From Halobaculum rubrum (GTDB taxonomy: Archaea; Halobacteriota; Halobacteria; Halobacteriales; Haloferacaceae), in contig NZ_CP082284.1 in the NCBI RefSeq assembly GCF_019880225.1, positions 1,302,001 through 1,366,000 of the forward strand: DNA of 64,000 nucleotides. Reading direction: 5' to 3'. Positions 1 through 64,000 of the stretch are shown here, one piece after another. The translations under genes were made by a program, and so were the position numbers. The notes under the pieces were generated by a model that saw only the letters and a program-made list of their open reading frames with translations, searched no databases and had not been told where the DNA came from. Each line of letters begins with the position of its first letter. The first letter of the stretch is position 1.

Positions 1-342
1 TTCCTCGAACTGCTCGCCGAGCGCGACGCCGCCGTCAGCGAGATCGTCGCGCCGTACGCCGACTACACGAACGTCCGCGAGAACCTCACGTACGACACCG
101 ACGCCGAGCTGGACGCGATGCTCGCGGCCGCCGCGGCCTACGCCGACGCCGCCGACGCGGAGCCCGACACGAAGGACGGCTATCGGCTCGACTACGGCGA
201 CGCGTGGGTGCTCGTGCGTCCATCCGGCACGGAGCCCAAGGTGCGCGTGTACGCCGAGTCCGCCGACGCCGACCGTGCGGCCGCGCTGGTGCGGGACGTG
301 CGCGAGGCGCTGGAGGAAGCGAAGGCCGACGCCGCGGCGTAG
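1..342 (+). CDS. Phosphoglucosamine mutase / phosphomannomutase family, C-terminal end (partial)
   Basis: The frame is open at the window edge, so only the last 113 residues are present. They carry the phosphate-binding loop of alpha-D-phosphohexomutases, V-R-P-S-G-T-E-P-K, about 40 residues before the end, in the final domain. This superfamily moves phosphate between C1 and C6 of hexose or hexosamine phosphates, feeding glycan precursor synthesis. The catalytic serine and sugar-binding loops lie outside the window, so glucosamine, mannose and glucose phosphate cannot be told apart. The family assignment is firm; the substrate is not. Confidence 0.85.
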   Translation, partial: FLELLAERDAAVSEIVAPYADYTNVRENLTYDTDAELDAMLAAAAAYADAADAEPDTKDGYRLDYGDAWVLVRPSGTEPKVRVYAESADADRAAALVRDVREALEEAKADAAA

Positions 343-465
343 CCGGCCGACCGTCTCCCGCCGACCGCCCGCGCTCCGATCGCGAGCGCCCGACCGCCCG
401 CTCTCCCACTGCTCCCCGACCGTGTCCCCCGAATCCTTTCCTCCCGCCGACCCCGACTCCCGCAC

Positions 466-990
466 ATGGACATCGAGGTGCGTCCCGTCGCCTCCCCGAC
501 CGAGTTCCGTGCGGCGCTGGTCGTCAACCGCGCCGCTTGGCGCGACGCGTACGCCGACATCCTCCCGGATGAGCGGCTGGACGCGATGACGGTCCCCGAC
601 GGCGTCGAGCTCCGGGAGCGGTACGACCGTGCGACCGCCGACGGCCGGGCGTTCCTCGTCGCCGTCGACCGAGAGCCGGGCGCGGTCGTCGGCTTCGCCG
701 ACGCGGTGTGGAACGACGAACGGACGGCGTTCTGCGAGCGCGACGACGCCGAGCTACGGGCGATCTACGTCGCCCCCGACACGCAGGGAGCGGGCGTCGG
801 CTCGGCGCTGCTGGCGGCCGCGGTCGAGCGCGTCCCCGACGCGTGCTCGCGGCTGGCCCTGGAGACGTTCACCGAGAACCACGCGGCCCGGGACTTCTAC
901 GAGGCGCGCGGGTTCGAGCGGATCGGTGCCTCGGCGTTCGAGGTGGGCGGGGAGTCGTACCCGACGGCGGTGTACGTGCGGCCGCTGTAG
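466..990 (+). CDS. GNAT family N-acetyltransferase
   Basis: A 174-residue protein with the GNAT fold. Motif A, the acetyl-CoA pyrophosphate loop, is visible as Q-G-A-G-V-G at residues 107-112 after the strand L-R-A-I-Y-V. The later N-H-A-A-R-D-F-Y-E-A-R-G-F segment is the usual motif B. Such enzymes acetylate small amines or protein N-termini with acetyl-CoA in the cytoplasm. The acceptor cannot be told from sequence. The ATG at 466 gives a full-length domain with no extra N-terminus. It is co-directional with the mutase but 123 bp away and is probably transcribed alone. Confidence 0.85.
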   Translation: MDIEVRPVASPTEFRAALVVNRAAWRDAYADILPDERLDAMTVPDGVELRERYDRATADGRAFLVAVDREPGAVVGFADAVWNDERTAFCERDDAELRAIYVAPDTQGAGVGSALLAAAVERVPDACSRLALETFTENHAARDFYEARGFERIGASAFEVGGESYPTAVYVRPL

Positions 991-1013
991 CCGGTCGCCG
1001 TGATCCCTTGCGG

Positions 1014-2213
1014 TTACGAGTCCGCGGCCACGAGCGCGTCCGTCAGCAGTTCGCGTCGCTCGCGTGCCTCGGCCAGCTCGGCGGCCGCCTCGCCCGAGGC
1101 GACGCGCTCGACCTCCGCGTCCGACAGCTCCGCCTCGGCCTCGGCGGCGCGGCGGAGCCGCTCGTAGTCGGGGTGGTCCGCGGCCTCCCGCAGCCGGCGG
1201 GCGCGGGCGACGGTCCCCTCGGGCGCGAACTTGGCGACGACGGAGACGAGCTCCTCGCGCTGGAACCGGAGCGTCTCGGCCGACGGCGGCGGCCAGTCGA
1301 CCGTGAGCGGCGCCGCGGACAGCCGTTGGAGGTACGTCCGGTGCGGCCGAACCCGCGCCGTGAACGTCCCCGAGTCCTCGACGTAGTGGTCGAGCTTGGA
1401 GGCGGAGTAGTCGGCGTACTCGAGTAGGTCCGGAAGCGCCGCCCCGTCGGCGGGCGACGAGTCGAGGAACGAGCGCAGCTCCGGCGGCGGCGCGGCGTAG
1501 TCGACGAACGGCGTCTCCGCCGCGTCCGCGACGAACGCCAGCAGCTCGCGGGCGGACGCCTCCCGGCGGACGTCGTCGAACGCGTCGCGAACGGCGTCGT
1601 TGTAGGCGGCGATCGGCTCACGAAGTTCCTCGGTGGGAGCGGTCAGGTCCGCCTCCCCGAGCTCGACGAGCCGTTCCAGCGCCGCGATCCGGTCGTCCAG
1701 CGCGTCGAGGCGCCGTGTGACGTCCCGTTCGGCGTCGTGGACCGCGGCCTCGGCCGCCTCGCGCTCGGCCAGCCGGTCGGCGAGGTCGCGGGCGGGCGAA
1801 AGCGCCTCGCGGGCGCGCTCGAAGTCGGACTCCGAGAGCCGGCGGCCGTCGACGGCCTCGTTCGCGCGTTCGAACGCGTCGCGTCCGGGGATATCCTCGT
1901 CGAGGTCTTCGACGACGGCCGCGAACTCCCCCTGAAATTCGACGTACGCCTGGAAGTCGCCCGTCCCGGTCGCAGAGTCGACGTAGCGGTCCAGCAGGCG
2001 GTCCGCGCGCCGAACGGCGTCGCGGACGGTCGACAGCGTCGACTCGCCGTGTTCCTCGACGGCGGCGGTCGCGTTCTCCAGTCGCCCGCGAGCCTCACGG
2101 AGCGTCGCCGCGAGCGCGGCCGCGTCGCGCTCGGCGTCCGGGAGCGGGTCCGGCGTCGCGTTCGGCCCGGCGGTCGCGTTCGCCTCGGGGGCCGCGTCGG
2201 CGTCGCGTACCAT
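1014..2213 (-). CDS. Haloarchaeal coiled-coil protein of unknown function
   Basis: A 399-residue, very acidic protein that is almost entirely Ala/Glu/Arg/Asp/Leu, with long heptad-like helices and no membrane segment, signal peptide or catalytic motif. The spacing of Leu and Ala suggests extended coiled coils with a short Pro-rich break near residue 245 (Y-A-A-P-P-P-E-L). It starts 4 bp downstream of the hisI stop on the same strand, so the two are probably co-transcribed, but nothing links it to histidine synthesis. I recognise it only as a haloarchaeal conserved type and cannot give a function. A structural or scaffold role is a guess. Confidence 0.75.
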   Translation of the reverse strand: MVRDADAAPEANATAGPNATPDPLPDAERDAAALAATLREARGRLENATAAVEEHGESTLSTVRDAVRRADRLLDRYVDSATGTGDFQAYVEFQGEFAAVVEDLDEDIPGRDAFERANEAVDGRRLSESDFERAREALSPARDLADRLAEREAAEAAVHDAERDVTRRLDALDDRIAALERLVELGEADLTAPTEELREPIAAYNDAVRDAFDDVRREASARELLAFVADAAETPFVDYAAPPPELRSFLDSSPADGAALPDLLEYADYSASKLDHYVEDSGTFTARVRPHRTYLQRLSAAPLTVDWPPPSAETLRFQREELVSVVAKFAPEGTVARARRLREAADHPDYERLRRAAEAEAELSDAEVERVASGEAAAELAEARERRELLTDALVAADS

Positions 2214-2216
2214 CCG

Positions 2217-2612
2217 TTACTCGTACACCGCGTCGGGGTCGAACACGCGCTCGCCGACGTGCTCGCCGTCGAGCGTGCGGTGGAAACACGAGCGGTGCCC
2301 GGTGTGGCACGCGCCGCCGGTCTGGTCGACGAGATACAGGAGCGTGTCGGCGTCACAGTCGACGCGGACCTCGCGGATCTCCTGAGTGTGCCCGCTCGTC
2401 GCGCCCTTCTCCCACAGCTCGTCGCGGGAGCGCGAGTAGTAGTGCGCGCGGCCGGTCTCTCGCGTGCGAGCGAGCGCCTCCCGGTTCACGTACGCGAGCA
2501 TCAAGACCTCGCCGGAGTCGGCGTCCTGCGCGACGGCGGGGACGAGCCCGTCGTCGCCGAAGTCGACCGCGATCCGGTCGTCGGGTTCGGCGTCGGGCGT
2601 GGAATCCCTCAT
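2217..2612 (-). CDS. hisI: Phosphoribosyl-AMP cyclohydrolase
   Basis: HisI opens the purine ring of phosphoribosyl-AMP, the third step of histidine biosynthesis, in the cytoplasm. The 131-residue protein has the complete single-domain fold: the A-Y-V-N-R-E-A-L segment, [12 protein letters not shown], the acidic metal site D85/D87/D89 with the zinc ligand C86 among them, and the other two cysteines in [10 protein letters not shown] (C102, C109). There is no fused HisE (pyrophosphohydrolase) domain, so that step must be encoded elsewhere. The other histidine gene here, hisG, lies 29 kb away, so the pathway is scattered. Confidence 0.95.
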
Positions 2613-2708
2613 CGGTCCGAACGTCGGGGCTGCGGCGAATAGGTCTTGTGCGTGGCGGGCGCGACCTCAGCCGCGTGGTCGAGTCGGGGCGGGGGGATTC
2701 CTGGGAGG

Positions 2709-3827
2709 TCAGACCAGCCCGAGCGTCCCGAGCGCGACCGTCAGCACGTCCCCGTACGTCAACGCGAGCACGAGCCCGCCGAACAGCGGTACGAGGAACG
2801 GGAGCCCTGGAGACACCCACAGCGCGTCCTCCGCGGCGACGCGCTCCAGCCCCTCGCGGAGCGTCTCGGGCGTCGTGCCGTAGGCGGTGCCCTCGATGTC
2901 GTCGAGGAACCGCTCGGCGGCCCACGGGTCGTCGACGGCGGACGCCTCGGCGTCGGCCGCCGGCCCGTCGCGTCCCGGCGCCGCAGCGGCGTCCCGGTCG
3001 CCGGCGGCGTCATCGGCCGTCGAGCTCGACTCGGGGAACTCGAATCCGCGGTCGTCGACGCCCCCGTCCGTCCGCGGACCGTCGTGGACCGCGCCGTCGG
3101 TCGGCGGGTGCGTCTCGCCGACGGAGGCCGGGTCGCGGTGCGCGTCGGGGTCCGCACGGACGGCCGCGAGCGTGGCGCCGCGCCACCGGAGGTACATCCG
3201 AAGCGCGTCGAGGTCGAGGCCCCGCTGCGGGCGGAGCCCATCGGCGCGGATGAGTTGGCCGTGTACGTCCGGGAGGTCCTCGACCGCGGTCCAGCGGCCG
3301 ACGAACATCGCAGAGGAGATCCGGCCGGCGGCGACGTTCGACGCGAACAGCAGGGCGATGTAGCCGGCGCCGAACAGCACCGCGTTCGTCAGCGCCGACA
3401 TCGCCGTGACGCCCAGCGCCGAGGGATGGACCGGGAAGCCAACGGTGTGAAGCCACGTCACGTCCGGCAGGATCGACAGCGGGACGACGTACCCGGGGGT
3501 GGTCGGGAACGCGACCGCGAGCACGACGAGCGCCTTCATGTCGGCGCCGCCGAAGGCGGCCATCCGGTAGGCGAGCAGCGAGAAGGGGACCAGAAAGAGG
3601 ATCGAGAACCCGACCCGAACGAGGAACAGCCGGCCGGCGTAGCCGTCGAACGGGTACGCGCCGGCCGCCTCCACGGCGAGCGCGAGCGCGCCGATCGCGA
3701 GCAGCGGCAGCCAGAGGGAACTCGCGACCCGGCGGGTCCGGATATCGCGGTAGGCGGCCCACGCCAACCCCGGGAGGAGGAGAAGTCGGAGGAGGTCGGC
3801 CGCGGTGGCGACGCCGAGCACGTTCAT
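2709..3827 (-). CDS. A24-family prepilin peptidase (PibD/FlaK type)
   Basis: A 372-residue polytopic membrane aspartyl protease. The two catalytic aspartates of the A24 family are visible: D28 in Y-R-D-I-R-T-R after the first membrane helix, and D96 in G-G-A-D-M-K. PibD-type enzymes remove the positively charged leader of archaellins and type IV pilins at the membrane face. A long acidic loop (about residues 200-330) separates the core from a last C-terminal membrane segment, longer than in minimal A24 enzymes. The archaellin at 22.2 kb has exactly the leader such an enzyme cuts. In haloarchaea I know, a ferredoxin gene sits beside pibD, as here. A second A24 paralogue elsewhere in the genome cannot be excluded. 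Confidence 0.85.
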   Translation of the reverse strand: MNVLGVATAADLLRLLLLPGLAWAAYRDIRTRRVASSLWLPLLAIGALALAVEAAGAYPFDGYAGRLFLVRVGFSILFLVPFSLLAYRMAAFGGADMKALVVLAVAFPTTPGYVVPLSILPDVTWLHTVGFPVHPSALGVTAMSALTNAVLFGAGYIALLFASNVAAGRISSAMFVGRWTAVEDLPDVHGQLIRADGLRPQRGLDLDALRMYLRWRGATLAAVRADPDAHRDPASVGETHPPTDGAVHDGPRTDGGVDDRGFEFPESSSTADDAAGDRDAAAAPGRDGPAADAEASAVDDPWAAERFLDDIEGTAYGTTPETLREGLERVAAEDALWVSPGLPFLVPLFGGLVLALTYGDVLTVALGTLGLV

Positions 3828-3966
3828 AGTCCGTCGCGCGGCCCCGGAAGGTTAGTCGTTACCGTCTACGTCTCGGTTGTGAGAAGCGTCGTCGTGGGCG
3901 TATCATCGGGGAACGCGCCGCTGTGGAGAAGGAAAATAAACCGAGAACTCGACCGGCAGACCGCGC

Positions 3967-4356
3967 TCAGATGACGCGGTTCTGGAGGTAGTCGAGGTGC
4001 TTCGCGTTGTAGACGATCCGGACCTCGTCGGTCTCGGGCGACCCGATGCAGGTCAGGCGGACGTTCTTCTCCTCGACCTCCTCGTCGGAGAGGATCTGCT
4101 GCATGTCCATGTTGATCTCGCCCTCCCGCACGATGGCCGCGCAGTTCGCACACGCGCCGGCGCGACACGAGAAGGGCCAGTCGAAGCCCTGCGCCTCGGC
4201 GGCCTCGAGGATGTATTCGCCCTGGTTGACCTCGAGTTCGCCGTAGTCCTCCTCGTCCAACCCGGCGTCGGCCGCGTTGTCGAAGAGGTCGTCGTCGTCC
4301 ATCTCCCAGCCGTTGTCGTCAAGTACTTCGTAGTTAAGGTATTCGACCGTGGGCAT
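3967..4356 (-). CDS. Halophilic plant-type 2Fe-2S ferredoxin
   Basis: A 129-residue cytoplasmic electron carrier. The four cluster ligands are C64, C69, C72 and C103 in the plant-type pattern Cx4Cx2C...C. The acidic N-terminal insertion (roughly residues 15-45), typical of halobacterial ferredoxins, precedes the core. In haloarchaea this ferredoxin takes electrons from 2-oxoacid:ferredoxin oxidoreductases. I chose the ATG at 4356 because it gives the M-P-T-V-E-Y-L-N-Y start shared by the haloarchaeal family. An upstream in-frame ATG at 4410 would add 18 residues unlike the family. Confidence 0.95.
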
Positions 4357-4678
4357 CTCGTTTCGCGTTTCGCCGGCCGTCCCATTAGTTGTTGCTATCT
4401 CGCAGGGCACAACCGCGGCAGACGGGCTTTAGGCCGGCCAAAATGACTGTTCTCCGGATCCGAGAGCGCCTCGCCGACACGATCGAGCGAGCCGCGCCAC
4501 GTCGACGGGACGGCACGACCCGCCACAGATCCGGGCCACGGGAAAACGGCTCACGGGAAGCCGAGTCGCGGAGCGGCGGATACGGGGGAAGGACCGCGAC
4601 CAACACGTACGAGCACATCCTTCGACCGACCCCGCCGAGCCGCGACAGCGTTTAAGCCGTGGGTCCGGTATGCGGGGT
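4357..4678. other. Divergent intergenic region, ferredoxin / htpX
   Basis: About 320 bp between divergent genes. A TATA-like tttaag at 4651-4656 lies about 26 bp before the htpX ATG at 4679, the spacing of a leaderless haloarchaeal transcript. The overlapping reading frames here are Arg/Ser/Pro-rich with no family resemblance, and I read none as a gene. Confidence 0.5.
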
Positions 4679-5560
4679 ATGGAATGGAAGACAGACTGGG
4701 GCCTGCGGGGCCGGATGGTCCTGACCGGGTTCCTGCTGTTCGCCCTCTACATCGTGTTCGTCGCGGTGTTGTCCCAGTACGTGGGGCTGTTCGCGATAGT
4801 CGCGATCATGGGGCTGTTCTCGCTCGGACAGTTCTTCTTCAGCGACAAGCTCGCGCTGTACTCGATGGGCGCCAAGGAGGTGTCAGAACAGGAGTATCCG
4901 GAACTGCACCGGAAGATCACCCGCCTCTCCCAACAGGCGGATCTCCCGAAGCCGACGGTCGCGGTCGCGGACACCCGCGTCCCGAACGCCTTCGCCGCCG
5001 GCCGCTCACAGAAGAACTCGACCGTCTGCGTGACGACCGGACTGCTTCGCACGCTCGACGACGAGGAGCTGGAGGGAGTGCTCGCCCACGAACTGGCGCA
5101 CGTCAAGAACCGCGACGTCATGGTGATGACCATCGCGTCGTTCCTCTCGACGCTGGCGTTCATCGTCGTACGGTGGGGCTGGCTGTTCGGCGGCGGCGGG
5201 GGCAACCGCGGCGGCGGCAACCAGGCGCCGGTCATCGTCGCCATCCTCGTCTCACTGGTCGTGTGGGTGATCTCGTTCATGCTCATCCGCCTGCTGTCGC
5301 GCTATCGCGAGTTCGCCGCCGACCGCGGCGGCGCGGCCATCTCGGGCAACCCCGGCGCGCTCGCGTCGGCGCTCGTCACCATCGACAGCGGGATGGAGAA
5401 GGTGCCGAAGGAGGACCTCCGCGACACCGCTGAGATGAACGCCTTCTTCGTCATCCCGATCAGGTCCGGGTTCATCGGGAAGCTGTTCTCGACGCACCCG
5501 AGCACCGAGAAACGCGTCGAGCGGCTCCGCGACCTGGAACGGGAGCTCGAGACCGCCTGA
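4679..5560 (+). CDS. htpX: HtpX-type membrane zinc metalloprotease (M48)
   Basis: HtpX is a membrane-bound M48 protease involved in quality control of misfolded membrane proteins. The 293-residue product has two N-terminal membrane helices (about 14-32 and 36-54), the zinc site H137-E138-L-A-H141, a Gly-rich linker, two further membrane helices, and a downstream R-E-F-A-A-D-R segment carrying the third ligand. I start at the ATG at 4679 (M-E-W-K-T-D-W) because of the promoter spacing; the ATG at 4670 would add three residues. The intact pspAB gene lies downstream, an association seen in other haloarchaea and actinobacteria, where PspAB accompanies membrane-stress genes. Confidence 0.93.
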   Translation: MEWKTDWGLRGRMVLTGFLLFALYIVFVAVLSQYVGLFAIVAIMGLFSLGQFFFSDKLALYSMGAKEVSEQEYPELHRKITRLSQQADLPKPTVAVADTRVPNAFAAGRSQKNSTVCVTTGLLRTLDDEELEGVLAHELAHVKNRDVMVMTIASFLSTLAFIVVRWGWLFGGGGGNRGGGNQAPVIVAILVSLVVWVISFMLIRLLSRYREFAADRGGAAISGNPGALASALVTIDSGMEKVPKEDLRDTAEMNAFFVIPIRSGFIGKLFSTHPSTEKRVERLRDLERELETA

Positions 5561-5688
5561 ACCGAGTAGCGGCGCGCTCGGGGCGAAGGGCGGAGCGGGG
5601 TGGAACGGAACGGTCCGCTTCACCTCGCCCAGTCTCGCATCGTTCCGTCCGTGTGAAGCCTGAAACACGATTCCGCGGAACAGACCGT

Positions 5689-6113
5689 ATGCGCGACCCA
5701 CGTACGACATCTCCGGGATCGATCTCGCCGACGACACCGACACCGTGGTCCAGAGCCTCGTGCGCAACAAGTACCGGGCGGAGGACTGGTCGGGGAACGT
5801 CGTGTTGCGCGGGAAACAGAAGATGCTGAAGCTGAAGGAACAGTTCCCGTTCGTCGACGCCGACACGGAGGCGGCGCTCGCGAGGATCGACTCCCGCGGT
5901 GCCCTGACGACGATCGCACGGAACGTGCTCTCGTTCGGCCACTGGATCCCGCACCGCTACGAGATCACCGACGCGAACGGCGCCCACGTCGGCACGATCG
6001 CCGGGACGCTCTCGCTGGCGGACACCTACGAGATCACCATCGACGACGACGACGCCGTGCCGAAGGAGGCGGTCGTCGCCGCCGCGATGGTGATCGACGC
6101 GATCCAAGGGAAC
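5689..6113 (+). pseudogene. LURP-one-related (phospholipid scramblase-like) gene, decayed
   Basis: The frame from about 5697 encodes T-Y-D-I-S-G-I-D-L, then V-R-N-K-Y-R-A...L-R-G-K-Q-K-M, and ends I-P-H-R-Y-E-I-T-D...V-I-D-A-I-Q-G-N, which I recognise as the haloarchaeal LURP-one-related family. Three defects are visible. The only nearby ATG (5689) is one base out of frame; one extra C in the CCC at 5697-5699 would restore M-R-D-P-T-Y-D-I-S. The middle is too short: P-F-V-D-A-D runs straight into A-L-A-R-I-D-S-R-G, where I expect about 50 more residues. The stop expected after I-Q-G-N is read as TCA (6114-6116), so the frame stays open into pspAB. A GTG start at 5745 making a fused 359-residue protein is possible but unlikely. 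Confidence 0.65.
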
Positions 6114-6209
6114 TCACGGTGCCGGCGGCGTGGCGGTGTCGACTCGAGAGCGCCCGCCCGCGCGAGCGACGGCTTGAACACGCCGCCCCACGGAGTACCG
6201 ACAGCGCCA

Positions 6210-6824
6210 ATGGGGATTCTCGACACACTCAGATCCGTGCTCGGCTCGCGCGCGGAGGCCGACGCCGTCAGCGACGCCGACCCCGAGGACCTGTTCGGCA
6301 TGAGCACCGCCTACGTCACGATGGAGGCGGACCTCGGCTTCCGGTCGGTCGACGAGGCGGCGCTGTGCTTCTCGTCGGTCGATTCGACCGACTTCGCCGA
6401 CACCGTCGACGCCGTGGAGTCGATCCTCGACGCCGGCGCCGAGGAGACGGGGACGACGTTCCGCCGCCGCGAGGACGACCACGGCTACCACTGGGTGATC
6501 CTTGGCGACGACGACCCCGAGGACCTCGTCACCTCCGTCCACTTCGCGGCCGACGAGTTCGTCGACCGGGGGTACGGCTCGCGACTGCTGGCGGCGGTGT
6601 TCGGCTTCGCCGACGAGCGCGACCCCGACCGCCACGCCTACTGGATCTACTCGTTCCGCCGCGGCGCGTACTACCCGTTCGCCCCGACGGGAACCAGCAG
6701 TCGGAGCAACAAAACCGAATTCAAACTGGAGTCGGTGCTGGACGGAGAGCTCGGCATCGAATCCGACAAGGAGTACTGGTACCCCCTGTGGCCGGACAGC
6801 CCGAACGGCCACCCCTGGAGCTAG
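6210..6824 (+). CDS. pspAB: PspA-associated protein PspAB
   Basis: A 204-residue acidic soluble protein beginning M-G-I-L-D-T-L-R-S-V-L-G-S-R. I recognise it as the PspAB family that accompanies htpX in haloarchaea and actinobacteria; its molecular role in the envelope-stress response is not established. It has no membrane segment and ends with a conserved-looking Y-W-I-Y-S-F-R-R-G-A-Y-Y-P-F-A-P and Y-W-Y-P-L-W-P-D-S. The ATG at 6210 matches the family start although the frame is open further upstream through the decayed LURP-one gene. It may share a transcript with htpX. Confidence 0.85.
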   Translation: MGILDTLRSVLGSRAEADAVSDADPEDLFGMSTAYVTMEADLGFRSVDEAALCFSSVDSTDFADTVDAVESILDAGAEETGTTFRRREDDHGYHWVILGDDDPEDLVTSVHFAADEFVDRGYGSRLLAAVFGFADERDPDRHAYWIYSFRRGAYYPFAPTGTSSRSNKTEFKLESVLDGELGIESDKEYWYPLWPDSPNGHPWS

Positions 6825-7000
6825 CCTCCCGCGGCCACGCGGCAGATACGTCCACGGCGACCTCGACTCCCCGATCACCGTCCCATCCCTTCTGAATCCT
6901 CGCACACCGTCCGTGATCGACACGACGACGTACCGGAGTTTCACTTCCACTTTGGTGTTAACGAGGGTTTATGGGGGGAGCCGAGCAAGGAGGAGGTACG

Positions 7001-8032
7001 ATGGCAGAAGACGACCTCCAGGAACTCCCCGGCGTCGGCCCCGCGACCGCAGACAAACTCGTCGACGCGGGCTTCGACAGCTACCAGAGCATCGCGGTCG
7101 CGAGCCCCGCGGAACTGGGCAACACGGCCGACATCGGCGACTCGACGGCGAACGACATCATCCAGGGCGCCCGCGAGGCGGCTGACATCGGCGGCTTCGA
7201 GTCCGGCGCACAGGTGCTCGAACGACGCGAGGAGATCGGCAAGCTCTCGTGGCAGATCGACGAGGTCGACGACCTCCTGGGCGGCGGGATGGAGACGCAG
7301 TCGATCACCGAGGTGTACGGCGAGTTCGGCGCCGGCAAGTCGCAGGTGACCCACCAGATGGCCGTGAACGTCCAGCTCTCCAACGACGACGGCGGACTGG
7401 ACGGGTCGGCTATCTTCGTCGACTCCGAGGACACGTTCCGCCCCGAGCGGATCGACGACATGGTCCGCGGGCTGGACGACGAGATCCTCGAGCGCGAGTT
7501 CGAGCGCCGCGAGATCGAGGGATCGCCCGACGACGACGACGACATGCGCACGCTGGTCGAGGACTTCCTCGACCACATCCACGTCGCGAAGGCGTTCAAC
7601 TCCAACCACCAGATCCTGCTGGCCGAGAAGGCGAAAGAACTCGCCAGCGAGGCCGAGGACACCGACTGGCCCGTGCGGATGCTCACCGTCGACTCGCTGA
7701 CTGCCCACTTCCGCGCCGAGTACGTCGGTCGGGGCGAGCTCGCCGAGCGCCAGCAGAAGCTCAACAAGCACCTGCACGACCTGATGCGCATCGGCGACCT
7801 CTACAACTGCGTCGTGCTCGTGACGAACCAGGTCGCCTCCAACCCCGACTCGTACTTCGGTGACCCGACCCAGCCGATCGGCGGCAACATCCTGGGTCAC
7901 ACCTCGACGTTCCGGATCTACCTCCGCAAGTCGAAGGGCGACAAGCGGATCGTGCGACTCGTCGACGCGCCGAACCTGGCGGACGGCGAGGCCGTGATGC
8001 GCGTGCAGGACGGCGGCCTCAAGCCCGAATAG
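7001..8032 (+). CDS. radA: DNA repair and recombination protein RadA
   Basis: RadA is the archaeal RecA/Rad51 recombinase that forms filaments on single-stranded DNA and drives strand exchange. The 343-residue protein has an N-terminal helix-hairpin-helix domain ([10 protein letters not shown], residues 9-18), the Walker A loop G-E-F-G-A-G-K-S at 107-114, a Walker B strand ending L-T-V-D-S near 231, and the usual C-terminal ATPase core; there is no intein. The ATG at 7001 gives the standard M-A-E-D-D start and is preceded by a purine-rich ggaggaggt. An upstream ATG at 6971 would add ten Gly-rich residues. It stands alone transcriptionally. Confidence 0.97.
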
Positions 8033-8115
8033 GCTGCCCCCCTCCGTACAGGTGGTATCACCGCTCGACCGATGCCGTGAGAGTTTTTAACACGATACCC
8101 GCCCTCCATACGAGT

Positions 8116-8490
8116 ATGAGCACCGAAACGGCGTCTGAGGGGCTGGCCCTCCACACGGAGACGATGACTGGACTGCACTGGCTCGGGATCGCGCTCGCGG
8201 CGATCACCGGCGTCATCCACCTGTGGCTCGCGTACGCGTTCAGTTCGGAGACCGGGATGGCCGTCGCGTTCCTGATCGCGGGAGTCGGCTTCCTCGGCGG
8301 TGTGGCAGCGGTGCTGTTCGACTACCGTCGCCACCTGTTCTACGTGCTCGGGATCCCGTTCACCGCCGGGCAGATCCCGCTGTGGTACGTCGCGAACGCC
8401 CCCGACTTCGGGGCGACCGGGATCGCGGACAAGGTCGTGCAGGTCGTCCTCGTCGTCGTTCTCGTCGTCCTCTACAGACGCGAGTCGTAG
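8116..8490 (+). CDS. Small four-helix membrane protein, haloarchaeal, unknown function
   Basis: A 124-residue protein with about four membrane helices (L-H-W-L-G-I-A-L-A-A-I-T-G-V-I-H-L onward) and a histidine near the end of helix one. No catalytic or transport motif is evident. A tttttaac TATA box at 8084-8091 lies about 28 bp before the ATG at 8116, which therefore looks like a leaderless start; a GTG at 8077 lies upstream of that TATA box and is rejected. I recognise it as a haloarchaeal conserved protein without a known role. It is followed after 6 bp by another membrane protein gene, so the two likely form an operon. Confidence 0.8.
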   Translation: MSTETASEGLALHTETMTGLHWLGIALAAITGVIHLWLAYAFSSETGMAVAFLIAGVGFLGGVAAVLFDYRRHLFYVLGIPFTAGQIPLWYVANAPDFGATGIADKVVQVVLVVVLVVLYRRES

Positions 8491-8496
8491 GCCGTG

Positions 8497-9051
8497 ATGG
8501 CGTTCACGCACGCCCTTTCGGGCGCAGTGCTTGCAGCTCCCGTCCTCGCGGTCGCGCCCGAGTTGGCCGCTCCGGCCGCAGTCGCGGGGATCGTCGGCGG
8601 ACTCCTCCCGGATCTCGACCTGTTCGTCGGACGCCATCGGCGGACGCTCCACTTCCCCGTGTTGGGGTGGGCACTGGCGCTCCCGGCGATCGGCATCGCC
8701 GCGGTCGCTCCGACGGCTGCGACCGTCGCGGCGGCCGTGGGGACCGCGTCGTTCGCCGTCCACGCTGGAACCGACGCCCTCGGCGCAGGCGATGAGATCC
8801 GGCCGTGGGAACGGACCTCCGCGGAGGCCGTCTACGATCATCTCCACGGTCGGTGGATCCGTCCGCGCTTCTGGATCCGCTACGACGGCGCCCCCGAGGA
8901 CGCCGTCGCTACCGCGGTGCTCGCGGCCCCGATCGTCGCGTTCTACCCCGCGCCGTTGCCGGCGGTCGCAGCCGTCTGCGTCTTCCTCGGGATCGTGTAC
9001 GCGATCGTCCGACGCCGGCTTCCCCCGGTCGTCGAGGAGTTGGTCGGGTGA
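8497..9051 (+). CDS. YdjM-like membrane-bound putative metal-dependent hydrolase
   Basis: A 184-residue membrane protein of the DUF457/YdjM type. Visible marks are the N-terminal F-T-H-A-L-S-G-A, the acidic G-G-L-L-P-D-L-D segment, an H-R-R-T-L-H-F-P motif and V-H-A-G-T-D-A-L-G, giving the H, D, H, H/D pattern of this family of presumed metal hydrolases. Three to four membrane helices surround these residues. In bacteria YdjM is SOS-regulated, which would fit the neighbouring radA, but that is only suggestive. The frame begins GTG-ATG at 8494; I take the ATG at 8497. Confidence 0.8.
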   Translation: MAFTHALSGAVLAAPVLAVAPELAAPAAVAGIVGGLLPDLDLFVGRHRRTLHFPVLGWALALPAIGIAAVAPTAATVAAAVGTASFAVHAGTDALGAGDEIRPWERTSAEAVYDHLHGRWIRPRFWIRYDGAPEDAVATAVLAAPIVAFYPAPLPAVAAVCVFLGIVYAIVRRRLPPVVEELVG

Positions 9052-9191
9052 GGGTGGCTCGCCGCGCTCGACACGTTTAGTGTGCCGGGGTCGCTGTGAT
9101 CGCTCATCAGATCGACGGACGCGACGCGGAGCGCGCTCGTCCCGACGCGACGGGGCGTTCCCGACCGCGGTCGTCCCGCCGCCCCAAACAC

Positions 9192-9608
9192 ATGACATAC
9201 CGAACGACCGTCACGCGGCAGTTCGTCGCACAGCACTATCTCACCGTCCCCGACCCCGGTCCCGAGGGCGATCTTCACTCGCACGTCTTCTCCGTCGAGG
9301 CGGCCTTCGCGGGACCCTCGCTAAACGAGTACGACTACCTGGTCGACATCGACGACGTGCGCGCGGCGCTGGACGAGGCGGAGGAACGCTATCGCGACGC
9401 GACGCTGAACGACCTTCCGGAGTTCGAGGGGTACAACCCCAGCGTCGAACGGTTCGCGCGCGTCCTCCACGACCGGATCGCCCCGGCCGCCGCGGGCGGG
9501 TCCGCCGAGACGCTCCGCGTGACCGTCTGGGAGGACGACGAGGCCGCCGCCGGCTACGAGGGACCGATCGCCGGTACAGGCGTGGACGACGTCGTCGCCG
9601 ATGGCTGA
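9192..9608 (+). CDS. 6-pyruvoyl-tetrahydropterin synthase / QueD-like protein lacking the catalytic Cys
   Basis: A 138-residue T-fold protein related to 6-carboxytetrahydropterin synthase (QueD). The zinc-site histidines are present as Q-H15-Y and H29-S-H31, and the N-P-S-V-E-R-F-A and V-T-V-W-E-D-D...Y segments match the conserved C-terminal half. The nucleophilic Cys that normally sits four residues before the H-G-H pair is Glu25 here, and H-G-H has become H-S-H. The queuosine/archaeosine QueD reaction is therefore doubtful; a different pterin-like or regulatory role is inferred. It overlaps the next gene by 8 bp, so the two are translationally coupled. The ATG at 9192 is chosen because the upstream in-frame extension is Arg-rich and unlike the family. 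Confidence 0.8.
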   Translation: MTYRTTVTRQFVAQHYLTVPDPGPEGDLHSHVFSVEAAFAGPSLNEYDYLVDIDDVRAALDEAEERYRDATLNDLPEFEGYNPSVERFARVLHDRIAPAAAGGSAETLRVTVWEDDEAAAGYEGPIAGTGVDDVVADG

Positions 9609-10731
9609 GCCGCCGCCCGGGTCGTCAACAGCCGTCGACAGCGACGACGACCCTGCCGGCGACGGCCTCGCCGTCGCCCTCGTCGTCCCCGGCGACCCGG
9701 CCACGACCTCGGGGGGGTTCCGCTACGATCGCCGCCTCGTCGCCGGCCTCCGCGCGACCGGCGCGACGGTTCGCGTGTTCTCGGTGCCGTGGCGACGCTA
9801 TCCGCTCGCCGTCCTCGACGCACCCGGGCTCGCGACCGGGGTACCCGACCGACTGAGAGACGCCGACGTGGTCGTCGTGGACGAACTCGCCCATGCCAGC
9901 ACGTGGGGGCTCGTCCGCCGGCTCCGCCGCGGCGGCACGCCCGTCGTCGCGCTGGTGCATCACCTCCGGCGCGCCGAAGGGGACCGGCTCGCGCCGGTCG
10001 CGGCGCGGCTGGAACGGCTCTTTCTCGCTGGGAGTTCGGCCGCCGTCTGCGTGAGCGACCCGACCGAACGCGACGTGAGGTCCCTCGTCGACGGCATCCG
10101 AACCCACGTCGCGCCCCCGCCGGCCGACCAGTTCGACCCCGCGGTGGTGCCAGCCGACGTGGACCGCCGCGCCCGCGAGGACCCGTTCCGAATCGTCTCG
10201 CTCGGATCGCTCGTCCCCCGGAAGGGACATCCGACGCTGCTGCGGGCGGTCGCCGGCGCCGACGCCGACTGGCGACTCGCCGTCGTCGGTCCCGAACCGG
10301 ACCCGGGCCACGCCCGCGAGGTGCGCGCGATCGCGGCCGACCTCGGCGTCGCCGACTGCGTGTCGTTCCGCGGGAAGTTGTCGACGGCCGACCTCGCTGC
10401 CGTCCTCCGGGAGTCGCACGTCCTCGCGGTTCCCTCCGAGCACGAGGGGTTCGGGATGGCGTATCTGGAGGGGATGGGCTTCGGCCTCCCGGCGATCGCC
10501 TCCGCGGCGGGCGGTGCGTCCTCGATCGTCACGGAGGGCGAGAACGGCTTCCTCGTCGACCCCGGCGACGTGGGAGGCGTCCGGGAGGCGCTCTCGGCGC
10601 TCACGGGCGACCGCGACCGACTGGCGCGGATGGGAACCGCGGCGCTCCGGCGCTTCGACGCCCACCCCGACTGGGCCGACACCGTCGCGGGCGTCCGGGA
10701 CTTCCTCGCGGAGGTGGCCGATGGAGGGTGA
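9601..10731 (+). CDS. Family 4 type glycosyltransferase (GT-B fold)
   Basis: A 376-residue cytoplasmic glycosyltransferase. The C-terminal half shows GT4 marks: S-L-G-S-L-V-P-R-K-G-H about residue 200, then A-V-P-S-E-H-E-G-F-G-M-A-Y-L-E-G-M-G-F-G-L-P around 277-298, containing the E-x7-E nucleotide-sugar site. The N-terminal half has the expected open acceptor domain. No membrane segment is present. Donor and acceptor are unknown. It lies between the Cys-less QueD-like gene (8 bp overlap) and a methyltransferase (11 bp overlap), so the three are probably made together. Confidence 0.88.
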   Translation: MAEPPPGSSTAVDSDDDPAGDGLAVALVVPGDPATTSGGFRYDRRLVAGLRATGATVRVFSVPWRRYPLAVLDAPGLATGVPDRLRDADVVVVDELAHASTWGLVRRLRRGGTPVVALVHHLRRAEGDRLAPVAARLERLFLAGSSAAVCVSDPTERDVRSLVDGIRTHVAPPPADQFDPAVVPADVDRRAREDPFRIVSLGSLVPRKGHPTLLRAVAGADADWRLAVVGPEPDPGHAREVRAIAADLGVADCVSFRGKLSTADLAAVLRESHVLAVPSEHEGFGMAYLEGMGFGLPAIASAAGGASSIVTEGENGFLVDPGDVGGVREALSALTGDRDRLARMGTAALRRFDAHPDWADTVAGVRDFLAEVADGG

Positions 10732-11647
10732 CGACGTGACGTATCTGGAGGCGGCGCGGACGGTCGACGGCCGCGCCCACAGCGACGCGGCGACCGACGC
10801 GTTCCGGGCGGCGCTGGAGCGACCGGCGCCCGGGGCGGACGAGGGGCAGGGGTCGGCGGATGGGGTCCGCGTGTTTGAGGCCGGCGCCGGCACCTGCGGA
10901 ATGGTTCGCCGTCTGCTCGCCGACGGCGCGCTGCCGGCGGGCGAGTGGCTCGCCGTCGACGCCGACGAGCGGGTGCTGTCAGCCGGACGAGATCGGCTGC
11001 ACGAGGCGGCACGCGAGGCGGGGTACGGAGTCGAAACCGAGGGGTCTGGACTGCTGCTCGATCTCCCCGACTTCGACGCGACGCTCCGCGTCCACTTCGC
11101 GGTCGGTGACGCTCGCGAGGTCGCCGACGACCGCGCCGGCGACTTCGACGGCGTGGTCGCGCGGTCGTTCGCGGACCTGCTGGCTCCCGACGACGTGCTC
11201 GCGCTCCTCCGGACAGCTGCCCCGGATGGCTGGTATCACCTGCCGCTCACCTTCGACGGCGAGACCCGGTTCGCGCCCGAGCACCCGGCCGACGACGCCG
11301 TGATCGACGCCTTCCACGGGACGATGCGCAACCGCGGGCGGGCGGCGACGCTGCTCGCCGGTCGGTTCCGGGAGGTCGGGACGCCACCGGCGGTCGACGC
11401 GCGCGCCGACTGGGTGATCGAGGGAACCTCTGACGGAGCGGGAACCCATGGGGGCGCCGCCTATCCGGCCGACGAGGGGACGTTCCTGCGGATCGTCCTC
11501 GAAACCGTCGTCGCCTCCGTGCGCGAGTCGGAAGCCGTGTCGGCGGCGACGCTGTCGGCGTGGACGGAGACGAGAACCGCGCAGTTGGAACGGGGAGCAC
11601 TCGGCTACGTCGCGGTGAACCGCGACCTGTTCGGGCCGGTTCCCTGA
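10721..11647 (+). CDS. SAM-dependent class I methyltransferase
   Basis: A 308-residue protein with SAM motif I as V-F-E-A-G-A-G-T-C-G-M-V-R-R-L near residue 50 and the acidic L-A-V-D-A-D-E strand end of motif II about 25 residues later, then a typical Rossmann core. The C-terminal 80 residues have no recognised domain. The ATG at 10721 overlaps the glycosyltransferase stop by 11 bp; a GTG at 10736 (M-T-Y-L-E-A-A-R) is an alternative start. The substrate is unknown. With its neighbours it suggests modification of a glycosylated small molecule or lipid, which is inference only. Confidence 0.83.
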   Translation: MEGDDVTYLEAARTVDGRAHSDAATDAFRAALERPAPGADEGQGSADGVRVFEAGAGTCGMVRRLLADGALPAGEWLAVDADERVLSAGRDRLHEAAREAGYGVETEGSGLLLDLPDFDATLRVHFAVGDAREVADDRAGDFDGVVARSFADLLAPDDVLALLRTAAPDGWYHLPLTFDGETRFAPEHPADDAVIDAFHGTMRNRGRAATLLAGRFREVGTPPAVDARADWVIEGTSDGAGTHGGAAYPADEGTFLRIVLETVVASVRESEAVSAATLSAWTETRTAQLERGALGYVAVNRDLFGPVP

Positions 11648-11689
11648 GTCGTCCGCGGGACGAACTGGCTGGGAGTCCGCGAGTCGGCG

Positions 11690-12118
11690 TCAGTCCTCGG
11701 TCTTGGTGATGTCGAGGTCGTCGATCTCGCCCTCGTGGAGCTTCGCGCCGTCCTGCGCGACCTGCCGGGCGAGCACGGCGCACTTGATCCGCATCGGGGA
11801 GATGTCGACGCCGAGCATCTCCGTGATGTCGTCGGTGTCCATCGCCTCCAACTCGTCGAGGGTCATCCCCTGCAGGCGCTGGGACAGCATCGACGCCGAC
11901 GCCTGCGAGATGGCGCAGCCGTCGCCCGAGAAGGCCATGTAGTCGATGGTCTCGTCGTCCTCCTCCAGGCGCACGTCGACGGTGATCGTGTCGCCGCAGG
12001 AGGGGTTCTCGCCCGTGTGGGAGAACGTGGCGTCGTCGAGTTCGCCGTGGTTTCGCGGGTTCTTGTAGTGGTCGAGTATCTGCTGTCGATACATGTCGGA
12101 GCCGCCGCCAATGCCCAT
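11690..12118 (-). CDS. sufU: Iron-sulfur cluster assembly scaffold (SufU/NifU-like)
   Basis: A 142-residue SufU-type protein that receives sulfur from SufS or acts as a scaffold for Fe-S clusters. The three conserved cysteines C41, C68 and C113 and the D43 ligand (S-C-G-D) are all present, in the order C-G-D, G-C-A-I-S, K-C-A. SufU proteins of this layout bind zinc and activate the cysteine desulfurase. The gene lies 162 bp downstream of sufS on the same strand. The start M-G-I-G-G-G-S-D-M-Y-R-Q is the usual haloarchaeal form; a second Met at residue 9 is possible. Confidence 0.93.
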   Translation of the reverse strand: MGIGGGSDMYRQQILDHYKNPRNHGELDDATFSHTGENPSCGDTITVDVRLEEDDETIDYMAFSGDGCAISQASASMLSQRLQGMTLDELEAMDTDDITEMLGVDISPMRIKCAVLARQVAQDGAKLHEGEIDDLDITKTED

Positions 12119-12280
12119 TGTTGTCTGTGGTTGGCGAGTGAGTCCGTTAAGCGTTCCGGGGACGGGGGTCCACGAGCGTCACGAAGAGTGGTCCGGGGGC
12201 GGCCACAGGGGAGTGATCGGGGGTGGGAATCGGGAGCGTAGCCCGGGCCGGTCGCGACGGAAACGATGGGCAGGCGGGAG

Positions 12281-13564
12281 CTACGCGAACAGCTGTCGCG
12301 CGTCGTCGACCGCCTCGACCAGTTTGTCGATCTCCTCGCGGGTGTTGTAGATATAGAAGCTCGCGCGGGCGCTGGCTGCGACCCCGAGCTTGTCGTGCAG
12401 CGGCTGGGTGCAGTGGTCGCCGGCGCGGACGGCGACGGCGTGGTCGTTGAGGATGCTGGAGAGGTCGTGGGCGTGGACGCCGTCGAGGTTGAACGCCACG
12501 AGCCCCGCGCGGTCGTCGCCCGGCGGCCCGTAGATGTCCACGTCGTCCTGTTCGGTGAGCCGATCGTAGGCGTACTCCGCGAGCAGCTGCTCGTGGGCGT
12601 GGACGTTCTCCATCCCGATGTCCTCAAGGTAGTCGATCGCCGCGTGGAGAGCGATCCCCTGCGCGATGACGGGCGTGCCGGCCTCGAACTTCCACGGGAG
12701 GTCCTCCCACTCGCTGTCCTCGAAGGTGACCTTGCGGATCATCTCGCCGCCGTAGAGGTACGGCTCCATCTCCTCCAGCAGGTGCTCCTTCCCGTACAGC
12801 ACGCCGATCCCGGTGGGGCCGCACATCTTGTGCCCCGAGAACGCGAAGAAGTCCGCGTCGATAGCGTCCACGTCGACGGGCATGTGCGGCACCGACTGCG
12901 CGCCGTCGACGAAGATCAGTCCGTCGTGGTCGTGGACGAGGTCCGCGAGTTCGGCGACGGGGTTCACCGTGCCGAGCGTGTTCGAGACGTGGACGACGTT
13001 CGCCATCGCGGTGTCGTCGTCCACGAGTTCGCGGGCGTGGTCCATGTCGAGGCGGCCGTCCTCGTCGACGCGGATGAACCGCACGTCGGCGCCGGTGCGC
13101 TTCCCGATCTGCTGCCACGTGACCAGCGAGGCGTGGTGCTCCATCTCGGTGAGGACGACGTTGTCCTCGGGCCCGAGTTCGTTGAGTCCCCACGCGTAGG
13201 CGACGAGGTTCTCCGCCTCGGTGGTGTTCTTCGTGAAGACGACCTCCTCGCGCCCCTCCGCGCCGATGAACTCGGCCACACGGTCGTGCGCGTTCTCGTA
13301 GGCGACCGACGCCTCCTGGCTCAGGTGGTGGATGCCGCGGTGGACGTTGGAGTTGTACGAGCGGTAGTAGTCGGCGATGGCGTCGACGACCGGGTCGGGC
13401 GTGTGACTCGTCGCCGCGTTGTCGAGGTAGACGAGCGGCTTCGTGTCCCCCTCGTCCTCGCCGGGGACCGTCACGTCGCCGCCGACCTTCCGCTGGAGGA
13501 TGGGGAAGTCCGCGCGGACGGCCTCGATATCGAGCGGATACGGTTCCTGCTCAGGCGCTTCCAT
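12281..13564 (-). CDS. sufS: Cysteine desulfurase SufS
   Basis: A 427-residue class V aminotransferase-fold enzyme that removes sulfur from cysteine for Fe-S cluster assembly. PLP is expected on K246 in S-G-H-K-M-C-G-P-T-G, and the active-site cysteine is C385 in R-A-G-D-H-C-T-Q-P, both in SufS (group II) positions. Further marks are Y-L-D-N-A-A-T-S near the start and E-H-H-A-S in the middle. It is followed by sufU, forming the minimal SufS-SufU pair; the SufBCD part of the system is not in this window. An acidic 30-residue N-terminal segment precedes the fold. Confidence 0.96.
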   Translation of the reverse strand: MEAPEQEPYPLDIEAVRADFPILQRKVGGDVTVPGEDEGDTKPLVYLDNAATSHTPDPVVDAIADYYRSYNSNVHRGIHHLSQEASVAYENAHDRVAEFIGAEGREEVVFTKNTTEAENLVAYAWGLNELGPEDNVVLTEMEHHASLVTWQQIGKRTGADVRFIRVDEDGRLDMDHARELVDDDTAMANVVHVSNTLGTVNPVAELADLVHDHDGLIFVDGAQSVPHMPVDVDAIDADFFAFSGHKMCGPTGIGVLYGKEHLLEEMEPYLYGGEMIRKVTFEDSEWEDLPWKFEAGTPVIAQGIALHAAIDYLEDIGMENVHAHEQLLAEYAYDRLTEQDDVDIYGPPGDDRAGLVAFNLDGVHAHDLSSILNDHAVAVRAGDHCTQPLHDKLGVAASARASFYIYNTREEIDKLVEAVDDARQLFA

Positions 13565-13669
13565 TACCCGATATGAGGGGTCGGAGGGGTAACATCCCTT
13601 CGGTCGTTCGGGGGGTTCGTACCCGAAACCGGCTACGAGTCGCCGCCAGTCCTGAAGACCGGTGGCGGG

Positions 13670-14038
13670 TCAGAGCCAGAGCAGTTGCGCGTGTAACGTG
13701 TCGTCGACCTCCAGCACGCGGTCGGCGTCGATGACGCCGGCGTCGACGGCGACGCCGACGCAGTCGGCGCCCACGAGGTTCGCGGTGTCGGCGTCGTACA
13801 GCCCCTCGACGACCGCGTCGGCGTCGGCGGGTTCGGCCTCGTCGCCGCCGTAGAACGCCTCGGTCACCTCCAATCTCACCTCGCCGTCCTCGAACGTCTC
13901 GCCGAGCACGTCCGCGTCGCAGACCGCGACGAGCGTTCCCTCGGGCGTCTCGCGGCGCGAAAGCAGGAACGCCGCTTCCACGTCGCCGTTGGCGTGGCCG
14001 CCGGGGCCCGCGTCGTCGCCCCCGGCGTCGTCGCTCAT
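13670..14038 (-). CDS. DUF424-type small acidic protein
   Basis: A 122-residue protein. After a Gly/Asp-rich lead of about 25 residues, the core L-L-S-R-R-E-T-P-E-G-T-L-V-A-V-C-D-A-D-V-L-G matches the archaeal DUF424 family, small proteins found beside translation and ribosome-related genes but of unknown function. The end A-Q-L-L-W-L is also typical. Its ATG (14036-14038) directly abuts the stop codon of the TPR gene, so the two are very likely co-transcribed. No enzymatic motif is visible. Family assignment is from memory of the motif. Confidence 0.75.
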   Translation of the reverse strand: MSDDAGGDDAGPGGHANGDVEAAFLLSRRETPEGTLVAVCDADVLGETFEDGEVRLEVTEAFYGGDEAEPADADAVVEGLYDADTANLVGADCVGVAVDAGVIDADRVLEVDDTLHAQLLWL

Positions 14039-14908
14039 CTACAGGCCCCCGAGATCGAGGTCGTCGCCGCCGTCGCGGCCGCCGAGACCGCCCGGTCCGC
14101 CGCCGTCGCCGGAACCGTTCATCCCGCCGCCCATCGCGCCGGTCGCTCCCGCGCCGCCCTCGGCGTGCTCCTCGACCATCCGCTGTTCGGCCTCCTCGCG
14201 GATCTCCTCGGCGCGCTCGGCGGCCTGCTCGGCCTCGTCCTCGCGGCCGAGCTCGTCGAGCGCGCGCGCCTTCTCCTCGAGCACCTCGGCGTTGCGCATC
14301 CCCAGGCGGATCGCGTTGTCGAAGGCCGTGACGGCGTCCTCGAGCAGGCCGCGCTCGACGAGGAAGAACCCGCGGTTGTACCACGCCTGCGGGAAGCGTG
14401 GGTCGATCTCGACGGCGTTCTCGGCGTGTTCGAGCGCCTGTTCGCCCTGACCGTTCTCGTGGAGCGCGTACGCGAGGTTCGTCTCGGCGCTGGCGGCGTG
14501 TTCGGAGTCGTCGTCGATGCGCAGCGCCTCGCGGTAGGAGCCGATGGCCTCGTCCCACTCCTCCAGTTGCGCGTGGGCGACGCCCTTGTTCACCCACGCC
14601 TCCTGCTCGTCGAGGGAGTCGTCCTCGGCGAACTGGGCGGCGCGCTCGAACGTCTCGGTCGCCTCCTCGAAGCGATTGATCCCCATGTAGGAGAGCGCGA
14701 CTTCCATCAGGCTCTCCACGTCGACGCGATCCTTCGGGATGTTGCGCTCGTCGAGCAGGTCGGTGAGGACGCGCGTGTCGACCGGGTCGACCTGGGAGGG
14801 GTCCGCCTGCAGCTCCTCCGGGTCGAGAGTGAACTCCTCGTAGTCCTCGTCGAGGCCCTGCCCCTCTGAGAACTCGTGTGGCTTGCGTTCGGACTCGTCG
14901 TCGCTCAT
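14039..14908 (-). CDS. Tetratricopeptide repeat protein
   Basis: A 289-residue acidic soluble protein with at least four TPR units between about residues 60 and 225: helix pairs with the TPR pattern A-L-S-Y-M-G, A-W-V-N-K-G-V-A, A-Y-A-L-H-E-N-G and A-W-Y-N-R-G-F-F, each about 34 residues apart. The C-terminal 40 residues turn into Gly-rich, Met-containing low complexity (M-G-G-G-M-N-G-S-G-D-G-G-G). TPR arrays bind partner proteins; the partner is unknown. It is followed without a gap by the DUF424-type gene. Confidence 0.87.
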   Translation of the reverse strand: MSDDESERKPHEFSEGQGLDEDYEEFTLDPEELQADPSQVDPVDTRVLTDLLDERNIPKDRVDVESLMEVALSYMGINRFEEATETFERAAQFAEDDSLDEQEAWVNKGVAHAQLEEWDEAIGSYREALRIDDDSEHAASAETNLAYALHENGQGEQALEHAENAVEIDPRFPQAWYNRGFFLVERGLLEDAVTAFDNAIRLGMRNAEVLEEKARALDELGREDEAEQAAERAEEIREEAEQRMVEEHAEGGAGATGAMGGGMNGSGDGGGPGGLGGRDGGDDLDLGGL

Positions 14909-14982
14909 TGCTACGAGTTGGACCGTGTGGACGGATGTATGTTGCGCGTGCGGTTTTTGGTCCCCGACGACGACGCCCCCGT

Positions 14983-15543
14983 ATGCCGCGACTGTTCGTC
15001 TCGGTCGACCTCCCGGACCGGCTCGCGGACGCGTTCGCCGCCGTGCAGGAGCCCCTTCGCGACGTCGAGAGCCTCCGGTTCACCGACCCCGAGCAGGCGC
15101 ACTGCACACTGACGTTCCTCGGCGACACCGACGAGGCACGCGTCGGCGACGTGGCCGGGGTGCTGGAGGCCGCTGTCGCGGACGCCGACGCGAGCGCCTT
15201 CGAGCTCGAAGTGGGCGGCGTGGGCGTCTTCCCGTCGACCGACTATATCAGCGTGATCTGGGTCGGCGTGCGTGACGGACACGGCGCCACGGAGCTGACC
15301 CGGATCGCCGAGGCGGTCGAGCGCGAGACGGTCGCGCTCGGGTTCGACGAGGCCGACCACGAGTTCACGCCGCATTTCACCCTCGCACGGATGGACGACG
15401 CCCGCGGGAAGGGGCGGGTGCTGGAGTATCTGAACGAGGACCCGACGGTGGGACGGTTCGAGGTCGACGAGATCCGCCTCACAGAGTCGACGCTGACGAC
15501 CGACGGCCCCGAGTACGAGACGCGGGCGCGGGTGCCGCTGTAG
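14983..15543 (+). CDS. thpR: RNA 2',3'-cyclic phosphodiesterase (2H family)
   Basis: A 186-residue 2H phosphoesterase of the LigT/ThpR group, which hydrolyses 2',3'-cyclic phosphate ends of RNA and was linked to tRNA half-joining. Both HxTx motifs are present: H40-C-T42 and H130-F-T132. The ATG at 14983 is about 29 bp after a TATA-like tttttgg (14954), fitting a leaderless start, and gives the typical M-P-R-L-F-V-S-V-D-L beginning. It is divergent from the TPR gene. The tRNA-splicing endonuclease EndA, which generates cyclic phosphate ends, is encoded 45 kb away. Confidence 0.9.
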   Translation: MPRLFVSVDLPDRLADAFAAVQEPLRDVESLRFTDPEQAHCTLTFLGDTDEARVGDVAGVLEAAVADADASAFELEVGGVGVFPSTDYISVIWVGVRDGHGATELTRIAEAVERETVALGFDEADHEFTPHFTLARMDDARGKGRVLEYLNEDPTVGRFEVDEIRLTESTLTTDGPEYETRARVPL

Positions 15544-15633
15544 CGCCGCCGTCTCTCGGTTCCCTCGACGTTGGGTATCAGCTTCGATACGTCCGGCCAG
15601 TGGGTTATATGACGGGGACCCGAGCGGCCACGC

Positions 15634-17280
15634 ATGAACGTCTCTACGCTGCTACCGAAGCCGCTTCGACAGGGGATGTTGACCGAGGTCATGGCGGGGT
15701 ACGTGGTGTTGGCTACGCTCGGCGGCGGGCTCTCCGGAGGCGTCGCCGCCGTGCTCGGCTACCCGACGCTGCCCGTCCTCGTCGGCTGGGCCGCGACCAC
15801 CGCGCTGTTCGTCGGCGGAGGGTTCGTCATCTCGTCGGACCTCATCGGCGTCTCCAACGAGCTGACCGCCAGCGCCCGCTCGCTCGCGGCGGGAGACTTC
15901 TCCACGACGTTCGATCAGGACCGCGACGACGAGCTCGGCGACCTCAACGACGCGCTGTCGGACCTGAAGTCGTCGCTGCGCGAGCAGCTCGACGAGGCGG
16001 AGGCGGCCCGTGAGGAGGCGACAGAGGCGCGCGAGCGCGCCGAGGGCGTCGTCCGAGAGATGCGCACGGCGGTCGACGAGTACGAGCGGGCGTTCGCCGC
16101 CGCCGGCGACGGCGATCTGACGGTCCGGCTCGGCGCCGACACCGAGGAGGAGGCGCTGGCGGACCTCGAGGCGGCCGCGAACGGGATGCTCGACGGGCTG
16201 GAGTCGACAGTTGGCGCGGTGGATGCGGAGGCGCGCGCCGTCGACGCCGACAGCGGAGCGCTCGCCGACGACGTGACAGCCGCGGCGGACGCCATCGAGG
16301 AGGCGAGCGGCGCCGCCGACGACATCGCGACCGTTGCCGACGACCAGCGCGAGCGACTCGTCTCGGTCACGGACGACCTGAGCGACCTCTCGGCGACCGT
16401 CGAGGAGGTAGCGAGCCAGGCCGACGAGGTCGCACGCGAGGTCGACGACGCCGCGGAGCTGGGGGAGTCCGGACGAGCGGCTGCCAGTGACGCCGCCGAG
16501 GAGATGTCGGCCATCTCCGACGAGGTGGCGAGGGCCAACGAGGCGGTCGTCACCCTGGAGTCACGGATGGACGAGATCACCGAGATGGTCGAACTGATCG
16601 AGGAGGTCGCCGAGGAGACGAACCTCCTGGCGCTCAACGCAAACATCGAGGCGGCCCGCGCCGGGGAGGAGGGCGACGGCTTCGCGGTCGTCGCCAATGA
16701 GGTGAAGACGCTCGCCGAGGAGGCCGGCGACGCCACCGACGAGATCGCCGCCACCATCGACGAGGTGACCGACGCGACCGACGAGACGTCCGACCGGATG
16801 GGACGGATGAGCGATCGGATGGAGTCGGGCGCCTCGACCGTCGAGTCGGCCGTCGAGCGGATGGACGACCTCGCGCGCGCCGTCGAGGCCGCCGCCGACT
16901 CCGTCGACGCCATCTCGCGGGCGACCGACGATCAGGCCGCGACCGCCGAGTCCGTCGTCGCCGCCGCCGAGGAGGCGTTGGAGGCCGGAGAGTCGGTGAC
17001 CGATGCGGCCGAGCGCGCCGAGACCGCCAGCGGGCGCGGGCGCGACGCCGTCGCCGGCGCCGCCGACCGCGCGGAGGAACTGCGCCGGGAGGCCGAACGG
17101 CTCGGAGCGCGTGTCGAGGCGTTCGAGACCGACCAGGCCGAGGGAGCCGCCGCGGTCGACACCCGGGTTGGCGGCGGGAGGTCCGGCGGTGCGACCGCCG
17201 CCACCGACGGCGGCAGCGAGCACCCGATGGCGGGCGACGGTGACGACGAGAGCGAGTTCCGCTTCGGCGACACGCGATAG
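15634..17280 (+). CDS. Methyl-accepting chemotaxis-type transducer (Htr family)
   Basis: A 548-residue signal transducer. Two closely spaced N-terminal membrane helices (about residues 20-45 and 48-68) are joined by only a few residues, so there is essentially no external sensor domain. A HAMP-like segment follows (about 70-125), then a very acidic Ala/Glu/Asp coiled coil. The signalling hairpin that contacts CheA/CheW is intact: [18 protein letters not shown] around 330-347. With no ectodomain it probably senses a membrane or cytoplasmic cue or a partner protein. It is transcribed alone. Confidence 0.92.
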
Positions 17281-17415
17281 CGTCCGCGCGTCGGTCGGAG
17301 GAAACGGACGGCCTCGCGGGGGAGCGAGCGCGACGGCGCAGCCGAGCCGCTCGGGGGACGAGCCCCGGTTCGGGTCGGTGTCGCGTCCGGGGAGACGGCC
17401 GGCAGGCGTCTCAGT

Positions 17416-18705
17416 TCAGGTCCCGTGCTGCCACGAGCCCATGTACTCGCGCTGTTCGTCGCTGAGGTCGTCGAACTCGACGCCCTCGGCCGCGAGCTTC
17501 ACCTCGGCGACCTCGCGGTCGAGTTCGTCGGGCACCTCGTGGACGCCGGCGCCGTACGCCTCGCCGTTCTCGACGAGTTCGCGCACGCAGACTGCCTGCA
17601 CGCCGAACGACTGGTCCATGACCTCGACCGGGTGCCCCAGCGCGATGGGCGCCGCGAGGTTGACGAGGCGGCCCTCCGCGAGGACGTTGAGCCGGCGGCC
17701 GTCGGCCATCTCGTAGGCCTCGACGCCGTCGCGGGCCTCGTAGCGGTCGACCGCGAGGTCGTCGAGCTGGTCGAGGTTGATCTCCACGTCGAAGTGGCCC
17801 GCGTTCGCGAGGAGGACGCCGTCCTGCATGGCCTCGAAGTGCTCCTCGGTGATCACGTCGCGGTTGCCGGTGGTCGTGATGAACACGTCGCCCTGCTCGG
17901 CGGCCTCCGCCATCGGCATCACGTCGTAGCCCTCCATGTGCGCCTCCAGCGCCTTCCGGGAGTCGACCTCGCAGACGATGACGTTCGCGTTCTGGCCGGC
18001 GGCCTTCTTCGCGACGCCCTTGCCGCAGTAGCCGAAGCCGCCGACGACGACGTCCTTGCCGGCAAACGAGAGGTTCGTCGTCATGGCGATGGTCGCGAGA
18101 GAGGACTCGCCGGTGCCGTGGACGTTGTCGAACAGCCGCTTCATCGGCGTGTCGTTCACCGCGAAAACGGGGTAGTGGAGCTCGCCGTCCTCGTCCATCG
18201 CGCGCAGGCGGTGGACGCCCGTCGTGGTCTCCTCGGCGCCGCCGACGATGGAGTCGATGAGCTCGGGGTAGTCCTCGTGGATGGCCGCGACCATGTCCAT
18301 CCCGTCGTCGACCGTGATCGTCGGCTCGTGAGCGATCACCGACTCGATGGCGGCGTAGTAGTCCTCGTCGCCGACCTCCCGGACCGCGTAGGAGGTGATG
18401 TTCTCGTGGGCGTCCAGCGCCGCGCTCACGTCGTCGTGCGTCGAGAGCGGGTTACAGCCCGTGATGGCGACCTCGGCGCCGCCCTCGGCGAGCAGTTCGA
18501 CGAGGTTCGCGGTCTTCGCCTCCACGTGCATCGCCATGCCGATGGTCTGGCCCGCGAACGGCTGCTCGTCGGCGAACTCCTCGCGGAGGTGGTTCAGGAT
18601 GGGCATGTGCTGGAGCGCCCAGTCCATCTTGCGGCGGCCCTCCTCGCGGGCCGAGTCGGGGTCGTCGAGGTGATCGGTGACGGGCGGATACGACTGCGTA
18701 CTCAT
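17416..18705 (-). CDS. ahcY: Adenosylhomocysteinase
   Basis: A 429-residue NAD-dependent enzyme that splits S-adenosylhomocysteine into adenosine and homocysteine, removing the inhibitory product of methylation. Visible features are the substrate-site segments M-A-M-H-V-E-A-K-T-A and T-G-C-N-P-L-S-T, the N-D-T-P-M-K region, and the NAD loop V-G-G-F-G-Y-C-G-K-G at 221-230. It lacks the 40-residue insertion of plant and many bacterial enzymes, as is usual in archaea. An SAH/5'-deoxyadenosine-type deaminase lies two genes away on the same strand. Confidence 0.96.
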   Translation of the reverse strand: MSTQSYPPVTDHLDDPDSAREEGRRKMDWALQHMPILNHLREEFADEQPFAGQTIGMAMHVEAKTANLVELLAEGGAEVAITGCNPLSTHDDVSAALDAHENITSYAVREVGDEDYYAAIESVIAHEPTITVDDGMDMVAAIHEDYPELIDSIVGGAEETTTGVHRLRAMDEDGELHYPVFAVNDTPMKRLFDNVHGTGESSLATIAMTTNLSFAGKDVVVGGFGYCGKGVAKKAAGQNANVIVCEVDSRKALEAHMEGYDVMPMAEAAEQGDVFITTTGNRDVITEEHFEAMQDGVLLANAGHFDVEINLDQLDDLAVDRYEARDGVEAYEMADGRRLNVLAEGRLVNLAAPIALGHPVEVMDQSFGVQAVCVRELVENGEAYGAGVHEVPDELDREVAEVKLAAEGVEFDDLSDEQREYMGSWQHGT

Positions 18706-18760
18706 GTGGTCAGGATGGGTCGGGGGCGGTATAATCCCGCCGAACTCCGATCACGCCGCC

Positions 18761-20305
18761 TCACTCGTCCCGAGCCACGAACGGGGCGAACGACCCGACG
18801 AGACAGCCCCAGACCACGTGGCCGAGCAGCGACGGCAGCGTGAGATTCGGGAGCTCCGTCGGGATCCCGACGCTGTTGAGCCACAGCCCCATGACGACGC
18901 CCGCGGCGACGAGCCAGAGGGCGAAGCCGTACGCGATCCCGAGGGGAACCGACCGACGCAACGATCCGAGGGCGCCCGACACGGGGGACGCCGAGAGCCC
19001 GGCGACGAAGATCGTCGCGAAGACCGCGCTGTGAAACAGGTGTGCCACCCAGCCGCCGATCGAGGCGTCGGCCCCGTACAGCGCGCCGATGACGGCGAGC
19101 GACCCGGTCGCCGCCTCCAGAACGGCCCCCATCGCGACCCCGGCGACGAGTCCGGCCACCAGCGACCGCCGCAGCGTCTCCGGCTTCACGCCCGGGTCGT
19201 TCCCGGGCGGGGCGTGTTCGCCGGTCCGGAGCAGGCGGACCGCCACTCGGGTCCGGCCGCCGTCGCGGACGACTTCCACTCCCCCGCCGTACTGTGCGGC
19301 GAGGAGGTGGAGGATCGGCGCCCCGTAGTCGACGTCGTTGTGCTCGTACTCGGGGACGCCGTCGACCAGCACGTCGGTCTCGCGGTCGGAGAGCCACGAG
19401 CCGGGCGCCTCGACGGCGACCGTGACGGTCGTCGCGTCGACCGCGACCTCGACGGCCGCCGCGCCGTCGCCGTCCGATGCCGGGGGCAGCGAGAACAGCT
19501 CCGCCAGCAGGGTCGTGAGGTTCGAGTCCGCGCGCACCGAGACCGACCCGATATCGTCGCCCCGAACCGCCATCGGGCCCTCGACCGTCCCGCGTGCAGA
19601 GGCGACCGCCTCGTCGAGCGGAACCGGCGCGAGCGAGGCGTTCGTCTCCCGCGTGGACCGGATCAGGAACTCGAGCCCCTCGATCGTCCGTTCGATGCGG
19701 TCGATCCCCGACCGGATCGCCGCGTGGCTGCGGTCGTCGTCCGGAGCCAGGCCGTCGGCGAGCAGGTCGGCGTGCCCCCGGACGGCGGTGATCGAGTTGC
19801 GCACCTCGTGACGGAGCTTCCGGTCGAGCAGGACCACCTGGTCGGCTTGGCGCTCGAGTTCGTCCCGGTACCGGTCGGCGGTCGCCGAGCGGGCGCCGAT
19901 CACCACGCCGGCCGCCCCGCCGGTGAGCACCATCGTCGCGACGACCCCGCCGAGGCGCGCGCCCATCGGACCGCCCGTCGCCCCCGTCACCGCGACGAGC
20001 GAGGTCGCGGCGAGGAAGACGCAGCCGACGGCAAACCATCCGGCGACGGTACGGACGTACCGCCTGCCGTACGTCGATATCGCGAGGTTGAACCCGTACA
20101 ACACCACCCCGAACCCGAACACGAGCGGGACCGTCCGCGTGGCCGTCATCCGGAGCGTCGGCGCGGCGGTCGTGTAGATCAGGTCCGCGACGAGGAACCG
20201 CGTCAGGACGAAGGCGACGACGGCGATGAGGAGACCGCTCGGTTTGATGACGCGCTCGTTTCCTGCAGAGGGGACCGCCACGACGACCTCCTCTTCGAAC
20301 AGCAT
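18761..20305 (-). CDS. Membrane histidine kinase-like protein with degenerate ATPase domain and C-terminal membrane module
   Basis: A 514-residue protein in three parts. Residues 20-140 hold four to five membrane helices. Residues 150-215 are a DHp-like helix pair with H166 in L-R-H-E-V-R-N-S-I. Residues 230-360 resemble a HATPase domain, but the N-box asparagine is not found (L-L-A-E-L-F-S-L-P-P) and the G1 D-x-G-x-G is replaced by V-E-A-P-G-S-W. A second membrane region of four helices (about 380-505) follows. ATP binding is therefore doubtful; it may be a pseudokinase or a partner for another kinase. No response regulator is adjacent. The call as kinase-like is solid; activity is not. Confidence 0.78.
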   Translation of the reverse strand: MLFEEEVVVAVPSAGNERVIKPSGLLIAVVAFVLTRFLVADLIYTTAAPTLRMTATRTVPLVFGFGVVLYGFNLAISTYGRRYVRTVAGWFAVGCVFLAATSLVAVTGATGGPMGARLGGVVATMVLTGGAAGVVIGARSATADRYRDELERQADQVVLLDRKLRHEVRNSITAVRGHADLLADGLAPDDDRSHAAIRSGIDRIERTIEGLEFLIRSTRETNASLAPVPLDEAVASARGTVEGPMAVRGDDIGSVSVRADSNLTTLLAELFSLPPASDGDGAAAVEVAVDATTVTVAVEAPGSWLSDRETDVLVDGVPEYEHNDVDYGAPILHLLAAQYGGGVEVVRDGGRTRVAVRLLRTGEHAPPGNDPGVKPETLRRSLVAGLVAGVAMGAVLEAATGSLAVIGALYGADASIGGWVAHLFHSAVFATIFVAGLSASPVSGALGSLRRSVPLGIAYGFALWLVAAGVVMGLWLNSVGIPTELPNLTLPSLLGHVVWGCLVGSFAPFVARDE

Positions 20306-20430
20306 GATAAGCGCCCGTCGGTCGGGCGAATATCGCGCACAGCCGATAGCCGCGATCGTTCCGGCGCCCCCTATTGCGGATCACAAGAGAGACCGGTCGA
20401 CGGGGTCCAGATCGGGGTCGCAGGTCCGTG

Positions 20431-21732
20431 TTACTCTCCAGCGCGCGCGACGAGCGCCTCGGCGTGGTCCTGCGCTCGCTCGCGCACGTCCGCCTCGTCG
20501 AAGGCGAGCACGTCGCGGTCGCGCATCAGCACCTCGCCGTCACACACCGTGTGGCGCACGTCGCTCCCGCGGGCGGCGTACGCGAGATGCGAGACGAGGT
20601 CGTGTTCGGGCGTCAGGTGGACGGCCTCGAGGTCGACGACGGCGAGATCGGCGTTCGCGCCCGCCTCGATCCGGCCGGAGTCGAAGCCGAGCGCGTCGGC
20701 GCCGCCCTCGGTCGCCATCCGGACGGCGGTCTCGGCGTCGACCGCAGCGGCGTCGTCGGCCGCGAGTTTGCCGAGCATGGCGGCGTCGCGGATCTCGTCG
20801 AAGAGGTCGAGGTCGTTGTTCGAGGCGGCGCCGTCGGTGCCGAGCGCGACGGTCACGCCCGCGTCGAGCAGCTCCTGTACCGGCGCCATCCCGGACGCGA
20901 GCTTCATGTTCGAGGCCGGGCAGTGGGCGACGGCGGTGCCGCGCTCGGCGAGCGTCTCGATCTCCGAGGCGTCGGTGTGGACGCCGTGGGCGACCCACGT
21001 GTCCTCGGCGAGCAGGCCGAGGTCGTCGGCGTACTCGGTCGGTCGGACGCCCGCCTCGGCGTCGATCTCGTCGAGGTAGGTCTCGGTCTCGTTCAGGTGG
21101 AAGTGCAGCGGGACGCCGGCCTCGCGGACTCTCGGGACGAACTCCTCGAAGTACTCGGTGCCGACGGTGTGGGGCGCGTGCGGCATCACCGCCGTCCGGA
21201 CCCGGCCGTCGGCGGCGCCGTCGTACTCCTCGGCGACCGCGATCGACTCGGCGAAGTCGTCGCGTGCGGCCTCCTCGTCCTTGCCGACGGTGACGACGCC
21301 GTGGCCGACGCGGGCGCGGAGGCCGGCCTCGCGGACCGCCTCGACGACCTCGCCGACGTGGAAGTACATGTCCGCGAAGGCGGTGGTTCCGCTCCGGATC
21401 AGCTCGACGGCCGCGAGTCGGGTGCCGACGGCCACGTCCTCGGGCGTCAGCTCCGCCTCAGCGGGCCAGATGTCCTCCTGAAGCCAGTCCTCGAGGGCTT
21501 TGTCGTCGGCGTAGCCGCGGAGGAGCGTCATCGTCGCGTGGCCGTGGGCGTTCACGAGCCCCGGCATCACGAGCGAGTCGGTCGCATCGAGCGTTCCGTC
21601 CGCGTCGCCGGCGAGGTCGGGCCCGACCTCGAGGATCTCGCCCGCGTCGGCGTCGATCAGGACGTCGGCGCGGATCACGTCGAACTCGGGCGTGAGCACG
21701 CGCCCGTCGGTGACGGCGAGTGTGTCGGTCAT
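20431..21732 (-). CDS. Amidohydrolase: SAH / 5'-deoxyadenosine / MTA deaminase family
   Basis: A 433-residue metal-dependent amidohydrolase. Ligand motifs are in order: N-A-H-G-H-A-T-M-T-L-L-R-G-Y-A-D-D near residue 62, H-F-H-L-N-E-T around 215, V-A-H-G-V-H-T about 248, and L-G-T-D-G-A-A-S-N-N-D-L-D near 300. This subgroup (DadD/MtaD-like) deaminates adenosine-containing nucleosides such as SAH, 5'-methylthioadenosine and 5'-deoxyadenosine to inosine forms. Neighbouring ahcY makes a role in SAM by-product salvage likely. Which of the three is preferred cannot be read from the sequence. Confidence 0.88.
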   Translation of the reverse strand: MTDTLAVTDGRVLTPEFDVIRADVLIDADAGEILEVGPDLAGDADGTLDATDSLVMPGLVNAHGHATMTLLRGYADDKALEDWLQEDIWPAEAELTPEDVAVGTRLAAVELIRSGTTAFADMYFHVGEVVEAVREAGLRARVGHGVVTVGKDEEAARDDFAESIAVAEEYDGAADGRVRTAVMPHAPHTVGTEYFEEFVPRVREAGVPLHFHLNETETYLDEIDAEAGVRPTEYADDLGLLAEDTWVAHGVHTDASEIETLAERGTAVAHCPASNMKLASGMAPVQELLDAGVTVALGTDGAASNNDLDLFDEIRDAAMLGKLAADDAAAVDAETAVRMATEGGADALGFDSGRIEAGANADLAVVDLEAVHLTPEHDLVSHLAYAARGSDVRHTVCDGEVLMRDRDVLAFDEADVRERAQDHAEALVARAGE

Positions 21733-21832
21733 GTCTGTGGGTCGCGGCGGTCGGCTACTGAAAGCGTCGGGATCGTCGCGCGACCATGTGGCGGGATCGA
21801 TGCGAAGGGACGCGGTGGGGGGCAGGCACGTT

Positions 21833-21876
21833 CACGCGAGAACCACGACCAGCGCGACCGAGATGACCACCAGCGT
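21833..21876 (-). repeat. Direct-repeat relic of the GATE-protein 3' coding end
   Basis: On the minus strand this reads W-F-T-L-V-V-I-S-V-A-L-V-V-V-L-A-stop. The 3' end of the GATE-domain gene at 23264-23307 reads K-V-V-F-I-S-L-A-L-V-V-F-L-A-stop. By eye the two 44-bp stretches agree at most positions and lie in the same orientation about 1.43 kb apart, flanking the archaellin gene. I read this as a leftover of a duplicated gene end. No start codon precedes it in frame. Confidence 0.4.
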
Positions 21877-22151
21877 GAACCACCCTACCCTACTCGATCG
21901 CGGCTGACGCCGTTCGCTGCTTGAGGGCAGGGCTTCCTGAATACGAGGTTCGTATCGCCATCAGTACAGCGCGTGGAGAGCGTAGCTACCGTGGCATCTA
22001 GCGACAGCTACGATTGCACTCCACTTCCCTCGACGAACGGGGAGTGGCCCCCTGCGATGCCGAGTGATCCTCGGCGTGATGAATGCGAACACGGTTGGAG
22101 GTCTTCCGCCAATTTCCAGCCCGTTCTCATAGTTGATTTCTCGTAGGAGAG

Positions 22152-22159
22152 ATATATAC
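22152..22159 (+). promoter_or_regulatory. TATA box of the archaellin gene
   Basis: An atatatac box with AT-rich flanks lies about 40 bp before the archaellin ATG, implying a short 5' leader of roughly 15-20 nt. It is an unusually strong TATA match compared with other promoters in the window. Confidence 0.55.
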
Positions 22160-22197
22160 GTCAGGTGAGATTCGGTTGTCTTGTTCGGTAGAAACCA

Positions 22198-22806
22198 ATG
22201 TTCGAGTTCATTACGGACGAGGAAGAGCGCGGGCAGGTGGGTATCGGGACGCTCATCGTGTTCATCGCGATGGTACTCGTGGCGGCGATCGCCGCGGGCG
22301 TTCTCATCAACACCGCCGGCTTCCTCCAGAGCAAGTCGCAGGAAACGGGTCAACAGAGCAGCAAGCAGGTCAGCGACCGGGTTCAGGAAGTCGCCACCGT
22401 CGGCAACGTTGACAGCAATGGGGAAATCGACATCGTCAACGTGACCGTGACGCAGGCACCCGGTGCCGGCGAGATCGACATCCAGAACGCGACCGTCACC
22501 TGGATCGGCCCGACTGGAACCTACCAGTTGGTCTCAACAACAGATAATTACGACAACCAGAAGCCCGCCAATCAAGAGTTCTCCTACTCCAGCGTTAAAG
22601 ACGCCGATGACTCGGGCAGCGTCCTCAACGACGCGGATGACCGACTAAAACTCGTGTTCGACATCAGTACGTACGCGGGCACCGATAATAACCTCGGCGA
22701 GGGTGAGGAAGTGACGATCAAGGTCAACACGATGGCCGGCGCGACCACGGAGATCCGGTTCACCGTGCCCGAGTCGCTCGGGAACAAGGAAGCCGTCGAG
22801 CTGTAA
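22198..22806 (+). CDS. Archaellin (archaeal flagellin)
   Basis: A 202-residue major structural protein of the archaellum type. The class III leader is clear: a charged start [12 protein letters not shown], predicted cleavage after G12, then [18 protein letters not shown], the hydrophobic helix that packs in the filament core. The C-terminal half is a beta-rich globular domain. Two N-glycosylation sequons are present, N81-V-T and N97-A-T. It has no neighbouring arl genes (CDE/F/G/H/I/J), so it is an isolated archaellin. An A24 peptidase able to process it is encoded at 2.7-3.8 kb. Confidence 0.92.
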
Positions 22807-22974
22807 GTCGGCGCCCCCTTTCTCTCGGTTCGCTCGCTCTCGAGTAGTAACACCTCCCCAGCGGCGACAGCGAGAGGCTGACCCTGAAATCGAGCCCCAC
22901 ACACGCGTGAACGAGCCGTTCAGCTGGCCAGGACATCCGATTCTGGGATCGCTGAGACGCGACTCGTGGCCGTC

Positions 22975-23169
22975 TCAGGCCAGGACCGCTCGGAAGTCGG
23001 CCGTAGCTCTGTGTTGCCAGCCGCCTCGTTTCGTCTCGAACACCAGGACCGACGACGATCGGACGCCTGAACAGCACCGTGTGACCGGCACGTCGCCGAT
23101 CGAAACGGGAGCGAGTTGGTCGAGGGACAGGCCGAATTGCCTCTCGATCGATACGAGCTCGCCCGGGGG
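22975..23169 (-). pseudogene. Fragment of a small gene without a start codon
   Basis: The minus strand between the in-frame TAA at 23170-23172 and the TGA at 22975-22977 is open for 64 codons and reads like real protein: G-E-L-V-S-I-E-R-Q-F-G-L-S-L-D-Q-L, V-T-R-C-C-S-G-V-R, and V-F-E-T-K-R-G-G-W-Q-H-R. There is no ATG, GTG or TTG near the start; the first GTG is about 28 codons in. I read it as the C-terminal remnant of an unrecognised protein. The rest of 22807-23262 shows nothing convincing. Confidence 0.35.
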
Positions 23170-23262
23170 TTAGACGCCCAACGCTTCTTACCGAGATGAT
23201 CCGTTCTCACGCTGGCCGTCGGGGCGAACTACCGGCGATCCCGTTCGGCCACAGATCGGTGC

Positions 23263-24360
23263 TCACGCGAGGAACACGACCAGCGCGAGCGAGATGAACA
23301 CCACCTTCAGCGCCGTGTTCACCGCGATCACCTTCGATCCGAACTCCGGCCCCCAAACGCCGTACTGGAACGGGATCGAGCGCTTGAACGTCGAGAACGC
23401 GAACGAGACGATCCCGCCGATCAGCAGTCCGGCGACCGCCTGTTCGGGCGTCAGCGTCGAGCCGATGAGCGGGGCGAACGCCGCCGCCCCCGCGGTCGTG
23501 TCGAACACGAACACGACGATCGCGGGCACCACCGCCGCTGGCAGGCCGACGACCTCGGCGAACGGTCCGGCGACGTCGCTCGACAGCGCCTGGAGGTCCA
23601 CGCGAGCCACGAGCACCGTGACGAGCACGTACACGACCGCGAGCCGCGGCACGATCCGGCGGAGCGTCGACCACGTCGACTCGGCGGCCGCCGCCAGTTC
23701 GTCGCGGAGCTCCCCGTCACCGTCAGAGTCCTCCGGGCCGTCGGCGCCGTCCGGGTCCGGGGCGCCGCCGGGATCCGCGGAGGTCGCCCCGCCGTCGGTC
23801 GCCTCCCGGACCGTCTCGGCGTCCGGACGAGCCCGCGCCTCGCCGCGAAGCAATAGCGCGCCCGCGAGCACCCCGGTGAACGTGATCCCGAGCGCGATGG
23901 CCCCACGGGTGCCGACGTACAGCACGCCGGTCTCGCGGCCGAGGATGGGGATGACGACGGGAACGTAGAACGTGAACAGGTGCTGGACGAAGCCGAAGAA
24001 CGTGTTGATGACGACGGCGACCATCGTCGCGCGGTCGGACAGGCGACCGGACTCGCGGAAGTCCGCGAGCATGCCGTAGCCCGCGGTCGTCGACGCCGCG
24101 GTCGTGACGATGGCGGTGCCGGCCTCGTCCGGGAGGTTCGCCGGGCCGGTGAGGTATCGCGAGAACCCCGCGATCCGTTCGACGAGCCCGAACTCGACGG
24201 CGACGTTCGCGAGGAACACCCCGACGGCGATGAGCACCGCGATGCGCGCGACCCGCGCTACCGCGTCGACGACGAGCGGGAAGAGGTTCACGAGAACCGA
24301 AACGGGGTCCGCGGAGATCTGGAGGGAGTCCGCACGGAGTGCGGCGCCGACGGCGTCCAT
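23263..24360 (-). CDS. Nucleoside recognition (GATE) domain membrane protein
   Basis: A 365-residue membrane protein with eight or so helices in two halves, split by an acidic hydrophilic loop (about residues 180-225) rich in Asp, Gly and Pro. Each half carries a GATE-like stretch: L-P-D-E-A-G-T-A-I-V-T-T-A-A-S-T-T-A-G-Y-G and L-T-P-E-Q-A-V-A-G-L-L-I-G-G-I-V. Related proteins include SpmA/SpmB and FeoB/nucleoside transporter gate domains; the cargo is unknown. It is a single gene. A degenerate copy of its last 15 codons lies beyond the archaellin gene. Confidence 0.8.
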   Translation of the reverse strand: MDAVGAALRADSLQISADPVSVLVNLFPLVVDAVARVARIAVLIAVGVFLANVAVEFGLVERIAGFSRYLTGPANLPDEAGTAIVTTAASTTAGYGMLADFRESGRLSDRATMVAVVINTFFGFVQHLFTFYVPVVIPILGRETGVLYVGTRGAIALGITFTGVLAGALLLRGEARARPDAETVREATDGGATSADPGGAPDPDGADGPEDSDGDGELRDELAAAAESTWSTLRRIVPRLAVVYVLVTVLVARVDLQALSSDVAGPFAEVVGLPAAVVPAIVVFVFDTTAGAAAFAPLIGSTLTPEQAVAGLLIGGIVSFAFSTFKRSIPFQYGVWGPEFGSKVIAVNTALKVVFISLALVVFLA

Positions 24361-24486
24361 GGACGCACTCCGGGCGCGGCCGGTAAGCCGGTTTCGCCGC
24401 GTCGGTTCCCCCTTCCCCGTTGCTCCCGGAGCGTTCCACCGAAACGGGCGGCGGATTTATCCTATCGGCCGGGAAACCTGACTCGA

Positions 24487-24975
24487 ATGCGCGGCCGAGG
24501 GCAGACGAGGACGACGATTCGTCATCGGGTGAGCGAGCCGGCGCTGACGGGACTCGGCGCCGGCGCCGTCGTCGTCCCCGCCCCGCTGTTCGCCGCGGCC
24601 GTCGCCGTCGACGGGTGGACCGCCGGGCTCGTCGGGCTCGCGGCGACGATCGGCGTCGCGCTACACGTGGCGTTTGCGGCCGCCGACGCCGACGACGGCG
24701 GCCTCTCGACAGCCGACGACCCGGTGCGACGGGCGGGACTGGCCGGCGGCGGGGCGTTCCTCGCCGGCGCGCTCCCGTCGCTGGTAGTGCTCGCGGGGGT
24801 CGCGTTGGGGTTCCTGCTCGCGATCGCCGTCGTCGCCGCCGAGTTGGCGGTCGTCGCGGGGTTGCGCGTTCGGTTCGTCGGCGGCGACGTGCTGGAAACG
24901 GCGGTTCGCGTCGTCCTCGGCGGCGCACTCGCGGTCGCCCTCGGCGCCGGCGTCGGCTCGTTGGCAGGGATATGA
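24487..24975 (+). CDS. Small membrane protein, unknown function
   Basis: A 162-residue protein with about four membrane helices rich in Ala, Val and Gly (V-V-V-P-A-P-L-F-A-A-A-V-A-V-D onward) and only one substantial hydrophilic loop near residues 70-80. A tttatcc box about 31 bp before the ATG at 24487 supports the start. It shows no transport or enzyme motif and I do not recognise the family. It is divergent from the GATE-domain gene and followed after 126 bp by the ribosomal cluster, which has its own upstream region. Confidence 0.65.
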   Translation: MRGRGQTRTTIRHRVSEPALTGLGAGAVVVPAPLFAAAVAVDGWTAGLVGLAATIGVALHVAFAAADADDGGLSTADDPVRRAGLAGGGAFLAGALPSLVVLAGVALGFLLAIAVVAAELAVVAGLRVRFVGGDVLETAVRVVLGGALAVALGAGVGSLAGI

Positions 24976-25101
24976 CTCCGAGTACGCGAGGACTGTGGTC
25001 CTGGGCACACGGGGACTGCGATCCCGGGACGGGAGGAGTGGCAGAGCCACGCGTCCGGATAGACAGGGTTTTCCCTTCCGGCGATGGATATGCCGGATAC
25101 C

Positions 25102-25254
25102 ATGACTAAGAAATCCAAGGGCAAGAAGAAGCGCCTTGCCAAGCTGGAGCGGCAGAACAGCCGCGTGCCGGCGTGGGTGATGATGAAGACCGACATGGAA
25201 GTGACCCGTAACCCGAAGCGACGCCACTGGCGGCGCTCGGACACCGACGAGTAA
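25102..25254 (+). CDS. rpl39e: Ribosomal protein L39e (eL39)
   Basis: A 50-residue basic protein, [16 protein letters not shown]...P-A-W-V-M-M-K-T-D, which is unmistakably L39e, a small 50S subunit protein lining the exit tunnel. It is one of the few basic proteins in this acidic proteome. The ATG at 25102 gives the family length; an in-frame ATG at 25084 would add six residues. Its TAA is followed directly by the rpl31e ATG, so the cluster rpl39e-rpl31e-eif6-rpl18a-pfdA-ftsY begins here. Confidence 0.96.
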
Positions 25255-25530
25255 ATGAGCGCCAACGACTTCGAGGAGCGCGTCGTCACGATCCCGCTCC
25301 GCGAGGCGAAGCAAGCGCCGTCCCAGGAGCGCGGCGACAAGGCGATGTCGCTCATCCGGGCGCACCTGGCGAAGCACTTCTCGGTCGACGAGGACGGCGT
25401 TCGCCTCGATCCGGCGGTCAACGAGACCGTCTGGGCGCGCGGGCGCCAGAAGCCGCCGAGCAAGGTTCGCCTGCGCGCGGCTCGCTTCGACGAGGACGGC
25501 GAGGTCGTCGTCGAAGCGGAGCCGGCCTGA
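25255..25530 (+). CDS. rpl31e: Ribosomal protein L31e (eL31)
   Basis: A 91-residue 50S protein with the family's E-R-V-V-T-I-P-L-R-E-A-K start, K-A-M-S-L-I-R-A-H-L-A-K-H-F in the middle and V-N-E-T-V-W-A-R-G-R-Q-K-P-P-S-K-V near the end. It sits near the tunnel exit on the large subunit. The ATG touches the L39e stop and the gene ends 3 bp before eif6, so translation is likely coupled along the cluster. Confidence 0.96.
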   Translation: MSANDFEERVVTIPLREAKQAPSQERGDKAMSLIRAHLAKHFSVDEDGVRLDPAVNETVWARGRQKPPSKVRLRAARFDEDGEVVVEAEPA

Positions 25531-25533
25531 GGC

Positions 25534-26199
25534 GTGCTTCGCGTTTCGTTCGCCGGGTCGTCGTACGTCGGAGTGTACGCGCACGCCGCCAGCGACTGCC
25601 TCGTCGTGCGGCCCGACGTGGAGGACGACCTCGCCGACCAACTCGAGCGCGAGTTCGGCGTCGACGTGTTGGCCACGACCGTCGGCGGCTCCGGCACGGT
25701 CGGCTCGCTGGTCGCGGGCAACGAGCACGGGACGCTCGTCTCCCGACAGGCGACCGACCGCGAGATCGACGCGCTCCGCGAGGCGACCGACGATCCCGTC
25801 GAGCGCCTCCCGGGGAAGCTCAACGCCGCCGGCAACGTCGTCCTCGCGAACGACTACGGCGCGTACGTCCACCCCGATCTGACCGACGAGGCGGTCGACG
25901 TGGTCGAGGCCGTACTCGACGTGCCGGTACGCCGCGGTTCGCTCGGCGACGTCAACACCGTGGGCACCGCCGCGGTCGCCAACAACACCGGCGTCCTCTG
26001 TCACCCGCACAGCGAGGAGCCGGAGTTGGAGGCACTGGAGGAGCACCTCGACGTGTACGCCGACCTCGGCACCGTCAACTACGGCGCGCCGCTGGTCGGC
26101 TCGGGACTGCTCGCCAACGACGACGGGTACGTCGTCGGCGAGGACACGACTGGGCCCGAGCTGGGTCGGATCGACGACACGCTCGGGTTCATCGAGTAA
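25534..26199 (+). CDS. eif6: Translation initiation factor 6 (aIF6)
   Basis: A 221-residue anti-association factor that binds the 50S subunit and keeps it from joining 30S prematurely. The five-fold repeat of the IF6 pentein shows as recurrent G-N segments: V-A-G-N-E-H-G, L-A-N-D-Y-G, V-A-N-N-T-G, L-A-N-D-D-G. Translation begins at a GTG (25534), 3 bp after the L31e stop; this gives the typical start [13 protein letters not shown]. After it the cluster is interrupted by about 450 bp holding a tandem repeat. Confidence 0.95.
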
Positions 26200-26200
26200 G

Positions 26201-26460
26201 GCGAGGCCGACCGCAGGGAGGCCTCGGAAGAACGGCGGCGAGCTTGCGGGCGAGCCGCCCACGATAGAAGCGTCGCCGAGCGAGCGGAGCGAGCGAGGCG
26301 ACGGACGACGGCGGAGCGGTCCTGTGCCGCTCCGCCCACGAAAACAGCGAGGCCGACCGCAGGGAGGCCTCGGAAGAACGGCGGCGAGCTTGCGGGCGAG
26401 CCGCCCACGATAGGAGCGTCGCCGAGCGAGCGGAGCGAGCGAGGCGACGGGCGACGGCGG
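26201..26460 (+). repeat. Two direct copies of a 114-bp repeat, 146-bp period
   Basis: Copy one is 26201-26314 and copy two 26347-26460, differing by about two bases. Each holds a cgagcgagcggagcgagcg core. The spacer carries a hairpin with 9-bp stems 26311-26319 / 26327-26335 (gcggagcgg/ccgctccgc). No gene is supported in 26200-26656. The array splits eif6 from rpl18a, which are normally close together. Confidence 0.9.
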
Positions 26461-26656
26461 CGAGGTGTTCGCAGGCGACCGGGAGAGTCTGCGCGGCCCG
26501 AGCCGCCCGCGAACCATCGACTCGAAAAGCGGGCAATCCCCCCGTGAGCCGCCCGCGAACGACCGACCGGACAGGTCGTCGTCGCTACGGGCGTCCGTTG
26601 GGCTCGGGGCCCCGAGTCGGAAGGTACTTCCCGCTCCCGAGCGGTTTTTCGGGCAC

Positions 26657-26833
26657 ATGAGCCAGTACACTGTTAGCGGCGAGTTCCAGACTCGAGACGG
26701 GATGCAGGCGTTCACCCGCTCGCTCGACGCGGTCAACGAGAACGTCGCGCGCGAGCACGTTCTCTCGAAGTTCGGTGCCGAGCACAACCTGAACCGCAGC
26801 CAGGTCGAGATCGGCGAGGTGGTCGCCGAATGA
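26657..26833 (+). CDS. rpl18a: Ribosomal protein L18a / LX (eL20)
   Basis: A 58-residue protein, M-S-Q-Y-T-V-S-G-E-F-Q-T-R-D-G...F-T-R-S-L-D-A-V-N-E-N-V-A-R-E-H, matching the short archaeal LX/L18a family of the 50S subunit. Its stop overlaps the start of pfdA in an ATGA arrangement (26830-26833), indicating coupled translation. In haloarchaea it normally lies between eif6 and pfdA, as here. A ggtttttc run lies about 15 bp before the ATG. Confidence 0.93.
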   Translation: MSQYTVSGEFQTRDGMQAFTRSLDAVNENVAREHVLSKFGAEHNLNRSQVEIGEVVAE

Positions 26834-27315
26834 GCCTCGGTGGTGGCGGTGGTCAGGGACAGCAGCAGCTCCAGCAGATCTCCCAGGAGATCCAGGCGAT
26901 CGAGGACGAGATCGAGGAGCTCGAAGGGGAGATCGAGGACCTTCGCCAGGAGCAGCGTGACATGGACGACGCCATCGAGGCCATCGGCCAGATCGAGACC
27001 GGGTCGACGGTGCAGGTGCCGCTGGGCGGCGGCGCGTACGTCCGCGCGGAGGTTCAGGACCTCGACGAGATCGTGGTGAGCCTCGGCGGCGACTACGCAG
27101 CCGAGCTCGAGGAGGGCGACGCCGTGGAGGCGCTCGAAGGGCGCAAGGACACCCTCGACGACCAGATCGACACCGTCAGCGAGGAGAAGGCAGACCTCGA
27201 GGCCGAAAGCCAGCAGCTCGAACAGCAGGCCCAGCAGATGCAACAGCAGATGCAGCAACAGCAGATGCAGCAGATGCAGCAGATGTCCGACGAGGGCGAC
27301 GACGGGGACCAGTAA
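26830..27315 (+). CDS. pfdA: Prefoldin subunit alpha
   Basis: A 161-residue chaperone subunit. Two long coiled-coil helices (about residues 8-50 and 95-145) flank a beta-hairpin region (V-Q-V-P-L-G-G-G-A-Y-V-R-A around 60-75), the prefoldin alpha layout. The hexameric prefoldin holds unfolded proteins and passes them to the thermosome. The C-terminus is a Gln/Met-rich stretch of Q-Q-M repeats followed by an acidic tail. It overlaps rpl18a and is 3 bp from ftsY, joining nascent-chain folding and targeting in one operon. Confidence 0.94.
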   Translation: MSLGGGGGQGQQQLQQISQEIQAIEDEIEELEGEIEDLRQEQRDMDDAIEAIGQIETGSTVQVPLGGGAYVRAEVQDLDEIVVSLGGDYAAELEEGDAVEALEGRKDTLDDQIDTVSEEKADLEAESQQLEQQAQQMQQQMQQQQMQQMQQMSDEGDDGDQ

Positions 27316-27318
27316 GGG

Positions 27319-28446
27319 ATGTTCGACGGCCTGAAGGACAAGCTCTCCTCGTTCCGGGAGGACGCAGCCGAGGAGGTCGAAGAGAAGGCCGAGGAGGCCG
27401 ACGCCGAGACGGAGACGGCCGCCGACGCGGACGCGACGGCCACACCCGAGGCGGCCTCCGACGCAGACGAGACCGAGGCGTCGAGCGCTCCGGCGCCCGA
27501 CGCCGAGTCGGCGACCGAACCCGACGGAGACGAGGCGGCCGACGACGAGTCCTCGGGCCCGGGACGGCTCAAGCGCGCGGCGGCGTTCGCCACCGGGAAA
27601 GTCGTCATCGAGGAGGAAGACCTCGAAGCCCCCCTTCAGGATCTGGAACTCGCGCTGCTGTCCAGCGACGTGGAGATGAGCGTCGCCGATCGAATCCTCG
27701 ACACCGTCCGCGAGAAGATGATCGGCGAGACGCGTGCGCAGGTCCAGACGACGGACCAACTCGTCACGGAGGCGCTCCACGACGCGTTGCTGGACGTGAT
27801 CAGTGTCGGGCAGTTCGACTTCGAGCGGCGGATCGCCGAGGCCGACAAGCCGGTTACCATCGTGTTCACCGGCGTCAACGGCGTCGGCAAGACCACGAGC
27901 ATCGCGAAGCTCTCGGAGTGGCTCGACGAGCGGGGCTACTCGTCGGTGCTCGCGAACGGCGACACCTACCGCGCCGGCGCGAACGAGCAGATCCGCGAGC
28001 ACGCCGAGACGCTCGACCGGAAGCTCATCGCCCACGAGCAGGGCGGCGACCCCGCCGCCGTCATCTACGACGGCGTCGAGTACGCCGAGGCCAACGACAT
28101 CGACGTGGTGCTCGGCGACACCGCGGGTCGGCTCCACACCAGCAACGACCTGATGGCGCAACTGGAGAAGATCGACCGCGTCGTCGACCCCGACATGACC
28201 CTCTTCGTCGACGAGGCGGTCGCCGGACAGGACGCGGTCAAGCGCGCCCAGGAGTTCGACGACGCGGCCGCCGTCGACGGGTCGGTTCTCACGAAGGCCG
28301 ACGCGGACTCCTCGGGCGGCGCCGCCATTTCCATCGCGTACGTGACCGGCAAGCCGATCCTCTTCCTCGGCGTCGGGCAGGGGTACGACGACCTGCGGCG
28401 GTTCGACCCCGAGGAGCTGGTCGACGAGTTACTCGGCGAGCGGTAA
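27319..28446 (+). CDS. ftsY: Signal recognition particle receptor FtsY
   Basis: A 375-residue SRP GTPase receptor. The first roughly 80 residues form a highly acidic Ala/Glu/Asp A-region, followed by the N domain and the G domain with P-loop G-V-N-G-V-G-K-T-T at 185-193, the D-T-A-G-R switch and the T-K-A-D base-recognition motif. It docks SRP-ribosome complexes at the membrane. Its partner SRP54 is encoded 5 kb downstream, also on the plus strand. The ATG at 27319 is 3 bp after the pfdA stop. Confidence 0.96.
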   Translation: MFDGLKDKLSSFREDAAEEVEEKAEEADAETETAADADATATPEAASDADETEASSAPAPDAESATEPDGDEAADDESSGPGRLKRAAAFATGKVVIEEEDLEAPLQDLELALLSSDVEMSVADRILDTVREKMIGETRAQVQTTDQLVTEALHDALLDVISVGQFDFERRIAEADKPVTIVFTGVNGVGKTTSIAKLSEWLDERGYSSVLANGDTYRAGANEQIREHAETLDRKLIAHEQGGDPAAVIYDGVEYAEANDIDVVLGDTAGRLHTSNDLMAQLEKIDRVVDPDMTLFVDEAVAGQDAVKRAQEFDDAAAVDGSVLTKADADSSGGAAISIAYVTGKPILFLGVGQGYDDLRRFDPEELVDELLGER

Positions 28447-28477
28447 CCCTTTGCCGACGGCCGGCGAGCCGGCTCGT

Positions 28478-28705
28478 GTGTGCCCTCCGAACTACCTGTT
28501 TCTCGCGGTTCTGGGTCTCCCGCTCGGCACGCTCGCGGCGGCGAAGCCGTACGCCGTCACGAAGGCCACCGAGGTGGTGGACGCGATCGGTCGCAAGCCG
28601 AGCGGATCGGTCGAGCCGGCGGACTGGAACGTGCTGCTGACGCGCGTCGTCGGCGCCGCGTTCGCGGTGCTCGGCGCCGGTGCCGCGGTCACGTGCGTCC
28701 TGTGA
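28478..28705 (+). CDS. Small two-helix membrane protein
   Basis: A 75-residue protein starting at a GTG (28478), M-C-P-P-N-Y-L-F-L-A-V-L-G-L-P-L-G-T-L-A-A-A, with one N-terminal and one C-terminal membrane helix (V-V-G-A-A-F-A-V-L-G-A-G-A-A-V) joined by a short loop. I do not recognise a named function. It lies 31 bp after ftsY and may be the end of that transcript. An in-frame TTG at 28451 is an alternative but gives an unlikely Pro/Ala/Glu lead. Confidence 0.55.
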   Translation: MCPPNYLFLAVLGLPLGTLAAAKPYAVTKATEVVDAIGRKPSGSVEPADWNVLLTRVVGAAFAVLGAGAAVTCVL

Positions 28706-28770
28706 CGTGACGCCGTCACGGCTCGGCAGACACTACCGCGAGCGGCTGTACCGTCGCGGATCCGTCCCCG

Positions 28771-29784
28771 CTACGATCGCTCCAACACGTGCACGTGTCG
28801 AACGAGGCTGCGGTGAACCCGCCGCTCGAAGGTGTCGGTCACTCGCCAGCCGGCGGCGACGGCGGCCTCGCGCCACGACCGATCCGCGACCAGCACGCCC
28901 CGCGGGGCGACCCGCGCGGCCTCCACAAGGGCGTCGCTCACGAGGTCATCGAGGCTATGGCGCGCGATCTTCGACTGGCGGCCGTACGGCGCGTCGAAGA
29001 CGACGCCGTCGACCGCGTCGTCGCGGAGCGCGAGCGCGGTCGCGTCGCCGCGGAGGAGATCGAACCCGCCGGGCGGGCCCTCGGCGGCCGTCGGCGACCC
29101 GGCGTCCCCGTTCAGGTAGTGCGCGAGGTTCTCGCGGGCGCCGCCGACCATCTTCGCCTGCGCGTCGTTGCCGACCACGTCGCTGCCGACGAGGCCGGCC
29201 TCGATCAGCACGCCGCCGGTCCCACACATCGGGTCGAGGACCCGGGTTCCCGGCCCCGCCCCGGCGAGGTTCGCGTACGCGCGGGCGTCCATCGGCGCCA
29301 TGCTCCCCGGTTGGAAGAACGGCCGATCCGTGGGCCGACGCGTCGAGAAGTCGCGGACGGACTCGGCGACGACCCACCCAACGAGGCAGGTGTCGTCGGC
29401 GAACAGCACGCGGAGGGTGTGGTCCGGGTCGTCGAGGTCCACGTCGAAGCCGCGGGCGACGAGCGCGCTCCCGCATTCGCGTTCGACCTCGCTCGTCGAG
29501 ACGGCGGCGCTGTCGCGGAGGACGCGCGCGCGGACGGCGACGGTTCCCTCGCGGTCGATGCTCGCCGCCTCGACGACGGCCCGGGCGCTGTGCGGGTCCG
29601 CGTCGGCCCGTCCGAGCAGGTCGAGCGCGCGCCTGGTGTACGCCAGTCCGCACGCCCGATCGGGGTCGACCGCGTCGGCGATGGCCAACCCCGGGGCGAC
29701 GCGTTCGATCCCGGTCGCGGCGGCGACCCCGGCCTCCAGCGCCGCGAAGCGGTCCTCGTCGCCGACGAACTCCAACCCGTACAC
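28771..29784 (-). CDS. trmG10: tRNA (guanine(10)-N2)-dimethyltransferase
   Basis: A 337-residue enzyme that dimethylates G10 of tRNA with SAM. A THUMP-type RNA-binding half (about residues 30-160) is followed by a Rossmann methyltransferase with motif I D-P-M-C-G-T-G-G and the amino-methyltransferase motif [10 protein letters not shown]; Ala replaces the first Pro of D-P-P-Y. I recall this variant in haloarchaeal relatives, so it is not a sign of decay. It is divergent from tbp. The start M-Y-G-L-E-F-V-G matches the family beginning. Confidence 0.88.
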
Positions 29785-29887
29785 GCCCGGAGGTGCGGCG
29801 TCGCGGCGCTTGAACGCACGGGTTCGCGTCGAAACGGGCGTCGCTCGATAGCGCGGGGCCGATCCGCATCGGGCGGTGCGGTACTAC

Positions 29888-29901
29888 TTTATTTGTTTAA
29901 A
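29888..29901 (+). promoter_or_regulatory. TATA region of the TBP gene
   Basis: The tttatttgtttaaa stretch is the most AT-rich point of the trmG10-tbp interval. Its first half is centred about 29 bp before the ATG at 29920, fitting a leaderless transcript. TBP therefore probably binds its own promoter. Confidence 0.5.
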
Positions 29902-29919
29902 CCGTCGGTTCGGGTGAGA

Positions 29920-30480
29920 ATGGCCGACCCCACGGAGTCGATACACATCGAGAACGTCGTCGCGTCGACAGGGATCGATCAGGAGTTGGACCTCCAGACG
30001 GTCGCCATGGATCTAGAAGGGGCCGACTACGACCCCGAGCAGTTCCCCGGCCTCGTCTATCGCACCGCCGACCCGAAGAGCGCGGCGCTCATCTTCCGCT
30101 CGGGCAAGATCGTCTGTACGGGCGCCAAAAGCACCGACGCCGTCCACGAGGCGCTCCACATGGTGTTCGACGAACTGCGAGCGTTGGAGATCCCGATCGA
30201 GGACGATCCCGAGATCACCGTCCAGAACATCGTCACCTCCGCGGACCTGGGGACGGACCTCAACCTGAACGCGATCGCGATCGGGCTCGGTCTGGAGAAC
30301 ATCGAGTACGAGCCCGAGCAGTTCCCCGGCCTCGTCTACCGGATCGACGAGCCCGACGTGGTGGCGCTGCTGTTCGGCTCCGGGAAGCTCGTCATCACCG
30401 GGGGGAAAGAGCCAGCCGACGCCGAGGCGGCCGTCCGCGTCATCTCCGAGCGCCTCTCGGAACTGGGGCTGCTCGAGTAG
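29920..30480 (+). CDS. tbp: TATA-box-binding protein
   Basis: A 186-residue archaeal TBP made of two imperfect repeats of about 90 residues: I-E-N-V-V-A-S-T...[12 protein letters not shown] and I-Q-N-I-V-T-S-A...[12 protein letters not shown], each followed by [10 protein letters not shown] or [10 protein letters not shown]. These form the DNA-binding saddle that recruits TFB and RNA polymerase. The acidic surface is typical of haloarchaea, which often hold several TBP copies. The following membrane protein gene begins one base after its stop. Confidence 0.97.
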
Positions 30481-30481
30481 C

Positions 30482-30835
30482 GTGCTGCTACAGCTGTCTC
30501 CGTTGGGGGTCGTCGGCGGGTTCCTCCTCATCGCGACGCTGTCGACGCTGTTGGCGAACACGGCCGCCTACTTCGTGCTCGGGAACGAGGCGGAGCTCCG
30601 GCAGGCGATCCCGCCGGGCGTCGCGATGGCCACCGTGGGGTTGACCGCGGCCGTTCTGCCCGCGGCCGCAACCATCGCGCTCGCGCTCGTCGTCGATTTC
30701 GGTGTCGTCCGACTCGCGTACGGGCTGGACCGCCGCGGCACCGCGATGATCACCGCGATGCACTACGCGCTCACGATCCTCGCGGCGTACGGCATCAACA
30801 GCGTGCTCGCGATCTACCAAACCGCGCCGGTATGA
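30482..30835 (+). CDS. Four-helix membrane protein, haloarchaeal, unknown function
   Basis: A 117-residue protein starting at a GTG one base after the tbp stop, with about three to four membrane helices (G-V-V-G-G-F-L-L-I-A-T-L-S-T-L-L-A-N-T-A-A-Y-F-V-L, then A-V-L-P-A-A-A-T-I-A-L-A-L-V-V-D). It overlaps the downstream CPBP protease gene by ATGA (30832-30835), so tbp, this gene and the protease may be one transcript. No enzymatic motif is evident and I do not assign a function. Confidence 0.72.
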   Translation: MLLQLSPLGVVGGFLLIATLSTLLANTAAYFVLGNEAELRQAIPPGVAMATVGLTAAVLPAAATIALALVVDFGVVRLAYGLDRRGTAMITAMHYALTILAAYGINSVLAIYQTAPV

Positions 30836-31773
30836 GCCCCGGCCGTCTCGGTGCCCGTCTTCGGTATCCGGTGTGGAACGACGCCGAGCGTCGCCCCCGC
30901 GCGCCCGTTCGACTCTGTGTCGCGCTCGTGCTCGTCGGGCTCGGACTCCTCGCCGGGGGCGTCGCCGGAGTCGTGCTCGCCCTCCCCGTTCCGTTGTCGA
31001 CCGTCCTCCCGATGCTCGCGATCACCGGGGCGATACTGCTTTCGGCGCGATACGTCGACCGCCGACAGCTCTCGGATCTGGGCCTCCGACGAGAGCCGGA
31101 GTGGATCGCCGATCTCGCCGCCGGGCTCGCGCTCGGCGTGCTCCTCCAGACGCTGATCGCGGGCGTCGGCCTCGCCGGCGGGTGGTTCCGCGTCGCCGGC
31201 ACGCTCGCGGGGACGGCCGCCGGCTTCGGCTCCGCCCTCCTCGTGTTTCTCGTCGTCGGCGTCTACGAGGAACTGCTCTCGCGGGGGCTCCTGCTCGTCA
31301 ACGTCGCCGAGGGGCTCCGGTTCGCGGGCGAGCGCGTGGCGGTCGGGGGCGCGCTCGTCGTTTCGGCCGCCGTCTTCGGCCTGCTCCACGCGGGCAACCC
31401 GGGCTCCTCGCTCGCGTCGACGCTCGGCGTCACCCTCGCGGGCGCGTTCCTCGGGGTCGGCTTCGTGCTCACCGGCCGACTCTCGTTTCCCGTGGGCGTC
31501 CACGTCTCGTGGAACGCCGCGCAGGGGCTGTTGTACGGCTTCTCCGTCAGCGGGCTCGGCGTCGACGCCGCCGTCGTCGACCTCGAACCGACCGGCCCGG
31601 CGCTCGTGACCGGCGGGTCGTTCGGCCCCGAGGCGGGGCTGCTCGGGATGGGCGCGGTCGTGCTCGGCTCCCTCGCGACGGTCGCGTGGGTCCGCTTCCG
31701 CGAGGACGACGGTCGCGGAATCGGGATCGATCCACGGGTGGTGGCACCGGCACTGCGGTGGCGGGCGAACTGA
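30832..31773 (+). CDS. CPBP-family intramembrane metalloprotease
   Basis: A 313-residue polytopic protein of the CPBP/Rce1-like (ABI) family. The family motifs are all present: Y-E-E-L-L-S-R-G (motif 1, EExxxR), F-G-L-L-H-A-G-N-P (motif 2 His) and H-V-S-W-N (motif 3). Eight or so membrane helices surround them. In eukaryotes Rce1 trims prenylated proteins; archaeal substrates are unknown. A roughly 40-residue hydrophilic segment between the last two helices has no recognised domain. Confidence 0.88.
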   Translation: MSPGRLGARLRYPVWNDAERRPRAPVRLCVALVLVGLGLLAGGVAGVVLALPVPLSTVLPMLAITGAILLSARYVDRRQLSDLGLRREPEWIADLAAGLALGVLLQTLIAGVGLAGGWFRVAGTLAGTAAGFGSALLVFLVVGVYEELLSRGLLLVNVAEGLRFAGERVAVGGALVVSAAVFGLLHAGNPGSSLASTLGVTLAGAFLGVGFVLTGRLSFPVGVHVSWNAAQGLLYGFSVSGLGVDAAVVDLEPTGPALVTGGSFGPEAGLLGMGAVVLGSLATVAWVRFREDDGRGIGIDPRVVAPALRWRAN

Positions 31774-31812
31774 GTTCGGACGGGAAAGCAGCGGTGAGCC
31801 CGTGCGAGGGTC

Positions 31813-32664
31813 CTATTCCACGAGCCGTTCGATCTCGGTGACGAGGACGTCGCTCGCGCCGACCCGCTTGAGCTCGTCGATGACCTCGAACACCGCGCGT
31901 TCGTCGACGACGGCGTGAACCGCGACGTGTTCGGTGTCGCCGTCGGCGACGTCCATCACCGTCGGCCCCCCCATCCCGGGGAGCACCTCCTTCACGTCCG
32001 CGAGCGCCTCGCGCGGGGCGTTCATCATCAGGTAGCGCTTGTCCTCGGCGGCGGTCACCGACTCGAACGCCGTCGCCACCTGCCCGACCTTGTCGTCCTC
32101 GGCCACGTCGGGGCGCGCGAACAGCCGGACCGAGGAGGCGAGCACCTCGTCGACGATCGCGAGGCGGTTCACCTGGAGGGTGGTGCCGGTGGAGGTGATG
32201 TCGACGATCGCGTCGGCCATGTCGACGTGCGGGGTGAGCTCGGTGGCGCCCGTCACCTCGACGATCTCACAGTCGATCCCCTCGTGCTCGAAGTAGTCGC
32301 GGGTGATCCGGGGGAACTCGGTGGCGACCGTCAGCCCCGCCACGTCGGCGGGCTCGGCGATGTCGCCGTCCTCGGGCGCCGCGAGCACGAGGCGGCAGCG
32401 ACCGTAGCCCAGATCGAGGAGATCGACGAGGTCGTGGCCCGACTCGCGCGCCTGATCGAGGCCGGTGACCCCCACGTCGGCGGCGCCGTCGGCGACGTAC
32501 TCGGGGATGTCTGCGGCACGCGCGAACAGTACGGACACCTCGGGGTCGACCGTGTCGGCGTACAGCTGCCGGTCGGCCGTGTTCTCGATGTGCAGGCCCG
32601 CCCGTTCGAGCAGGTCGATCGTCGGCTCGTGCAGGCGGCCCTTGTTGGGCACGGCGATGCGCAT
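31813..32664 (-). CDS. hisG: ATP phosphoribosyltransferase (long form)
   Basis: A 283-residue enzyme joining ATP and PRPP in the first step of histidine biosynthesis. It begins [11 protein letters not shown], carries the D-V-G-V-T-G-L-D loop and the PRPP-site [11 protein letters not shown] near residue 165-175, and has the C-terminal PII-like regulatory domain (about 210-283) of the long HisG form, which does not need HisZ and is usually feedback-inhibited by histidine. The ATG at 32664 is chosen because the upstream in-frame extension is not protein-like. Confidence 0.95.
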
Positions 32665-32818
32665 GGGCGGGAGGACGGCGGCACCGTCCTTGAGTCCGTC
32701 GGGCGGAACGTCCGCGGGGGAGACATCCGTCGGGCGATTCCTCCGCCCGGCGGAACGACATCGGTCGGGGTCGGGGCCACCACTGACTTCCCCCCTCCGA
32801 GCGAAGGATCGAGTGTCG

Positions 32819-33397
32819 ATGAACCGACGAGAGTATCTCCGGTCGACGGCCGGCCTCACAGCGGTGGGGACGGTCGGTCTGACCGGCTGCATGGGGGGAT
32901 CGGGCGGAACAGGAACGCTGGCGACACACGTGAGCGACCAGCCGGGCGACATCGGCGACTTCGAGTCGCTCGTCGTGACGGTGTCGGAGGTGCGGATCCA
33001 GCCCGCCGACGGAGAACTGATCGCGGAGTCCGTGGACGACGTGACCGCGGACCTGACGAAGCTCCAGGGCGACAAACAGAAGCTCGTCGCCCAGTCGGAG
33101 CTGGAGCCTGGCGACTACGAGTACGTCCACCTCGGCATCTCGAACGTCGAGGGGACGCTCGCGGACGGGAGCGAGACGAGCGTCGACACCGCCGGCGAGG
33201 CGGGCCTGAAGTTCCAGACGTTCGTCGTCGACGGCGAGGAGTCGGAGACGTTCGAGATCCGCAGCGAGGAGACCGCCTCCTTCACGGCGGACTTCACACC
33301 GGTCAAGCAGGGCGGCTCCGGGAGCTACGTGCTCAAGCCGGTCGCCGACGAGGTGATCGTCACCTACGAGGACGTCGAAGCGACGACCTCGGCGTAG
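32819..33397 (+). CDS. DUF4382 secreted lipoprotein (Tat-type signal)
   Basis: A 192-residue protein with a twin-arginine signal, [13 protein letters not shown], and a lipobox ending L-T-G-C at residue 25, so it should be exported folded and anchored to the outer face of the membrane by lipidation. After a Gly/Ser linker, the rest matches a DUF4382 beta-sandwich: [23 protein letters not shown], and a terminal [13 protein letters not shown]. Function is unknown. It is divergent from hisG. Confidence 0.85.
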
Positions 33398-33738
33398 ACT
33401 GCGACTCGCGTCGTTTTCATATCACTCCCCCGACCAGCGTCGCCGCCAGCGCGACCAGCACGCCGGTGGACGCGACCCGAACCGTGCGGGCGGCGCGGCC
33501 CGAGCCCAGCGCGCCGATCCGCCCCGCGAGCGCGCGCGGGGGATGAGCGAGGCCGAGAGCGAAGCGAGTGAGCGCGCGCAGCGAGTCGCGGGAGCGCACA
33601 GCGGCGGGGGGTTTCAAGGCCGACGACGGTACCGCCGAATCCACGCCACTCACACTACCCGCGAACACCACCCGCGAACGAGCCACCGACGGACAAGGAA
33701 GCCTTTACCGCACGGACCGACTACCTCGATTAAGACCA
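33398..33738. other. Intergenic region upstream of srp54
   Basis: About 340 bp. It contains a gagcgaagcgagtgagcgcg repeat (about 33553-33572) of the kind seen elsewhere in the window. On the minus strand a frame ending at 33417 has a hydrophobic tail but no supported start. The srp54 ATG is preceded by tcgattaagacca, with ttaag only about 9 bp away, so the promoter is probably the ctttacc at about 33702-33708. Confidence 0.4.
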
Positions 33739-35136
33739 ATGGTACTCGACGACCTGGGGAGTTCTCTCCGGAGCACGATGGACTCGCTCCGCGGGAAGTC
33801 CCGTATCGACGAGGAGGACGTGCAGGCAGTCGTCAAGCAGATCCAGCGCTCGCTGCTTTCGGCCGACGTCGACGTCGACCTCGTGATGGAGCTGTCGGAC
33901 AGCATCGAAACCCGCGCGCTGGAGGAGGAGCCCCCCGGCGGCACGACCGCACGCGACCACGTCCTCAAGATCGTCTACGAGGAGATGGTCGGCCTCATCG
34001 GCGAGTCGACCGAGATCCCGCTGGAGGAGCAGACGATCGTGCTCGCCGGCCTCCAGGGCTCGGGGAAGACCACCACCGCCGCCAAGATGGCGTGGTGGTT
34101 CTCGAAGAAGGGCCTCCGGCCGGCGGTCATCCAGACCGACACCTTCCGCCCCGGCGCCTACGACCAGGCCCAGCAGATGGCCGACAACGCCGAGGTGGAG
34201 TTCTACGGCGACCCCGACAACGACGACCCCGTCGACATCGCCCGGAAGGGACTGGAGGCGACCGAGGACGCCGACGTGCGGATCGTCGACACCGCAGGCC
34301 GCCACGCGCTGGAGGACGACCTCATCGACGAGATCGAGCGGATCGCCGACGCGGTCGACCCGGACCGATCGCTGCTCGTGCTCGACGCCGCGATCGGGCA
34401 GGGCGCCAAGGATCAGGCGCGGCAGTTCGAGGAGTCGATCGGCATCGACGGCGTCGTCATCACGAAGCTCGACGGGACCGCGAAGGGCGGCGGGGCGCTG
34501 ACGGCCGTCAACGAGACCGGGTCGTCGATCGCGTTCCTCGGCGCCGGCGAGACGGTGCAGGACATCGAGCGCTTCGAGCCCGACGGCTTCATCTCGCGGC
34601 TGCTCGGGATGGGCGACCTCAAGCAGCTCTCCGAGCGCGTCGAGCGCGCGATGAGCGAGACCCAGGAGGAGGACGACTGGGACCCCGAGGACATGATGGA
34701 GGGGGAGTTCACCCTGAAGGACATGCGCAACCAGATGAAGGCGATGGACCGCATGGGCCCCCTCGATCAGGTGCTCGACATGATCCCCGGCATGGGCGGC
34801 GGCATCATGGACCAGCTCCCGGACGACGCGATGGACGTGACCCAAGACCGCATGCGGAGCTTCGAGATCGCGATGGACTCCATGACCGAGCGGGAGATGG
34901 AGAACCCCGAGATCATCAAAAGCGACCGGCTGGAGCGGATCTCCCGCGGCTCCGGCGTTCCCGAGGAACGTATCGAGGAGCTGCTCGAACAGCACAGCAT
35001 GATGAAGCGGACGATGGACCAGTTCGGCAACATGGGCGACGGCGATATGCAGCGGATGATGAAAAAGATGCAACAGCAGGGCGGCGACGGAGGCGGCGGC
35101 ATGGGCGGCATGGGCGGCATGGGTCCGTTCGGGTGA
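33739..35136 (+). CDS. srp54: Signal recognition particle 54 kDa protein
   Basis: A 465-residue SRP GTPase. An N domain (about 1-95) precedes the G domain with P-loop G-L-Q-G-S-G-K-T-T at 104-112, D-T-A-G-R and T-K-L-D, then the Met-rich M domain that binds signal sequences and 7S RNA. The tail is a run of M-G-G repeats. It recognises signal peptides on ribosomes and docks at FtsY, encoded at 27.3 kb. The ATG at 33739 gives the common [10 protein letters not shown] start. No 7S RNA gene was seen in the window. Confidence 0.97.
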
Positions 35137-35288
35137 GGCCGAAGTAAGGTGAGGTGAGGTGAGGTGGGGGAGGCGCGGCGAAGCGGGGTTCGGTGCGGTC
35201 CCGAGCGAGCCCGACCGACGGCCCGCTCGATTCGTGCACGGCTGGAACCGCCGACAGTTACATGGGCGTTTCGCGGATTCGACCGACC

Positions 35289-35609
35289 GTGAGCTACACA
35301 ACCGTCAACTATCACGACGTCGAACCGGCCGCGGGCGCGATGCACTTCCTGCGCGATCCGCTGGAGTGTGCCCACGTCGGCGTCACGGTCGTCGACTGCG
35401 ACCCGGGCTGGACCGGAACGGAACACGACCACGCCGAGCGCGACCACGAGGAGGTGTACCTGCTCGTCGAGGGCGCCGCGACGGTCGCCGTCGACGGCGA
35501 GGAGATCGAGCTGGAGCCCGGCGACGCCGTCCGGATCCCGCCTGACGCGACCCGGCAGATCCGCAACGGCGACGCCGAGAGCACGCTGGTGCTCGCCGGC
35601 GCGCCGTAG
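35289..35609 (+). CDS. Small cupin-domain protein
   Basis: A 106-residue single cupin barrel. The first cupin motif is seen as H-D-H-A-E-R-D-H-E-E-V-Y-L-L-V-E-G and the second as L-E-P-G-D-A-V-R-I-P-P-D-A-T-R-Q-I, with Arg in place of the usual final histidine. Metal binding through the first motif is plausible; the ligand or substrate is unknown. It starts at a GTG (35289) with V-S-Y-T-T-V-N-Y-H-D. A (ggtga)n microsatellite at 35148-35167 lies between it and srp54. Confidence 0.82.
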   Translation: MSYTTVNYHDVEPAAGAMHFLRDPLECAHVGVTVVDCDPGWTGTEHDHAERDHEEVYLLVEGAATVAVDGEEIELEPGDAVRIPPDATRQIRNGDAESTLVLAGAP

Positions 35610-35689
35610 CGCGGACGTCGTCTCCCGTGAACCGCCCGAACGACCGCTTTCGCTCGTCTTTTGACCCCGACAGCCGTCCCCCGAGGCGA

Positions 35690-37033
35690 ATGGGAGCCGG
35701 AACCGCGACGAAGCGGAGCCTCCGCGCGCTCGCGGAGTACGACGTGCTCGCGCTCACGGCGCTCATCTGGTTCCTCGCGAAGTTCCTCCGGTACGCGTTT
35801 CCGCCGCTGTTTCCCGCCTTTCGGGACGCGCTCGGCGTCTCCAGTGCGGTCCTCGGCGTCGCGTTCACCGCGATGTTGACCGTCTACGCCGCGATGCAGT
35901 TCCCAAGCGGCGCCCTCGCCGACCGGATCGGGGCGCGGCGGGTGATCGTCGCCGGCGCGGTCGTCACCGGGGTCGGCGCGCTCGTGCTGGCGGTTCCCGT
36001 CCCCGAGCCGCTCGCGCTCGGCGTCATCGTCGTCGGGATGTTGCTCGTCGGGCTCGGCACGGGCGTCCACAAGACCGTCGCCGTCCGCCTGCTCTCGCGG
36101 CTGTACCCCGGCCGGACCGGCCGCGCGCTCGGGGTGCTCGACACGCTCGGCGCCTTCGGCGGCGTCGCCGCGCCCGCCGCCGTCGTCGCGGTCACCGGCG
36201 CGACGGTCGCCGGCGTCGCCGTCCCGTGGCTCGACTGGCACGCGCTGTTCCTCGCGGGGGCAGTCGCCGCCGGCGGCCTCGCGCTCCTGTTCGGTCGCAG
36301 CGCCCCCGACCCGGGAGCGGCCGACCGCGACGCCGCCGGCGACGGGGCGGACGACGGAAACACGGATGACACCGCTGACACCGACGACACCGCTGACGCA
36401 GCCGACACTGCGGACACCACAGACACCCACGGCGACGGCGTCGCCGCCGACGCCGGCGGGCTCCGCCGCTACGCGGCGCTGTTTCGCGAGCCGACCTTCG
36501 CCGTCTTCGTGCTCGCGACGGTCTGTTTCTCGTTCGCGTACAACGGCGCCGTCGCCTTCCTCCCGCTGTATCTCACCGACGCCGCCGGGCTCCCGGGAAC
36601 GACGGCGTCGCTGTTGTACTCGGGGCTGTTCGTCGTCTCGCTCGTCCAGTTGGTCACGGGCGACCTCTCGGACCGCGTCGGGCAGCTCCCGGTGATCGCC
36701 GCGACGCTCGGGCTCGCGACCGCCGGGCTGCTCGCGCTGCTGTCGGTCTCGGGCGTCGTCGCCGTCGGCGCCGCGGTGGTGGCGTTCGGCCTCGGCTCCC
36801 ACGGCTTTCGGCCCGTGCGGGGCGCGTACCTCGCGGCCGTCATCCCCGAGGCGTCCGCGGGCGGCGGGCTCGGCGTCGTCCGGACGCTGTTGATGGGCGC
36901 CGGCGCGTTCGCGCCCGCCGTCGTCGGCGGCGTCGCCGACGCGACCGGCTTCGGCGCGGCGTTCGGCGTGCTCGCGGCCGCGCTGGTGGCGTCGCTGGGG
37001 CTCACCGGGGTCGTCGCGGTCGTGGACCGGTGA
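35690..37033 (+). CDS. Major facilitator superfamily transporter
   Basis: A 447-residue 12-helix transporter. The MFS motif A appears after helix 2 as G-A-L-A-D-R-I-G-A-R-R and again in degenerate form after helix 8 as G-D-L-S-D-R-V-G. The central loop between helices 6 and 7 is expanded by an acidic Asp/Thr repeat (D-D-T-A-D-T-D-D-T-A-D style, about residues 215-250). The substrate is not evident. I start at the ATG at 35690 rather than 35627, because the upstream extension is Arg/Pro-rich and a ctttt TATA-like box lies between them. Confidence 0.88.
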   Translation: MGAGTATKRSLRALAEYDVLALTALIWFLAKFLRYAFPPLFPAFRDALGVSSAVLGVAFTAMLTVYAAMQFPSGALADRIGARRVIVAGAVVTGVGALVLAVPVPEPLALGVIVVGMLLVGLGTGVHKTVAVRLLSRLYPGRTGRALGVLDTLGAFGGVAAPAAVVAVTGATVAGVAVPWLDWHALFLAGAVAAGGLALLFGRSAPDPGAADRDAAGDGADDGNTDDTADTDDTADAADTADTTDTHGDGVAADAGGLRRYAALFREPTFAVFVLATVCFSFAYNGAVAFLPLYLTDAAGLPGTTASLLYSGLFVVSLVQLVTGDLSDRVGQLPVIAATLGLATAGLLALLSVSGVVAVGAAVVAFGLGSHGFRPVRGAYLAAVIPEASAGGGLGVVRTLLMGAGAFAPAVVGGVADATGFGAAFGVLAAALVASLGLTGVVAVVDR

Positions 37034-37099
37034 GTGACGGTGTGGTAGTTCTCGACACACTGCCGAAACATCGGAGTGTCGCCCCCGCGTCGACCCCTC

Positions 37100-37933
37100 G
37101 TGCGCTGTACCCTGCTCGGCACGGGCGACGCGCTGGGCGTCCCCGTTCCCCTGTGCGACTGTGAGTTCTGCGCGGCGAGCGACCCGCGGCGACGGCCCGG
37201 CCTCCTGATCGAGGCGGCGGGGACGACCGTCCTCCTCGACGCCCCGCCCGACGTGACCCCCGCGCTGCACGGGGCGAACGTGACCGGCCTCGACGCCGTG
37301 TTCCTCACACACGGCCACTACGACCACGCGAGCGGGCTCTCGGAACTGAATCACACCCGCTACGAGCGCCACCTCCTGAACGGCGACGACCTCGGCCACG
37401 ACCACCCGGTCGCCGACCCCTTCGAGGCGCACGTGCCCCGCAGCGTCCTCCAGAAGTACGCCACGGAGCGACCAGGTCTCGTCGAGCGCCTCGGGATGGA
37501 GGTCGTCCAGTCCGGAGATCGGGTGTCGGTCGGTCCCCTCTCGGTGACGCCGTTCGGGGTCGATCACGGGGATCCGCTGTTCCCGACGCTCGGCTACGTC
37601 GTCCGCGGCCCTCGGTCGGACCCCGGTCGGGGCGACGACGGGTCGGAAGGGGCGGTCGTCGGCTACGCGCCGGACCTGAACGCCGCACCCGACCCCGAGA
37701 CCGTACCCGGCGACGGTCTCGATCTCCTGTTCGCCGAGGGGTCGGTCCTCGGTGCGGAACTTCACGCCGACGCCGCCGAGCTACGGGCCGGCCTCGATCG
37801 CCTCGACGCCGACCGGCGCGTCGCCACGAACGTCTCCGAGCACATGCTCCGGATGCACACCGAGGCGGTCGAGGAACGTGCTCGTGAGTACGGCTACGAG
37901 GTGTGGGCCGACGGCGACGCCACAACGTTGTGA
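37100..37933 (+). CDS. Metallo-beta-lactamase fold hydrolase, PhnP-like
   Basis: A 277-residue binuclear metal hydrolase. It starts V-R-C-T-L-L-G-T-G-D-A-L-G-V-P-V-P and carries a C-D-C-E-F-C cluster and the HxHxDH site H-G-H-Y-D-H, with a further conserved histidine at F-G-V-D-H-G and E-H-M-L-R-M-H near the end. PhnP enzymes cleave cyclic phosphodiesters; other members process RNA. The GTG at 37100 matches the family start. Another GTG at 37076 would add eight residues (S-P-P-R-R). Confidence 0.85.
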   Translation: MRCTLLGTGDALGVPVPLCDCEFCAASDPRRRPGLLIEAAGTTVLLDAPPDVTPALHGANVTGLDAVFLTHGHYDHASGLSELNHTRYERHLLNGDDLGHDHPVADPFEAHVPRSVLQKYATERPGLVERLGMEVVQSGDRVSVGPLSVTPFGVDHGDPLFPTLGYVVRGPRSDPGRGDDGSEGAVVGYAPDLNAAPDPETVPGDGLDLLFAEGSVLGAELHADAAELRAGLDRLDADRRVATNVSEHMLRMHTEAVEERAREYGYEVWADGDATTL

Positions 37934-37960
37934 GGCGAACCCGGCGCGTCCGGTGTCGAC

Positions 37961-38908
37961 TCAGTCGTCGTCCGCGACCGCGGCCTCGCGCTCGTCGCGC
38001 CAGTCGCGGTTCACCGCGGCGACGAGGTCGTCCAGTCGCTCGGAGTGAACCGGCGTCTGCGGCACCCGGAGCGGGGAGACGCTCGCGTCGCCGTCGACGA
38101 CGGCCGCGCGGTCGGACCACGCGGGGTAGGAGTCGGCCACCTGCTCCAGCGTCGGGTGCCGCCCCGGCTGGTCGAGTCGCGCCCAGAAATCGGACTCGAG
38201 CCGCCAGTCGCCGTCGTGGGTCTCGCGCTCCTCGGCGGACGCCTCGCGCACGTCGACGCCGTAGTCGGCCAGCGGTTCGGTGAGTCGGAAGTCACAGGCG
38301 GGCGCGTCGACGGGGGCGTTCACCGAGAACAGGTCGGCGTCGGCGAGGTCCGCGCGGGAGTCGCCGGCGGCGGAGCCGCCGCTGGTCGTGACGTCTGCGC
38401 CGTCGTCGCGGGCGTCAGCACCGACGCGATTCCCGCCGCGTTCGAGCACGTGCTCGACGAGCAGCCGGGTGAGCCGCGCGGGCGTCTCGAAGGTGAACTC
38501 CGCGGGCGGGAAGAACTCCTCGCGGTGGTACGCGGAGACGGCGACCGCGGGCACGCCGAGATACGCCGCCTCGACGGCCGCGCCGACGGTGCCCGAGTGG
38601 CCCATGATGTACTCGCCGCAGTTCGGCCCGTGGTTGCAGCCGGAGACGACCAGATCGAACTCGGTCTCCAGCGCCCGGAGCGCGTAGGCGACGCAGTCGG
38701 CCGGCGTCCCGTGGACCGTGTGGCCCCACTCGTGGCCGTCCACGTCGACGGCGCGCGAGCGCGACCGTCCCACCCCCGACTGGTTCTCCGCCGGCGCGAC
38801 GACGGTCACGTCGGCGACGGCGCGCAGTTCCTCGTACAGCGCCGCGAGACCGGCGGCGTCGACGCCGTCGTCGTTCGTCAGCAACACCCGTGCCTGCGAG
38901 TCGGTCAT
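37961..38908 (-). CDS. surE: 5'/3'-nucleotidase SurE
   Basis: A 315-residue survival-protein phosphatase acting on nucleoside monophosphates. Metal-site motifs are L-T-N-D-D-G-V-D-A-A-G near the start, a Ser loop N-Q-S-G-V-G-R-S, and S-G-C-N-H-G-P-N-C-G about residue 90. It is longer than the usual 250 residues because of an insertion (about residues 155-185, Gly/Asp/Ala-rich) and a C-terminal extension of about 40 residues. The gene converges with the MBL hydrolase. Confidence 0.92.
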   Translation of the reverse strand: MTDSQARVLLTNDDGVDAAGLAALYEELRAVADVTVVAPAENQSGVGRSRSRAVDVDGHEWGHTVHGTPADCVAYALRALETEFDLVVSGCNHGPNCGEYIMGHSGTVGAAVEAAYLGVPAVAVSAYHREEFFPPAEFTFETPARLTRLLVEHVLERGGNRVGADARDDGADVTTSGGSAAGDSRADLADADLFSVNAPVDAPACDFRLTEPLADYGVDVREASAEERETHDGDWRLESDFWARLDQPGRHPTLEQVADSYPAWSDRAAVVDGDASVSPLRVPQTPVHSERLDDLVAAVNRDWRDEREAAVADDD

Positions 38909-39092
38909 GTACGGTGTCTGGTCGCTCGCCGCCAAGTGCCCGTCGGTCGATCCGCTCACGATCGGTTCGTGATTGCGACACGACGGCGACGCGACAGCGA
39001 CGCGGCGAAGACGCGGACGTGAACGTGACACCGTCACGGCGGAGGCGGCGATGGCACCCGACTTTTGGTCTCCGGGGTCGTCGGTAGGCGCG

Positions 39093-39686
39093 ATGGGGAT
39101 CCGCGAGACGGCCGAGGAGGCGTATCGCGAGGCGCTGCCGGCGCTCGCAACGAGCGCGGTCGGCGGGCTGTTCGCCGGCGTCGTCCTCGGCGGGATGCGC
39201 GCCGAGCTTCGGGCGGTCGAGGGGCTGCTCGTGCTCGTGCCGGCGCTGCTCGCGACCCGCGGAAGCGTGTTCGGGAGCTTCGGAGCCCGGATCGCGACCG
39301 GACTCCACCAGGGGGTCGTCGAGCCGCGGGTCGATTTCGGCGACGAGCGACTCCGCGCGGCGGCGACGGCCGCGCTCGCCAACGGCGTGCTCGTGTCGCT
39401 CGTCGCCGCCGTGCTCACCGTCACGGCGCTCACCCTGCTCGGGAGTCCGGTCGCGTCGCTGCCGGTCATGCTCGGCGTCGCGCTGATCGCGAGCGTGCTC
39501 TCGGGAATGGCGCTGACGGCCGTCGTCCTGCTGGTCGTGTTCGCGGGGTACCGTCGGGGGTACGACCCCGACACGTTCGTCGGCCCGGTGGTGACGACCA
39601 CCGGCGACGTGGCCGGCGTATTCTTCCTGCTGGTCGCGGCGCGGACCGTTCTCGCGCTAGTTGGTTCGTTCGGGGGTGGCCCGTAG
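39093..39686 (+). CDS. MgtE-like magnesium transporter membrane domain (first of a split pair)
   Basis: A 197-residue membrane protein corresponding to the transmembrane domain of MgtE/SLC41 magnesium channels, without the cytoplasmic N and CBS domains. Marks are V-E-G-L-L-V-L-V-P-A-L-L-A-T-R-G-S-V-F-G-S in helix 2 and V-G-P-V-V-T-T-T-G-D-V-A-G-V near the end, lining the ion path. Its stop is immediately followed by a second such gene, so the two probably assemble as a heterodimer. An acttttgg TATA-like box lies about 30 bp upstream of the ATG at 39093. Confidence 0.88.
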   Translation: MGIRETAEEAYREALPALATSAVGGLFAGVVLGGMRAELRAVEGLLVLVPALLATRGSVFGSFGARIATGLHQGVVEPRVDFGDERLRAAATAALANGVLVSLVAAVLTVTALTLLGSPVASLPVMLGVALIASVLSGMALTAVVLLVVFAGYRRGYDPDTFVGPVVTTTGDVAGVFFLLVAARTVLALVGSFGGGP

Positions 39687-40244
39687 ATGCCGACCGAGTG
39701 GTCCGTTCGCGCCATCACCCGCGCGATGTTGCCGGTGTTGCTCGTGCTCGCCCTCGTCGAGTTGGGCTCGGGGCTGGTGCTCGGAATCTTGGAGGACCGG
39801 CTGCTCCGGTCGCCGTCGCTGCTCGTGCTCGTCCCCGTCACGATCGGCACCGCGGGCAACCTCGGCTCGATCCTCGCGGCGCGGCTCTCGACGGCGTTTC
39901 ATCTCGGGACGCTGTCGTTCGACCCGAGTGACGACACCCTCGCCGGAAACGCCGTCGCCACCGTCGCGCTCGCGGTCACGCTGTTTCCGGTCATCGGCCT
40001 CGCCGCGTGGGCGCTGGCGGCGCTCCTCGGGGACACGACGCTCGCACCCGGAACGGTGTTTCTGGTCGCGCTGTCGGCCGGGGTCGCGCTGGCCGTCCTC
40101 GCGGTCGCGGTGACGCTCGCGACGACGTACGCGGCGTATCGCCTCTCGCTCGACCCCGACGACGTGGTCATCCCCGTGGTCACGAACGTCTGCGACGTGC
40201 TCGGCGTCGTCGTCCTGTTCGCCGCGGTCGTGGCGTTCACGTAG
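39687..40244 (+). CDS. MgtE-like magnesium transporter membrane domain (second of a split pair)
   Basis: A 185-residue five-helix membrane protein with the same motifs as its neighbour: L-L-V-L-V-P-V-T-I-G-T-A-G-N-L-G-S-I-L and V-I-P-V-V-T-N-V-C-D-V-L-G-V, where Asn/Asp/Thr line the magnesium path. It begins directly after the stop of the first subunit, so synthesis of equal amounts is likely. No CBS domain protein is adjacent, so regulation by Mg(II) sensing is not apparent. Confidence 0.88.
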   Translation: MPTEWSVRAITRAMLPVLLVLALVELGSGLVLGILEDRLLRSPSLLVLVPVTIGTAGNLGSILAARLSTAFHLGTLSFDPSDDTLAGNAVATVALAVTLFPVIGLAAWALAALLGDTTLAPGTVFLVALSAGVALAVLAVAVTLATTYAAYRLSLDPDDVVIPVVTNVCDVLGVVVLFAAVVAFT

Positions 40245-40246
40245 CG

Positions 40247-40669
40247 TCAGCGACGGTCCGGGTCGACTGGCGCGCCGCCCTCGGTCGGCGGCGCGAGGTG
40301 GTCGATGTACTCCTCGGCAGACGGCGAGCGGACGGTCACCTCGACCGATATCTCGCCCAGTTCGTCGGGGTCGCCGACGGCGAAGTTGACGACGCCCCGG
40401 AAGGCTGCCTGCTTCTTCAGGCTGAAGGTGAAGCCGCCGTCGGTCCGGTTGCGCTCGAACTCGCGACGGGCGGTGTCGAGGATCTCCTGTTCGTGGAGGC
40501 TGTCGGAGAAGTCGTCGAGCGTGTGGGTCTCGGCGACGAGCAGCCCCGGCTCGGAGACGAACTCGGCGTTGGGGAACAGCGCCTCGACGGCGTCGCGGAC
40601 GCGGTCGGTTACCTCGGTGTCGTGCACCGGTGCCTCGATCCGCGCGTCGACGCTGTAGACGGTCGTCAC
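40247..40669 (-). CDS. UPF0201-type RNA-binding-like protein
   Basis: A 140-residue protein beginning at GTG (M-T-T-V-Y-S-V-D-A-R-I-E-A-P-V-H) with an alternating alpha/beta pattern and R-T-D-G-G-F-T-F-S-L-K-K-Q-A-A-F-R-G-V-V-N-F-A in the middle. I recognise it as the archaeal UPF0201 family, structurally close to ribosomal L5-like folds; its function is unknown. Its GTG overlaps the TGA of the upstream UPF0200 gene (GTGA), so the two are translated together. In some archaea I recall the two families as one fused protein. Confidence 0.78.
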   Translation of the reverse strand: MTTVYSVDARIEAPVHDTEVTDRVRDAVEALFPNAEFVSEPGLLVAETHTLDDFSDSLHEQEILDTARREFERNRTDGGFTFSLKKQAAFRGVVNFAVGDPDELGEISVEVTVRSPSAEEYIDHLAPPTEGGAPVDPDRR

Positions 40670-41268
40670 TTCTCCACCTCCGGAGCGTCGTCGGAAGCGG
40701 CGTCGGCAACGTCGGAGGCTACGTCCCCACGAAGCACCGCGCGGATGCGGTCCCGAAACGACGCGAGCGTGTCGGTGTTGTCGACGGTCAGGTCGGCGGC
40801 CTCGATGACCTCGCCCATACCGAACTCGAGTTCGCGCTCCTCGCGGTCGCGCAGCGCCTCGACGTCGACGTCGGAGTCGTCGCGGCCGCGCTCGCCCAGA
40901 CGGTCGACGCGGAGATCGAACGGCGCGGTGATGGCGACGAGCGTGAAGTCGTCGCCGAAGCGCTCGCGGAAGCGCTCCAGTTCGACGGGCGCTCGGAGGC
41001 CGTCGACGAGGACGGCGCCCGCGTCGGCACGGGCCGCCGCGTCCTCGATCAGCGGGACCGAGCGCTCGGCGATGGCCGCGGGGCCGTTCTCCTCGCGCAG
41101 GGCGCGGGCGATCTCGCCGTGGTGTTCGGCGGGATCGAGTCCGCGGTCGCGACACTCCGCGCGGATGACGTCCCCCATCGTGACCACGGGAACGCCCTCC
41201 TCCTCGGCGACCGCGGCGGCCTCGCCTTTCCCGCTGCCGGGCAGGCCGACCGTTCCGATAACTCGCAT
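40666..41268 (-). CDS. UPF0200-type P-loop kinase (dephospho-CoA/adenylate kinase-like)
   Basis: A 200-residue P-loop NTPase. The Walker A is G-L-P-G-S-G-K-G-E at residues 7-15; V-V-T-M-G-D-V-I-R-A-E and V-L-V-D-G-L-R-A-P-V-E-L match nucleotide-kinase substrate loops. The UPF0200 family resembles dephospho-CoA kinase and has been proposed for that role in archaea; this is not proven here. A tttaat box (minus strand, about 41291-41296) lies some 26 bp before the ATG at 41268, which is a leaderless start. The C-terminal 20 residues are an acidic Asp/Ala tail. Confidence 0.8.
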   Translation of the reverse strand: MRVIGTVGLPGSGKGEAAAVAEEEGVPVVTMGDVIRAECRDRGLDPAEHHGEIARALREENGPAAIAERSVPLIEDAAARADAGAVLVDGLRAPVELERFRERFGDDFTLVAITAPFDLRVDRLGERGRDDSDVDVEALRDREERELEFGMGEVIEAADLTVDNTDTLASFRDRIRAVLRGDVASDVADAASDDAPEVEK

Positions 41269-41398
41269 CACCGTCCGTTCGGCGCTGGCCGGATTAAAGC
41301 CTGCGAGACGATCGGCCTCGTCCGCCCGCTCGCGTCTGACCGTACGGGTCACCCGGGACCGCGCCGCTTTTGACTGCCCCGCGTGTGCCCCTATCCGT

Positions 41399-41504
41399 GG
41401 GCGCGTAGCTCAGTCCGGATTCAGAGCGTCGGACTTCTAACCGCGCCGGGACTCCGGTGTGGGGAGCCATCCGACGGTCGCGGGTTCAAATCCCGTCGCG
41501 CCCG
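41399..41504 (+). tRNA. tRNA-Arg (TCT anticodon) with a 29-nt intron
   Basis: The acceptor arms gggcgcg (41399-41405) and cgcgccc (41497-41503) pair, followed by a G discriminator. The D stem is gctc/gagc and the T arm gcggg-ttcaaat-cccgt. The anticodon stem tcgga (41429-41433) meets tccga (41470-41474) only across an insert. The loop reads c-t-TCT-a|intron|a, with the intron at 41440-41468 after position 37. CTTC (41434-41437) pairs with GGAG (41463-41466), flanked by two 3-nt bulges, TAA and CCA: a canonical bulge-helix-bulge cut by EndA. The intron folds into further helices (ccgc/gtgg, ccgg/ccgg). No CCA is encoded. Confidence 0.92.
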
Positions 41505-41853
41505 TGTCTCCGTGTCGCGAGCGACGGCGAGCGACCGAAACCGCTCGAAAGGCGGGATTTGAAGCAGGGAGTGAAGCGAACGGAGTGAGCGGAACGACCG
41601 GGGTTCAAATCCCGTCGCGCCCGTGTCTCCGTGTCGCGAGCGACGGCGAGCGACCGAAACCGCTCGAAAGGCGGGATTTGAAGCAGGGAGTGAAGCGAAC
41701 GGAGTGAGCGGAACGACCGGGGTTCAAATCCCGTCGCGCCCGTGCACCGAGGAACGTAGTGACGAGTGAACCGGTACGGCGGGATTTGAGGTAGACGAGA
41801 CGTGCGCAGCGTAGCGAGCACGTCTCGCCATGGTTCAGATCTCGTCGCGTCCG
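41481..41853 (+). repeat. Tandem copies of the tRNA-Arg 3' end (119-bp units)
   Basis: The last 24 bases of the tRNA recur at 41600-41623 and 41719-41742, with a degraded copy at about 41832-41853. The first two 119-bp units (41485-41603, 41604-41722) are identical by eye; the third is divergent and about 111 bp long. Each unit also holds an inverted T-arm piece (cgggatttgaa). Duplicated tRNA 3' ends are what site-specific integrases leave, but no integrase gene is present. The remainder to 42060 carries gagaccgaacgaagtgaggtctc-like inverted repeats and no gene. Confidence 0.9.
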
Positions 41854-42063
41854 CTGTGAGACCGAACGAAGTGAGGTCTCGATAACAAAGAGAAGCGAGC
41901 GCGGTCGAACAGCGTGAGACCGCGACAACGAACGGTGAACGGAGTGAGCCGTGAGCGAAGCGGCCCGTGAGCACCGTGTCGCGGCCGACCGGAACCGTTC
42001 GAGAGACGGGGTTTGAGGCGGGAAGCGAGCGGTCGACACAAGGAATTCATCGGCCGTCGCGTC

Positions 42064-42456
42064 GCTCGGGACACGGCACAACGCGCGCTGTGGTTCGTCG
42101 CATCGACCGGTGAGCCACCCCGCGGTCGTCAACGTCGCGTGGGTTCCCGGCGCCACGATCGTCGGCCTCCCGGTCAGACTCACACTGATCGACCTCGTGC
42201 CGACGGTGTTGTCGCTCAAGGAACCCCGGTCACCGTCTGCACCCGACCGATCGAGCGGACAGCGGTCGCCGGCCGTCCGCGGGCTCTACTTCGTCCTCGT
42301 CGCCTGGCGGCTCACTCCCCTGTGGGCGGTGTCGCCGTGTCCATCGCGGTGACGGTGGTCGGCCTGCCGGCCGCATACTGGCTGTTCAGCCGGGTCCAGT
42401 TCGTCACATCGCCGTGTCGGGTCGACGGCTTGCCTGCTCGTTGTGAGGGAGACGGG
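42064..42456 (+). pseudogene. YccF-domain membrane protein gene, broken by two frameshifts
   Basis: Three successive frames together spell a haloarchaeal YccF-type protein. First, about 42064-42110 reads A-Q-R-A-L-W-F-V. Next, 42110-42349 reads V-N-V-A-W-V...V-G-L-P-V-R-L-T-L-I-D-L-V-P-T-V-L-S-L-K-E-P-R-S and R-G-L-Y-F-V-L-V-A-W. Last, from about 42330, it reads V-T-V-V-G-L-P-A-A-Y-W-L-F-S-R-V-Q-F-V-T-S. The family's two repeats end in G-(L/I)-P and R-V-P-x-V-T/L, which are visible. The W-W segments are lost near the first shift. Two independent frame changes make a sequencing error unlikely. Confidence 0.65.
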
Positions 42457-42492
42457 AACAGAGATCCGAGTTCGAGAGTGTCGATCGGCCGG

Positions 42493-43329
42493 TCAGTACC
42501 GCGAGGGCATGTACGCCATCCCCAGAAGAAGGAACGCGGAGAGCCCGCTGAGGATCGTAACGCCCCACAGTCCGTTCGTCATCGTCGTTTGGGTCTCTAT
42601 TCCCTGCTGGTACTGCTCGTAGGTGTCGAACTCCTGCGTGAGCAGCATCGTCGAGTTGTCCGGGAAGTATGCGAAGTACGTCGTCGAACCGACCGTCACG
42701 TTCGCCTCGTCGGCAACCGAGATCTCGGTGGTCCGCGACGCGAAGTACTCCAGCGTCGCGGCGTCCGAACTCACGGACGCGACCGTCGCGGTGTTGTCCT
42801 CGATGTTCTCGAGTTCGTCGCCGACGGTGTACTCACGTGTCTCGGGCTCCGGGAAGTACTCGTCGGCGGGGATCAGCGTCCGGTTCCCGTCGTCACGTTC
42901 GACCACGTACTCCTGGCCGTCGACGGTCGTCGTCTCGTTCTCGACGCCGGAGTCGTTCTGGAGGATCGCCGCGCGATCGACGACTTCGGTCAAGGCGAAC
43001 GAGTCGGACGCGTTGTCGGTGGTAACGGTCCAGTCTTGCCCGTCGTAGGTGACGGTCGAATCGTTCGCCCAGTCGACGGTGTACCGCGCCGATTCGTTCG
43101 TCGACTCGAGGGTTCCCGAGCGGGTTACCTCACCCTCCTCGGCCTCCGCGGAGATACCGGAGACGGTGAACTCCTGCCCGTCGATAGTGATGGGGTCTCC
43201 CTGGCTCAGTTCGTGATCCGGGTTCTCGAAGGAGAGCTGCGGCGCGCTCGCTGTCGCGATGAGCGAGAACGAAGCCGTCCCCACGACGAGGAAGAACGCG
43301 ACGTAGATGGCCGCGGCGCGTCGTTGCAT
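42493..43329 (-). CDS. Membrane-anchored secreted protein rich in N-glycosylation sequons
   Basis: A 278-residue protein with an N-terminal signal or anchor helix (I-Y-V-A-F-F-L-V-V-G-T-A-S-F-S-L-I), a large acidic extracellular beta-rich region and one C-terminal helix (L-W-G-V-T-I-L-S-G-L-S-A-F-L-L-L-G-M-A). The ectodomain has about eight N-x-S/T sequons, including N-E-S, N-D-S, N-A-S, N-E-T, N-R-T and N-V-T, so it is probably heavily glycosylated. Two similar segments, D-G-Q-E-F-T-V and D-G-Q-E-Y-V-V, hint at internal repeats. I know no function for it. Confidence 0.78.
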   Translation of the reverse strand: MQRRAAAIYVAFFLVVGTASFSLIATASAPQLSFENPDHELSQGDPITIDGQEFTVSGISAEAEEGEVTRSGTLESTNESARYTVDWANDSTVTYDGQDWTVTTDNASDSFALTEVVDRAAILQNDSGVENETTTVDGQEYVVERDDGNRTLIPADEYFPEPETREYTVGDELENIEDNTATVASVSSDAATLEYFASRTTEISVADEANVTVGSTTYFAYFPDNSTMLLTQEFDTYEQYQQGIETQTTMTNGLWGVTILSGLSAFLLLGMAYMPSRY

Positions 43330-43420
43330 ACGTGAGCCACGGACCGCCCGGAGTTTAACCGTTTTCTTTCAGGGGAACACGTCACTCGCCGGGACACGAT
43401 CGCGTGTGCGCTGTAGGAAA

Positions 43421-43495
43421 GCCAAGGGCCGGATTTGAACCGGCGTGGTTCTCCTCTGCAGGGAGATGCGTATGGCCGGACTCTGCCACCTTGGC
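43421..43495 (-). tRNA. tRNA-Cys (GCA)
   Basis: Reading the minus strand, the acceptor gccaagg pairs with ccttggc, the anticodon loop is c-t-GCA-g-a, and the T arm is gccgg-ttcaaat-ccggc. Length is 75 nt, with no intron and no encoded CCA. It lies beyond the 5S gene and the rRNA terminator, and a ggttaagtg (plus strand, 43521-43529) gives a minus-strand TATA about 28 nt upstream, so it has its own promoter. Confidence 0.95.
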
Positions 43496-43610
43496 GCACG
43501 TGTTGAGAGTCGTGTGAGGCGGTTAAGTGTAGCGGATCCAAGCCTCGTGGAGACGCTCGGCCGTCGGCGGTCGGCGTCGCCACTGGTCGGACGGTGTTGA
43601 TATGAAAATG

Positions 43611-43640
43611 AAAAAGCCCACCAGCGCGGTGCTGGTGGGC
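43611..43640 (-). terminator. Hairpin plus T-run terminator of the rRNA operon
   Basis: On the minus strand, gcccaccagc and gctggtgggc form a perfect 10-bp stem with a 5-nt loop, followed directly by ttttt and more T-rich sequence. It lies about 16 bp past the 5S 3' end, before tRNA-Cys. Confidence 0.75.
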
Positions 43641-43655
43641 GTGAAACTGTATGAG

Positions 43656-43779
43656 TGGTGGGCGGCGAACCGGTGTTTCCAGAGGCTCTCGCACTCCAGG
43701 ACTTACCGGAACGCTGGCGGGCTTAACTTCCGTGTTCGGGATGGGTACGGGTGGTGCCCCGCCGCTGTGGCCGCCCGAA
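43656..43779 (-). rRNA. rrf: 5S ribosomal RNA
   Basis: About 124 nt on the minus strand containing the conserved core gtacccatcccgaacacgg and the aagcccgcc...gttccgg helix region. The 5' ggcgg and 3' ccgcc ends pair as helix I. The ends are set by that pairing and may be off by a few bases. Confidence 0.92.
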
Positions 43780-43831
43780 GGCCGACCATCGGGAACGATC
43801 CGATGTGTGCCTGCGTCGGTCTCCGACCAAT

Positions 43832-43887
43832 ATGTACGTGCAATCCAGGTAACGCCTGGACCCGTTCACAACGGGTCCCAGTGCATA
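43832..43887 (-). other. Pre-23S processing stem, 3' arm
   Basis: This segment is complementary to about 46826-46880 upstream of 23S (shared pieces tgtacgtgcaatccag, ctggacccgttcac, gggtc-cagtg). Such stems carry the bulge-helix-bulge site cut by the splicing endonuclease in archaeal rRNA maturation. The arms are imperfect in the middle, which is where the bulges would be. Confidence 0.7.
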
Positions 43888-43892
43888 TGAGT

Positions 43893-46822
<2,930 letters not shown>

Positions 46823-46825
46823 TGG

Positions 46826-46880
46826 TACACTGCGACCCGGTGAACGGGTCCAGTGGACGTCTGGATTGCACGTACATACG
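46826..46880 (-). other. Pre-23S processing stem, 5' arm
   Basis: This is the partner of 43832-43887, placed just before the 23S 5' end. Pairing brings the two ends of 23S together for endonuclease cutting. Between here and tRNA-Ala (46881-47030) I see only spacer. Confidence 0.7.
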
Positions 46881-47030
46881 GTCGTCATCGCACGTCACGT
46901 GGGTGTCACGCGAGCGTGCTCAACCCTTCCCATCCCCGCTCTCGCGGGATGGTGCATCGGTCTTGCGTCGGGAATCATCGTAACGCCGTCCGCCATATAA
47001 GGCACACGGATTACGACGACCCCGAAGACA

Positions 47031-47102
47031 TGGACCCACTGGGATTCGAACCCAGGGCATCCTCCTTGCAAAGGAGGCACTCTACCACTGAGCTATGGGC
47101 CC
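47031..47102 (-). tRNA. tRNA-Ala (TGC) in the 16S-23S spacer
   Basis: The minus strand gives a 72-nt cloverleaf: acceptor gggccca with tgggtcc plus A, D arm gctc...gagt, anticodon stem-loop cctcc-tttgcaa-ggagg with TGC, T arm cctgg-gttcgaat-ccagt-type. No intron. A tRNA-Ala in this spacer is the standard haloarchaeal arrangement. Confidence 0.96.
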
Positions 47103-47116
47103 ACCCCCGTCAGGGG

Positions 47117-47164
47117 GTGTGAGCGAGCCTCGATAGTTCGAAGGTGCCCGATCGGCGTCGGGAA
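47117..47164 (-). other. Pre-16S processing stem, 3' arm
   Basis: Complementary to 48753-48799 upstream of 16S; the shared pieces are gaactatcgaggctc and ccgatcggg. Together they bracket the 16S gene for bulge-helix-bulge cleavage. Confidence 0.7.
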
Positions 47165-47207
47165 CGGACCGAAAGGTGAGCCAGGCGCGTCGGCCTGGTC
47201 TCGATCT

Positions 47208-48680
<1,473 letters not shown>

Positions 48681-49261
48681 GTTCCTCCCCGCGAAGGGAG
48701 GGGGTGGCGGGAAGTCACGCGCAAAGCGCGACTTCACCATTGCGTGGTCCATGTTCGGCGACACCGATCGGGTGGCACCGAACTATCGAGGCTCACATCA
48801 GATACCGTCTTGCGGCGGACCGCAGGGGCGGAATCCTCATCTCTTGCGGATATCGACATACCTCGTGTGGGGACTTAACCCCTTCGAAGCACGTCGACGA
48901 TGCGAACCGCGGCGGGGTTGAACCGCCTCGACTCGCGTCGTATCTTCGCATTCCATCCGATGCCTTTGTCGTTCATAAGGGCATCGGAACGAACTTCGAC
49001 ACACCCCGGAAGGGTGTGCCGTGTCACCCGGGCCGTCCCGTGCGACCTTCGCATTCTTTCGGATGGCAGGGGAACATAAAAGGTCGTCGTCTCGGCCCCG
49101 CCACGTCATGCGGTTTCATGGGACGACGTCGTGGACGACCGTGTACGACGCCCGTCGGACTTCGTTGCGGCGGGAAGGTGGCACGAAGCCGTCGAACGAG
49201 TCCGGCGGTCGCCGCCGTCGCAACTGGTGAACCGAGGCGCAAAGAACAGACAGTACGCAGA
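48681..49261 (-). promoter_or_regulatory. rRNA operon leader with three candidate promoters
   Basis: Minus-strand TATA-like boxes occur at 49075-49083 (ccttttatg), 48971-48980 (ccttatgaac) and 48871-48882 (ggggttaagtcc). The first two are each followed 20-30 nt later by nearly the same initiator sequence (catccgaaagaatgcgaag and catcggatggaatgcgaag), so they look like duplicated promoters. The third has ttcgaag just upstream, as does the second. The 16S processing stem arm lies at 48753-48799. No gene is present. Confidence 0.65.
48753..48799 (-). other. Pre-16S processing stem, 5' arm
   Basis: Partner of 47117-47164, in the 16S leader about 75 nt before the mature 5' end. The gaactatcgaggctc block is shared exactly. 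Confidence 0.7.
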
Positions 49262-49570
49262 TCAGCTCTCGAGGTGTTCGATGCCGTTCTTGGACACGTT
49301 GGCTTCGGTGATCTCGTCGGGCATCCAGTCGGGCTTGTTGTCCGGCGCGGACTCTCGCCAAGACCATCCCTCGTATATGTGGACCTTGTCGGTCCCCTTC
49401 TCTCGGAGCCGGAGCTCGACACGTTCGGCCGCGTCCTCGGAGCTCGCCGGTTCGAGCCGCCGGGCGGCTTTCAGCGCCGCCTGTCGCGGCGTGTTGCCGG
49501 AGAAGACGCTCTCCTCGGTGCCGTCACCCTCGCGCAGCGCGAAGTTCCGCTTACCGTCCTCACGTACCAT
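49262..49570 (-). CDS. MC1-family chromosomal (DNA-bending) protein
   Basis: A 102-residue protein of the methanogen chromosomal protein MC1 family, monomeric DNA-bending proteins that act as chromatin factors. It reads M-V-R-E-D-G-K-R-N-F-A-L-R-E, then F-S-G-N-T-P-R-Q-A-A-L-K-A-A-R-R-L, R-E-K-G-T-D-K-V-H-I-Y-E-G-W-S-W and W-M-P-D-E-I-T-E-A-N-V-S-K. The haloarchaeal version is acidic overall but keeps the conserved basic and aromatic DNA-contact positions. The ATG at 49570 gives the family start. It lies immediately upstream of the rRNA promoters, on the same strand. Confidence 0.92.
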   Translation of the reverse strand: MVREDGKRNFALREGDGTEESVFSGNTPRQAALKAARRLEPASSEDAAERVELRLREKGTDKVHIYEGWSWRESAPDNKPDWMPDEITEANVSKNGIEHLES

Positions 49571-49895
49571 GGTTTTTCGCCTCCGTGTGAAGCGAACACA
49601 CACTGAATCATAAACGTATCGGGGAAATTACTGCATCTTCGGCGAACGGTGCATGTGTTCGGTGCGACGAACGCCGGTTCGTCCGGGGCTCGCCGCCGGT
49701 GTCTGACCGCGGCGATGGACTCCCTGTACCGGCACCCTTCAACTGCGTCCCGCTGGCAACGCGTGCCCGCCCGTCGGACGCGGACGGCCGTCATTGCCGG
49801 ATTCATCCCCGCGCTAAAGCACGGGGCGTTCTCCTTGCACTTCCGTAAACAACACTTATGTACCTTGTCGGGAGACTCACGGAGTACCGAAGGCG
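49571..49895. other. Intergenic region, MC1 / AbrB-like gene
   Basis: About 325 bp with no supported gene. At 49807-49826 there is a hairpin, ccccgcgc-taaa-gcacgggg with one mismatch, in the sequence context attc-atccccgcgc...ggggcg that I associate with ends of IS200/IS605-type (OrfB) elements in haloarchaea. An acttatgta box around 49853-49861 is a likely promoter for the AbrB-like gene. Confidence 0.4.
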
Positions 49896-50093
49896 ATGGT
49901 CCGGAAGAAGACGCTCAGTCCGAGTGGCGCCAAAGACGAGAACGGCGAGTACCACAACGTCCACGTGAACCTGCACGAGGACGAGCTCGCCGTCGCCGGC
50001 ATGGAGATCGGCGACGAGGTGTTCGTTCGCGTCCGCGACGGCAAGATCATCATTCAGAAAGCGGACTCCGACGAGGTAGAACACGACTTCTGA
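49896..50093 (+). CDS. AbrB/SpoVT-like small protein
   Basis: A 65-residue protein whose C-terminal half, V-H-V-N-L-H-E-D-E-L-A-V-A-G-M-E-I-G-D-E-V-F-V and V-R-D-G-K-I-I-I-Q, follows the swapped-hairpin pattern of AbrB/MazE-type domains. Such proteins bind DNA as transcription regulators or act as antitoxins. No toxin gene is adjacent; pyrD lies 60 bp downstream on the same strand. The N-terminus M-V-R-K-K-T-L-S-P-S-G is basic, suited to DNA contact. Confidence 0.75.
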   Translation: MVRKKTLSPSGAKDENGEYHNVHVNLHEDELAVAGMEIGDEVFVRVRDGKIIIQKADSDEVEHDF

Positions 50094-50153
50094 CGCCGGG
50101 TAACCCCCGCAGTTCAAGAGCGTGCCCGGTCTGAGACACGGCCAAGCACCGCA

Positions 50154-51209
50154 ATGAGGGCATACGATATCGCGAAGCCGGCGCTGTACGCATTTCCCGC
50201 CGAAACCGCCCACGAGACTATCCAGCGACTGTTGCGCGCCGTCCAAGGGACGTCGATCCAGTCGTTCCTCCGCGACCGATACGCCGTCGGCGACGAGCGA
50301 CTGGAGACGGACGCGTTCGGCGTCGAGTTTCCGACGCCGGTGGGCGTCGCCGCCGGCTTCGACAAGAACGCCCGCGTCCCCCGCGCGCTGGCCGCGCTCG
50401 GCTTCGGTCACGTCGAGGTCGGCGGCGTCACTGCGGAACGCCAGCCCGGAAACCCGCGTCCGCGGATGTTCCGCCTGCGCGAGGACGAGGCCATCGTCAA
50501 CCGCATGGGGTTCAACAACGAGGGCGCCGACGTCGTGGGCGACCGTCTCGACCGCGAGCCCGCACCCGACGTCCCCCTCGGCGTCAACGTCGGCAAGTCG
50601 AAATCCACCCCCCTGGAGGACGCCGCCGACGACTACCTGTACACGTACGAGCGTGTGGGCGCACACGCGGACTACGTCGCGGTCAACGTCTCGTCGCCGA
50701 ACACGCCCGGCCTGCGCTCGCTCCAGAACCGCGAGTCGTTGGAGCGGATCCTCGGGACCCTCTCGGACGCCGGCGCCGACCCGCTCCTCGTGAAGTTCTC
50801 TCCGGACCTCCCCGAACCCGCCGTCGAGGAGGCGCTCGCCGTCGTCGACGACCTCGGTCTCGACGGCGTCATCGCGACGAACACCACGACCGAACGGCCC
50901 GAGAGCCTCCGGAGCCCCCAACGGGCCGAACGCGGCGGGCTTTCGGGCAAGCCGATCGAAGCACGCGCGACGAGCATGGTCAGATTCATCGCGGAGCGGA
51001 CGGACGTACCGGTGGTCGGGGTCGGCGGCGTCTCGGACGCCGCGGGCGCGTACGCGAAGATCCGGAACGGCGCGAGCCTCGTCCAGTTGTACACCGGCCT
51101 CGTCTACGAGGGGCCGAGCGTCGCCCGCGACATCAACGAGGGACTGCTGGAACTGCTCGAACGGGACGGCTTCGACTCCGTCGCCGACGCGGTCGGCGCG
51201 GACCTGTAG
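50154..51209 (+). CDS. pyrD: Dihydroorotate dehydrogenase (quinone), class 2
   Basis: A 351-residue flavoenzyme that oxidises dihydroorotate to orotate in pyrimidine synthesis and passes electrons to membrane quinone. The amphipathic N-terminal helical region (about residues 1-45) marks class 2. FMN-barrel motifs include V-G-V-A-A-G-F-D-K-N-A, G-H-V-E-V-G-G-V-T, N-R-M-G-F-N-N-E-G, V-N-V-S-S-P-N-T-P-G-L with the catalytic Ser, L-V-K-F-S-P-D-L and G-V-G-G-V-S-D-A. It is probably co-transcribed with the AbrB-like gene. Confidence 0.96.
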   Translation: MRAYDIAKPALYAFPAETAHETIQRLLRAVQGTSIQSFLRDRYAVGDERLETDAFGVEFPTPVGVAAGFDKNARVPRALAALGFGHVEVGGVTAERQPGNPRPRMFRLREDEAIVNRMGFNNEGADVVGDRLDREPAPDVPLGVNVGKSKSTPLEDAADDYLYTYERVGAHADYVAVNVSSPNTPGLRSLQNRESLERILGTLSDAGADPLLVKFSPDLPEPAVEEALAVVDDLGLDGVIATNTTTERPESLRSPQRAERGGLSGKPIEARATSMVRFIAERTDVPVVGVGGVSDAAGAYAKIRNGASLVQLYTGLVYEGPSVARDINEGLLELLERDGFDSVADAVGADL

Positions 51210-51214
51210 CCGCA

Positions 51215-51486
51215 TCAGGCGCCGAGCGAGACGAACGGAACCGCCGCCGAGACCACCCCGCTGCAGACGCCGACGGCCGCGAACGCCGGCCGAGAGGCGA
51301 CCCCCTTCAGGTCGTCTCCCCGGATCAGCGGTCGTCCGAATGCCACAGAACGCCGAGTCCGACGAGGATCGACAGGCCGGCGTCGGGGAGGGCGCCGTTC
51401 GCGTACTCGATCACGCCGACCGCGATCTGACACGCGCCCGAGAACGCGAAGCCGCCCAGCGAGCGGACGCGCACGTCCGGCCTCAC
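51215..51486 (-). pseudogene. Frameshifted paralogue of the downstream-strand small membrane protein
   Basis: From the GTG at 51486 the frame reads V-R-P-D-V-R-V-R-S-L-G-G-F-A-F-S-G-A...L-S-I-L-V-G-L-G-V-L-W-H-S-D-D-R and hits TGA near 51325. One frame over, R-P-L-I-R-G-D-D-L-K-G-V-A-S-R-P-A-F-A-A-V-G-V continues to the stop at 51215. The intact neighbour at 51483-51770 reads S-L-G-G-F-V-V-A-G...L-L-R-G-D-D-L-N-G-L-A-T-R-P-L-F-V-A-V-G-V, so the two halves belong to one protein split by a 1-base indel in gttctgtgg (about 51345). Its GTG overlaps the neighbour's TGA. Confidence 0.7.
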
Positions 51487-51770
51487 GCGATCAACACGCC
51501 GAACGTGAGGGTCGCCGAGATGACGCCGGCGGCGACGCCGACGGCGACGAACAGGGGTCGAGTCGCGAGGCCGTTCAGGTCGTCCCCGCGCAAGAGCGCG
51601 CGGACAAACACGCCGGCGACCAGGAGTCCCCCGAGCACTGAGAACAGCGGGTTCGCCGGCGTGTCGGGGGTCGCGTACATGGCAGCGCCGAGGAGGACCT
51701 GCGAGACGCCGGCGACGACGAAGCCGCCCAGCGAGAGGGCACGTCGGTTCACGGGTGAAGGTGCGACCAC
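51483..51770 (-). CDS. Small three-helix membrane protein
   Basis: A 95-residue membrane protein with about three helices (L-S-L-G-G-F-V-V-A-G-V-S-Q-V-L-L-G-A-A, L-F-S-V-L-G-G-L-L-V-A-G-V-F-V, V-A-V-G-V-A-A-G-V-I-S-A-T-L) and a conserved R-G-D-D-L-N-G-L loop. It is intact and overlaps its frameshifted paralogue by GTGA. I know no function. It lies between pyrD and valS, both unrelated in function. Confidence 0.65.
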   Translation of the reverse strand: MVAPSPVNRRALSLGGFVVAGVSQVLLGAAMYATPDTPANPLFSVLGGLLVAGVFVRALLRGDDLNGLATRPLFVAVGVAAGVISATLTFGVLIA

Positions 51771-51836
51771 GCAGAGAAGACGGTTGGGGTCGACGGGGAA
51801 CGGGGTGGTCGGTCGCCGGACCGGTGACGGGAACGC

Positions 51837-54536
51837 CTACTCCCCGTCGTGAACGATGACGACCGCGTCCTCCGGCTGGAGCAGTTCCCCGGTGCCGGAG
51901 TAGCGCCGCTCGCGCTCGACCGCGAACAGGTCCGCGCCGAGCGTCTCGCCGGCGACGTGCAACTCGCCGTCGGCGATCTCGTAGTCTTCCCGCGCGAGCG
52001 CGGCCTCGATGTCGCCGACCCGCTCGCCGTACTGGGGTCCGACCTGCGCGTAGTCGAGGTCGATGCCGACGGTCACCGACTCGATCTCGGGCTCCTCGTC
52101 GAGGACGGCGAGTTCGTCGACGTTCATCACGCCGCGGACGTCGCCGGCGAACGCCGCGAGATCGCCCTCGCCGTACACCTCGACGCGATCCAATTCGGCG
52201 TTGAGCGGGAGCCCGCGCTCGCTCTTGTACCGACGCAGCGCCCCGACGACGGACATCGCCGCGACGCCGGCCTCGTGGTCGGCCTCGACGCCCAGCGGTT
52301 CAGGCCAGTCGCGCAGGTGGATCGAGTCGAAGTCGTCGCCCGCGCGCTCCTCGGCGTACATGTCCTGCCACAGTTCCTCGGTGACGTGCGCGAGCATCGG
52401 GGCGAACAGCTTCAGGAAGCGCTCGTGGGCGACGGACAGCGTGTACCGGGCGGCCGGGTCGTCGTCCTCGGCCTCCCGGACGCGCGTCTTGGCGACCTCG
52501 AGGTAGTCGTCACAGAACGTGTGCCAGAAGAACCCTCGAAGGTCGTCGCGGGCCTTCGAGAACGCCCGGTTCTCGAGGTGCTCGGTGAGCGTCTCGGTGA
52601 GGTCGTCCAGTTCCGCGAGCAGCCAGCGATCCAGTTCCCGGAGGTCCTCGTGGGCGAGGTCGGGACGGGTCTCGCGGGAGGTTCCGCCGGACTCCGTCCG
52701 GCTCTCCGCGGGGCTGGGCCCCGCGCCGACCAGGGACTCCACGAGCTTCGATGCGTTCCACAACTTCTGGAGGAGCTTCTCGCCCGCGCGCAGCCCTTTC
52801 TCGTTGTACGGGAGGTCGTCGCCGATGGCCGATCCGGCGGCCCAGAAGCGAGCGGCGTCGACGGGGTACTCCGCGAGCACCTCCCGCGGAAGGACGACGT
52901 TCCCCTTCGATTTGGACATCGCCTCGCGGTTCTCGTCGAGGACCATCCCGTTGATCAGCGTCTGCTCGAACGGCACCTCGCCGGTGTGCTCGTAACACTT
53001 GACGACGGTGTGGAACAGCCAGAAGCTGATGATGTCGTGGCCCTGCGGGCGCATGTCGAAGCGGTACAGCTCCGGGTGCTCCATCGTGTACTCCTCCGCC
53101 TCCCCGTCCCAGTCCCAGCCGGCGTTGATGAGCGGTGTCAGGCTGGAGGTGGCCCACGTGTCCAGCACGTCGTCCTCGGGGTCGAACTCGTCGTGGCCGC
53201 ACGCCGGACAGGCGTCGACCGGCGGGTCGTCGGATAGCGGGTCGACCGGGAGGTCGGCCTTCTCGGCGATGATCTCCTCGTCGCAGTCGCCGCAGTACCA
53301 CACCGGGAACGGGATGCCCGAGGAGCGCTGTCGGGAGATGAGCCAGTCCCACTGCAGCCCCTCGACCCAGTGTTTGTACCGGGTGAACATCTTCTCCGGG
53401 AACCACTCCATCTCCCGACCCGCCTCGAGGTACTCGTCGGCCTTGTCGAGCATCCGGATGTACCACTGCTCGGTGACGAGGAACTCGACGCTCGTGCCAC
53501 AGCGCTCGTGGACGTTGACGGTGTGGGTGATGGCGCGGCGGTCAAGCAGCGCGCCCGCGTCGTCGAGATCCTCGACGATGGCCTCCCCGGCCTCCGTCGA
53601 GTGCATCCCCTCGTACCCCTCGGCGACCTCGGTCATGTGGCCGGACTCGTCGATGGCGACGCGCAGGTCGAGATCGTGTATCTGGTACCACTCGATGTCG
53701 TTTTGGTCGCCGAACGTACAGCACATGACGATCCCCGAGCCGGTCTCCATATCGACGCTCTCGTCGGCGAGGATCGGGACCTCGTGGCCGAACAGCGGGA
53801 TCTCGGCGGACTCGCCGACGAGGTGTTGGTTGTCGTCGTCGTCCGGGTGGACGAAGACGGCGACACACGCGGGGAGGAGTTCGGGGCGAGTGGTGGAGAT
53901 GGTGAACGTCTCGTCGCTCCCGGACACGTCGAAGGCGATGTCGTGGAAGTGGCTGTCCTGCTCGTCGTCCTCGGTCTCGACCTGCGAGATGGCGGTCTCG
54001 CACTCGGGACACCAGATCGCGGGCGCCTTCTCGCGGTACTCGCGGCCCTGCTCGTACAGGTCGATGAAGGAGAGCTGCGAGATGCGCTGGGTGCGCGGCT
54101 CGATGGTCTGGTAGGTGTGGTTCCAGTCGACCGAGACGCCCAGCCCCTGGATGTTCTCGGTGAACTGTGCCTCGTAGTCGGCGCACACCTCGCGGCACTT
54201 GCGCTGGAACTCGCGACGCTCGAAGTCCTGATGCCGGATGTCGAGTTCGTCCTCGGTGAGTCGCTCGGAGGCGATGCCGTTGTCGTCGTAGCCGAACGGG
54301 AAGAACGTCGTCTCTCCGTTCATGCGCTCGAAGCGAGCGACGAAGTCCTGCAGGGTGAACCCGTACAGGTGGCCCATGTGGAGGTCCCCCGATACCGTCG
54401 GCGGCGGGGAGTCGATGGAGAAGACGGTGTTCGGGTCGGTCGCGGCCTCCTCGTCGTACGCGTACGTCTCCTGGTCGACCCAGCGCCGCTGCCACTCGGG
54501 CTCTGTGGTCTCCGGGTCGTAGTCCCCACTGGGCAT
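51837..54536 (-). CDS. valS: Valyl-tRNA synthetase
   Basis: An 899-residue class I synthetase attaching valine to tRNA-Val. The HIGH signature is H-M-G-H in G-D-L-H-M-G-H-L-Y-G-F and the KMSKS loop is A-M-S-K-S-K-G-N-V-V, with the editing domain between. Cysteine pairs (W-C-P-E-C-E, Y-C-G-D-C-D, C-P-A-C-G-H) are likely zinc-binding. A Ser/Gly/Thr-rich insert near residue 610 (A-E-S-R-T-E-S-G-G-T) is a halophile-type loop. The start M-P-S-G-D-Y-D-P-E-T-T-E-P is conserved in haloarchaeal ValS. Confidence 0.97.
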   Translation of the reverse strand: MPSGDYDPETTEPEWQRRWVDQETYAYDEEAATDPNTVFSIDSPPPTVSGDLHMGHLYGFTLQDFVARFERMNGETTFFPFGYDDNGIASERLTEDELDIRHQDFERREFQRKCREVCADYEAQFTENIQGLGVSVDWNHTYQTIEPRTQRISQLSFIDLYEQGREYREKAPAIWCPECETAISQVETEDDEQDSHFHDIAFDVSGSDETFTISTTRPELLPACVAVFVHPDDDDNQHLVGESAEIPLFGHEVPILADESVDMETGSGIVMCCTFGDQNDIEWYQIHDLDLRVAIDESGHMTEVAEGYEGMHSTEAGEAIVEDLDDAGALLDRRAITHTVNVHERCGTSVEFLVTEQWYIRMLDKADEYLEAGREMEWFPEKMFTRYKHWVEGLQWDWLISRQRSSGIPFPVWYCGDCDEEIIAEKADLPVDPLSDDPPVDACPACGHDEFDPEDDVLDTWATSSLTPLINAGWDWDGEAEEYTMEHPELYRFDMRPQGHDIISFWLFHTVVKCYEHTGEVPFEQTLINGMVLDENREAMSKSKGNVVLPREVLAEYPVDAARFWAAGSAIGDDLPYNEKGLRAGEKLLQKLWNASKLVESLVGAGPSPAESRTESGGTSRETRPDLAHEDLRELDRWLLAELDDLTETLTEHLENRAFSKARDDLRGFFWHTFCDDYLEVAKTRVREAEDDDPAARYTLSVAHERFLKLFAPMLAHVTEELWQDMYAEERAGDDFDSIHLRDWPEPLGVEADHEAGVAAMSVVGALRRYKSERGLPLNAELDRVEVYGEGDLAAFAGDVRGVMNVDELAVLDEEPEIESVTVGIDLDYAQVGPQYGERVGDIEAALAREDYEIADGELHVAGETLGADLFAVERERRYSGTGELLQPEDAVVIVHDGE

Positions 54537-54701
54537 TACACCCGTACTTCCCCGGAACGCCTGTTAAGCGCCTCGGTTGTCAGGGAGCGCGTGCCACGAC
54601 CGGCGAGCGGTCGCGGTGTCGCGGCGGCGACATCCGAGACCGCGGCGGCGACGAGGACCGACCGGCCAAGGGTTATGCGCCGGCCGCCCGACGCCACTCC
54701 C

Positions 54702-55406
54702 ATGACCACGGCAGTCATCGCGGGCGTCGGACCGGGACTGGGCGAGTCGATCGCGCGGCGCTTCGCCGCCGAAGGGTGCGATATCGGGCTGCTCGCGCGC
54801 AGCGGCGGGTATCTCGAGGAGTTGGCCGGGGACCTCCCGACGGACGCGGTCGGCGCCGAAACCAACCTGTGTGACTCGGCCGAGGTCGCGGCCGCCTTCG
54901 ACCGCGTCCGCGACGAACTCGGTCCCGTCGACGTGCTCGTGAACCACGCCAGCGCCGCCTCCTGGACGGGACTACGGGACACCTCGCTGGACGCGTTCGA
55001 CCGCGCCTACGAGGTCGGCCCGCGCGCGGACTTCCTGTGTTCGCAGGCGGCCGTCCGCGACATGCTCGACGAGGACCGCCCTGCCGACGAGCGCGGCGGA
55101 ACGATCGTCTTCACGGGCGCGACCACGTCCGTGCGCGGGCGCGAGGGCGCGGTCGGGTTCTCGATGGCGAAGTTCGGCTCCCGCGGCCTCGCGGAGTCGA
55201 TGGCCAGAGAGCTCGGCCCCGAGGGCGTCCACGTCGCCCACGTCGTGATCGACGGCGGCATCCTCGGCCCCGAGGTGGAGACGGACACGCCCGAGGAGCA
55301 TCTCGACCCGGACGCGATCGCCGACAGCTACTGGCACCTCGTACAGCAGGACCGTAGCGCGTGGACGCTGGAGCTGGATCTCCGGCCGCACGTCGAGGAG
55401 TTCTAA
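54702..55406 (+). CDS. SDR-family protein with Phe in place of the catalytic Tyr
   Basis: A 234-residue Rossmann-fold protein of the short-chain dehydrogenase/reductase superfamily. The dinucleotide loop is G8-V-G10-P-G12-L-G14; the N-H-A-S-A segment about residue 81-85 replaces the usual NNAG. S143 is present, but the YxxxK motif reads F153-S-M-A-K157, so the proton-donating tyrosine is missing. A similar Tyr-less form occurs in some uncharacterised SDRs. Binding without classical redox catalysis, or another mechanism, is likely. The ATG at 54702 gives the M-T-T-A-V-I-A-G-V-G start. Confidence 0.83.
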   Translation: MTTAVIAGVGPGLGESIARRFAAEGCDIGLLARSGGYLEELAGDLPTDAVGAETNLCDSAEVAAAFDRVRDELGPVDVLVNHASAASWTGLRDTSLDAFDRAYEVGPRADFLCSQAAVRDMLDEDRPADERGGTIVFTGATTSVRGREGAVGFSMAKFGSRGLAESMARELGPEGVHVAHVVIDGGILGPEVETDTPEEHLDPDAIADSYWHLVQQDRSAWTLELDLRPHVEEF

Positions 55407-55859
55407 GGCGGTCGGCGCACGCCGGCTGGCCTCCGTGCCAGCCGGACGCGTGCGAGGGATGAGCGACCGAGCGGAGCGCGGTCGAGCACAGCGAGACCGC
55501 GAGAGCGAACGGGGAGTGAAGCGGCCCGTGAGCAAGCGAGGGAGCGAATCGGCTGGGGAGGACGTGGGCGGTGCGGTCGGATAGGACTGAAAAGGGCCGC
55601 CGTCCCCGAGAGCGCCGGGGGCTTTCGCGGTCCACCGTTTCGAGTCGACCATCACGGTCTCGACAGAAACACGAGCGGAAACGAACCCGACAACCGATGA
55701 TCGACGCAGAGGGAAAGGTTCATCCGCCGAAGCGCCCCGACCTACTCGTAGTTGCCGGCGCGGTCCGCCGACGCGACCCGCGCGACCCGATCTCTCACCC
55801 CCGACCGACCGCGGACCGCGCCACCCCGAGTTCCAACCGCCCATGACGACACCCAACGA
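55407..55859. other. Intergenic region downstream of the SDR gene
   Basis: About 450 bp. A hairpin with 9-bp stems 55422-55430 / 55437-55445 (ccggctggc/gccagccgg) follows the SDR gene and may end its transcript. Between 55460 and 55550 there are accgagcggagcg-type repeats. The overlapping long frames on both strands are not protein-like. Confidence 0.45.
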
Positions 55860-58202
55860 ATGAAAGTCGCAGACGCCGTCCCAGAGTTCGCCGACGCGTT
55901 CGGCTTCGAGGAGTTCAACCGCATGCAGCGGGAGGCGCTGCCGGCCATCCTCGAGCGCGACGACAACGTCGTCGCCGCCGCGCCGACCGCCTCCGGCAAG
56001 ACCGCGCTCGCGGAACTCGCGATCTGCGAGACGCTGAAGCAGGGCGGCACCGCGCTGTTCATCGCCCCGCTTCGCGCGCTCACCAACGAGAAGGAGGCCG
56101 AGTGGGAGCGCTTCGAGGATCTGGGCTACTCCGTGTACGTCGTCACCGGCGAGCGCGACCTCAACCCCCGCCGCGCCGAGCGCGCCGACATCCTCGTGAT
56201 GACGCCCGAGAAGACCGACTCGGCGACGCGCAAACACGAATCGGCCCGCTACGACTTCATCAACGACGTGGACTGCTGTGTCATCGACGAGGTCCACCTG
56301 CTCGACTCCGACAAGCGCGGCGCCGTCCTCGAAGTCACGGTCTCCCGCCTGCGCCGCATCTGTGACCCCCGCGTCGTCGCGCTGTCGGCGACGATGCCCA
56401 ACGTCGGCGACGTGGCCGAATGGCTCGATGCCCCGCCCGAGACCACCTTCCAGTTCGGCGACGACTACCGCCCGGTCGATCTGGAGACCGGCGTGAAGAC
56501 GTACACCCACGGCGACAACTCCTTCGCGGACAAGTACCGCCGGCTGTACCGCGCGCTCGATCTCGCGGAGCCGCACATCCGCGAGGAGGGGCAGGCGCTG
56601 GTGTTCGTCTCCTCCCGACAGGACACCGTCATGGCCGCCAAGAAGGCCCGCGACGAGATCGGCGAGCGCGACCTCGAGATGGGCGCGCGCGGCGACTACG
56701 ACTTCCACACCGCGGCCGAGGAACTGGACAACGACACCCTCCGACACTCGGTGGTCGACGGCGTCGCGTTCCACCACGCGGGGCTCTCGAAGAACGATAA
56801 GGACCGCGTCGAACGGTGGTTCAAGGAGGGGAAGATCCAGCTGCTCTTCTCCACCTCGACGCTCGCGTGGGGCGTCAACCTCCCCGCCCGCTGCGTCGTC
56901 ATCCGGGACACGAAGTACCACGACCCCCTGGAGGGAGAAGTCGACATCAGCGAGTTGGACGTGCTCCAGATGCTCGGCCGCGCCGGGCGGCCGGGGTACG
57001 ATGACGTGGGGTACGGCTGGGTCGTCTGCGACCGCTCCGACGCCGACAAGTACCGGAGCCTGTTGCGGGAGGGCAAAGAGATCGAGTCCCGGCTCGCGGA
57101 GGACCTCGACTCGCATCTGAACGCCGAGATCGCGCTGGGCACCATCTCCGGGCTCGACGACGTGATGTCGTGGCTGGAGACGACGTTCTACTACGTGCGC
57201 GCGGAGACGAAGCCGGACGCGTACGACTTCGAGGGCGTCCGCGACCGCGTGCGCGACACCCTCGACTCGCTGGTCGATCGGGGGTTCGTCGAGACCGACG
57301 ACCAGCTCGGGGTGGCGGCGACCACGCTCGGTCGACTGGCCTCGAAGTACTACCTCCGGATGGAGACGGCCGAGCGGTTCGCCGAGCTCGGCGAGCGGGA
57401 GGCGATCGACGAGGGGGCCGTTCTGAACACCGTCGCCTCGGCGGACGAATTCGACTCCGCCTCCTCGCGCTCCTCGGAGGCCGACGCCGTCGCCCGCGTG
57501 CTCTCGGACGTGGACACCGACCTGGAGGGCGGCAACCGGAAGGTGCTCGCGATCCTCCACGCGGCGGTCCGCGGGTCGATGCCGTCCGATCTCCGATCCG
57601 ACGCGTGGATCATCCGGCAGAACGCGCTGCGCCTGCTCGCGGCGCTGCGGGAGTTCGCCGACGCCGTCGCCGGCCCGCGCGCGGCGAACCTCGTGCGTCG
57701 CGTTGAGGCGCGGGTCGAACACGGCGTCACGCGCGAGGCGGTCGGCCTCACCGCCATCGAGGGCGTCGGCGAGGGACGCGCGGAGTCGCTGTCGGCGGGC
57801 GGGCTCACCACCCCCGCGGACGTGATCGCCGCCGGGACCGAGCGGCTCACCCGCGCGGGCCTCTCGGAGGGAGTCGCCGAGCGCGTGGTACGGCAGGCGG
57901 AGGACCTCCCGAACGCGGTCGTCGAGTGGGGCGCGTTCCCCGACTCGATCGGCGTCGGCGACAACGAGATGGTGGAGGTCACGGTGCGGAACGTCGGCGG
58001 CAGCGCCCGCGCCGGGATCCGCGTCACCGCCAACGGCGTCGAGATGACCGAGAAGACGCTCTACCTCAGCGACGAGACGACCGTCCCCGTCGGGGTGTTC
58101 GGCGCGCCCGGCGAGGCGGAGATGCGCTACGAGGTGGAGGTCGTCTACCCCGAGTTGCCGTTGCTCCCGGAGGCGGACTCGCGGATCGTCCGCGTCGACT
58201 GA
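55860..58202 (+). CDS. Ski2-like / Hel308-type DNA helicase with an extra C-terminal beta domain
   Basis: A 780-residue superfamily 2 helicase. Walker A is A-P-T-A-S-G-K-T at 41-48 and motif II is D143-E-V-H. Motif III S-A-T-M-P-N-V, motif IV L-V-F-V-S-S-R and motif VI Q-M-L-G-R-A-G-R-P-G follow. Helix-hairpin-helix sequence (A-I-E-G-V-G-E-G-R-A) lies near residue 640. The last 100 residues form a beta-rich module (V-E-V-T-V-R-N-V-G-G-S-A-R-A-G-I-R-V) like the Ig/Sec63-FN3 domain of Brr2-type helicases, not the usual Hel308 end. Hel308 enzymes act on stalled forks. The 3' end overlaps the convergent HAD gene. Confidence 0.87.
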   Translation: MKVADAVPEFADAFGFEEFNRMQREALPAILERDDNVVAAAPTASGKTALAELAICETLKQGGTALFIAPLRALTNEKEAEWERFEDLGYSVYVVTGERDLNPRRAERADILVMTPEKTDSATRKHESARYDFINDVDCCVIDEVHLLDSDKRGAVLEVTVSRLRRICDPRVVALSATMPNVGDVAEWLDAPPETTFQFGDDYRPVDLETGVKTYTHGDNSFADKYRRLYRALDLAEPHIREEGQALVFVSSRQDTVMAAKKARDEIGERDLEMGARGDYDFHTAAEELDNDTLRHSVVDGVAFHHAGLSKNDKDRVERWFKEGKIQLLFSTSTLAWGVNLPARCVVIRDTKYHDPLEGEVDISELDVLQMLGRAGRPGYDDVGYGWVVCDRSDADKYRSLLREGKEIESRLAEDLDSHLNAEIALGTISGLDDVMSWLETTFYYVRAETKPDAYDFEGVRDRVRDTLDSLVDRGFVETDDQLGVAATTLGRLASKYYLRMETAERFAELGEREAIDEGAVLNTVASADEFDSASSRSSEADAVARVLSDVDTDLEGGNRKVLAILHAAVRGSMPSDLRSDAWIIRQNALRLLAALREFADAVAGPRAANLVRRVEARVEHGVTREAVGLTAIEGVGEGRAESLSAGGLTTPADVIAAGTERLTRAGLSEGVAERVVRQAEDLPNAVVEWGAFPDSIGVGDNEMVEVTVRNVGGSARAGIRVTANGVEMTEKTLYLSDETTVPVGVFGAPGEAEMRYEVEVVYPELPLLPEADSRIVRVD

Positions 58203-58993
58203 CGGACCGACGCGAACAGCGCCTCCGGGTCGTCACGGTCGACCACCTGATCCGCCGCCGAGAGGTCGGTGTCTGCGTTATGATCGTCGCGGACGGCGAT
58301 CGTGTACGCGCCGGATCGAGCGGCCGCGAGCACCCCGTTCTCCGAGTCCTCGATCGCGACCGCGCGGTCGACCGACCCGCCCAGATCGCGGATCGCCTCC
58401 TCGTACAGTCCCGGCTCGGGCTTGCCCGGGCCGTCGAACTCCTCGGCGGGCGCGATCAGATCGAAGGCGAGACCGAACCGATCGAGGACCGCCTCGATCC
58501 AGTCGCGGGGCGACGACGAGACGAGCGCGACGGGGACCCCGCCGTCGCGGAGGTCGTCGACGAACTCCCGGGCGCCGTCGAGGAGTTCGACGCGCTCGCC
58601 GTAGATCGACGTCGCCGTCTCCTCGTACAGCGCCATGAACTCGTCCTTGTCCACGGCCACCTCGTAGTGCTCGACGAGGTAGTCGTAGATCTCGCCGTAG
58701 TACATCCCCGTCACCTCGTCGAGTTCGGGGGTGGGAGAGTCATCAGCGATCACGCGAGGCAGGATCTCCTCGCGTTCGGCGACGTGCCAGTAGTCCTCGG
58801 AGTCGACGAGGACGCCGTCCATGTCGAAGCAGACGACGACTGCGTCGCCCTCGGGCGGCGACGCGGCGGCCGATCCGGGCGCGGAGTCCGGGGCGTCCGA
58901 CGCCGAGTCGGTCGTGTCCGCGGCGTCCGTGGCGTCGGGGGAGTCGGTTCCGCTGCGCGAGTCGGCGGCGTCGCCGCCGGATGACTCGGACAT
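58145..58993 (-). CDS. HAD-superfamily phosphatase
   Basis: A 282-residue HAD hydrolase. The catalytic motif I is F-D57-M-D59-G-V-L-V-D-S, followed by motif II V-S-S-S-P, motif III G-K-P-E-P and motif IV I-E-D-S-E-N-G, with a helical cap between I and II, as in beta-phosphoglucomutase-like enzymes. The first 50 residues are an acidic Asp/Ala/Ser low-complexity leader that may be partly untranslated if a later start is used. Its last 19 codons overlap the end of the convergent helicase gene. The substrate is unknown. Confidence 0.85.
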   Translation of the reverse strand: MSESSGGDAADSRSGTDSPDATDAADTTDSASDAPDSAPGSAAASPPEGDAVVVCFDMDGVLVDSEDYWHVAEREEILPRVIADDSPTPELDEVTGMYYGEIYDYLVEHYEVAVDKDEFMALYEETATSIYGERVELLDGAREFVDDLRDGGVPVALVSSSPRDWIEAVLDRFGLAFDLIAPAEEFDGPGKPEPGLYEEAIRDLGGSVDRAVAIEDSENGVLAAARSGAYTIAVRDDHNADTDLSAADQVVDRDDPEALFASVRQSTRTIRESASGSNGNSG

Positions 58994-59130
58994 ACCGGAC
59001 CGTCCGCGCCCGACGGGATGTGCGTTCCGGCCCGCGGGAGCGACGCCGGGGGCTCTCGAGCCGAGTCGATCTCTCTCGAACCCGGCCCCCTCTCCGAGAA
59101 TCCAAATAGGGAAACGGCACCAGCCACCCT

Positions 59131-59907
59131 ATGCCAGCGACCTCCACCGTCCTCGCGGGCGACTGCACGACGCGGTTCGAGACGACGACCGGCGACACGC
59201 GCACGCAACGGGGGCGCGTCGTCGTCCTCGCGAAACCCGACCGCACGCTCTTAGTCCACGACCGCTCGGGCTACCAGCCGGTCGCGTGGCTCACGCGCCC
59301 CGACTCGCTCACCGTCGAGGCCGACGACGACGGCTTCGCCGTCACCGCCCACGACGCCGGCCGCACCCTCTCGGTCCGATCGCACGACGCCGGCGAGGTG
59401 GTGGAGCTGCCGGTCGGCGACGCCGGCGTCCCCGTCGGCGAGTGTCCCGACCTCGACTGCGGCGCCGCGCTGGTCCGCGCCGGCGGCGACGTGGTCTGTC
59501 TCGGCTGCGACGAGGGGTACGGACTCCCGTCCGGCGCGACGGTCCACGACGACGACACCTGCGACGACTGCGGGCTCCCGCTGATGACCGTCGAGCGCGG
59601 CGAGTCGCTCCGACTGTGTATCGACTACGCGTGCGACTCGATGACCGACGCCGTCCGCGAGACGCTGGATCGTCGGTTCGACTGCCCGGACTGTGACCGG
59701 GACCTCCGCGTCCGGGAGCATCGCGGCCGGGCGTTCCTCGGGTGCGACGGCTATCCCGACTGCGAGACGGCGTTCTCGGTGCCCGCGGGCGTGTTCGCCG
59801 GCGAGTGTACCTGCGGGCTCCCGCGCTTCGAGACCGCGACGGGGGTGCGTTGTCTCGACGGCACCTGCGAACTGGACCGGCCTGCCGACCCGGACCACAA
59901 CCCCTGA
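59131..59907 (+). CDS. NucS N-terminal-like domain fused to C4 zinc-finger repeats
   Basis: A 258-residue protein. The N-terminal 95 residues (R-T-Q-R-G-R-V-V-V-L-A-K-P-D-R-T-L-L-V-H-D, then G-Y-Q-P-V-A-W) resemble the DNA-binding half of NucS/EndoMS. The catalytic half of NucS is absent. In its place are several zinc ribbons: C-P-D-L-D-C...C-L-G-C, C-D-D-C, and a topoisomerase I-like C4 finger, C-P-D-C-D-R-D-L...F-L-G-C-D-G-Y-P-D-C. It is thus a likely DNA-binding protein without a nuclease. endA follows 112 bp downstream on the same strand. Confidence 0.75.
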   Translation: MPATSTVLAGDCTTRFETTTGDTRTQRGRVVVLAKPDRTLLVHDRSGYQPVAWLTRPDSLTVEADDDGFAVTAHDAGRTLSVRSHDAGEVVELPVGDAGVPVGECPDLDCGAALVRAGGDVVCLGCDEGYGLPSGATVHDDDTCDDCGLPLMTVERGESLRLCIDYACDSMTDAVRETLDRRFDCPDCDRDLRVREHRGRAFLGCDGYPDCETAFSVPAGVFAGECTCGLPRFETATGVRCLDGTCELDRPADPDHNP

Positions 59908-60018
59908 CTGACCGTCGACGACGCGGCGAATCCGCGGCAGCGACAGCTTCGGCACGACGTACCACGACGAGACACACGATCACAGCCCCTATACGCCGAC
60001 CACCCACCGATACACACA

Positions 60019-61080
60019 ATGAACGCGACACTCGATGGCGACGTCGTCCGCGCGCGCGGCGACGCCCGCCAGCGCTTCCACGACGCCCGGGGGTACGGAC
60101 GGGCCGACGGCCCGGACGTGACCCTCGCGCGCGTGGAGGCGGCGCACCTGCTGTACCGCGGCGACCTCGAGTCGGTGTCGGGGATGGACTTCCGGGCGTT
60201 CTTCCGCGACAGCGTCGCGAGCGAACCCGGGTTCGCCGCCCGGTTCCTCGTGTACGCCGACCTCCGCGAGCGGGGGTTCTACCTCGCGCCCGCCCGCGAG
60301 GGATGGCCGGGGACCGCGGACGGATCCGACGGGGAGGCGGACCGCGACGGCGATGCCGACGAGGACATCCTCGTGTTCGAGCGCGGCGAGAAGCCCGGCG
60401 GCCCGGTGGCTCACCGTGTCCGCGTCGTCGGCGAGCGCGAGGAACTGGTGACCGCCGACCTGGTCGATCGGACGCTCGCCGTCGTCGACGAGGAGAGCGA
60501 GGTGTCGTACTTCGCGTGCGCGGCCGGCGGGGGCTTCGACGGCCGAACCGAGTGCGACCTCCCCAGCGATCTGGACGCGGATCTGTTCGACGACCGCGTC
60601 GTCTGCTGGTCGCCGCCGACCGCGCTGTACGAGTCGGCGTTCTACGGCCAGCCCGTCTCCGGCCGCGACGACGCCGACGTGGACGCGCTGCAGCTGTCGC
60701 TTCTGGAGGCCGCGGACCTCGCGGCCCGCGGCGCCGTCGACCTCGACGCCGACGCGGTGATCGACTGCGGGCGTGAGGTCGAGGGCGAGCGGTTCGACCG
60801 TCGCCTCGCAGTGTACCGAGAGCTTCGCGATCGCGGGGTCGTCCCGAAGACGGGCTACAAGTTCGGCGCCGACTTCCGCACCTACGACGCGGTGGAGTCC
60901 GTGGCGGAGCTTCCTCACTCGGAGTGTCTCGTGCGGGTGGTGACGCCCGATCACCGCTTTCACCCGCGGGAGCTCGCGCTGGACGTGCGCCTCGCCGGCG
61001 GCGTGCGGAAGCGAATGGTTTTTGCGCTCGCCGGCGACGACTCGAACGACTACCTGACGGTCGAGCGACTCACCCCATGA
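60019..61080 (+). CDS. endA: tRNA-splicing endonuclease
   Basis: A 353-residue long-form EndA, the duplicated type that works as a homodimer. The C-terminal catalytic repeat has the Tyr/His/Lys triad around T-G-Y-K-F-G-A-D-F-R-T-Y, H-S-E-C-L-V-R-V-V, and V-R-L-A-G-G-V-R-K-R-M-V-F-A. The N-terminal repeat (about residues 1-165) lacks those residues, as expected. EndA cuts bulge-helix-bulge motifs in tRNA introns and rRNA processing stems, both present in this window. It overlaps trpS by ATGA (61077-61080). Confidence 0.95.
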   Translation: MNATLDGDVVRARGDARQRFHDARGYGRADGPDVTLARVEAAHLLYRGDLESVSGMDFRAFFRDSVASEPGFAARFLVYADLRERGFYLAPAREGWPGTADGSDGEADRDGDADEDILVFERGEKPGGPVAHRVRVVGEREELVTADLVDRTLAVVDEESEVSYFACAAGGGFDGRTECDLPSDLDADLFDDRVVCWSPPTALYESAFYGQPVSGRDDADVDALQLSLLEAADLAARGAVDLDADAVIDCGREVEGERFDRRLAVYRELRDRGVVPKTGYKFGADFRTYDAVESVAELPHSECLVRVVTPDHRFHPRELALDVRLAGGVRKRMVFALAGDDSNDYLTVERLTP

Positions 61081-62678
61081 GCGACGACAACACCGGCCCC
61101 GAACGGGGTCACGACGGAGCCGACAGCGAAACGCAGCGAGCGCGAACCGACGGTGGCGTCGCGCTCGACCCGTGGGGTTCGGCGACCGTCGCGGACTACC
61201 GCGAGCTGTTCGAGGAGTTCGGCATCGAGGAGTTCGAGACGCTCATCGACGAGGTGCCCGAGCCGCACTACCTCATGCGCCGTGGCGTCATCTTCGGCCA
61301 CCGCGACTACGGCGCCGTCGCCCGGGCGCTCGCCAACGACGAGCCCGCCGCGGCCCTCTCGGGGTTCATGCCCACCGGCGACCCGCACATCGGCCACAAG
61401 CTCGTGTTCGACGAGTTGATCTACCACCAGGAGCAGGGTGCCGACACGTACGGCCTCATCGCGGACCTCGAAGCTCACTCCGCCCGCGGGCTGACGTGGG
61501 AGGCCATCGACGAACACGCCCGCGACTACCTCCTCTCGCTGCTCGCGCTCGGGTTCGATCCCGAGGAGGGAGAGCTGTACCGCCAGTCGACGAACCGTCG
61601 CCTGCAGGATCTCGCGTTCGAGCTGGGATCGAACGCGCGCTTCGCGGAGTTCGAGTCCATCTACGGCTTCGGCGGGGAGACGTCCGTCTCGCACATGCAG
61701 TCGGTCGTCACCCAGATGGCGGACATCCTCTACCCGCAGTTGGACGAGCCGAAGCCGACCGTCATTCCCGTCGGTCCCGACCAGGACCCACACGTCCGCT
61801 TCTCGCGGGACATCGCGCGCAAGACGCGCTACTTCAGGGTGACCGAGGCGTTCGCCAGCCCAGAGTTCGACGCCGCCGAACGCGTGCTGGTCCGCCGAGT
61901 CCACGACGAGCGCGAGGCGTGGGCCGACGACCCCGAGACGCCGCGGTGTGAGAACGCCGCCGCGTGGCTCGCCGACGCGGACGTGGACGCGGAGTTCGAG
62001 TCCGCCCGCGCGAGCGCCGTCGAGAAGCTGGAGAACGCCGGGATGGAGCCGCTTCGTCCCCGAACGCGCTTCCTCGACCGCAACGCCGACGAGGACGCCT
62101 TCGAGGCGCTCATCGAGGCGGTGCCCGGCGAGAAGCGCGTCTTCGACGCCCACATCGACTCCTTCGAGTTGGATCGGGAGGACGCCGAGGAGTTGGCTCG
62201 CGAGGTCGAGGTCGACAACGGCGGGTTCGGCTTCTACACGCCCTCCTCGATCTACCACCGCTTCATGACCGGCCTGACGGGCGGGAAGATGTCCTCCTCC
62301 ATCGAAGCGAGCCACATCTCGCTGCTCGACGACCCCGAGGAAGGGTACGACAAGGTGAAGTCCGCGACGACCGGCGGCCGCGAGACGGCCGACAAGCAGC
62401 GCGAACTCGGCGGGAAGGCCGACGAGTGCCCGGTGTACGAGCTGTACGCGTACCTGCTCGCGAACGACGACGACGGCTTCGCCGAGGAGGTGTACGAGGA
62501 GTGCGTCGGGGGCGAGCGGCTCTGTGGCGGCTGCAAGGAGCAGGCGGCGACGTTGATGAAGGAGTTCCTCGCCGACCACCAGGAGAAACGTGAGGAGGCA
62601 GAGGAGTTGCTCGCGGACCTTGACATCGATCTCGACGTGGACGGGTCGCGGCGGGGGATCCCCGGCGACGAGGAGTAG
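61077..62678 (+). CDS. trpS: Tryptophanyl-tRNA synthetase
   Basis: A 533-residue class I synthetase. The HIGH motif is P-H-I-G-H-K in P-T-G-D-P-H-I-G-H-K, and KMSKS is K-M-S-S-S in G-G-K-M-S-S-S-I-E-A-S. An N-terminal segment of about 75 residues, acidic in its first 30, precedes the catalytic domain, as in archaeal and eukaryotic enzymes. Near the C-terminus is C-V-G-G-E-R-L-C-G-G-C, which may bind zinc. It overlaps endA, so the tRNA-Trp charging enzyme and the nuclease that splices tRNA introns are made together. Confidence 0.96.
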   Translation: MSDDNTGPERGHDGADSETQRARTDGGVALDPWGSATVADYRELFEEFGIEEFETLIDEVPEPHYLMRRGVIFGHRDYGAVARALANDEPAAALSGFMPTGDPHIGHKLVFDELIYHQEQGADTYGLIADLEAHSARGLTWEAIDEHARDYLLSLLALGFDPEEGELYRQSTNRRLQDLAFELGSNARFAEFESIYGFGGETSVSHMQSVVTQMADILYPQLDEPKPTVIPVGPDQDPHVRFSRDIARKTRYFRVTEAFASPEFDAAERVLVRRVHDEREAWADDPETPRCENAAAWLADADVDAEFESARASAVEKLENAGMEPLRPRTRFLDRNADEDAFEALIEAVPGEKRVFDAHIDSFELDREDAEELAREVEVDNGGFGFYTPSSIYHRFMTGLTGGKMSSSIEASHISLLDDPEEGYDKVKSATTGGRETADKQRELGGKADECPVYELYAYLLANDDDGFAEEVYEECVGGERLCGGCKEQAATLMKEFLADHQEKREEAEELLADLDIDLDVDGSRRGIPGDEE

Positions 62679-62800
62679 CGAGGTCGAACGAGCGGAGCGA
62701 GTGAGGCCTCGGATACGCGAACGGCGAGCGGAGCGAGCCGTGAGCGAAGCGAGCGCCTCGGCGGGACGGCGTTCACAAATCGCGCCGCGATCTGTCAGCT

Positions 62801-62821
62801 CACGAGACCCCAGGTCTCGTG
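62801..62821. repeat. Perfect hairpin downstream of trpS
   Basis: The sequence cacgagacc-cca-ggtctcgtg forms a 9-bp perfect stem with a 3-base loop. It follows a stretch of cgagcggagcgagtgag-type repeats (62686-62760). No T-run follows, so its role as a terminator is uncertain. Confidence 0.6.
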
Positions 62822-62932
62822 AACGGCGAGGTCTCCGTGCCGAGCCACCCCGGGAGGATAGCGCGGCCGGGAAATCAGATCCGGAACCTCGACCGAAAGA
62901 CGTTTTGACACGTCTTGCATGGACCACATACG

Positions 62933-63082
62933 ATGGAGTATTCGTTCGAGTGTGAGTGCGGCGAGGAGGTGTCGGACTTCACGCGCGGCGGCGACGTGGA
63001 AGTCAGCACCGTCGCGGTCTGCGAGGAGTGCGGCACGACCTACGGACTCACGATCACGGCGATCCAGAGCGGCGGCGAGTAG
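62933..63082 (+). CDS. Small zinc-ribbon protein
   Basis: A 49-residue protein, M-E-Y-S-F-E-C-E-C-G-E-E-V-S-D-F, with a second knuckle C-E-E-C-G near residue 31-35: a C-x-C...C-x2-C zinc ribbon between two short beta hairpins. No other domain is present. I recognise it as a haloarchaeal conserved mini-protein without a known role; small zinc fingers of this kind often act as regulators. The ATG at 62933 follows a catacg stretch; an acgttttgac about 30 bp upstream is a possible promoter. Confidence 0.75.
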   Translation: MEYSFECECGEEVSDFTRGGDVEVSTVAVCEECGTTYGLTITAIQSGGE

Positions 63083-63127
63083 CCGACGGCCTCTCGCTCA
63101 GTAACCCTCCGCCGTTCGCACCCGCGT

Positions 63128-64000
63128 TCAGAACGCGATCTCTTCCCCGTCTTTCTCACTCGCTTCCCCCCACAGGTAGTTCGCGGTCGCCGTGTCCAAC
63201 ACCGCCGAGCCGACGCTCTCGACGACGATCACCTCGTCGGCCGATTCCCGCCCGGCCGCACCCGCGAGTACGTCCGACAGCGGTCGCAGTCGATCCGGAT
63301 CGACGCCGTTGTCGACGATGTCGCCGATAGCGGCGACCTCCTCGGGCACGTCCGCGAACACCCGGTCGGCCCGCTCGAACGTCGTCACGTCGAGTTCGCA
63401 CATCCCGGCCTCGTAGGCGCCGACAGCGACGACGAGCGCGCCCTCGGCGAGCGCGTCGCCCGGGAACACCGGCGTCTCGCTCGTCGTCGCGGTGACGACC
63501 ACGTCGGCGTCGCGGACGGCCGCCGCCGCCGAGTCGACCGCCTCGGCGGCGATCCCCTCGTGGCGGAGGTCCGCCGCACAGCCCTCGCGCGAATCGGGGG
63601 TCGGGGAGTAGATCCGCGCCCCGTCGACGCCGCGGGCCGCGTCGATCGCGCGGGTCTGCCAGCGCGCCTGCTGGCCGGCCCCGATCACCGCGAGGTCAAC
63701 CGGGCCGGCTCCGGATGTAAGCTCCCGCGCCGCCAGTCCGCCGATACAGCCCGTCCGAGCGTTCGTGATCCGCTCGCCGGCGAACAGCGCGAGCGGTTCG
63801 CCGTTCGCCGCGTCCGTGAGCAGCACCTGCGCCTGTACCGTCGGCCGGTCGATTTCGGGATCGGCGTTGCCGGGGAACACGGACGCGAGCTTCGTCGCGT
63901 ACGCCGGGTCGCCGTGGACGTACGCGGGCATCGCGAGCCCGGTTCCCGCCGGCTCGTCGCGGCCGTCGAGCCCCTCGCCGACCGGGAAGTGCGGCCGGTC
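63128..64000 (-). CDS. Ornithine cyclodeaminase / mu-crystallin family (partial, 5' end outside the window)
   Basis: The frame is open at the window edge; 290 codons plus the stop are present. It shows M-P-A-Y-V-H-G, V-F-P-G-N-A-D-P, a nucleotide-binding I-G-A-G-Q-Q-A-R-W-Q-T-R-A, V-T-A-T-T-S-E-T-P-V-F and a late G-S-A-V-L-D-T-A-T-A. Members include ornithine cyclodeaminase, archaeal alanine dehydrogenase and ketimine reductases, all NAD(P)-dependent; the substrate cannot be chosen from what is visible. The missing part is only the first roughly 30-40 residues. Confidence 0.88.
   Translation of the reverse strand, partial: DRPHFPVGEGLDGRDEPAGTGLAMPAYVHGDPAYATKLASVFPGNADPEIDRPTVQAQVLLTDAANGEPLALFAGERITNARTGCIGGLAARELTSGAGPVDLAVIGAGQQARWQTRAIDAARGVDGARIYSPTPDSREGCAADLRHEGIAAEAVDSAAAAVRDADVVVTATTSETPVFPGDALAEGALVVAVGAYEAGMCELDVTTFERADRVFADVPEEVAAIGDIVDNGVDPDRLRPLSDVLAGAAGRESADEVIVVESVGSAVLDTATANYLWGEASEKDGEEIAF

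Follow-up and report, generated by a model that had tools for sequence, protein, structure and literature searches.

Three overlapping genes of the haloarchaeon Halobaculum rubrum, encoding a PTPS-fold protein, a GT4 glycosyltransferase, and a class I SAM-dependent methyltransferase (MT), are rather likely to represent the haloarchaeal form of an interdomain gene module for a glycosylated, methylated, GTP-derived pyrimidine derivative, probably linked to a membrane lipid. The genes lie in a window of 64,000 nucleotides (i.e., the whole stretch of DNA that was analyzed; contig NZ_CP082284.1) and are listed with two upstream genes in Table 1. The PTPS and GT4 genes overlap by 8 bp and the GT4 and MT genes by 11 bp, exactly as given in a preliminary description of the locus. 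That description took the trio for one unit. It did not include the DUF7475 gene upstream, the partner dehydrogenase, or the bacterial counterpart of the module. Across four congeners, dN/dS was 0.13 to 0.27 for the PTPS gene, 0.30 to 0.33 for the GT4 gene, and 0.30 to 0.35 for the MT gene. With ratios of 0.13 to 0.35 across the trio, all three genes are therefore maintained by purifying selection, and the PTPS gene, with the lowest ratio, is the most constrained. Together with the occurrence of this gene arrangement in both archaea and bacteria, the selection places the trio well beyond chance.

Table 1. Genes of the locus, with positions counted from the first nucleotide of the window
Feature	Coordinates	Strand	Remarks
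DUF7475 (PF24287) small membrane protein	8077..8490	+	ATG at 8116 is a possible alternative start
YdjM-like membrane protein	8494..9051	+	sits between the DUF7475 and PTPS genes
PTPS-fold protein, 138 aa	9192..9608	+	PF01242 match; Cys-to-Glu (E25), HSH
GT4 glycosyltransferase, 376 aa	9601..10731	+	conserved glutamate pair E282/E290 present
Class I SAM-dependent methyltransferase (MT), 308 aa	10721..11647	+	module-specific family

Gene order and partners in haloarchaea and bacteria

The neighborhood census comprised 99 haloarchaeal and 92 bacterial loci. From at least 591 bacterial loci, the 80 best were taken and plasmid loci added; this sample is phylogenetically uneven, and the census counts are not phylogenetically independent. 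The order MDR dehydrogenase-PTPS-GT4-MT, with near-constant spacing, recurs in both domains. The preliminary description had proposed a check of linkage in related genomes, and the trio is linked there: at 51/99 haloarchaeal and 81/92 bacterial loci (the latter from the sample just described), PTPS, GT4, and MT follow one another directly on the same strand, and 40 and 79 of these loci, respectively, also have the MDR gene upstream. In 30 haloarchaeal loci, MT directly follows PTPS. Over the whole census (bacteria again represented by the best 80 of at least 591 loci, plus plasmids), the haloarchaeal and bacterial counts were 87/99 and 90/92 for MDR, 86/99 and 85/92 for MT, 66/99 and 86/92 for GT4, and 65/99 and 75/92 for a CDP-alcohol phosphotransferase (CDPAP); the bacterial loci also contain a RibD_C-only reductase (58/92), an LPG_synthase_TM protein (55/92), RibA (GTP cyclohydrolase II, PF00925; 47/92), a creatininase family protein (38/92), and a sulfatase-like protein (28/92), and the haloarchaeal loci a fusion of a Gfo/Idh/MocA oxidoreductase with an aldo/keto reductase (38/99; e.g., L091, L093, L097, L098, and L101), ArfA/GTP cyclohydrolase III (32/99), and a weakly sulfatase-like protein (21/99). 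Unbiased clustering of neighbors returned the same partner set, plus DUF7475. PTPS, MDR, MT, and CDPAP were found in none of 22 control regions, of which 2 contained GT4 and 1 contained ArfA.

Profile comparison of the haloarchaeal and bacterial parts gave 6e-71 for MDR, 4e-56 for GT4, 1e-33 for CDPAP, 1.5e-28 for MT, and 1.7e-22 for PTPS (controls, 0.02 or worse), and on this sequence evidence the parts are the same families. For GT4 (Glycos_transf_1 PF00534 in the window, E 6e-31), cross-domain orthology rests on position and profile only, because the best matches outside haloarchaea are a mixture of module and non-module enzymes. Sequence identity between haloarchaeal and bacterial MT is low (about 20%). 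The window MT matches 3mgg and other structures of the class I SAM methyltransferase fold and has conserved G55/G57 and D80 (glycine-rich SAM motif), its Pfam scores being under the cut-off. The CDPAP motif is intact in 137 of 140 cases; CDPAP gives weak model matches to archaetidylinositol phosphate synthase, and a PDB search with it indicated no acceptor.

The DUF7475 family, which also has members away from the module, occurs at 66/99 haloarchaeal module loci versus 0/19 controls and is an extra haloarchaeal part of the module. This strong enrichment is a first functional lead for DUF7475. The YdjM-like family is near the module in just 9/99 haloarchaeal loci, and no clear ortholog of the flanking gene was found in a PTPS-less congener (G004); the YdjM-like protein is probably a local neighbor of doubtful module membership.

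In the genus of the window organism the trio stands alone, with MDR and CDPAP not beside it; the MDR gene of the window genome is unlinked (G000:C1:913258-914358). The module MDR is nevertheless present in every PTPS-bearing congener tested and is missing from the PTPS-less G004. Another family carries ArfA-PTPS-GT4 and CDPAP-MDR-MT as two separate loci, and MT was not found in 20 of 22 PTPS-less genomes. The parts thus co-vary without linkage, which is strong evidence for one pathway, and joint action of the module genes is well supported. A relative of MT was seen in one genome without a module PTPS (G034:C2:646271-647107; L302).

The haloarchaeal PTPS-like protein occurs in 143/242 genomes and 49/74 genera and is common but dispensable; several copies are plasmid-borne. 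A relative in Palleronia, which adjoins a methyltransferase gene, pointed to the bacterial family, which occupies at least 591 places in the genome collection, in Proteobacteria, Actinomycetota, Acidobacteria, Myxococcota, and Gemmatimonadota. Two Streptomyces plasmids (L112 and L113) carry SCO6650-type PTPS genes with no module partner nearby.

The PTPS-fold protein and its relatives

The PTPS-fold protein matches Pfam PTPS (PF01242) with E 3e-25 and 89 bits (cut-off, 22.4) and is the only PF01242 protein of the window genome. In the alignment with QueD, H15, H29, H31, Glu25, and the H-S-H motif all fall where the preliminary description had placed them, and E25 takes the position of the QueD Cys (PEGDLHSH in the window versus KCSRPHGH in a haloarchaeal QueD). 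All 25 haloarchaeal relatives in the alignment share Q14, H15, E25, H29, S30, H31, N82, E86, and E114, and ExxxHSH is found at 95/99 haloarchaeal module loci. The CxxxHGH motif of the QueD catalytic Cys occurs at none of the 191 module loci (0/99 in haloarchaea), and RDA stands in the window protein where QueD has DHH, so that the catalytic Asp-His pair is not kept. With both the Cys and the Asp-His pair gone and no Cys at the site, the protein differs from an ordinary QueD/PTPS, as had been proposed. It shares the T-fold, the zinc-His positions, and the ring-binding Glu with QueD/PTPS-I but lacks the Cys and the catalytic His; moreover, the two proteins coexist in some genomes, and the module neighbors in the census are not queC/queE, which canonical QueD adjoins. 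PTPS-III of folate synthesis likewise carries a Glu instead of the Cys close to the zinc, but its spacing and motif differ (ExxHGH versus ExxxHSH in the module). ExxHGH was found at 0/191 module loci, and a PTPS-III/folate identity was rejected on this motif.

The AlphaFold model of the window PTPS (mean pLDDT, 93) has SCO6650 (PDB 3d7j) as its top fold match (TM 0.82; 30% identity), and SCO6650 is also the top sequence match (E 2e-6) and falls in the bacterial module PTPS family (E 8e-64). In a tree with long branches and few outgroups, the haloarchaeal and bacterial module PTPS form two clades, joined at 96/78, apart from QueD. Judged by fold and sequence, the window PTPS is a haloarchaeal sister branch of PTPS-IV/SCO6650 and not a QueD. 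Both sides lack the Cys, and Streptomyces loci share the MDR-PTPS-GT4-MT neighborhood. The haloarchaeal branch differs in forming its own clade, in having Glu rather than the Ala of the SCO6650 type at the Cys position, in reading HSH rather than HGA, and in lacking the FGPAQ signature. A signature of this type, GPAQ..HGAT, is present in 90/92 bacterial module PTPS (best 80 of at least 591 loci, plus plasmids) and in 0/99 haloarchaeal ones, the window sequence being DPGPEGDLHSH; the third His is thus lost in the bacterial proteins (HGAT) and kept in the haloarchaeal ones. The ring-binding Glu (Glu114 in the window) is common to both branches, and the pocket therefore probably takes an amino-oxo-pyrimidine or pteridine, being incapable of Cys chemistry.

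A PTPS-IV subfamily that bears the FGPAQ motif and has PF00925 and PF01872 neighbors has been reported (PMC5445326); PF00925 is named GTP cyclohydrolase I/FolE2 in that paper, but Pfam lists it as GTP cyclohydrolase II. This neighborhood of GTP cyclohydrolase II and RibD_C is seen in bacteria, whereas 32/99 haloarchaeal loci have GTP cyclohydrolase III instead and RibA and RibD were not found at the haloarchaeal loci. PTPS-IV and part of its bacterial neighborhood are thus already known. A search of the openly accessible literature gave no account of the complete module, its GT4, MT, CDPAP, or membrane parts, or the haloarchaeal branch.

Precursor supply and alternative explanations

The cyclohydrolase linked to the module is of type II in bacterial clusters and of type III in haloarchaeal ones; to our knowledge, these are unrelated families, yet they give the same or neighboring pyrimidine products. 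Eleven haloarchaeal genomes have a second ArfA inside the module and one elsewhere. Such second copies were seen in L203, L207, L210, L220, L234, L242, and others, and some are only ~50% identical to the query copy; second module copies may be misannotated as riboflavin enzymes. In the ArfA tree, the module copies are not one clade and comprise a divergent clade and separate recruitments, which occurred more than once. The module ArfA is the sole genome copy in about half of the tested haloarchaea that have one and must there also serve riboflavin. Many of the loci analyzed do not themselves include RibA, RibD, or ArfA; in the window genome, too, the single-copy ArfA is located away from the trio, so that a role of the riboflavin precursor is tentative there. 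Deletion of arfA in Haloferax volcanii (HVO_1284) makes the strain auxotrophic for riboflavin (PMC8305020).

Cluster RibA proteins with Met, His, or Cys for the Tyr of "KLRAY" have a creatininase gene in the locus in 29/29 cases; for those with Tyr, creatininase is present in 5/18 and RibD in 18/18 (RibA type versus creatininase, Fisher 6e-8, uncorrected for relatedness and with a largely actinobacterial association). Archaeal ArfB is a creatininase family enzyme that deformylates FAPy, and SCO6655 is presumably a Streptomyces RibA of the Met type that stops at FAPy. The pairing of Tyr-less RibA with creatininase fits a FAPy-then-deformylase route in those clusters. First-step families of the riboflavin/F420 precursor pathway (RibA or ArfA, ArfB, and RibD reductase or ArfC) are in or near the module, which departs from that pathway in that its RibD consists of the reductase domain only, without a deaminase domain; in the MDR, PTPS, GT4, MT, and CDPAP that follow; and in that F420 does not need the module. 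Derivation of the substrate from GTP via a riboflavin-type pyrimidine is moderately supported. The preliminary view that the trio fits no known pathway is not supported: its GTP cyclohydrolase II/III, RibD reductase, and creatininase neighbors tie it to a riboflavin-type pyrimidine, and Cys-less PTPS-IV with part of the bacterial neighborhood was already on record (PMC5445326, PMC5041015; 3d7j).

Charged pterins were once reported from halophiles, and cyanopterin is a comparable pterin sugar. The PTPS-like protein might thus act on dihydroneopterin phosphate (from GTP cyclohydrolase I), with GT4 and MT yielding a methylated pterin sugar; the retained fold and ring-binding Glu and the GT4 and MT genes downstream of PTPS suit such a pterin glycoside, and other microbes do make glycosylated and O-methylated pterins (PMC13259868, PMC5683033). 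We regard it as rather unlikely, however: the linked cyclohydrolases are II (PF00925) and III (ArfA), accompanied by a RibD reductase; unbiased clustering recognized no GTP cyclohydrolase I family among the recurrent neighbors; and the Cys and catalytic His of known PTPS chemistry are missing. Replacement of the catalytic residues of known PTPS reactions could also mean that the protein is a pterin-binding regulator or a scaffold of GT4 and MT. This is improbable given that the new residue set (E25, HSH, Q14, N82, and E86) is invariant in haloarchaea and active-site-like and that PTPS is the most constrained gene of the trio; nothing supported the pterin sensor that the preliminary description had offered as an option.

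Two assignments to known pathways were rejected. PTPS-IV has been stated, as an unpublished result, to take part in coenzyme F420 synthesis (PMC5041015), and arfA adjacency and the precursor shared by riboflavin and F420 agree with that remark. The distribution of cofH argues against this published hint and makes such a role barely credible: cofH is kept in 9/9 PTPS-less haloarchaea tested (E 1e-78 or better) and was not found in seven module-bearing Proteobacteria (Streptomyces and Actinomadura controls have it), and only 143/242 haloarchaea have the module. Substitution for a lost QueD in archaeosine synthesis is also very unlikely. The window genome (G000) and G032 lack canonical QueD and keep queC, but queE is lost from the window genome too, which speaks against a replacement; in addition, other genomes have both QueD and the PTPS-like protein, G004 has QueD alone, the Cys is missing in every member, and the neighbors are not queuosine genes. 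At the archaeosine queC-queE-queD cluster of these two genomes (L081, G000:C1:2801500-2807500; L082, G032), queE and queD are lost, leaving queC and the ferredoxin gene next to it. Neither genome yielded another QueD or QueE; congeners keep queC, queE, and queD.

Proposed pathway and implications

In the pathway that we propose for the GTP-derived pyrimidine, the module would act as follows: (i) enzyme families seen in the clusters would open the ring of GTP, giving FAPy or 2,5-diamino-6-ribosylamino-4-pyrimidinone 5'-phosphate; (ii) a creatininase family hydrolase, also seen there, would deformylate FAPy in clusters whose cyclohydrolase lacks the Tyr, and the RibD_C-only reductase, likewise seen there, would give the ribityl form, the 2-amino group probably being retained because the deaminase domain is lacking; (iii) the PTPS-fold protein may bind the amino-oxo-pyrimidine/pteridine ring via the invariant Glu114, with zinc presumably held by three His in haloarchaea, and together with the MDR oxidoreductase may build or modify either the ring or its side chain by a mechanism that does not use a Cys; (iv) CDPAP could couple the ribityl phosphate to an alcohol such as a lipid; (v) GT4 and MT would supply the sugar and the methyl group, respectively; and (vi) the flippase-like LPG_synthase_TM protein (bacteria) or DUF7475 (haloarchaea) might act at the membrane. 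Since 33/99 haloarchaeal module loci have no GT4, the sugar might be dispensable or be attached by an enzyme encoded elsewhere. The gene set looks suited to building a small molecule or lipid that carries a sugar and a methyl group, a possibility that the preliminary description had raised.

CDPAP and membrane proteins among the partners suggest, at the level of gene families, that the product is lipid linked. The combination of CDPAP, GT4, and a membrane protein resembles phosphatidylinositol mannoside-type lipid synthesis, although the head group of the module product would, speculatively, be a ribityl pyrimidine or pteridine. As a tentative and bolder suggestion, bacteria and haloarchaea may have in common a phospholipid that resembles a pteridine or flavin, is glycosylated and methylated, is anchored in the membrane, and is built by this module from the riboflavin precursor. 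It is possibly redox-active, as a cytochrome b gene is linked to the module in Rhizobium and Thiodictyon. If this is true, such a phospholipid would belong to a class of lipid cofactors that is not known from any organism.

The module would represent a pathway with gene order conserved between two domains of life, in which the first steps of vitamin B2 synthesis are tied to the attachment of a sugar, a methyl group, and possibly a lipid. Hundreds of bacterial and archaeal entries named "6-carboxytetrahydropterin synthase" would then be something else, and the module provides a concrete gene list in tractable hosts (haloarchaea and Streptomyces).
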